Positions 1-26,738 of a DNA stretch of 26,738 bases are shown here, piece after piece. Within the stretch, counting starts at the first letter, position 1; every line of letters begins with the position of its first letter. Position numbers and translations under genes: made by a program. The DNA lies in the IMG/VR virus record IMGVR_UViG_3300046376_000068, positions 1-26,738 of that record, one strand, 5' to 3'. The stretch is from a virus. The notes beneath the pieces were generated by a model. It was given only the letters and a program-made list of their open reading frames with translations. It ran no database searches and was not told where the DNA came from.

Positions 1-1871
1 TATTTTGCTACGCCTGAATATTGCATTCCACTGCCACCAGTTAACGATAGCGTGGTAGCGGTATTTATACTTATGCCACCAGTGGTATTAATCCTGTTTA
101 AATTATCGTTGGTAAATGCTATTGCATTAGCCCTTAAAATTCCAGAACTTCCAGCCGGTAATGTCAATCCCGTACCAATAAACACGTTTGATAGCAACCT
201 ATTAGCTAATATAGCATCACCATTAGCTCTTAGCGCAACTGTTTGTGCACCTGTTAGGGTCAAACTTGCAACGGTAATCGTAGCTCCACTTCCAGTACCT
301 CCAACGCTAGATGCTAACAATGTTAAAACATCACCAACCACATAATTAAAGCCTCCATTATTTACACTTGTTATCGAGGTGACTGCACCCCCTGAAACAA
401 CCACTGTAAATATAGCCCCACGGCCATTTCCGCTGCCCGTTGCTGTTGCCGTAGTATATGTTCCAGTTGTATACCCGCTGCCGCCTGTTGTTAATGTTAC
501 TGTTGCAATTGGTGAACTATGAAAATTTGGTTGTATATCAAACGCAACCAATGTATCAGCGTTGGCTGTTTGGGTTAGTATTGGCGTTAATCTTACACCA
601 ATGGCTGCGCCCCCGCTAGCTGAAATGGATGGATTAAATGTTTTTTGTCCGGCTATATTTTGATTGGTTGTTAAGTCAACAAAGTTTTTTGTTGCCGAGC
701 CAGTCCCGCCATTAGCAATAGGTAATATACCTGATACATCCATGGTTAGCGACACGGCTCCAAACGATGGGCTTCCACTTGCATTACCATGTAAAACGGT
801 TGTTGTAGTTCCCTGATTAGCAAAATCGGAAGATGCTAATCCTAATGTTATATCAGCTGATAAGGCTTTCCCGTTTACCGTTCTGGTTAAGGGAACGTAT
901 GTTGTCGCGGCATGTGTGCTATCCTCCAATGTTGGCGTTGCCTTATATGGCATCCTGATTGTAACATCAGATGGATAGGGCACTTGAATTGTTCGCCTGT
1001 ACGTGCTATTTTTCCATGATAATCTATTTAAACTATCAGAATAAACACGTAAATGATTAGTAGCACTACTGGGGCTTGTTTCGGAAATTAAATCTAAAAA
1101 ACCATTGCCACCTGTACCAGTAGCCGCAAATGATTGCGCCCGTATTTGCCCGGTGTATGAATTGCCAGCTGTGGCTACCGTTTGTAATGTAGGTGTTGCG
1201 CCTGATATTGACGATTGGCTTACCTTTTTAAGCACACTGCCAACAACTGTTACAACACTATCTGTATTTGACCCTGTTGTGCTTATGGGTAATAATGGTA
1301 CGTTGCCGCTAGCATCGGGAAAATCTATGGTTTGATTACCCGATAATGGCTTTGGTATATTTACATTTATCTGATCGCCCGTAGAACTATTTACAGAACC
1401 AAAACCAATACCGCCCAAAAATATAGCTTTTCCGGGTGTATTTACCCTAAATTGTCCCGGTTGTTGATATGAAGTATTAGTTCCATCGCTGGTTATAAAA
1501 TTAAAGCCGTTTAAGTTAACATCGTTTATAGCGTTTATATAGGGCACATAGGTATCGTGTGCTAATGATTTGGTAAGTAGCAGCGCAGAGTCAACCCTGA
1601 ATACTGTGCCTGTTAAATTTAAACCGTATCCTGCTGTATATGTTGACCCTGAATGAGTGGCCACATAGTTTATCATTTGCCGATAAGTAGGCATCCAGCT
1701 CGATTTCCCACCACCAAACGTAGCCCATAGTTGGCGATTTGTAGTATCAGCTATGTTCGTTTGAAACCATGATACAGCCTGCGATGCTGCACCGGTTGGC
1801 AGCTGATCGGCCGTTCTTTGCGCCGACACCCATAAAGGCAATAATAAAATGAGGTATAATATTTTTTTCAT
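1..1871 (-). CDS. Tail fibre-like protein with Sec signal peptide, C-terminus cut by window edge
   Basis: An open frame runs from ATG at 1871 to the left edge without a stop, giving 623 visible residues. The N-terminus MKKILYLILLLPLWVSAQ is a classical Sec signal peptide with likely cleavage after SAQ or SA. Residues 381-400 contain GILPIANGGTGSATKNFVDL, a sequence type that recurs in Bacteroidota phage tail fibres. Residues about 458-535 hold Gly/Thr-rich repeats (TTGGSGYTTGTYT, then GGAVTSITSV, then GGTGSGATITV) like fibre shaft modules. The body is rich in Thr, Ser, Asn and Gly and has few charges, as in beta-structured fibres. The start overlaps the stop of the upstream 141-aa gene in an ATGA junction, which fixes it. 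It is the last tail gene visible, so a receptor-binding or side-fibre role is inferred. The signal peptide is unusual for a virion protein. Confidence 0.8.
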   Translation of the reverse strand, partial: MKKILYLILLLPLWVSAQRTADQLPTGAASQAVSWFQTNIADTTNRQLWATFGGGKSSWMPTYRQMINYVATHSGSTYTAGYGLNLTGTVFRVDSALLLTKSLAHDTYVPYINAINDVNLNGFNFITSDGTNTSYQQPGQFRVNTPGKAIFLGGIGFGSVNSSTGDQINVNIPKPLSGNQTIDFPDASGNVPLLPISTTGSNTDSVVTVVGSVLKKVSQSSISGATPTLQTVATAGNSYTGQIRAQSFAATGTGGNGFLDLISETSPSSATNHLRVYSDSLNRLSWKNSTYRRTIQVPYPSDVTIRMPYKATPTLEDSTHAATTYVPLTRTVNGKALSADITLGLASSDFANQGTTTTVLHGNASGSPSFGAVSLTMDVSGILPIANGGTGSATKNFVDLTTNQNIAGQKTFNPSISASGGAAIGVRLTPILTQTANADTLVAFDIQPNFHSSPIATVTLTTGGSGYTTGTYTTATATGSGNGRGAIFTVVVSGGAVTSITSVNNGGFNYVVGDVLTLLASSVGGTGSGATITVASLTLTGAQTVALRANGDAILANRLLSNVFIGTGLTLPAGSSGILRANAIAFTNDNLNRINTTGGISINTATTLSLTGGSGMQYSGVAK

Positions 1872-2293
1872 ACTTTAATTGTTAAATCTCCATCCATAGC
1901 CATCCCCATATCAATAGTTAATGTATCTGCCACGGTATCAAATACGGGCTGTACGTCATTTCTGTATTTATATATTGGCCCCGCCTGTGTTTCTCTTACT
2001 ATAAATGTCGGAACGCCCCCATATGGTGCCAATAATGCTGTAGCACCACCATATATAACTGGGTATGGATCAGTACTTAAAAATTGTAATGTTGTAGGAG
2101 CAGGAGCCGCGTTACCAACCATAATAGCAACCTGTCCATACGTAACCAAATCATTTGCAGAATAAGCACTTACTGTATCATATTGAAGATGTATAGTTTC
2201 AATTATAATAGGCACATTTCCGGCTTGAACTTTTTGCCCTATACTACTAACGTGTAGTTCATCACCAACAAATTCACTTCCAGGTATCGCCAT
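1868..2293 (-). CDS. Hypothetical tail-module protein (141 aa)
   Basis: This small acidic protein is not recognised as a named family. It has no signal peptide, membrane segment or cysteine, and looks mostly beta-stranded with alternating hydrophobic residues. The C-terminus, DTLTIDMGMAMDGDLTIKV, ends in a strand-like stretch. Its start shares one base with the stop of the 541-aa tail protein (TAATG junction), and its stop overlaps the fibre gene start by four bases, so all three are probably co-translated. Its position between a collar-like protein and a fibre suggests a tail-tip or fibre-attachment component. That role is inferred from context only. Confidence 0.65.
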   Translation of the reverse strand: MAIPGSEFVGDELHVSSIGQKVQAGNVPIIIETIHLQYDTVSAYSANDLVTYGQVAIMVGNAAPAPTTLQFLSTDPYPVIYGGATALLAPYGGVPTFIVRETQAGPIYKYRNDVQPVFDTVADTLTIDMGMAMDGDLTIKV

Positions 2294-3918
2294 TATGATA
2301 ATACTTTAAATGGAAGTTTAACAACTGAACCCGGTAAAAATGGTATATCGGCCGATGTACCTATAACGTTTGTTGATTGTGAACCAACGGCTGCGCTTTC
2401 ATTATCTGACCAACCCGCGTTTTGCCTGCTACCATTACCGGTTCCATTTTCTGAAACCCTGAATGTAAATGAGTGGGGAGGCAATTGACTAGCACTAGTT
2501 ATATTAATGGCATTTCTACCCACAGAGGCACCCACTGTACCAAATGTCGCGTCACCATCAAGGTAACCAACGGTAAATAAGCCACCGTCTGCTGTAGTCC
2601 CATTCCTGCCATCTCGTATAGCGCAATTAGGGTAATTACCACCGGGTTTGCCTAGCCCTGTTACAAAGTCCCAGTCATTAGCCATATCACCGGCATTTAC
2701 TTCGCTATAGTATGCTTCTAAACCGGGGGGTAATGAATAAGATATTGGTACAGGACCTGTACCACCACCTGCAATAGCATTTAGATTAGCGTACGTTAAA
2801 AATATGTCGTTATCCGTTCCGGTTAATCCAGATACAAATACAGTTGCCGAGGCATCGAATAGGTAATTAAATTGTGCTGTTTTTGACCGGGTAAATGTAC
2901 CTTGATATATTTCATTGCCACCGGGTGTAATCCCTATACGCATGGTAAAATTTATACCGCGTTTAATAACTGACACGGAATCAAGGCGAAAATATTTCAG
3001 GAATATTGCAGGGACGCTAAAATTTGTCCCGATTGCTATTTTGGGATAAGTATCAAAAATTAGTTTAAATCCTGCCATATTGGTATTACCTGTTCTTAAT
3101 CGTTCTAAAAAAGCATTATCTGTCATCATGACTTCAATGCTGTAAACGGCTAATGTTTCCCGTTTTGATTTACTTTGAGGGTCTGGCCGGGTTACTTCCC
3201 ATTTACTCCCATCAACATTTTGATAAGGCACCCCATCGATCAAAATAAAATCACACGAAAATACAAAATTAAATATATATCCCATCCAATCGGGAACCCC
3301 GGGAGCGTCACCGACCGTTAAAATAAAGCTCTCGAAAGGTACGGAATTTAATTTGGTTAAATCTCGCTCCTGATCTGAATATATAACAGCATCGAATTTA
3401 GGCTGAAATTTATCATCCTTACCACCCTCGGCACGAATTTGAAACGTTATACCTGTATCGAATAATACCGATAAAATATTACTTGAGTTTCGGTATTCAT
3501 AAAGAAGTGTATTAGGCTGCTCAATTTGAACATTTTGAAAGCTTGAAATTAGTGTATGTAATTGTAGATTATCATCGGTATATTCTATTTTGAGATAGTA
3601 TATACCAACCGGTATTGTAGTAAAATCAATAAGATATTCGTAACAGATAAATGTGTATGCGCTGGCTTGTATGCCATTAGGTGCTATTACCGGGGCTAAA
3701 GTGGTAAATAATACGCCTGTTATGGCGTTCCATACGGTAACTTCCGGCAACCAATCCGATAAAATTTGAATTTTAGTTGTATCGACTGTTTTCCACGGTT
3801 GTTTATAACATTTGCCCGGCTGTTGATCGAATGGCAAAGTATTGTAACGCGGGTCACGCGTTAATTGCGGTACAAAACGAATTGGATTTGCCGGGCTGTA
3901 ACGAAATTCTTTTGCCAT
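2293..3918 (-). CDS. Tail protein with tail-collar-like C-terminus (541 aa)
   Basis: This is a large structural-type protein in the tail block. The first 350 or so residues are beta-rich and not recognised. From about residue 395 the order of features resembles phage tail-collar domains: NCAIRDGRNGTTADGGLFTVGY, then a Gly-rich part, then ITSASQLPPHSFTF. Family members show a 'CDGxNGTPDLRGxFxxG...LTxxQLPPHxHTF' pattern. Here the Asp/Arg/Asn/Gly core and the QLPPHSFTF end are visible, but the usual His-x-His is His-Ser. A baseplate or tail-tip adhesin role is inferred. It starts 12 nt after the stop of the 741-aa gene and shares one base with the next gene. Confidence 0.65.
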   Translation of the reverse strand: MAKEFRYSPANPIRFVPQLTRDPRYNTLPFDQQPGKCYKQPWKTVDTTKIQILSDWLPEVTVWNAITGVLFTTLAPVIAPNGIQASAYTFICYEYLIDFTTIPVGIYYLKIEYTDDNLQLHTLISSFQNVQIEQPNTLLYEYRNSSNILSVLFDTGITFQIRAEGGKDDKFQPKFDAVIYSDQERDLTKLNSVPFESFILTVGDAPGVPDWMGYIFNFVFSCDFILIDGVPYQNVDGSKWEVTRPDPQSKSKRETLAVYSIEVMMTDNAFLERLRTGNTNMAGFKLIFDTYPKIAIGTNFSVPAIFLKYFRLDSVSVIKRGINFTMRIGITPGGNEIYQGTFTRSKTAQFNYLFDASATVFVSGLTGTDNDIFLTYANLNAIAGGGTGPVPISYSLPPGLEAYYSEVNAGDMANDWDFVTGLGKPGGNYPNCAIRDGRNGTTADGGLFTVGYLDGDATFGTVGASVGRNAINITSASQLPPHSFTFRVSENGTGNGSRQNAGWSDNESAAVGSQSTNVIGTSADIPFLPGSVVKLPFKVLS

Positions 3919-3930
3919 TGTCCAAATATA

Positions 3931-6156
3931 CTAAACAATATTCAAACTCATATTATTCCCCGCCGTATACAATAATTTAATTTTCTGTGATTTATTTTGA
4001 TCTGTATCTGTACTAACATCAATAATAAACCCGCTAAATTTATTACCATCAACACTAAAATCAATTCTGCCAGTAGGGTACATATCAATTAAACTAAGCA
4101 TATTAACAGGCTCTTTTACCAATATTTCAGCTACATACGGCAGAAATAGTTTACCAGGTAAAGAAACAATAGCCGTATTAGCCCGTTCAGATACCGTAAA
4201 TCCATTGGCATCCGTGGTGATTAAGTTGTAATTTTTTAATGCCGATGTAAAAATTATATTTTCTCCGTCCAATTTATCTAACATACCATGTAAATAATCA
4301 CCGTGACGCGATAAATTTCGAGCCGGGCTAATGGGCATATTATACAAATTGGTGGTTACACCAGAATAAGACGGCATAACATATGGTATGTATTTACCGC
4401 CAACTGGCACCGAATCAACTACTATCATAAATACGTCATTGTTTGGTGCGCTGTTTTGAGTTCCTGCACCTGAATTACTTATGTTTATCCGCAATCCCTC
4501 AATACCCAAACTGTCACCCCGGTACACGCTAACTAAATCCAATTGGTTATTAATGGCTTTAATCGGAAATTGACGAAAGGCAGTACTATTAAATTCAGTC
4601 ACCCCGTTTAAATTGTCATATTGCTGATCTACATAACCATACTGAACCGAATTAAAGATATATGGCAAGTAAACCGATAAGCCAAAGGAACCAACCTCGC
4701 CAACGTCTATAGCTTTTAGATTGCCTTTAAAGAAATACGATTTCTGTTCTAATACCGAAGTTTCCACGCCACCAATTATTTCAGTGCCCCATCCTACATT
4801 CAAAACGGCGTTCATGGATTTGAAAAAATCAGTCCATGTAGTTACTATTTGCGGTACGCTGTTATCTGTCTGGCAGTACCCATCGTTAGCAGTTGTAAAA
4901 CTTGCGTGGTTAGCATCGGCAAAGAAAATATCACCTGTATGGTATGTTGTAGCTCCGTATACAATATCACCAAATACAACTCTATATTTTTGCCCGGCGT
5001 TTAATGTATCTCCCGCCTGAACATCGGTTATTTCAACTGGCCTTATAGCATCACCACATGTTATTTGCAAACCAACAAACTGTTGAGTTAATAAATATGA
5101 CTGACAAGGTATATTAATACTGCCATTCATTTGCTTCATTAGCTGCTGGAACAAGTAAAAAGCATCTACGGTTAAACAGTCTGTTGCCGGGCTAATTGTG
5201 TCATATGTTGCCCGCCATGTTCCCGAAGTAATATAAGCGTACGTTCCCGGCGCATTTGACCGTGTATAGAAAAATAACTTTTCTCCTGCCACAACATCCA
5301 CAAAGAAATCACCCTGATACGATATTGGATCAAAGTTTGGCGGGTTAATTTTACCGTAGAACTGAAATACCTCGCCATGTATTGAACTATAAATACTAAC
5401 CTCACAATCAGTGCTACCACCCAATGAAATAATAGCACCCTCAATATCAACGTTTGTAAACTTAACGCGTCCTGAAATTTGGGCTATATAAAACATACAC
5501 CCGGCCGTTGCGAAATTGGGCGAACCATCATAAACTATTTGGGGTTGTGCGTATGCGCTTGCTATAACTGACTTTTGATCGTTATTAACGATTTGCAAGG
5601 CCGGAAACTCTCCGTTGTTAGCATCTGGACGTATACCCTGCACAATCCAATCGGCGTACTCCTGAAGCTTAATAGGGGTTAAACTAACCGTTTTAGCCAA
5701 TGGTACATCCAGTGGTATGGTATATTTTACATCGGCATAAGCCTTAACGGCTTTCATTATACCGCCCTGAACTAAATTACAGGTAACAATATAACCATCA
5801 ATTGAACCGGTATCTTTAAAATTGGTAAAATCAATATCGCCTAAATAAAATACCTCATAATTATAGGTAGTTGCATTGAATTTAGCTATCTCTAATTGAA
5901 CTTGTGCGCCTATGCCATACGTATAAAACTGTTCACGTAAAATTGTAGCCCCATCTAACACAAAATCCATTGGTACAGTAAAACTGCGTATCATACCGTA
6001 ATAAGTATCGCTACGCGCCCAGTTAATTAAATTACCCTCCCAATTTCTCGGGGCATTAGGCAATAAGTACCTGTCGGTAAAATTAACAATTAGCGTAAAT
6101 GCAAACTTGTTTGGTTGCCTGTAAAATAGATTGTCGAGATATTCGGGCTGTTGCAT
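3931..6156 (-). CDS. Large tail-tip/baseplate-type protein (741 aa)
   Basis: This long, soluble, aromatic-rich protein directly follows the tape measure gene with a two-base gap. It is rich in Tyr, Asn, Val and Ile strands, with no signal peptide, transmembrane segment or catalytic motif that I can recognise. In siphophages the genes after the tape measure encode the distal tail and tail-tip hub, so a baseplate or hub role follows from position and size. I cannot assign it to Dit or Tal families from sequence alone. The N-terminal part (FTLIVNFTDRYLLPNAPRNW) begins without any export signal. The gene is intact at both ends. Confidence 0.65.
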   Translation of the reverse strand: MQQPEYLDNLFYRQPNKFAFTLIVNFTDRYLLPNAPRNWEGNLINWARSDTYYGMIRSFTVPMDFVLDGATILREQFYTYGIGAQVQLEIAKFNATTYNYEVFYLGDIDFTNFKDTGSIDGYIVTCNLVQGGIMKAVKAYADVKYTIPLDVPLAKTVSLTPIKLQEYADWIVQGIRPDANNGEFPALQIVNNDQKSVIASAYAQPQIVYDGSPNFATAGCMFYIAQISGRVKFTNVDIEGAIISLGGSTDCEVSIYSSIHGEVFQFYGKINPPNFDPISYQGDFFVDVVAGEKLFFYTRSNAPGTYAYITSGTWRATYDTISPATDCLTVDAFYLFQQLMKQMNGSINIPCQSYLLTQQFVGLQITCGDAIRPVEITDVQAGDTLNAGQKYRVVFGDIVYGATTYHTGDIFFADANHASFTTANDGYCQTDNSVPQIVTTWTDFFKSMNAVLNVGWGTEIIGGVETSVLEQKSYFFKGNLKAIDVGEVGSFGLSVYLPYIFNSVQYGYVDQQYDNLNGVTEFNSTAFRQFPIKAINNQLDLVSVYRGDSLGIEGLRINISNSGAGTQNSAPNNDVFMIVVDSVPVGGKYIPYVMPSYSGVTTNLYNMPISPARNLSRHGDYLHGMLDKLDGENIIFTSALKNYNLITTDANGFTVSERANTAIVSLPGKLFLPYVAEILVKEPVNMLSLIDMYPTGRIDFSVDGNKFSGFIIDVSTDTDQNKSQKIKLLYTAGNNMSLNIV

Positions 6157-6158
6157 GC

Positions 6159-8885
6159 TTAGTTTACGTAATTATTAAATGTCCTGTTCCAATCCCTATA
6201 GCTTCGATCTGATTGCCTTGATTTGGGTTTATTTTTCAATTCCCGTAACATTTCACGGTTTACGCCGACCAATTCGGATAAATCTATTTGTTGACCGCCA
6301 ACATATTGAACTTTTTCCGGATTAGCTAATATTTTCATGGTTTCCATGTGCGGTACAATTGTAGTACCTGCCGGTGCGCTCATGAATGTTGCCTTGTCTG
6401 GTGTCAGTCCTAATCTTCCGGATGGGTCAATCATTAATTCGGTGCCCAATTCACCGGCTATGAAATTACCGCCCTTTGTTACACCTCCTTTAGCATAAGC
6501 CGGCAACGGCGTAGCTAATATCGTAGCTATTTGAACCGCGCCAATAGCCCCCAGTGCTACCGAAACGGCCGTGCCGAATATACCAAATTCAGCCAATGCG
6601 CTAACTATGGCTATTGCTGTTTGTTCTATTATCTTAGCTATTGCAATTTCACGGTCAAAAACGGCCTTATCATGATCTATTTTACGCGCTTGCCTATCTA
6701 ATTGAGCTTTTTTATCATTGGCTTGTGCATTAATGATGTTTATTTTCTCTTGTTTGGTTTTTGTACTATCCAAAGAGCGATTTTCAGCATCGATTTGATT
6801 TTGTGTTTCTGTATCAATTGCGGCCTTTTGATCGTCTATTTGTTTCTTAACTTCATCAAACCTGGCATCGGCTATGCTTTTTATTGAATCAATTACTATA
6901 TCCGCTGACTGCTTTTCAAGTTTTTTTAGTTCATTAGCGGCATTTTTCTTTTGATCAGATAGCTTTTTACCAGCATCTTCATTATTTTTTATCTCTACAT
7001 CGTTAGCCTCTTTATTATTTTGGACAACAAGTGCATCAAGTTTCTTTTGATCTTCGGTATAATCCGCACCAAATGCCATAGCCAAATCAATCCGGTTTTG
7101 CAAGGCTTGTATTTCCTCATCCCGAACTAATTTATTGTATGATTTGGTTAACTGAAATTTTGCATCTTGATATTCCTTTTCGCTTAATAATCCTTTCGCG
7201 TATTTATCAGACAATACAACCGAAACAGAGGCGAAGTTATTGGATAATAAAGCCAATTCTTTATCATTAGCGGCCTGAATATCATCTTGATTTTCTTTAT
7301 ATGCTGCCTTGACTATTTCTTCACGTTTTTTTAGTTCGTCATTTTGAATGTTGGTTATTTCAGCCTGATACAGCGCCTCGTCTTTGATGTTATTGGCCTT
7401 TAATAACTTGGCTACGCTATCCTTGTTTTTGCCATCTTCAAGTTCTTTTTTAGCCTGCAAATCGGATATTTGCAATAATTTGGCATAATAGTCCCGGGCC
7501 GCTTGATACCTTTCTTCAAATGACTTTTTATCATTTTCGGCTATTCTTTTTAAATTTTCTGCCTGTTGTTTCAAAGCATCCAAATCTGAATTATCCGATG
7601 CACCTCTTGGCTTACTTCCGCTTTTATCATCAAACAATACCTTTGTGCCGTTCTTTTCAACATTTTTCTGTATCTGCTCTGTAAGTTTTAAATTTTGAGC
7701 GTTGACTATTGAAGTATCAGTAGCTAAATCATATATATTCTTATCGGTGGCGGCTATTTTATCTTTTAATAAACCTATCCTGGTATTATAAAATACCTCT
7801 GACCCGCTAACATCTTGCGTGGCTTCTTTTTCGAGAGCGTTTAAATCCTTTTGTTGTTTTATTCTTTGCGCCCGGGCTTCCGTTATCTTAAATTCATTTT
7901 CAAGCAAACGACTTGAATTGCTTGCTAATTTATCTTCTGCTGCACGTGCTTGTGCGGTGGCTAATATTTGATCTTTCAATAATGAATAAGCCGTTGTTGC
8001 TTTACCTGCTAAAATAGCTTCATCTGATAGGTTTTTAAAGTAATCAGGGTATTGTCGCTGCAATTCGTCGACTGCTTTTTTTCTTTCGGATAAAGATAAA
8101 TTACTATTTTGAGTGGCTTTATATAATTGCGTTAATGAGGTTAATTCCGCTTGCGCGTTTTGAGCCCCGGTTAAATTAGCCTGTATCGCTGCCAACCTAA
8201 CCGCATTGGCTTCTTGCTGTAATTTTACAAACTGTGATAATTTCGGGATAAATAAATCTAAAACACCAAGTTGTTTTACCAAGTATAATACGGCTGTACC
8301 TGCAACCAGAAAAAATGTGCCTATACCAAAATTTGGTATGGCATTTGCTAAGAACCTTATACCACTAAACGCCTTGCCTAATGCAGATGAAACGCCATTA
8401 GCAGCACCGGCAACCTTACCATTAATTCCATCAACCTTTTTACCAAACTCATTAGCTTCTGCACTTGCCTTTTTAAACGCCTCGCTTGCTGTTCCTTGTG
8501 CTGCTCCAATATCCTTTGCATTCTGTATGGCAGCTTGATATTGCTTATTCAACAAGGCGAAAGCTGAATTTTGTTTATTAAACTGATCTATATTTTTTTC
8601 GCGCTGTTGCTGTAATCGTATTTCGGCTAATCTTTGCTGATCGGTAATATCAATTGATTTTTTCTGTATAGCCTGCTGTTGCACCATACCGGCATTAACC
8701 TTATTTACATTATCAGCAAATTGCTTGCTACTTGTTGACGCCAATAAAGCTTCATTAAGTGCTATATTGCCCTTAGCTGTATCAACCAATTGCGCCCGAA
8801 GCGTAACCAATAATTTGCCCGTTGCTTCGGCCTCTGCTGTTAATGCAGGAACGTCAATAAGACTATTCAGTTTGTCCTGTGCCAT
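6159..8885 (-). CDS. Tape measure protein (908 aa)
   Basis: The protein sets tail length and spans the tail lumen before DNA ejection. Long alpha-helical, Lys/Glu/Gln/Ala-rich coiled-coil stretches fill most of residues 1-180 and 215-750. Hydrophobic segments lie at about 189-204 (GTFFLVAGTAVLYLV) and 757-793 (AIAIVSALAEFGIFGTAV and onward), as expected for a protein that inserts into the host membrane. After the second segment comes AKGGVTKGGNFIAGELGTEL, a Gly-rich signature common near the C-terminus of tape measures. Using about 1.5 angstrom per residue, 908 residues predict a tail of about 130-140 nm. The start overlaps the end of the 202-aa gene by 23 nt. Confidence 0.92.
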   Translation of the reverse strand: MAQDKLNSLIDVPALTAEAEATGKLLVTLRAQLVDTAKGNIALNEALLASTSSKQFADNVNKVNAGMVQQQAIQKKSIDITDQQRLAEIRLQQQREKNIDQFNKQNSAFALLNKQYQAAIQNAKDIGAAQGTASEAFKKASAEANEFGKKVDGINGKVAGAANGVSSALGKAFSGIRFLANAIPNFGIGTFFLVAGTAVLYLVKQLGVLDLFIPKLSQFVKLQQEANAVRLAAIQANLTGAQNAQAELTSLTQLYKATQNSNLSLSERKKAVDELQRQYPDYFKNLSDEAILAGKATTAYSLLKDQILATAQARAAEDKLASNSSRLLENEFKITEARAQRIKQQKDLNALEKEATQDVSGSEVFYNTRIGLLKDKIAATDKNIYDLATDTSIVNAQNLKLTEQIQKNVEKNGTKVLFDDKSGSKPRGASDNSDLDALKQQAENLKRIAENDKKSFEERYQAARDYYAKLLQISDLQAKKELEDGKNKDSVAKLLKANNIKDEALYQAEITNIQNDELKKREEIVKAAYKENQDDIQAANDKELALLSNNFASVSVVLSDKYAKGLLSEKEYQDAKFQLTKSYNKLVRDEEIQALQNRIDLAMAFGADYTEDQKKLDALVVQNNKEANDVEIKNNEDAGKKLSDQKKNAANELKKLEKQSADIVIDSIKSIADARFDEVKKQIDDQKAAIDTETQNQIDAENRSLDSTKTKQEKINIINAQANDKKAQLDRQARKIDHDKAVFDREIAIAKIIEQTAIAIVSALAEFGIFGTAVSVALGAIGAVQIATILATPLPAYAKGGVTKGGNFIAGELGTELMIDPSGRLGLTPDKATFMSAPAGTTIVPHMETMKILANPEKVQYVGGQQIDLSELVGVNREMLRELKNKPKSRQSDRSYRDWNRTFNNYVN

Positions 8886-9471
8886 TTTTCTTAGTGTATA
8901 AATTATAAGCTCCTATAAAATAAGTTACCGACACATCCGGCCTTAATCCCATATCATAAAGCAATTCGTAATATCCTGTTTTGGTCGTTTCCTTGTCGCC
9001 TTTTTTCTGCATTTCCTTATACTCATCTAATTTATCTTCTAAATCTGTTTGAATTGATTTGGATTGATTGAGTATATTCTCAATTAGGCTGGCAACATCT
9101 CCATTGTAAAATACGGTATAATTTAGTTCCCCCAATAGCCCGGCCAATTCTTCGCTATATCCTGTTCTGTTTAATTCATTTAATATTGTTTGAGTTATAC
9201 GCAATTGATTGCGCATATATTCAATATCTATCTGTATTTTTAGCAGGTGTTTAGCTGTATTTGAGTCGGATAGTTCGGCGTATTCTTCACTTATTGTTGC
9301 CCACGCCTGATTTAGTGCTGATTGTGGTGGAGTGCCAGATTTTGCCAGTTTATCGGGTTTGCCGCTCGTTAATACCTCGATGAAGTTATATAGTGGCAAT
9401 GTATCGCAACTATCGTAAATTTCGTAGGCTTTTTGGCGTTGTAACAGCGATTTTATTGTGAGCATAGGCAA
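8863..9471 (-). CDS. Candidate tail assembly chaperone (202 aa)
   Basis: This helical, charged protein is encoded immediately upstream of the tape measure gene and overlaps it by 23 nt. In siphophages this slot usually holds tail assembly chaperones (lambda G/GT type), which coat the tape measure during tube assembly. The sequence has long amphipathic helices (about 60-120 and 125-160) and an aromatic C-terminal part (GYYELLYDMGLRPDVSVTYF). No family signature is recognised. No second, frameshifted chaperone frame is apparent, because the next upstream gene is a separate reading frame ending 10 nt before this start. The role is inferred from position. Confidence 0.55.
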   Translation of the reverse strand: MPMLTIKSLLQRQKAYEIYDSCDTLPLYNFIEVLTSGKPDKLAKSGTPPQSALNQAWATISEEYAELSDSNTAKHLLKIQIDIEYMRNQLRITQTILNELNRTGYSEELAGLLGELNYTVFYNGDVASLIENILNQSKSIQTDLEDKLDEYKEMQKKGDKETTKTGYYELLYDMGLRPDVSVTYFIGAYNLYTKKNGTGQTE

Positions 9472-9481
9472 ATATACTCAA

Positions 9482-9922
9482 TTAGCCATTAAGTAGTACC
9501 CGATTTAAATATTCAAGTAACCTAGGCCTTAAATAAGTAGCCCCATACTCGGCCTTGTTCTTATCGGATACGCGCAATAGGTTTTCGCCATATTGAGTTT
9601 CCAGCTTCGATGCGTATTCAACACCGCTGCCTATGATATAATTATCACGGTCAAGTTCAATAAACATGTTGCGATAAAATTCACCCGTTAACCTGGCATC
9701 GGGATTGCCACGGGCATTTGGGTTTAGCCGGGCTTTATACTTGCCGTAGCCGGGATTTTTATAGTCCGGTGTAATATCTTCTCCGGTTGATAGATGGCCT
9801 GTTGACATTTGCCCCTGAACATCTTGAATGAGCGCATAATCAGTATCTAAAATAATTTCAGGTACTTTTGTATCGAATGATAAGCTTTCGACCCGGGCAA
9901 TCATTTCATTCAGTCCGCACAT
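9482..9922 (-). CDS. Candidate neck/tail-joining structural protein (146 aa)
   Basis: This is a small soluble protein. The stretch LTGEFYRNMFIELDRDNYII and the following GSGVEYASKLETQYGENLL, ending RPRLLEYLNRVL, resembles minor virion morphogenesis proteins of the HK97 gp10 or tail-completion type, in which a 'YAxxLExG' segment precedes a C-terminal helix. This is a weak family impression only. The chosen start ATG at 9922 overlaps the stop of a possible 40-aa ORF (TAATG). A second in-frame ATG lies at 9904 (MIARVESLSF). It is the first sizeable gene of the left tail block, just downstream of the terminator at 10065-10091. Confidence 0.5.
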   Translation of the reverse strand: MCGLNEMIARVESLSFDTKVPEIILDTDYALIQDVQGQMSTGHLSTGEDITPDYKNPGYGKYKARLNPNARGNPDARLTGEFYRNMFIELDRDNYIIGSGVEYASKLETQYGENLLRVSDKNKAEYGATYLRPRLLEYLNRVLLNG

Positions 9923-10044
9923 TAGTTAGCTCCAATAAATAAATGAAACCATATCGTTATATCAGGTCTACCGTACACCCTCATACCGAAACACTCAATA
10001 TTAGTACCGAATGTTCGTATCTGAATGGTTTGTAGCAACTGCAT
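9922..10044 (-). CDS. Possible 40-aa ORF coupled to the first left tail gene
   Basis: A short frame begins with ATG at 10044 and ends with TAA at 9922-9924, which shares its last A with the ATG of the 146-aa gene. The peptide starts MQLLQTIQIRTFGTNIECFG and ends in an aromatic, strand-like stretch (RPDITIWFHLF). The start lies only about ten bases after the T-run of the terminator at 10065-10091. The composition looks protein-like, and the TAATG junction mirrors other gene junctions here. It could instead be a remnant of a structural gene cut off when the plus-strand cassette arrived, or a chance frame. Confidence 0.35.
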   Translation of the reverse strand: MQLLQTIQIRTFGTNIECFGMRVYGRPDITIWFHLFIGAN

Positions 10045-10064
10045 AAGGTAAAGATAAATAAAAA

Positions 10065-10091
10065 AGCCGGGAAACTTGACGGAACCCGGCT
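10065..10091 (-). terminator. Rho-independent terminator, minus direction
   Basis: The minus strand reads AGCCGGG, a 13-nt loop, then CCCGGCT followed at once by a T-rich run (TTTTTTATTTAT). The 7-bp stem is perfect and six of its pairs are G:C. The T-run lies on the low-coordinate side, so it stops leftward transcription. It sits just before the left tail genes, with no obvious minus-strand gene between it and the plus-strand cassette. Confidence 0.8.
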
Positions 10092-10099
10092 AAACAAAA

Positions 10100-10106
10100 T
10101 CAAGTT
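10100..10106 (-). promoter_or_regulatory. Sequence complementary to the terminator loop
   Basis: On the minus strand AACTTGA (10106-10100) is the exact complement of TCAAGTT inside the loop of the terminator hairpin (10079-10073). Pairing would form either a pseudoknot or a hairpin competing with the terminator. The 7-bp pairing is weaker (two G:C pairs) than the terminator stem. Functional use is a guess; the match could be chance. Confidence 0.3.
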
Positions 10107-10334
10107 CTTGGCAGACTTTAGACTTTCGTTACTACAAATATAATTTAAAAAGGTAACAAATAAAAATAAAATTGTATTAAAATAAAAAATATTGTTTATA
10201 CTTGAGGTATGAATGAGAACATATAATTTAAAAACTACCACTTAATTAATAAAAATATCGCCCACAATCAATTATTAATGTCAATACATACAAGTTTACC
10301 AATTTGAAATTTAAACAGTTTAAAAGCCTTTAAT

Positions 10335-10409
10335 ATGATAGTAATCATATCACTATTCACACTTGGCCTATTCGCCTTAGTTATTATTAAACAAACACCG
10401 AAATTATGA
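10335..10409 (+). CDS. 24-aa single-pass membrane peptide
   Basis: A short plus-strand frame starts at ATG 10335 and ends at TGA 10407-10409, overlapping the ATG of the 102-aa gene in an ATGA junction. The peptide begins MIVIISLFTLGLFALVII and ends KQTPKL: one continuous hydrophobic helix of about 18 residues followed by a short basic tail. This suggests an inner-membrane peptide with a cytoplasmic C-terminus. The overlap with the next gene argues for coupled translation. No clear Bacteroidota promoter was found in the 90 bases upstream. Peptides of this size and type are known as phage accessory, toxin-like or membrane-modulating products, but nothing here proves such a role. Confidence 0.5.
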   Translation: MIVIISLFTLGLFALVIIKQTPKL

Positions 10410-10714
10410 AAAAGAACCGGCATTACTCAAGAACGTATCGAAAGATAAAACCAAAGGTTGACTATGATGCTATAATTGGCTCTATTCGTATAGCAAGCCA
10501 AATAATTATGGATGCTGTACAGTTGCATATGGTATTGAGTACACCCAAACCAAAACACACCTTTAGAGAGGGCGGTTTAGTTGCCGAAAATGGTAAAGAG
10601 TTAATCGAACTAACAAAATGTACAGTATGCCAGCAGTCAAATAGCACAGTTGGCCCATGTAAATTTTGTGGTGATAATATATGCAGCGATTGTAGGTATA
10701 AATGTTGTCAATAA
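10406..10714 (+). CDS. Cys-rich putative zinc-binding protein (102 aa)
   Basis: This is the only convincing plus-strand gene in the window. Residues 1-30 are basic (KKNRHYSRTYRKIKPKV). A helical middle part follows, then from about residue 70 a dense cysteine array: CTVC, then CKFC, CSDC and KCC, consistent with one or two zinc sites of a ribbon or B-box-like type. The segment EGGLVAENGKELIEL before the cysteines resembles a Gly/Glu motif seen near the ends of tape measure proteins. I recognise no family. It is translationally coupled to the upstream 24-aa membrane peptide. The pair sits between two minus-oriented terminators, convergent to the head/tail operon, as expected for an accessory cassette. 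A regulatory or superinfection role is speculation. Confidence 0.75.
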   Translation: MKKNRHYSRTYRKIKPKVDYDAIIGSIRIASQIIMDAVQLHMVLSTPKPKHTFREGGLVAENGKELIELTKCTVCQQSNSTVGPCKFCGDNICSDCRYKCCQ

Positions 10715-10717
10715 AAA

Positions 10718-10741
10718 AGTCCCGGCGATTAAACCGGGACT
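10718..10741 (-). terminator. Rho-independent terminator closing the head/tail operon
   Basis: The minus strand reads AGTCCCGG, an 8-nt loop, CCGGGACT, then TTTTTTA. The 8-bp stem is perfect. It begins four bases after the stop of the 52-aa gene and ends three bases from the stop of the convergent plus-strand gene. It mainly serves leftward transcription; the plus-strand side has only a weak T-rich stretch. Confidence 0.88.
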
Positions 10742-10744
10742 AAC

Positions 10745-10903
10745 TTACTTTTTAGCTTCTTTCTTTGGATTAGCCTTATCCCAATCACCAGCAACATCCG
10801 CGCCCAAATCAATTAGGTGCTTATGTTCCTTGATTACGTACTCCTTACTGTGGGCTTTAAGATAACCTTCCCGCCATCCCACGTGAAATGTTTTTTTATT
10901 CAT
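10745..10903 (-). CDS. Small hypothetical protein (52 aa)
   Basis: The frame runs from ATG 10903 to TAA 10745-10747. The product starts MNKKTFHVGWREGYLKAH and ends in a Lys-rich tail (NPKKEAKK). It is charged, soluble and has no cysteines or membrane segment. The start overlaps the end of the 142-aa gene by eight bases, and the stop is followed directly by a strong terminator, so it is the last gene of the middle operon. No function can be assigned. Confidence 0.7.
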   Translation of the reverse strand: MNKKTFHVGWREGYLKAHSKEYVIKEHKHLIDLGADVAGDWDKANPKKEAKK

Positions 10904-11324
10904 AGATTAATATTTCTAAAGGTATACTATTTATTGCATTGTCAAAACCAGTACCATCTTCAAGATTAACGCATCTTATGATAAACTTAGAGCTATCATA
11001 TCTAATTGTTAATTGAAGATTTCTAAATAAAGATTGAGGCGTACCAATTGCATAATACACCTTCAATATACTTGGCAAAACGTTAGGCGTTAAAAAGTAT
11101 TGTCCAGGTGAATCATAGGTCGCCGTAAATGTTATTCCGGTATCATTTTTAATAACAGAAAAAGTCGGCGCAGCAACGAGAGATTGCGTCAAAAGACACC
11201 TAAATGTAGTGTATTCATACAGGGAATTAACACTGTTTTTTATCTCGTTTAAATCTTGCGCGTTCACTTTGGTAGCATCATATGACGCTACCTGTGATTT
11301 ATCCGCGAATGTTATTTTACTCAT
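10896..11324 (-). CDS. Hypothetical virion-module protein (142 aa)
   Basis: The N-terminus MSKITFADKSQVASYDATKV, followed by NAQDLNEIKNSVNSLYE, is a short helical start followed by beta-rich sequence. This layout resembles small Bacteroidota phage proteins placed with fibre or tail genes, where the helix helps oligomerise or attach. The remainder alternates hydrophobic strands and has no membrane segment. It lies 59 nt after the probable major tail protein and overlaps the 52-aa gene. A decoration or fibre-attachment role is inferred from context only. Confidence 0.6.
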   Translation of the reverse strand: MSKITFADKSQVASYDATKVNAQDLNEIKNSVNSLYEYTTFRCLLTQSLVAAPTFSVIKNDTGITFTATYDSPGQYFLTPNVLPSILKVYYAIGTPQSLFRNLQLTIRYDSSKFIIRCVNLEDGTGFDNAINSIPLEILIYE

Positions 11325-11383
11325 TTTCTAATAGTGTGGAAATGATGATGGCAATATCGCCGGTAGACTACCTCCCACTACCG

Positions 11384-12328
11384 TTAGTTGGGGGTCGTAA
11401 AAACTGTACTCTCAATACCGGTAATACCTGCTGCTACTAAAACAGTTGGCGCGGCCAAAGATATATTAACCGGATGCCCGGCAACATAATCCGGATCACT
11501 GGTATCAACCGTAATTGTATAACCATCAATATTAGCAGTATAAGCAACCGAAGTCAATGTAAGCAAATTACCAGATACGCTATCTGTAACTACCCAAAGG
11601 TTAGCCACGTTTAGAGCTGTAGTATACTGTGCAGCCAATGACCTTTGACCGCAACCGATACCGCCTTTTACCAATGACACGTTTGCTACCCTGGCACCAC
11701 CGCTCGTTAAAGTTACGGTCTGTAACCCTTTTAACGTTTTCCATTGAGCCAATGATAGCTTAACGAAGCCGAAGCTAGATAAGAAATCAGGAGCAGCACT
11801 AAACGAAATAGTGGTTTCAGCTACGGCACCGCCTGTGTTATTCTTGAATGTTGGCACATCGATGTAATCCGCGCTAATACCGCTCAATGAACCATCAGGA
11901 TTTTTAACACCCCATCCTGTCCCGGCTGCATCAATAGTTAATATGTCCCATGCCTTACCATTAAAACCATTGTACAGTTGCAGATACAAACAGAAGTTTG
12001 CAACGAACTGATAAGACGGATTGTAATAGCCATTCCTAACCGGAAATTTAAACCCATTGGGGAATGTTTGAATGGTTGTTGCTTCGGTAGTATCTGCGTT
12101 CTGTATTAAGTTAAATACAGGGTAGATACGGGTTCCAACCGGGGCATTTGTTAATACCCCCATAGCAGTTAAGAACGCGGCCGATGTAGCTAGGTCTGCT
12201 GCTGCTATTTTAGTGCCCGGTGGCATCAAAAATATAGCTACCGTGTTTTTCAGGTCAATGGCGCAAGCGTCTGCCCCTGTATTTGCCCCAGGTACAAGGC
12301 AGTTGTATGAATTTAATATTGTTGCCAT
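11384..12328 (-). CDS. Probable major tail (tube) protein (314 aa)
   Basis: The protein is beta-rich, with high Thr, Ala, Asn and Gly content and very few charged residues, as in abundant tube-forming proteins. The middle part (FPNGFKFPVRNGYYNPSYQF) and the Ala/Thr-rich C-terminal third have no catalytic motif. Its place, directly after a connector and tail-terminator-like pair and before the tape measure block, is where siphophages encode the major tail protein. Its size of 314 aa is in range. The last 60-80 residues could be a surface domain. Identification rests mainly on gene order and composition. Confidence 0.65.
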   Translation of the reverse strand: MATILNSYNCLVPGANTGADACAIDLKNTVAIFLMPPGTKIAAADLATSAAFLTAMGVLTNAPVGTRIYPVFNLIQNADTTEATTIQTFPNGFKFPVRNGYYNPSYQFVANFCLYLQLYNGFNGKAWDILTIDAAGTGWGVKNPDGSLSGISADYIDVPTFKNNTGGAVAETTISFSAAPDFLSSFGFVKLSLAQWKTLKGLQTVTLTSGGARVANVSLVKGGIGCGQRSLAAQYTTALNVANLWVVTDSVSGNLLTLTSVAYTANIDGYTITVDTSDPDYVAGHPVNISLAAPTVLVAAGITGIESTVFTTPN

Positions 12329-12332
12329 AATT

Positions 12333-12881
12333 TTACGTGCAATAATTAGTGTAAATTTTAAGTTTAATTTTCAATAAAATAGCGTCTACGCTGTCATCAA
12401 ACGGGTTATTGTTATCGCCGCCATCATAATACGGATAATCTGTTTTGGTATGTGGTATTTCGGTCGGTATTCCAGTAGTCATAAACCTACCATCCAGCGA
12501 TAATTGATTAAGAAATTCAAGATAGACCGGGTATAAAACGGGTATAAAATTATTATCATATCTTGCCGGTACTTTATCTATTTTATCAGACCTACGGGCT
12601 ATAATAATTGTCAACTCTGTTTCTTCGCCTATGCCTAGTGTTTTATTCCTATCTTCTTTAAAGCTAAAGAGCAAAGCAAATAACGGGTATCTCTGATATT
12701 GCAAATCGGATTGCTGCGACATTTGAACGAGCGTTTCGTTTATTTCCAGTATTGTACCTGGTTGATAATTGATCTTCTCAATAAAACTATCATATGCCTT
12801 TAATTCAGCTATCACAGCTGTATTCGTAGCGGCAACAATTTCGCCGATTATCTTATATACGTATAATGGGTTAGGCCTCAT
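12333..12881 (-). CDS. Probable tail terminator/completion protein (182 aa)
   Basis: This soluble alpha/beta protein lies between the head-tail connector gene and the probable major tail gene, the usual slot for the tail terminator that caps the tube. The start overlaps the connector stop by four bases (ATGA). Sequence shows LLFSFKEDRN and LTIIIARRSDKIDK followed by LYPVYLEFLNQLSLDGRF, a strand-strand-helix order that fits gpU-like or minor capsid/tail-completion folds. No diagnostic motif is present, so the call leans on context. Confidence 0.5.
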   Translation of the reverse strand: MRPNPLYVYKIIGEIVAATNTAVIAELKAYDSFIEKINYQPGTILEINETLVQMSQQSDLQYQRYPLFALLFSFKEDRNKTLGIGEETELTIIIARRSDKIDKVPARYDNNFIPVLYPVYLEFLNQLSLDGRFMTTGIPTEIPHTKTDYPYYDGGDNNNPFDDSVDAILLKIKLKIYTNYCT

Positions 12882-13390
12882 AATCCTAACCCATTTAATA
12901 CACGGTATATTTCAGGCAGGCATTGGTACTCATTCCAGAACGGATACCAGTTCCCCCAATACCATGACTGCATAACAAAAGTATATTCCGGATAGGTAGG
13001 ATTGTCATGTAAGAACTTGTACGTATCTTTATTATATCCTACCATTTGATTCCACGCCTTAACGATTAAAGGCCACGCACTTTCATTTGAAGCGTTTTGC
13101 TTCTTTGATTTTGCCGCCCCTGTACCGGCTAAGAATGTACCCCCGTTATCTTCCACATAAAAACGATATACGTAACGTATAATAGCAGGCTTTAAATACG
13201 GAACCAAAGCTACAAACCTTGCTTCTGTTGGGTCTGCTATATACGCCGCATACAGATTATCGCCCAACAGTTCTTTCAGGAATTTAGGTTCATATACCGC
13301 AATATAGTTAGTAGACAAGTTATTTCCTACTAAATCTAAATTGGGTATATTAGTGTTACCCCCGTTAAAATCTGCTGTTACTACAATCAT
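12878..13390 (-). CDS. Head-tail connector protein (170 aa)
   Basis: The segment EPKFLKELLGDNLYAAYI, followed by helices (FVALVPYLKPAIIRYVYRFY) and an aromatic C-terminus, matches the helical adaptor proteins placed after the capsid gene in Bacteroidota phages. These bind under the portal and seal the head-tail junction (HK97 gp6-like role). The length of 170 aa fits. The family assignment is by recognition of pattern, not by search. It starts two bases after the stop of the secreted-type 136-aa gene and overlaps the tail terminator gene by four. Confidence 0.65.
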   Translation of the reverse strand: MIVVTADFNGGNTNIPNLDLVGNNLSTNYIAVYEPKFLKELLGDNLYAAYIADPTEARFVALVPYLKPAIIRYVYRFYVEDNGGTFLAGTGAAKSKKQNASNESAWPLIVKAWNQMVGYNKDTYKFLHDNPTYPEYTFVMQSWYWGNWYPFWNEYQCLPEIYRVLNGLGL

Positions 13391-13392
13391 TG

Positions 13393-13803
13393 TTAATATT
13401 TGATATACTTTCGGTGTACGCTTACTTGTGTGCCGGTTGTAGTGGTAATAATCAGGTAATCCGTATAACTATTCGCCGTTAACAGCACTGAATTAGTCGC
13501 TGTTGCATCTGTTAATGTATACGAATTAATTGTCGCCCACTGCTCTGTACTTGTTCCGGCTGTAGAATGTACAGCCCGGCCTTTAAGTACAATTGTGCCA
13601 GCTACTGTTCCGCTTGTCTTGCTAATGTCGTATTTAAACGTTATAGCACTTTTTACACCGTTAATACTAACCCGCGTGCTATCTGTGGCAGCATTGGTTA
13701 ACGTAGTTGGCCCTTTCAGTAACGCGGCAGTTGTGCCGGGGTAATTTTGCGCATGTGCTGCCATTCCGGCAACTAACAATGCAAATACAATCAGGCTTTT
13801 CAT
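13393..13803 (-). CDS. Secreted-type protein inside the head module (136 aa)
   Basis: The N-terminus MKSLIVFALLVAGMAAHAQ is a clean Sec signal peptide with an AHA-Q cleavage site and no lipobox cysteine. The mature part is Thr/Ser/Val-rich and strand-like (GTVAGTIVLKGRAV, YTDYLIITTTTGTQVSVHRKYIKY), resembling a small beta-sandwich. Its start shares one base with the stop of the 76-aa gene (TAATG), so it is embedded in the capsid-connector operon. Decoration protein genes often sit here, but an export signal would send the product to the periplasm. Function is unknown: either a virion decoration protein with an odd leader, or a protein acting on the host envelope. Confidence 0.75.
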   Translation of the reverse strand: MKSLIVFALLVAGMAAHAQNYPGTTAALLKGPTTLTNAATDSTRVSINGVKSAITFKYDISKTSGTVAGTIVLKGRAVHSTAGTSTEQWATINSYTLTDATATNSVLLTANSYTDYLIITTTTGTQVSVHRKYIKY

Positions 13804-14033
13804 TACGATTTAGCCTCCTTATATTCTTTTGCAATACCCTGTTTTATCAAAGCTTCGCCCATTACCTTATGTGGGGTAATTATTTGTCCGGCTTTGTAAT
13901 GGCGGGTGTCCTGCACAATTTCCAACTTAACACGGTCTGCATAACGGATAACAGTTCTTTTTGCTCCGTTTTCGGCTATCATCGCTTTTGCGTCGAAACC
14001 GTTTGGTAATTCTTGTTCTTCTTTCTTTGCCAT
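13803..14033 (-). CDS. Small hypothetical head-module protein (76 aa)
   Basis: This short, Lys/Glu-rich soluble protein begins MAKKEEQELPNGFDAKAMIA. A central segment (KRTVIRYADRVKLEIV, then HYKAGQIITPHKVMGEALIK) looks like a strand pair followed by a helix, similar in layout to small proteins encoded after the capsid gene in many phages. No family is recognised with confidence. It lies four bases after the capsid stop and overlaps the next gene by one base. Confidence 0.65.
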   Translation of the reverse strand: MAKKEEQELPNGFDAKAMIAENGAKRTVIRYADRVKLEIVQDTRHYKAGQIITPHKVMGEALIKQGIAKEYKEAKS

Positions 14034-14037
14034 GATA

Positions 14038-15333
14038 TTATGGTGTTTCTATTGCGGTTAATACTGTTGAAATTTGATCGTAAAGAATAGAACCGGCATC
14101 CGATGCTTTGAAGTAAGAACCTAAGAAAGCTTCCAATTTCTTAGAAACTAAGTTCTTAGAGAAATCGTCATTTTCGTAGCCTTCATCGTACATCACATCT
14201 TCGGACATTACCAGGTTAAACCTTTTCAGGTCACCTACTATAATATCATCGGCGTCTATCTTGGTTGAGAAAACAACCGTTACTTCACCGATACGTTTAC
14301 CATCTGGGGTAACAAATGGCGGGATAACATAACGGCCTTCTTGATCTTTAATACCAGCCATTTTAGCCATCCAAACGGTGTTTAACACGGCGGTGATAGG
14401 GCCTTTAAAGTAAGCCAAACGGATTTGAACGGCCATAGCCATAACAACGTCCCAGATATTAGCATAAGTATAATAGCCAGCTAATCCAGCAGGAACGATA
14501 AACGCACCGCCAATAGCTTGTAAACCATCAAATACCAACGGATTTGTACCGTTATCACCTTCCAAAATGGCATCATCAATCTTCTGCTCAATCAGGTTGT
14601 TTGCATGCTCTGCAAAGTCTGTAATAACAGACGGAGCATGCATAATCAAACGTTTTGTTTGTTTCCAGCGTTCTGCAACCTCGAAAATAGCTTTCTTAAC
14701 GGTCTGCCATTGTGCGCTAATAAGCGGCTTTAGCGTTCCTTCTCCGATAAAAGCGGCATCGCCTTGTTCGTTAATACGATCGCTATACCAAATAGCATCT
14801 GTACCAGGTGCTGTTTTAACAGTTACCAACGGCATGAAGATCATATCGGGTACAGGTAAATGACCTATTTCGTCATCGATGTAGTTACCTACAAGCGGCG
14901 AAAAACCACCAGCCACGTTAGGTATGACATCGGCTGTAGTCATTAAAGCTGCTGCCTTTATTACCGTATGGGCGGCATAGCTTTTATCGTTTGCGGCTGT
15001 TTCTTTGTTTTCATCAACATTCTTTTTTAAGAACTTAACGATACCGCCAAAACGGCCACCTTTAGCAGGGGCGTCTTCTTTTGCCTCTTTCAGTGATAAA
15101 ATTTGCTGAGATAGGTCATCGGTAATAGCTTTAGATGCGGCAATAGCATCTTCTTTTGCCTTTAAAACTGCGGCATCGGTAAGTGTTTTTGCATCATTTT
15201 TGGCTGCATCTACAGCATCTTTAATTTCTTTGGCACGCAATCCATCTTCGTGGGTTTTCTTTTCGGCCATGTAAGTTTCGAGTTGCGCGTCTGTGAGCGC
15301 GTCAATCTCTGCTTTGGTTTTGTATTTAAACAT
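14038..15333 (-). CDS. Major capsid protein, HK97 fold (431 aa)
   Basis: The capsid shell subunit. Residues 1-105 form a charged Ala/Lys/Asp helical region (delta-domain-like scaffold), with a likely cleavage zone near the Lys-rich stretch at about 95-120 before the mature shell domain. The shell part contains features typical of the HK97 group: an E-loop-like stretch around TDAIWYSDRINEQGDAAFIG, a spine helix region with FAEHANNLIEQKIDDAILEG, then NIWDVVMAMAVQIR and a C-terminal P-domain with IIVGDLKRFNLVMSEDVMYD. Gene order (protease directly upstream, connector genes downstream) agrees. The gap to the protease gene is eight bases. Confidence 0.88.
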   Translation of the reverse strand: MFKYKTKAEIDALTDAQLETYMAEKKTHEDGLRAKEIKDAVDAAKNDAKTLTDAAVLKAKEDAIAASKAITDDLSQQILSLKEAKEDAPAKGGRFGGIVKFLKKNVDENKETAANDKSYAAHTVIKAAALMTTADVIPNVAGGFSPLVGNYIDDEIGHLPVPDMIFMPLVTVKTAPGTDAIWYSDRINEQGDAAFIGEGTLKPLISAQWQTVKKAIFEVAERWKQTKRLIMHAPSVITDFAEHANNLIEQKIDDAILEGDNGTNPLVFDGLQAIGGAFIVPAGLAGYYTYANIWDVVMAMAVQIRLAYFKGPITAVLNTVWMAKMAGIKDQEGRYVIPPFVTPDGKRIGEVTVVFSTKIDADDIIVGDLKRFNLVMSEDVMYDEGYENDDFSKNLVSKKLEAFLGSYFKASDAGSILYDQISTVLTAIETP

Positions 15334-15341
15334 CTTGAGTT

Positions 15342-16154
15342 TTAATTACAATAAATAAATCTTTTCTTACTCTCGTTCGCTGTTTCATCAACGGGCGGTT
15401 CCTCATCAGGTGATTCATCATCGGCCTGTTTGGATGATGTGCTAAACACACCAGTATTTTTATTAGCACCAAATAGAACGGCGCTATTTTCAAGTATCTG
15501 TGATTCAATAACAGCAAAACAGTAGCCGTATAGGTCTACTAATTCCTTATTAATGATGATGGGATAGTATTTATCCCAATTTTTTTTGTACTGTTTATCT
15601 TCTTCAAGTTCGCTATCCAGGCAAAGAACAATTTGTATGTATCTTAAACCGATTGAGTGTTGTTTTATCTGGCCGTCACGGTAAAGATAGTATGTTTTAC
15701 TATCGTATTCTTTCGGTACAACCGAGCGCATCATTAATGCCTGTGCCTTTGTTACGTCTGATTTTAAGCCGAAATACGACAAATCAAACATTTTGGTATA
15801 TAATTCCGGGTTTTTACCCACTATATCATCGGTGCTATACTCATGGTTTTTAAGATGATAAACTATCGATTTATCGGCAATTGTTTTGTTCCAATTGTCC
15901 TTAATCATCACATCCATGTAACTATCGCACCATCCGGACAGGTTAGCTATGGCGTTTACCTCTATTTCGTCTGGACCTAATGCGCTGCCATCTTCTTTGA
16001 TGGTTTGCTTTTCGTTAACCGGCAAGCAACCCCACTCCATTACATCAGATTTGATAGGCATTGACTTTTTTTGCTGTACAATAGTTTTAATATTGGTACG
16101 CAAATATGCTGCTGCCTCGGCCTTTGTTGCGAATTTAGGTATAGCTACTCTCAT
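15342..16154 (-). CDS. Prohead maturation protease (270 aa)
   Basis: HK97-type serine proteases cleave the scaffold region of the capsid protein during maturation. Residues 70-130 show GWCDSYMDVMIKDNW and then NHEYSTDDIVGK, where His104 fits the catalytic His of the family (usual form HD/HxxxxPIG). Residues 166-170 read HSIGL, with Ser167 fitting the catalytic Ser in 'LSIGF'. The C-terminal 40 residues are acidic and low-complexity (DDESPDEEPPVDE), likely an unstructured targeting tail. It is encoded directly upstream of the capsid gene, and its start overlaps the 90-aa gene by four bases. Confidence 0.82.
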   Translation of the reverse strand: MRVAIPKFATKAEAAAYLRTNIKTIVQQKKSMPIKSDVMEWGCLPVNEKQTIKEDGSALGPDEIEVNAIANLSGWCDSYMDVMIKDNWNKTIADKSIVYHLKNHEYSTDDIVGKNPELYTKMFDLSYFGLKSDVTKAQALMMRSVVPKEYDSKTYYLYRDGQIKQHSIGLRYIQIVLCLDSELEEDKQYKKNWDKYYPIIINKELVDLYGYCFAVIESQILENSAVLFGANKNTGVFSTSSKQADDESPDEEPPVDETANESKKRFIYCN

Positions 16155-16423
16155 TTAATTTCCTCCGGAAAGTTAGGGGCTGTTTCAGCTAGGTATTTAG
16201 CTACTTTTTCATGTTCTTCGGTTTGGGATTGTTCGTCCCATCCGCGATATTTAACCCGAGCCGGATAGCAATTGGTAACTAATTTGGTTTCTGTATCAAC
16301 TTCAATAACAATAGCCCAGCCCATAAAATGCAGGATGGTATTAATGTAAAATAATAAACCACAAGCACGGAAATCATCCCATGTTTTGCGCTCCACATTA
16401 TTTTTTATTGGTTCGTTTATCAT
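16151..16423 (-). CDS. Hypothetical protein between portal and protease (90 aa)
   Basis: This small soluble protein has an aromatic helical N-terminal half (TWDDFRACGLLFYINTILHF) and two strands (WAIVIEVDTETKLVTNCYPA), followed by an acidic helix. A basic, conserved-looking RVKYRGWDE lies in the middle. Both junctions are ATGA overlaps with the neighbouring genes, so it is a regular part of the packaging/head operon. No family is recognised. A role in head assembly is inferred from place only. Confidence 0.65.
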   Translation of the reverse strand: MINEPIKNNVERKTWDDFRACGLLFYINTILHFMGWAIVIEVDTETKLVTNCYPARVKYRGWDEQSQTEEHEKVAKYLAETAPNFPEEIK

Positions 16424-16521
16424 TTCTTTATTACCTCACCCTGTTTAACAGCCTTGATCTTATCTGCCAATACCTCTTTTACTTCGGTTTTAGGCTTTGG
16501 ATTACATGGAATTTTACTCAT
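16420..16521 (-). CDS. 33-aa microgene between portal and 90-aa gene
   Basis: A short frame runs from ATG 16521 to TGA 16420-16422. The peptide starts MSKIPCNPKPKTEVKEVLAD and ends KAVKQGEVIKK. It is Lys-rich and probably helical. Its start overlaps the portal stop by eight bases and its stop overlaps the next ATG (ATGA). Without it there would be a 90-nt gap in an otherwise fully overlapped operon, which supports it being real. Function unknown. Confidence 0.6.
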   Translation of the reverse strand: MSKIPCNPKPKTEVKEVLADKIKAVKQGEVIKK

Positions 16522-17692
16522 AATCAGATAATTTTAACCCGTTTTCTTTCGCTAAGATAGCATTATTTATTTTCAAAGTTACAACATTTTGTTTTTCAAC
16601 CTCGAAAACGTTATAGCTGGCTAAATGTGACCATGACATTTCAATGTCCTTAACATTATCGAATGAGTTTTCGAGGGCATCACACAATTCATCGCCTTTA
16701 GGCTTTAGTGTATGCTCAATATGCCTAACCATAGCCTTTTCCTGGTTCTCATACGTTGCACCCTTGCCACCAGACATATAAGCCTCGATAACGTCTTTAG
16801 GTATATTGTACATTTTGCCAATGGTGTATACTTGCGCCCAAAAAGCATCATCAAACTTTTGTGCAGCGAAATTATCGGTAAATCGCTTAATGTCAATTTG
16901 TGATTTGTTTACCTGGACATTGTCGCCAAACTTAATTTTTTCGGATATATCTTTTTTCTCTTGTGCGTCCAATGGTAACTGTGTAGTATTCATTGGGTCT
17001 TGCTTGCCGCTTACCATCCACTTGCCAGTAAATACTGCATTTGTTGTTTCAGCATCCAATAATTCCTCACTCAACATGATGATTTTATACAGGGCATCGA
17101 CCCGGCTAACACCAACATAAAAGTTATCATTCATATTTGATGATAGGTCATGTATAGGCGTAATGTCTTTTAGGGGAATATATTTTACTTTACCATCGCT
17201 TTGAGTATAGCGGACGGATTGATTAGTAACGTCTTTAAACGTGGCTTTGGTGGAGATGAAGTCCATCATTTTACGCGTTACCGATGGCTCCCACATTAAT
17301 TTTGACGGATTAAGCCATTCAACTGTATTATTATCATCCAATATCCTGCCGCCTGATTTGTACATGTATGCCGTACCCATCATTGTCCAAAACATATAGT
17401 CCCAATTGAATTGAGTCCAACCGCTTTTATAGTTCGGAGTCCGGCGTAATGTTTTTAGGTATTCGGATTGATCTTTGGTATTGATCTTTCCTAAAGAAAA
17501 CATATCTGATTGCAGGGAAAATATCAATAATGCTGCGGGGCTTCTCAAGATTAACCTTAACTTTTGTTCGTCACCAAGATATTTATGTTGATTGCCCCGG
17601 CTTGAAAACATGGTATATAACCAGTTTCCTGCATTGTCTTTTTCAACCCTTAAAGGTTGAGGCCCGAATGAGAATGAAAAGTTAAAGCCCAT
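16514..17692 (-). CDS. Portal protein (392 aa)
   Basis: The portal forms the dodecameric ring at the capsid vertex through which DNA enters. The sequence shows the usual helical organisation: an N-terminal part with Trp-rich WTQFNWDYMFWTMMGTAYMY and a middle wing (DITPIHDLSSNMNDNFYVGV), then VDALYKIIMLSEELLDAETTNA and NIPKDVIEAYMSGGKGATYEN, which match the HK97-type portal pattern of a stem helix followed by a conserved 'P...L' and 'ytNxexa' region. It lies 16 nt after the large terminase, as is standard. Its length of 392 aa fits the family. Confidence 0.85.
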   Translation of the reverse strand: MGFNFSFSFGPQPLRVEKDNAGNWLYTMFSSRGNQHKYLGDEQKLRLILRSPAALLIFSLQSDMFSLGKINTKDQSEYLKTLRRTPNYKSGWTQFNWDYMFWTMMGTAYMYKSGGRILDDNNTVEWLNPSKLMWEPSVTRKMMDFISTKATFKDVTNQSVRYTQSDGKVKYIPLKDITPIHDLSSNMNDNFYVGVSRVDALYKIIMLSEELLDAETTNAVFTGKWMVSGKQDPMNTTQLPLDAQEKKDISEKIKFGDNVQVNKSQIDIKRFTDNFAAQKFDDAFWAQVYTIGKMYNIPKDVIEAYMSGGKGATYENQEKAMVRHIEHTLKPKGDELCDALENSFDNVKDIEMSWSHLASYNVFEVEKQNVVTLKINNAILAKENGLKLSDYE

Positions 17693-17708
17693 ATTGCGTG
17701 TAAATGTA

Positions 17709-18956
17709 TTAAATATTTTTTATTATTCCATCTGCAAACATTTTTGCCGCTCCATAGGCACTAGCATCAAGTGTGTGGTTGTCCTGATCTATGGGCTTAT
17801 CAAGTAATTGCCCTGTCTTACTATCTTTATCATATGCGTAATTTTCCTGCTCAAATTCTATGTTTTTAGACCTATCAGTGAAACATATATGTAAACCACT
17901 TAGTATACTTATTCTATCGTCTAGCTTGTCTTTACCGCCAACGCTAACAGCATATTCCCAACCGGCATTACGCAAGCTGCGTATTTTGTTTGGCCTATTA
18001 CTATCACAAACTATCTTTTGATCGTAGCTTATACCCAATTGGGCAAACTTCCACGCTACTAACCCATCATGGTTTTCACCTTGTCCATCGCCAACCCCCT
18101 TTATTGCCTTTAGCCTTTCGGGTTGTAAATTACGCTCAATTTCATTTTCTGATTCATAATGCTTTTCATCAAGCCACAATGTTCCGTCATGATATTTTAA
18201 ACCGACTATAGCCCACGGATCAACCTTTCCCCAATCGTTGCCAATGTATTCTTCTTTATTTAGTGCCAGGTATTCGCTGTATGGACGCTTCTCCCATGTG
18301 TATATTCGGCCCTCTACCTGTCCTGTTTGACCGAGGCCGTAAACTTGCCACATGTTAGCCCAGTACTGATTGATAATTATACCATCTTTATAACCCCGCT
18401 CTTTATATCTCAAAATTTCAAACTTTTCTTCATTGCTAAGAAATTCGTTGTCTAAATACGTCAATCTTAAATGCTCGCAATCGTCACGGGGTATTATTTC
18501 TGAATGCGCCCAAAATCTTTTATTAGGATTATAGTCAATTATAACGCGTTTAGCACGAGATGTTAATTCTCTAAACGTATCAAATTTTACCTTATTTGCC
18601 TCATTAATAAACATAACATCAGACCTAAGCCCCTTTCCTATGTCTACCTTGTCAAGCCCAATAAATCTTATGAATGACCCATTCGCAAATCTGTATAAAA
18701 CACCATCTGTCCATCTTGATCTGTCGAATATCCCAAACTCTGTCATTATTTTAACAAAGTCCTTGATAATTGTTATTCTCATTTTAGACAATTCATCGGA
18801 TGCAATAAATATTTCCTTGTTTGGGTTGCCTGATGCGTGATTGCATATTATGATAAGAATAGAAAAACTTTTGGATGCCCCCTGCCCACCCTCTATGCAC
18901 CATATTTTTTTAGATAGGGCTGATATTTTTCTAAGGCCGGTAGTTGCCCCTATCAT
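17709..18956 (-). CDS. terL: Terminase large subunit (415 aa)
   Basis: The packaging motor ATPase and DNA-cutting nuclease. Walker A is GGQGASKS at residues 23-30. Walker B is DVMFINEAN with catalytic Glu119 (the 'INEA' form of SPP1/PBSX-like terminases). A coupling-type motif IIDYNPN follows at 139-145. The RNase H-like nuclease acids are visible as Asp241 in GNDWGKVDP, an Asp in VCDSNRP near 320, and Asp residues in DNHTLDASAYG near the C-terminus. The start ATG overlaps the stop of the homing endonuclease gene (ATGA). The protein is complete and not split by the endonuclease insertion. Confidence 0.93.
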   Translation of the reverse strand: MIGATTGLRKISALSKKIWCIEGGQGASKSFSILIIICNHASGNPNKEIFIASDELSKMRITIIKDFVKIMTEFGIFDRSRWTDGVLYRFANGSFIRFIGLDKVDIGKGLRSDVMFINEANKVKFDTFRELTSRAKRVIIDYNPNKRFWAHSEIIPRDDCEHLRLTYLDNEFLSNEEKFEILRYKERGYKDGIIINQYWANMWQVYGLGQTGQVEGRIYTWEKRPYSEYLALNKEEYIGNDWGKVDPWAIVGLKYHDGTLWLDEKHYESENEIERNLQPERLKAIKGVGDGQGENHDGLVAWKFAQLGISYDQKIVCDSNRPNKIRSLRNAGWEYAVSVGGKDKLDDRISILSGLHICFTDRSKNIEFEQENYAYDKDSKTGQLLDKPIDQDNHTLDASAYGAAKMFADGIIKNI

Positions 18957-19675
18957 ACAATTTTTAGATTAGATTGACCTTTTGAAATATCCCTGCCTAA
19001 TTTGGTGTGGCAAACATTTATAGTTCTCGCTGCATCCCTTATTGAATAATAATAAACACCTGTATTAGGGTCATATACAACTGTTGAATATGGTAGCACG
19101 GTATTCAACATTGAATTTGATGTATTTTTATTTTCTACATCGGAGCGGTATCGCCCACGTAAAGCATTGGCAATATTGGACATGTGATCCGCTGTTTTTG
19201 TTTTGCCTTTCCAACTTGGCGGCTTGCACCCTGCAGCTATGCTTTTAGCCCTTAATATGTCTTTAGTTTTTTGGGGCGTTTTTGTCCCTGTTCTTACACG
19301 TCTTATATTTTCTCTATGCGCATCTGTAAAAATAATACCGGTTCGACTTTTTGATATAGCGTCTTTAGATTCTTTTGAGTGAACAAACTTTTTATCTTCA
19401 GTACCAACAAGGCAGCAATTAAGCCCAGATAACATACATTTATATAATTCCTGGCAATCCCTTTCGAGCCTGTTAAGATCATTAACTGTACATTCAGTTT
19501 CTATTTCAAATATATGTGAATTTACCCCATATTTACATAATGACCGATATAGCTTTTTTTGTCCTTTGCAATCTAATCTTTTATAAGATCGAAATCTATT
19601 TTCTATATCAACGCTTTGACCGATATAAATTCTACCAGTCGGTGAAGTGATTTTGTAAATGCCTATCATAAGCAC
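18953..19675 (-). CDS. GIY-YIG homing endonuclease, free-standing (240 aa)
   Basis: Residues 5-20 contain GIYKITSPTGRIYIGQS, the GIY and YIG halves of the catalytic core, with a following Arg-rich helix (ENRFRSYKR) expected to carry the active-site Arg. The middle region (about 97-170) has repeated Ser/Lys/Thr-Gly segments (SKSRTG, RRVRTGTKT, KGKTK) typical of NUMOD3 DNA-binding repeats. The C-terminus (VVYDPNTGVYYYSIRDAART, then INVCHTKLGRDIS) matches a NUMOD1-type helix-turn-helix. It sits between the small and large terminase genes, 48 nt after the first and overlapping the second by four bases. An alternative start lies two codons downstream (MIGIYKI). Confidence 0.93.
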   Translation of the reverse strand: MLMIGIYKITSPTGRIYIGQSVDIENRFRSYKRLDCKGQKKLYRSLCKYGVNSHIFEIETECTVNDLNRLERDCQELYKCMLSGLNCCLVGTEDKKFVHSKESKDAISKSRTGIIFTDAHRENIRRVRTGTKTPQKTKDILRAKSIAAGCKPPSWKGKTKTADHMSNIANALRGRYRSDVENKNTSNSMLNTVLPYSTVVYDPNTGVYYYSIRDAARTINVCHTKLGRDISKGQSNLKIV

Positions 19676-19723
19676 TAATATACGAATATTTTTTGTTCTA
19701 ACCCCTTGCCTGCCTTGTATATT

Positions 19724-20233
19724 TTACTTTTCCTTAACGCTGTCGTCGGTTGTAGCAAGTGGGTCGTTATTTAGGAGTTGAATAACTTGTGTACGCTGCG
19801 AATTGTCTTCGCTAAAGAAACCAATATGACGGCCTAAGTTAACCAGGCCTGCTACCTTGTCATGCAGAGTAAATTCAATTTCTGTACTTATACCATTTTC
19901 AGTTTCAAATGTTTTTTTCTTTAATGACTTTATCGCCTCCGGGTTTGTAACCACATTTAAGTTTCGAGCATTTAAATCGCCATCGAAGTAATCTTTAATG
20001 TTGCTAAAGCCTATTTTTCTGAACTCTGATATTAATTCATCTTTTGTTATTCGGCACCGTTTAGATGCCTCTAATTGTAATTGTTCGACATATACCTGAA
20101 CATCAGGCAATTGAAGCATTTGCCATGCGGTAATATTAACATTATCCCCCTTGATGCCAGCACGTTTGCCCGCATTTGTAATATGATAATCAATGCAATA
20201 TTCCTCGGCGAAACGCTTCTGTAAATCCGTCAT
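19724..20233 (-). CDS. terS: Terminase small subunit (169 aa)
   Basis: The DNA-recognition subunit that selects phage DNA for packaging. The N-terminal part (LQKRFAEEYCIDYHITNAGKRA) and the following helix (NITAWQMLQLPDVQVYVEQL) form the helix-turn-helix typical of the Terminase_2 family, in which 'Q..F...Y......NA..AA..AG' is usual. The central segment ITKDELISEFRKIGFSNIKD and a C-terminal helical part suit the oligomerisation core. The tail is acidic and polar. It precedes terL, with the homing endonuclease in between. Sequence upstream (20234-20288) carries a repeated 13-mer. Confidence 0.88.
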   Translation of the reverse strand: MTDLQKRFAEEYCIDYHITNAGKRAGIKGDNVNITAWQMLQLPDVQVYVEQLQLEASKRCRITKDELISEFRKIGFSNIKDYFDGDLNARNLNVVTNPEAIKSLKKKTFETENGISTEIEFTLHDKVAGLVNLGRHIGFFSEDNSQRTQVIQLLNNDPLATTDDSVKEK

Positions 20234-20257
20234 TTTATAAAGTTAAATAAAGTAAAG

Positions 20258-20306
20258 TTAAGCCCAATTTTTCATAAGTGCAAGTTTTTTAAATTAAGCC
20301 CAATTT
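20258..20306. repeat. Pair of 13-bp direct repeats before terS
   Basis: TTAAGCCCAATTT occurs at 20258-20270 and again at 20294-20306, with starts 36 bp apart. The second copy includes the final codons of the 90-aa gene and the first is in the gap before terS. The gap is also A/T-rich, with short AAGTTAA repeats. It may be a local duplication, a binding site for the small terminase or a regulator. Function is not shown. Confidence 0.5.
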
Positions 20307-20561
20307 ATTTTTTATTAGCTGTATCTCGCTGGCCAGCGATAAGAATGGATACCTAATTAACCATGATTTCATACATTCAAACATTGCTTTACTGGTTAAA
20401 AGTATTTCGGTATCGTTGCCATGATCAACACATAAGTCAAAGTTCTTGTTCCTGAACTTACGGTGATTATCACCTTTATACCTTACAAATATGTAGGTAT
20501 CTTTCGGCTCAAATGGATTCGGGTAGTTTTTCTCTTCGTTCATCTTTTTAGTGGGTTTCAT
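20289..20561 (-). CDS. Hypothetical protein (90 aa)
   Basis: This small basic protein begins MKPTKKMNEEKNYPNPFEPK; a second possible start lies six codons in (MNEEKNY). It contains strands YIFVRYKGDNHRKFRNKNFD and DTEILLTSKAMFECMK, followed by helices. No motif or family is recognised. It is separated from the helicase by the repeat-rich region 20562-20862, and from terS by the 55-nt gap with direct repeats. It therefore stands alone and may be transcribed from a site in the repeats. Confidence 0.55.
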   Translation of the reverse strand: MKPTKKMNEEKNYPNPFEPKDTYIFVRYKGDNHRKFRNKNFDLCVDHGNDTEILLTSKAMFECMKSWLIRYPFLSLASEIQLIKNKLGLI

Positions 20562-20603
20562 ATGTACTTTTCAATTAAATTAAAGAAATCTGTTTCGGTT
20601 AAA

Positions 20604-20882
20604 GGTTACAAAGGTTACAAAGAGGTTACAAAGTTGAAACCATGTTTGTAACCCAAAAAATTCCCTTTACATATGTTTAAATGATGTTTTTTATAGTAAG
20701 TTACAAACATTACAACTTTTTTATAAAATTTACGCACACATGGTAAATTATATATATTTGTATAAAAAGTTTGTAACTTTTGTAATAATCGATGTAAGTA
20801 TCTGATAATCATATTTTTAACCTCTTTGAACTTTGTAATAACTTTGTAATAAGTTGTAATTTTTACCCCAAACTTTGTAACT
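20604..20882. repeat. Iteron-like cluster of TTTGTAAY repeats (candidate origin or regulatory array)
   Basis: This gene-free stretch of about 300 bases holds many copies of one short word. GGTTACAAA occurs at 20604-20612, 20613-20621 and 20624-20632. The inverted form TTTGTAACC is at 20645-20653, making a perfect 9-bp inverted repeat with the third copy around a 12-nt loop. AGTTACAAA is at 20699-20707, TTTGTAACT at 20770-20778, TTTTGTAAT at 20778-20786, TTTGTAATA at 20832-20840 and 20843-20851, and TTTGTAACT at 20874-20882 inside the helicase end. The spacer between is very AT-rich. Clusters like this beside a helicase gene are typical of replication origins; a regulator array is the alternative. 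Confidence 0.6.
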
Positions 20883-22296
20883 TTTCGAACGTATAGTACC
20901 TTACACTATCCCTTATGAGGTCTTTATCTGGTATTTTATACCCTTTATAGAGCGCATATATCTTCAACCATTTAGTTAAAACCTGCTTGCTGAAATATCT
21001 ATTTTTAATTATTTCCGGGTAATTACTTACAAACTGACCATAAAAATCCGCCTTTGATATGCTTACCAATTGGCGATCTTCCATGAACTCTAAAAAATCT
21101 GGGTTTGTTTCGGCCTGCAATTGTTTTTCTGGCAGGTTAATAAATGTCTGTTCTTTAAGCCCGTTGCATAAGTAGTATTGGCAACACTCGGCCATAAAGG
21201 CATCGAAATCCGCAAATTCATCTGTAGACCATTCTTTAAAAAACATCTTTTTAAATTCATCCAATGGCGTACGCGAACCGTTATAATACTGGCTTATTTC
21301 TACCTCAAATCTTCGCCGTTTATGTGAGTTTCCTGCACCACGTATAGCTCTGTTTGTTGATATAATTATCTTTGGGCTATTTTCAAAATCAAAGTGTACA
21401 GATTGCTGACCCTTTTTTTCAACATTAATTCCATCGGTCAAAACACTAAACAACCGTTCAAAATCAAACGACTTATTAACATCCTGAAAAGCTATGATTT
21501 TGGTATCTGTATTAACATCCTGGTAAACAAAATTTTTATCAAAATTGAATGTTTTGCCCTCAATTACGGTTGTTTTCATAAATTGCATGATTGCATTTAT
21601 CAAAATTCCCTTGCCGGTTCCACCCTCTGGATTATCTGAAATAACTTCATCATTTAAGATTACAGCAGGACAATAGGCGGGGTTTTTATAGTTATGTATT
21701 AAAAAACCGATCATCGAACAAAGCGAACAATAACGCTCGGTATCCCGATTGCTGATATTGAAAATAAACCTTTTAAAATCGCTTTCATTCCTTTCGCCCT
21801 CTAAGAAATCACGCTGTAAAATTTGACTTTCCCATATATAGCCATTAAGCGTTTCGTATTTATGAACCGATATTTCTATACTGGTTATTTTTACTATCCC
21901 GTTTTGATAATAAAGGTAAATAGTATCTTTACTATCCCGGCGAAAATCAATGTGCTTTTCTGGCAATGTTTCTAAAAATTCATCGTTAACAGCTTTTGCA
22001 ATATCCTTTAAAGCAAATTGGTGTATGTGCTGTGGGCAACAATCAACATTAATCAGAAAATTTAAAATCTCATCTTTAAGTTCCTTTTTACCGACCTCAA
22101 CCACTATATTATCAATAATTCTGATAAGTATAAATTTTGTTTTGCTCGTTCTGGTTATAAAATACCCACGGTTTGTAAAAAAAGCCGTTAAAGCCGTAAA
22201 ATCGTATTCCCAACCACCATTTTGTTTAGTTTTATAAAGTGTAAAATGATGGAAACTTTTTTGCTCCGCTATGTGGGCAACTGTCATTTTTGTCAT
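20863..22296 (-). CDS. SF3-type replicative helicase/primase-helicase (477 aa)
   Basis: A hexameric superfamily 3 helicase expected to unwind phage DNA at the origin. Walker A is EGGTGKGI (residues 224-231). The Walker B-like segment KIIAFQDV spans 266-273; its acidic residues are reduced to a single Asp after Gln. Sensor 1 is KIIISTN, with the Asn near 315. Arginines in KRRRFEVEIS (327-336) suit the arginine finger. This order is characteristic of DUF5906/SF3 phage helicases. The N-terminal 200 residues have no recognised primase motif, so priming probably comes from the separate CHC2/Toprim protein encoded upstream. The final codons lie in the TTTGTAAC repeat region. Its start is 27 nt after the HTH gene stop. 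Confidence 0.85.
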   Translation of the reverse strand: MTKMTVAHIAEQKSFHHFTLYKTKQNGGWEYDFTALTAFFTNRGYFITRTSKTKFILIRIIDNIVVEVGKKELKDEILNFLINVDCCPQHIHQFALKDIAKAVNDEFLETLPEKHIDFRRDSKDTIYLYYQNGIVKITSIEISVHKYETLNGYIWESQILQRDFLEGERNESDFKRFIFNISNRDTERYCSLCSMIGFLIHNYKNPAYCPAVILNDEVISDNPEGGTGKGILINAIMQFMKTTVIEGKTFNFDKNFVYQDVNTDTKIIAFQDVNKSFDFERLFSVLTDGINVEKKGQQSVHFDFENSPKIIISTNRAIRGAGNSHKRRRFEVEISQYYNGSRTPLDEFKKMFFKEWSTDEFADFDAFMAECCQYYLCNGLKEQTFINLPEKQLQAETNPDFLEFMEDRQLVSISKADFYGQFVSNYPEIIKNRYFSKQVLTKWLKIYALYKGYKIPDKDLIRDSVRYYTFEKLQSLG

Positions 22297-22323
22297 GATG
22301 TAAAAAGTAAATTGGTTAGAAAA

Positions 22324-22494
22324 TTAGGTTGTTACTTTTAAAGTAGATTTATCAATCCACCTTTTACCCAAATATTCGACCCTTTTTACCTTCCCATCAT
22401 TTACCCAATTTAATACGGTTTGCCTGGTTTTACCAGTAAGCCGGGCAAAGTCGTTAACAGATAATAAATTTTGTGGTAGTATCTTATTTTCCAT
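22324..22494 (-). CDS. Small helix-turn-helix DNA-binding protein (56 aa)
   Basis: The frame runs from ATG 22494 to TAA 22324-22326. The product has a MerR/excisionase-type helix-turn-helix: LSVNDFARLTGKTRQTVLNW, followed by VNDGKVKRVEYLGKRWIDKS, the usual 'wing' ending. This is the HTH_17 pattern of excisionases and small phage regulators. No integrase is in the window, so a regulator or replication accessory role is as likely as excision. A perfect palindrome lies 21 bp upstream of its start, suggesting autoregulation. Confidence 0.85.
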   Translation of the reverse strand: MENKILPQNLLSVNDFARLTGKTRQTVLNWVNDGKVKRVEYLGKRWIDKSTLKVTT

Positions 22495-22499
22495 AAATG

Positions 22500-22530
22500 T
22501 AAATATAGTATTGATTTGTCATTATGACAA
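22500..22530 (-). promoter_or_regulatory. Palindromic operator candidate overlapping a possible promoter
   Basis: TTGTCATTATGACAA at 22516-22530 is a perfect 7-bp inverted repeat around one base. On the minus strand TTG (22530-22528) lies 20 nt before TATATTTA (22507-22500), close to the Bacteroidota promoter form (TTTG and TAnnTTTG, last base off). Initiation there would give an almost leaderless HTH mRNA, so the promoter part is doubtful. The palindrome itself is clear. Confidence 0.5.
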
Positions 22531-22547
22531 GTTTTTAAACATAAAAA

Positions 22548-23216
22548 TTACCTAACAATTTTAGTAGTTTCAAACCCCATGTACTTAGCTATAATTCGCT
22601 TGATTTGATCTTCACCGACACCGAAACAAGCACAGTAACCCAATGATCTTAATTTTTCAAGTGTTTTATTTTGAGCCTGAATATGTTCGGATGATTTTAG
22701 CGTTTTACCATCTTTTAAATAGGGTGTACCCTGTTCGGTCTTAATTTCCACACAGAGGCCAAAATAATTGCCTCTGGGATTACAAATTGTCAAGTCTGGG
22801 TATTTATCAATGCAAGCCTGTTCTTTCCTTACAGAGGCTATATTAGGCGGTAAAAACAAACCGGCTGCAAAGTCGCTAACAAAGATCAACCCTGGCCATG
22901 TGTTATTTATCCAATTACATATTTTTGTTTGCAAGTGAAGCTCTGTTGATCTTTTCTTTTGCTTATCTTCTGCCTCGGTCAATATGTTTACTTTAGCTTC
23001 TGGCATATCCCAGTTAAATACTTCTTTAGCTATCTCTAAAATATCGACCGGTTCGCCGGTATATTTTGGTGGTTCAGGTGTCCAATCGAAGCTATCGCGC
23101 AATTGAATATATTCGGTTATGATGGGAGATTCAGTAAATGGTTTTGGTTTGGCCTTTGATTTTGTTTCACCAATAAAACCATGTTCCTGATCTATACCAA
23201 ATTTCTTTTTAGCCAT
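22548..23216 (-). CDS. VRR-NUC domain nuclease (222 aa)
   Basis: A PD-(D/E)xK nuclease of the VRR-NUC type, a group associated with DNA repair and branched-DNA processing. The first 85 residues are low-complexity and not recognised. The domain follows: ELHLQTKICNWINNTWPGLI, with Glu92 and Gln96; then Asp141 in YPDLTIC; then Glu157 and Lys159 in VEIKTEQG, the catalytic D...ExK set; then the C-terminal Gln-bearing helix SEHIQAQNKTLEKLRSLGY and the strand CACFGVGEDQIKRII. It starts directly after the zinc-ribbon gene stop (next base) and precedes the HTH gene by 53 nt. A Holliday-junction or replication-fork role is inferred. Confidence 0.82.
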   Translation of the reverse strand: MAKKKFGIDQEHGFIGETKSKAKPKPFTESPIITEYIQLRDSFDWTPEPPKYTGEPVDILEIAKEVFNWDMPEAKVNILTEAEDKQKKRSTELHLQTKICNWINNTWPGLIFVSDFAAGLFLPPNIASVRKEQACIDKYPDLTICNPRGNYFGLCVEIKTEQGTPYLKDGKTLKSSEHIQAQNKTLEKLRSLGYCACFGVGEDQIKRIIAKYMGFETTKIVR

Positions 23217-23489
23217 TTAATAGATATTTCTTCCACGTGTCATTTTATCGTGTTTATTAGCTTCTTTTATTTTATCCTGTTGCCTTTCTAGGTTATGACC
23301 TGAACACCTAACAGCCTCTTTATGGTCACAATATTTATTACTACATTCAAAACGTCTAAATCGTTCAGATGGAGTAATTTTAGTAATAAGCCTTTCTACT
23401 GGTTCTAAGTTAGAACCGCATTGAGGGCAATATAAAGTAGCATCTGTTTTGCTCTTTAATGGTAGTTTTTTATATTTTTCCGCTTTCAT
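23217..23489 (-). CDS. Zinc-ribbon protein in replication module (90 aa)
   Basis: Cysteines at 21, 24, 49 and 54 lie in CPQCG and CSNKYCDH, a typical zinc-ribbon spacing (CxxC then CxxxxC), with one further Cys at 62. The N- and C-terminal parts are basic (KAEKYKKLPLKSK, RQQDKIKEANKHDKMTRGR), so binding to nucleic acid is plausible. It lies between the primase and VRR-NUC genes, with a 15-nt gap upstream and directly adjoining the next gene. A role with the replication proteins is inferred from neighbours. Confidence 0.7.
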   Translation of the reverse strand: MKAEKYKKLPLKSKTDATLYCPQCGSNLEPVERLITKITPSERFRRFECSNKYCDHKEAVRCSGHNLERQQDKIKEANKHDKMTRGRNIY

Positions 23490-23504
23490 ATCAACATAAT
23501 CATT

Positions 23505-24443
23505 TTAAATCAAATTATCCATTATCCAATCACAAAAATCATAACCTTTTTCGCCGTTCAACATCACACATTCCCAATGCCCCGGTATTAACAGGCTCAA
23601 TTGATCTGCTTTTTCCTCCCATCTTGCTTCTGCCCCAACATCCGGATGCAAAACTATATTTCTACCCTCCAAAACCTTACACCTATCATAAGTCAAATTA
23701 GTTAAACTACCGCTGGCTAAACAAACCCAATTCGGATAGCATAGCGAGGCGAAAATGGCCGTTTTCTCACTTTCAAATATATGAACTTCGCCAGGGTTGG
23801 TTAATAGGTGTTCGCCGAATAGGCAGATAGATAGATTATAATCCGGTTGCTTCAATATCTTGTGAGCCCATGTAATTAACGGCGTAGGTTCTTTAATTCG
23901 CTTGCCGGTTTCGGGATTGTACGACATGATTTTTCCACCACGAACACCTTTACTATCCTGATACCAAAATATGCAGGCACCAAGCCAATACTTACTTGTT
24001 CCGACCCGATAATCTGCCAGTGCTTTAACAGATTTAATCCCGAACTTACTAAACAAGAACTGTGCGAAATCGTTATGATTATACCCTTTAAGAGTAGCGT
24101 ACATCAATGAACTATCAGTATAACTAATTGGCAACGGTTCAGGGGCTATATATTCCGGTAATTCGTCCGGCTGTTCAATTGCTAAATATTCCAACGCCTC
24201 TTTGTATGTAAATCCTTTGTGCCGCTTTAAGAAGTCTATCACATCGCCACCTATTCCGCTGCTGTAGCACTTGAATATGCCTTTAGATTTGGAAACGATG
24301 AAGCTGGGTGTACGTTCCTGGCAAAAAGGGGACATACCTTTATAATTGGCTCCGTCACGTTTTAATTGTACAAACCGGCCTATCACTTCGACTATGTCTG
24401 TTTGTGATTTGGCGTATTTTATTTGGTCGAGTGGCTTGCCCAT
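23505..24443 (-). CDS. DNA primase: degenerate CHC2 domain plus Toprim (312 aa)
   Basis: A DnaG-like primase that makes RNA primers. The N-terminal fold aligns with CHC2 zinc-binding domains (GMSPFCQERTPSF, then GIFKCYSSGIGGD). The usual ligand positions Cys-His-Cys-Cys are here Ser38, Cys41, Cys59 and Ser62, so the zinc site is incomplete. Zinc-less CHC2 domains of this sort occur in Bacteroidota mobile elements and phages. A Toprim part follows: FESEKTAIFASLC with its Glu, and NIVLHPDVG in place of the usual DxD. There is no helicase domain; the separate SF3 helicase gene supplies it. The start overlaps the methyltransferase end by 25 bases. Confidence 0.85.
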   Translation of the reverse strand: MGKPLDQIKYAKSQTDIVEVIGRFVQLKRDGANYKGMSPFCQERTPSFIVSKSKGIFKCYSSGIGGDVIDFLKRHKGFTYKEALEYLAIEQPDELPEYIAPEPLPISYTDSSLMYATLKGYNHNDFAQFLFSKFGIKSVKALADYRVGTSKYWLGACIFWYQDSKGVRGGKIMSYNPETGKRIKEPTPLITWAHKILKQPDYNLSICLFGEHLLTNPGEVHIFESEKTAIFASLCYPNWVCLASGSLTNLTYDRCKVLEGRNIVLHPDVGAEARWEEKADQLSLLIPGHWECVMLNGEKGYDFCDWIMDNLI

Positions 24444-25447
24444 TTCATAGGTATAAAACTAAATATGTGTTTAATTGTATTTACATTCCAGCCGTTACCC
24501 AGCATCTTATATCGTTGGGTATTAGACACACCATTCGTATAATTATCAGGTACATTTTGTAATCTTTCACACTCTATGGGAGTTAATTTTCTGAATTGAT
24601 TTTGTTCATCAAGTAGTATATGCTCTTTAGTTAAAGATGTCGTTAGGCAATTTGATTTATCATCTTCTCGAGCGACTAATTCTTTTGCCCGGCGTGGCGA
24701 AAAATCCCTCTTGTGTATTTTCATGTATTCAGACCTGATTTTTTTAGCTTCTTCAGTTCTGCGTTCTGTAAATACTATTTGCCTCCTAGATTTTAAAAGG
24801 TACTGCTCTAATGATGTACCTTTCCAGTAATTAGCATCGATACAAAAGGATTTATCCCGATCAACAACCCCGCTTTCTAATATTGATGGCAAGAGGCACT
24901 CGGTATCTTTTGGCTGTTCAATGTTTGGAATATTAGTCCAGTAAAGCCTATCTCTATTTTGAGCAGATACCAAATTGCTATTTATCCTAATTGGTTTAAC
25001 TCCTAATATTTCACTAATCACATCCTGATACTTTTTAGCCATATTGACATTTTCCAAAAAGAATAATGTGCCCTCATTTTCAAGAATATTTGAGTTTAAT
25101 ATTCTTACAAACTCAAAAAATAATTTACTTCTCGGGTCTTCAAAATTAAGCTGTTTGCCAGCAAAACTAAACCCTTGGCATGGGCTACCGCCGATAATTA
25201 GGTCAATCTTGCCATCAAATACAAAATCGCCTGCTTCGCCATAGTGGATAACAGTATCGCCATAATATGGATTTAACCTAACTTTGGTAACATCGCCTAT
25301 ATGTACAATATCAGGCCAATTGGCTTTAGATACCTTAATAGCATAAGGGTCAATTTCACTTGCGAAATAATTTGTTACTGGAATACCTGCCCGTTCTAAG
25401 GCAATACGACCGCATGACATGCCGTCAAATAAACTTAATACATTCAT
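24419..25447 (-). CDS. DNA C5-cytosine methyltransferase (342 aa)
   Basis: Transfers a methyl group to C5 of cytosine in DNA. Motif I is VLSLFDGMSCGRIALERAG. Motif IV is GGSPCQGFSFAG, with the catalytic Cys in PCQ. Motif VI is FFLENV and motif VIII is AQNRDRLYW (QxRxR). The C-terminal motif region IX/X reads RKLTPIECERLQNVPDNYT and YKMLGNGWNV. The target-recognition region lies between about 190 and 280 and contains FSPRRAKELVAREDD. All core motifs are present, so it should be active. No matching restriction enzyme is visible, so it is an orphan and likely protects phage DNA. The start overlaps the upstream gene by four bases. Confidence 0.95.
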   Translation of the reverse strand: MNVLSLFDGMSCGRIALERAGIPVTNYFASEIDPYAIKVSKANWPDIVHIGDVTKVRLNPYYGDTVIHYGEAGDFVFDGKIDLIIGGSPCQGFSFAGKQLNFEDPRSKLFFEFVRILNSNILENEGTLFFLENVNMAKKYQDVISEILGVKPIRINSNLVSAQNRDRLYWTNIPNIEQPKDTECLLPSILESGVVDRDKSFCIDANYWKGTSLEQYLLKSRRQIVFTERRTEEAKKIRSEYMKIHKRDFSPRRAKELVAREDDKSNCLTTSLTKEHILLDEQNQFRKLTPIECERLQNVPDNYTNGVSNTQRYKMLGNGWNVNTIKHIFSFIPMKWASHSTK

Positions 25448-25719
25448 CTTACTTTATTTAAATACATCCCACACAAACACCTAAATGTTTCCTTAACAGT
25501 CCAGAAATGTAAAGTGTTGCATGATTTGCAGTATGTATAATTCTTTGCGTTTAAAGTCCATGCTAAATTATCAGCCAATTGATCTGTTTCGATTATGATT
25601 TGTGCGCGGCCTGATTGTTCGATAATTGGCCTACAATTAAGTGGCTGTAGCTTTGTTATCAACCTTTCCATTTTTGGGGGTGTCATTTTTAGGGATGGGG
25701 CGAAAATCATGCGGATCAT
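25444..25719 (-). CDS. Hypothetical protein with C-terminal cysteine pairs (91 aa)
   Basis: The C-terminal half carries CKSC (residues 64-67) and CLC (81-83), which could bind one zinc in a short ribbon. The N-terminal half includes MERLITKLQPLNCRP and strands (QIIIETDQL), suggesting a small alpha/beta domain. No family is recognised. The start ATG shares four bases with the stop of the upstream 60-aa gene (ATGA), and its stop overlaps the methyltransferase start. It therefore belongs to the early operon. A second start is possible three codons inside. Confidence 0.6.
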   Translation of the reverse strand: MIRMIFAPSLKMTPPKMERLITKLQPLNCRPIIEQSGRAQIIIETDQLADNLAWTLNAKNYTYCKSCNTLHFWTVKETFRCLCGMYLNKVR

Positions 25720-25898
25720 AGATACTTTGGGTCTGTTAACGTTATTTTAAATTGTTCAACATTTAATTTATACATAACAATCGTATGTATCGGTTCGCCT
25801 ATTTTAATTCCCCTATAAATCATGATACATCGATAGTAAATATCGCCGCTTACCAGAGTTGATTGCATGACCCTATATCTCTTTTTCATATACTCCAA
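25716..25898 (-). CDS. Small hypothetical protein (60 aa)
   Basis: This is a short, basic, strand-rich protein: VMQSTLVSGDIYYRCIMIYR, then IHTIVMYKLNVEQFKITL. It has no membrane segment or motif. Alternative starts are the Met at residue 4 and Met at residue 11. The frame overlaps the 84-aa gene by 13 bases at its start and the 91-aa gene by four bases at its end, typical of tightly packed early phage genes. Function unknown. Confidence 0.5.
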   Translation of the reverse strand: MEYMKKRYRVMQSTLVSGDIYYRCIMIYRGIKIGEPIHTIVMYKLNVEQFKITLTDPKYL

Positions 25899-26140
25899 AA
25901 TTCAACCCTACCAAACTTCTTAAATCTTTTCACAAACTTATCATCTGGACATTGTAAAGCCTGCTTAATCGCTGTAACAGAATTACGTGAACCGATATAT
26001 TTATGCAGCTTATTAGCTCTTAAAGTAGTGCGGTAATACCTACCGATATGATGATGTTTATTCGCTGTGAACCGAATTATAAACAGGTTATTTAACTGTT
26101 TTTCGGCTATTAGGTTTTTTAGTGTTGTACGGCTGTCCAT
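25886..26140 (-). CDS. Small basic hypothetical protein (84 aa)
   Basis: A strongly basic protein (many Lys, Arg and His) beginning MDSRTTLKNLIAEKQLNNLF, with a central His/Arg-rich strand region (ANKHHHIGRYYRTTLRANKL) and a C-terminal helix plus FKKFGRVEFW. The charge suggests nucleic-acid contact, but no family is recognised. It lies 62 nt after the hexapeptide protein stop and overlaps the next gene. Confidence 0.5.
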   Translation of the reverse strand: MDSRTTLKNLIAEKQLNNLFIIRFTANKHHHIGRYYRTTLRANKLHKYIGSRNSVTAIKQALQCPDDKFVKRFKKFGRVEFWSI

Positions 26141-26202
26141 GTACCGCCAAATCCCCGCTACTTAACATAGCGAGGCTGGCAGACCGGTATTAACTTGACA
26201 AA

Positions 26203-26738
26203 CTACACAGTATTATAATTAAAGTTATGAAACATTTCAGCCATAATGATATAGTTATAATATTCTTGTATTTGCTCGGTTTTGTAACTATTATCTTTAC
26301 CGATAGCCTCATACTTTTCTTTCCATTCAGGAATTGAATATTGATGACAACCAATTGAAAGCATATTATTGCCACAATAAGTAACAGAATGTTGTGTGCC
26401 ATTAATATAAAATCCGGTAAGTAATACAATTCCGTTCCCGATGCTGGCGTCGTCCCCGATGTTGGCGTCGTCCCCGATGTTGGCGTCGTTCCCGATGTTG
26501 GCGGCGTACCCGATTTTGGCGCGGTTCCCGATGCTGGCGTCGTACCCGATGTTGGCGCGGTACCCGATGTTGGCGTCGTCCCCGATGTTGGCGCGGTTCC
26601 CGATGTTGGCGGCGTACCCGATTTTGGCGCGGTACCCGATGTTGGCGTCGTCCCCGATGTTGGCGCGGTTCCCGATGTTGGCGTCGTCCCCGATTTTGGC
26701 GGCGTACCCGATTTTGGCGGCGTTCCCGATGTTGGCGG
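26203..26738 (-). CDS. Left-handed beta-helix (hexapeptide-repeat) protein, N-terminus cut by window edge
   Basis: The frame is open from the right edge to TAG at 26203-26205 (177 visible residues). About 17 consecutive hexapeptides of form A-[NKS]-I-G-[DNY]-[DAR] match the [LIV]-G-x4 rule of left-handed beta-helices, as in hexapeptide acyltransferases and gamma carbonic anhydrase-type proteins; about 5-6 full turns are visible. The C-terminal domain after the repeat reads TQHSVTYCGNNMLSIGCHQY, SIPEWKEKYEAIGKDNSYK, then a helix. This arrangement resembles a recurring phage and gut-element protein type with repeats followed by a '..IGC...IxEWxxxYxxIGxxxxYxxEQIxEYxxYI..' tail. No catalytic His/Asn of acyltransferases is visible, so a scaffold or binding role is likelier. 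Confidence 0.85.
   Translation of the reverse strand, partial: ANIGNAAKIGYAAKIGDDANIGNRANIGDDANIGYRAKIGYAANIGNRANIGDDANIGYRANIGYDASIGNRAKIGYAANIGNDANIGDDANIGDDASIGNGIVLLTGFYINGTQHSVTYCGNNMLSIGCHQYSIPEWKEKYEAIGKDNSYKTEQIQEYYNYIIMAEMFHNFNYNTV
26436..26738. repeat. 18-bp tandem repeat (16 full copies plus 15 bases), GC-rich
   Basis: Each 18-bp unit follows [act]CCCGATGTTGGCGTCGT with three variable points that change the encoded hexapeptide. About two thirds of bases are G or C, well above the rest of the window. Copies 4-5 equal copies 10-11 and copies 8-9 equal copies 12-13, so larger segmental duplications are present. Unit length is a multiple of three, so copy changes keep the frame. Confidence 0.95.

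Follow-up and report, generated by a model that had tools for sequence, protein, structure and literature searches.

In left-handed β-helix (LbH) proteins, the hexapeptide rule defines which positions of each unit face outward, and the acyltransferases among them normally use a catalytic histidine and an acyl-donor site. The family phrog_5353 consists of phage proteins annotated without function and includes a gene of Flavobacterium columnare phage V156 (E = 9e-75). The zinc-finger arrays of PRDM9 are encoded by a coding minisatellite with copy-number turnover, in which variation is mostly non-synonymous and lies at three contact codons per unit (PMC3890296). We analysed a 26,738-base virus sequence (hereafter the window) whose terminal gene is a real, unusual member of this known but unexplained phage family. 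The profile match joins window residues 2–171 of 177 to profile positions 70–248 of 256 (E = 4.2e-37), covering both the repeats and the C-terminal region; the N-terminal profile part, positions 1–69, would correspond to the portion of the gene beyond the contig end, which cuts the gene so that its 5′ end is missing.

Table 1 Features of the window.
Feature	Position	Strand	Evidence
Partial gene, 177 aa + stop, phrog_5353 member	26203..26736	-	Open frame; phrog_5353 E = 4.2e-37
Homogenised coding minisatellite, 17 x 18 bp = 17 hexapeptides A-[N/K/S]-I-G-[N/Y/D]-[D/R/A/G]	26431..26736	-	TRF, unit table, codon counts, Pfam Hexapep 1.5e-11
Conserved C-terminal module (C-cap), about 75 residues	26203..26430	-	Alignments of relatives, HMM tests
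Downstream neighbour gene, 84 aa, without family match	25886..26140	-	ORF list; Pfam and PHROG profile searches
C-5 cytosine DNA methyltransferase, non-structural neighbourhood	24419..25447	-	Pfam 2.5e-41, phrog_116
DNA primase-like protein, CHC2 zinc finger + DUF6371	23505..24443	-	Profile matches

A first-pass annotation, made from the sequence alone, had described near-identical hexapeptide units with variants at only three points, set by single-base changes, and a bias toward G/C-ending codons; these observations are partly confirmed. As assembled at the contig end, the minus-strand array comprises 17 units of 18 bp, all in frame (Table 1); unit number and order are uncertain in this setting, whereas the unit types present can be trusted more. 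TRF detected a period of 18 (16.9 copies, score 393), far above chance, with a second reading at period 36 (score 442). The codons for Ala (GCC), Ile (ATC) and Gly (GGG) are invariant across units, and variation is indeed restricted to three points (N/K/S, N/Y/D and D/R/A), plus one G in the last unit. Single-base changes explain part of the variants but not all, as GCC to CGC takes two. The codon bias was borne out: GC3 is 0.95 in the array, effectively a sample of about six codons rather than a hundred because the array consists of copies of one founder unit, versus 0.24 in the remaining gene and about 0.2–0.4 in neighbour genes. The fixed codons oppose the AT-rich codon usage of the genome, and GC3 across relatives' arrays ranges from 0.10 to 0.89. 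Many related contigs also start within the array (e.g., L026, L030, L061, L064, L065, L067 and L072); such breaks are expected of assemblers failing on repeats, so the copy number and order in the window are provisional. Every array analysed here is assembled contig sequence, mostly metagenomic.

The closest full-length relative (L009) is 62% identical to the window protein. Other relatives occur at loci L002/L010/L012 and L025–L037, in F. columnare phages and Aeromonas phage Ahp1, and further ones in gut phages (L006/L007) and Vibrio phage 1.081.O. A search of 84,980 bacterial and archaeal species genomes yielded 3 loci only, and in the bacterial family around L051 a match was present in 1 of 300 genomes; the hexapeptide gene is therefore essentially a phage gene. 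Literature searches returned no paper on the hexapeptide plus C-cap family, and a PADLOC scan of the hexapeptide proteins gave no match. The surrounding genes are mostly non-structural. Beyond the window, judged by eye rather than by profile, they include RecT-like and SSB-like genes plus a small HTH-like one beside L002, and methyltransferase-, ParB-, ATPase- and HTH-like genes at other loci. In F. columnare phages, the hexapeptide gene lies on an island (L003:5215–6870) that FCL-2 and VK48 lack. Copies of a stretch of roughly 390 bp flank this island and suggest insertion via recombination. For these phages, extra terminal DNA in the 2011 and 2014 isolates is reported to correlate with broader host range (Laanto 2017, PMC5524643). 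At L034, two repeat-protein genes adjoin: directly upstream of the hexapeptide gene (1862–2854) lies a 330-aa protein with NSGxx-type repeats, whose start we take to be DUF7666-like. Elsewhere in the window, an 11-bp AT-rich direct repeat, AACTTTGTAAT, occurs in three copies between two of the listed ORFs (20829–20860) and is a possible regulatory or origin element. Rfam and tRNA scans gave no matches.

The sequence provides good evidence that the window array would fold as a left-handed hexapeptide helix, as the first-pass annotation had proposed. The protein matches Pfam Hexapep at 43.9 bits against a cut-off of 27 (E = 1.5e-11), the array carries the tandem [LIV]-G-x-x-[small]-x pattern, and the solved relatives found by sequence are LbH proteins. 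Structure prediction did not independently confirm the fold. The AF2 model of L009 contains a β-β-α N-terminus, strands every six residues and confident C-cap helices, but it is weak overall (pLDDT 64.6, pTM 0.39), and a fold search against the PDB returned no match below E = 1. The best BFVD match to this model reached 3.5e-5, and the matches included phage pentapeptide proteins, with poor superposition; following this lead, no pentapeptide gene was seen in the two stretches of Listeria P100 examined. By the LbH hexapeptide rule, the three variable positions would face outward. The arrays showed neither face preference nor ladder, with no prism face favoured, and a flat ice- or lattice-binding face was accordingly rejected.

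Name-based annotation would make these proteins hexapeptide acyltransferases that, for example, modify host glycans. Among curated families, they match LpxD, LpxA and NeuD best. Further in line with this annotation, an N-acyltransferase-family domain is reported for ORF 67.1, one of the additional ORFs of F. columnare phages (Laanto 2017, PMC5524643); this ORF is likely the F. columnare hexapeptide relative. However, all matches fall far under the curated cut-offs (best, 58.9 bits versus 207), and the 17 uninterrupted units of the window array contain neither a histidine nor a loop insertion. We therefore dropped this reading as highly improbable.

Silent and amino acid-changing variation was compared among the units of 14 hexapeptide (LbH) arrays, with end units dropped. 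At codon bases 1 and 2 of the three outward-facing codons, π ranged from 0.14 to 0.50, whereas four-fold degenerate sites had zero diversity in 13 of the 14 arrays (the exception, L032, had 0.33) and buried codon positions a π of 0.03. Mean π was 0.298 at exposed and 0.024 at four-fold sites (Wilcoxon p = 1.2e-4 over the 14 arrays, not all of which are independent, since L010 and L012 are paralogues). Exposed sites are thus on average ~12-fold more diverse, and the difference holds in nearly every array. Consistently, in pentapeptide arrays the four-fold site of Ala showed zero diversity in 7 of 8 cases, with exposed π of 0.19–0.33. LbH-like repeat proteins without the C-cap had four-fold diversity of 0.5–0.8 in three cases; L015 differs. 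This array (L015:1425–2156), on a 151-kb viral contig, consists of hexapeptides, has no recognised C-cap and shows zero four-fold diversity. At L014 and L016 (about 4001–4550), tail-fibre-like proteins of >1200 aa carry long LbH-like repeats that, in contrast to the C-cap family, vary at silent sites. The fixed Gly codon varies by phage (GGG, GGC, GGT or GGA), which indicates that the arrays were homogenised independently and that neither a shared DNA motif nor codon preference explains the pattern. In the F. columnare and Aeromonas members, the repeats are not homogenised.

The window array is a coding minisatellite whose variation matches the PRDM9 pattern of diversifying selection at contact residues; this signature appears to be new for the family, as the literature searched held no description of it. 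It points to selection for variability in a binding surface and recurs across almost every related phage examined. The contrast between amino acid-changing and silent variation, with large copy-number differences between relatives bearing similar caps, indirectly supports the fast-evolving binding face suggested by the first-pass annotation, whose interpretation of the repeat is, as a whole, partly supported. Alternatively, the array could be a tolerant rod-like spacer subject to neutral slippage, with unconstrained exposed positions, drifting copy number and no selection for diversity. The near-random unit order, the lack of a favoured face and the widely varying array length fit this explanation. 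It predicts, however, equal diversity at exposed and four-fold sites, against an average difference of ~12-fold, with a difference present in nearly every array, and we consider it unlikely.

Array length differs strongly between close relatives. L006 and L025 share 93% identity in their upstream DNA but have 5 and 15 units, and L051 and L052, from one Flavobacterium MAG, differ about twofold, at about 37 and 15 inner units with 93.8% identity upstream. Copy number is therefore not fixed among the relatives overall; it is fixed in the F. columnare lineage, where 51 isolates share ≥99% identity over the gene with no change in length or copy number and the repeats have already diverged. The metagenome contigs L029 and L030 are near-identical; their sole differences fall within the first 54 bases of one contig, where the assembly is unsafe. 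On contig IMGVR_UViG_3300042114_000016 (L002/L010/L012), whose ends overlap by 333 identical bases, the hexapeptide gene and an overlapping small HTH-like gene are tandemly duplicated; L010 and L012 have different arrays, and the same small HTH-like gene follows both copies.

The first-pass annotation had also read 72- and 108-bp offsets in the window array as block duplications, the latter equal to two helical turns and hence fold-preserving. These offsets do show the highest mean identity, at marginal uncorrected permutation p values of 0.054 and 0.028, respectively, and the longest exact run is 60 bp at offset 72 (null 95% = 54, 99% = 67), but duplication of whole-unit blocks was not significant (p = 0.29). 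The argument from whole turns did not hold. The number of units between caps takes all values modulo 3 among relatives, single-hexapeptide differences occur, and the two significant internal block duplications found among the arrays cover 13 and 8 units, numbers not divisible by 3; whole helical turns are thus not required, and a whole-turn constraint is ruled out. Unit order in the arrays is near random.

Unit heterogeneity might instead be a matter of negative design, serving only to prevent mis-stacking, domain-swapping or aggregation of identical coils in an otherwise structural rod. Vertically stacked LbH units (i, i+3) do tend weakly to differ, although this signal is not significant (Stouffer z = −1.76, p = 0.08), and neighbouring pentapeptides differ (p = 0.01). 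On the other hand, identical neighbours are kept in some arrays (L027 and L032), and at offsets 4 and 5 pentapeptide units resemble each other more than expected. In our judgement, negative design is an improbable explanation of the diversity.

The array is followed by the C-cap, with the pattern ...H.V.Y.G...IGC...I.EW.....IG....Y...QI.EY..YI..., which recurs in relatives bearing other solenoids. HMMs trained on hexapeptide C-caps matched proteins with other solenoid kinds. As those loci had been fetched via a short, 10-residue C-cap motif, the test was rerun with the motif masked. VYGNA-type L061 and L063, GGxFHx L008, L064 and pentapeptide L065/L068 still scored above every shuffle (E = 2e-11 to 0.006), and L050 gave E = 0.05. 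The Flavobacterium pentapeptide group L038–L052 did not exceed the shuffles in the masked test, with nothing left of its strong unmasked match; C-cap homology to this group was therefore rejected, the group having been found partly because it was searched for. N-cap homology between the hexapeptide group and L038–L052 was likewise not significant. L038–L052 still share with the C-cap family the motif, its location right after the solenoid and a similar predicted topology. The C-cap is thus common to several repeat types, including one pentapeptide type (L065/L068, classed as such by sequence), and position and topology suggest wider sharing. No solved structure was convincingly related to the C-cap by sequence (best E = 0.33).

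The link to pentapeptide proteins raises the possibility that the window protein is a DNA-mimic inhibitor of a DNA enzyme, like MfpA and Qnr. At least one pentapeptide type (L065, L068) has the C-cap, and the L040 pentapeptide protein, which modelled well (88.3), matches known pentapeptide folds, including MfpA and Qnr. Yet in our tests the C-cap homology of the L040 group did not extend past the search motif, and diversification would be unexpected for a fixed DNA-like surface. The arrays, moreover, are near neutral rather than strongly acidic: they are mildly charged, with a net −12 to +2 per 100 aa (window array, net −3 in 105 aa), which makes DNA mimicry very unlikely.

Our preferred reading, to which we assign a probability of about 0.5, is that the array forms a diversifying contact surface on a left-handed rod, and that the phage protein carrying it is intracellular and binds a host target that itself changes. 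The array would fold as a left-handed hexapeptide rod, and recombination or slippage would gain, lose and convert unit copies faster than silent mutations build up. Selection would then retain new combinations of exposed residues, making the rod a diversifying contact surface in the mode of PRDM9 or TAL effectors, with the C-cap as the presumed constant part of the protein. The protein would be intracellular and probably expressed early, binding a changing host target in host takeover or counter-defence; we infer this timing and target, and with them a recognition-rod mechanism with early host interaction. A bolder version, in which a shared C-terminal 'handle' takes different rods (left-handed hexapeptide, right-handed pentapeptide and other kinds) that evolve like PRDM9 or TAL effectors and whose unit order and number specify the host molecule in an arms race with the host, is tentative and seems doubtful to us. 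If the preferred reading is true, phages possess a natural set of modular rods for binding, with a specificity that can be read from the repeat and is still changing. Zero silent and high non-silent unit variation would then be a simple signature for such proteins among uncharacterised phage genes, and the same signature could help identify their host targets.

Compared with known systems, the window protein shares with its phrog_5353 relatives the predicted hexapeptide helix and a matching C-terminal region, and it differs from the F. columnare and Aeromonas members in that their repeats are diverged. With LpxA, LpxD, GlmU and NeuD it has in common the hexapeptide motif and presumably the left-handed helix, but its array lies far under those families' cut-offs and lacks their histidine and loop insertion. 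MfpA and Qnr are also β-solenoid rods, and one phage pentapeptide type bears the same C-cap; they are, however, right-handed quadrilateral helices with a 5-residue unit, in contrast to the 6-residue Hexapep unit of the window array. Diversity-generating retroelements likewise focus variation on exposed residues. Such an element was rejected here: the changes are not limited to adenine, one variable column containing only G and C, and reverse transcriptase (PF00078) was found in 0 of 12 contigs, which may be incomplete. PRDM9 shares a coding minisatellite homogenised by copying, with change favoured at contact residues (PMC3890296); its fold and host are unrelated, and the resemblance is one of evolution, not of family membership.
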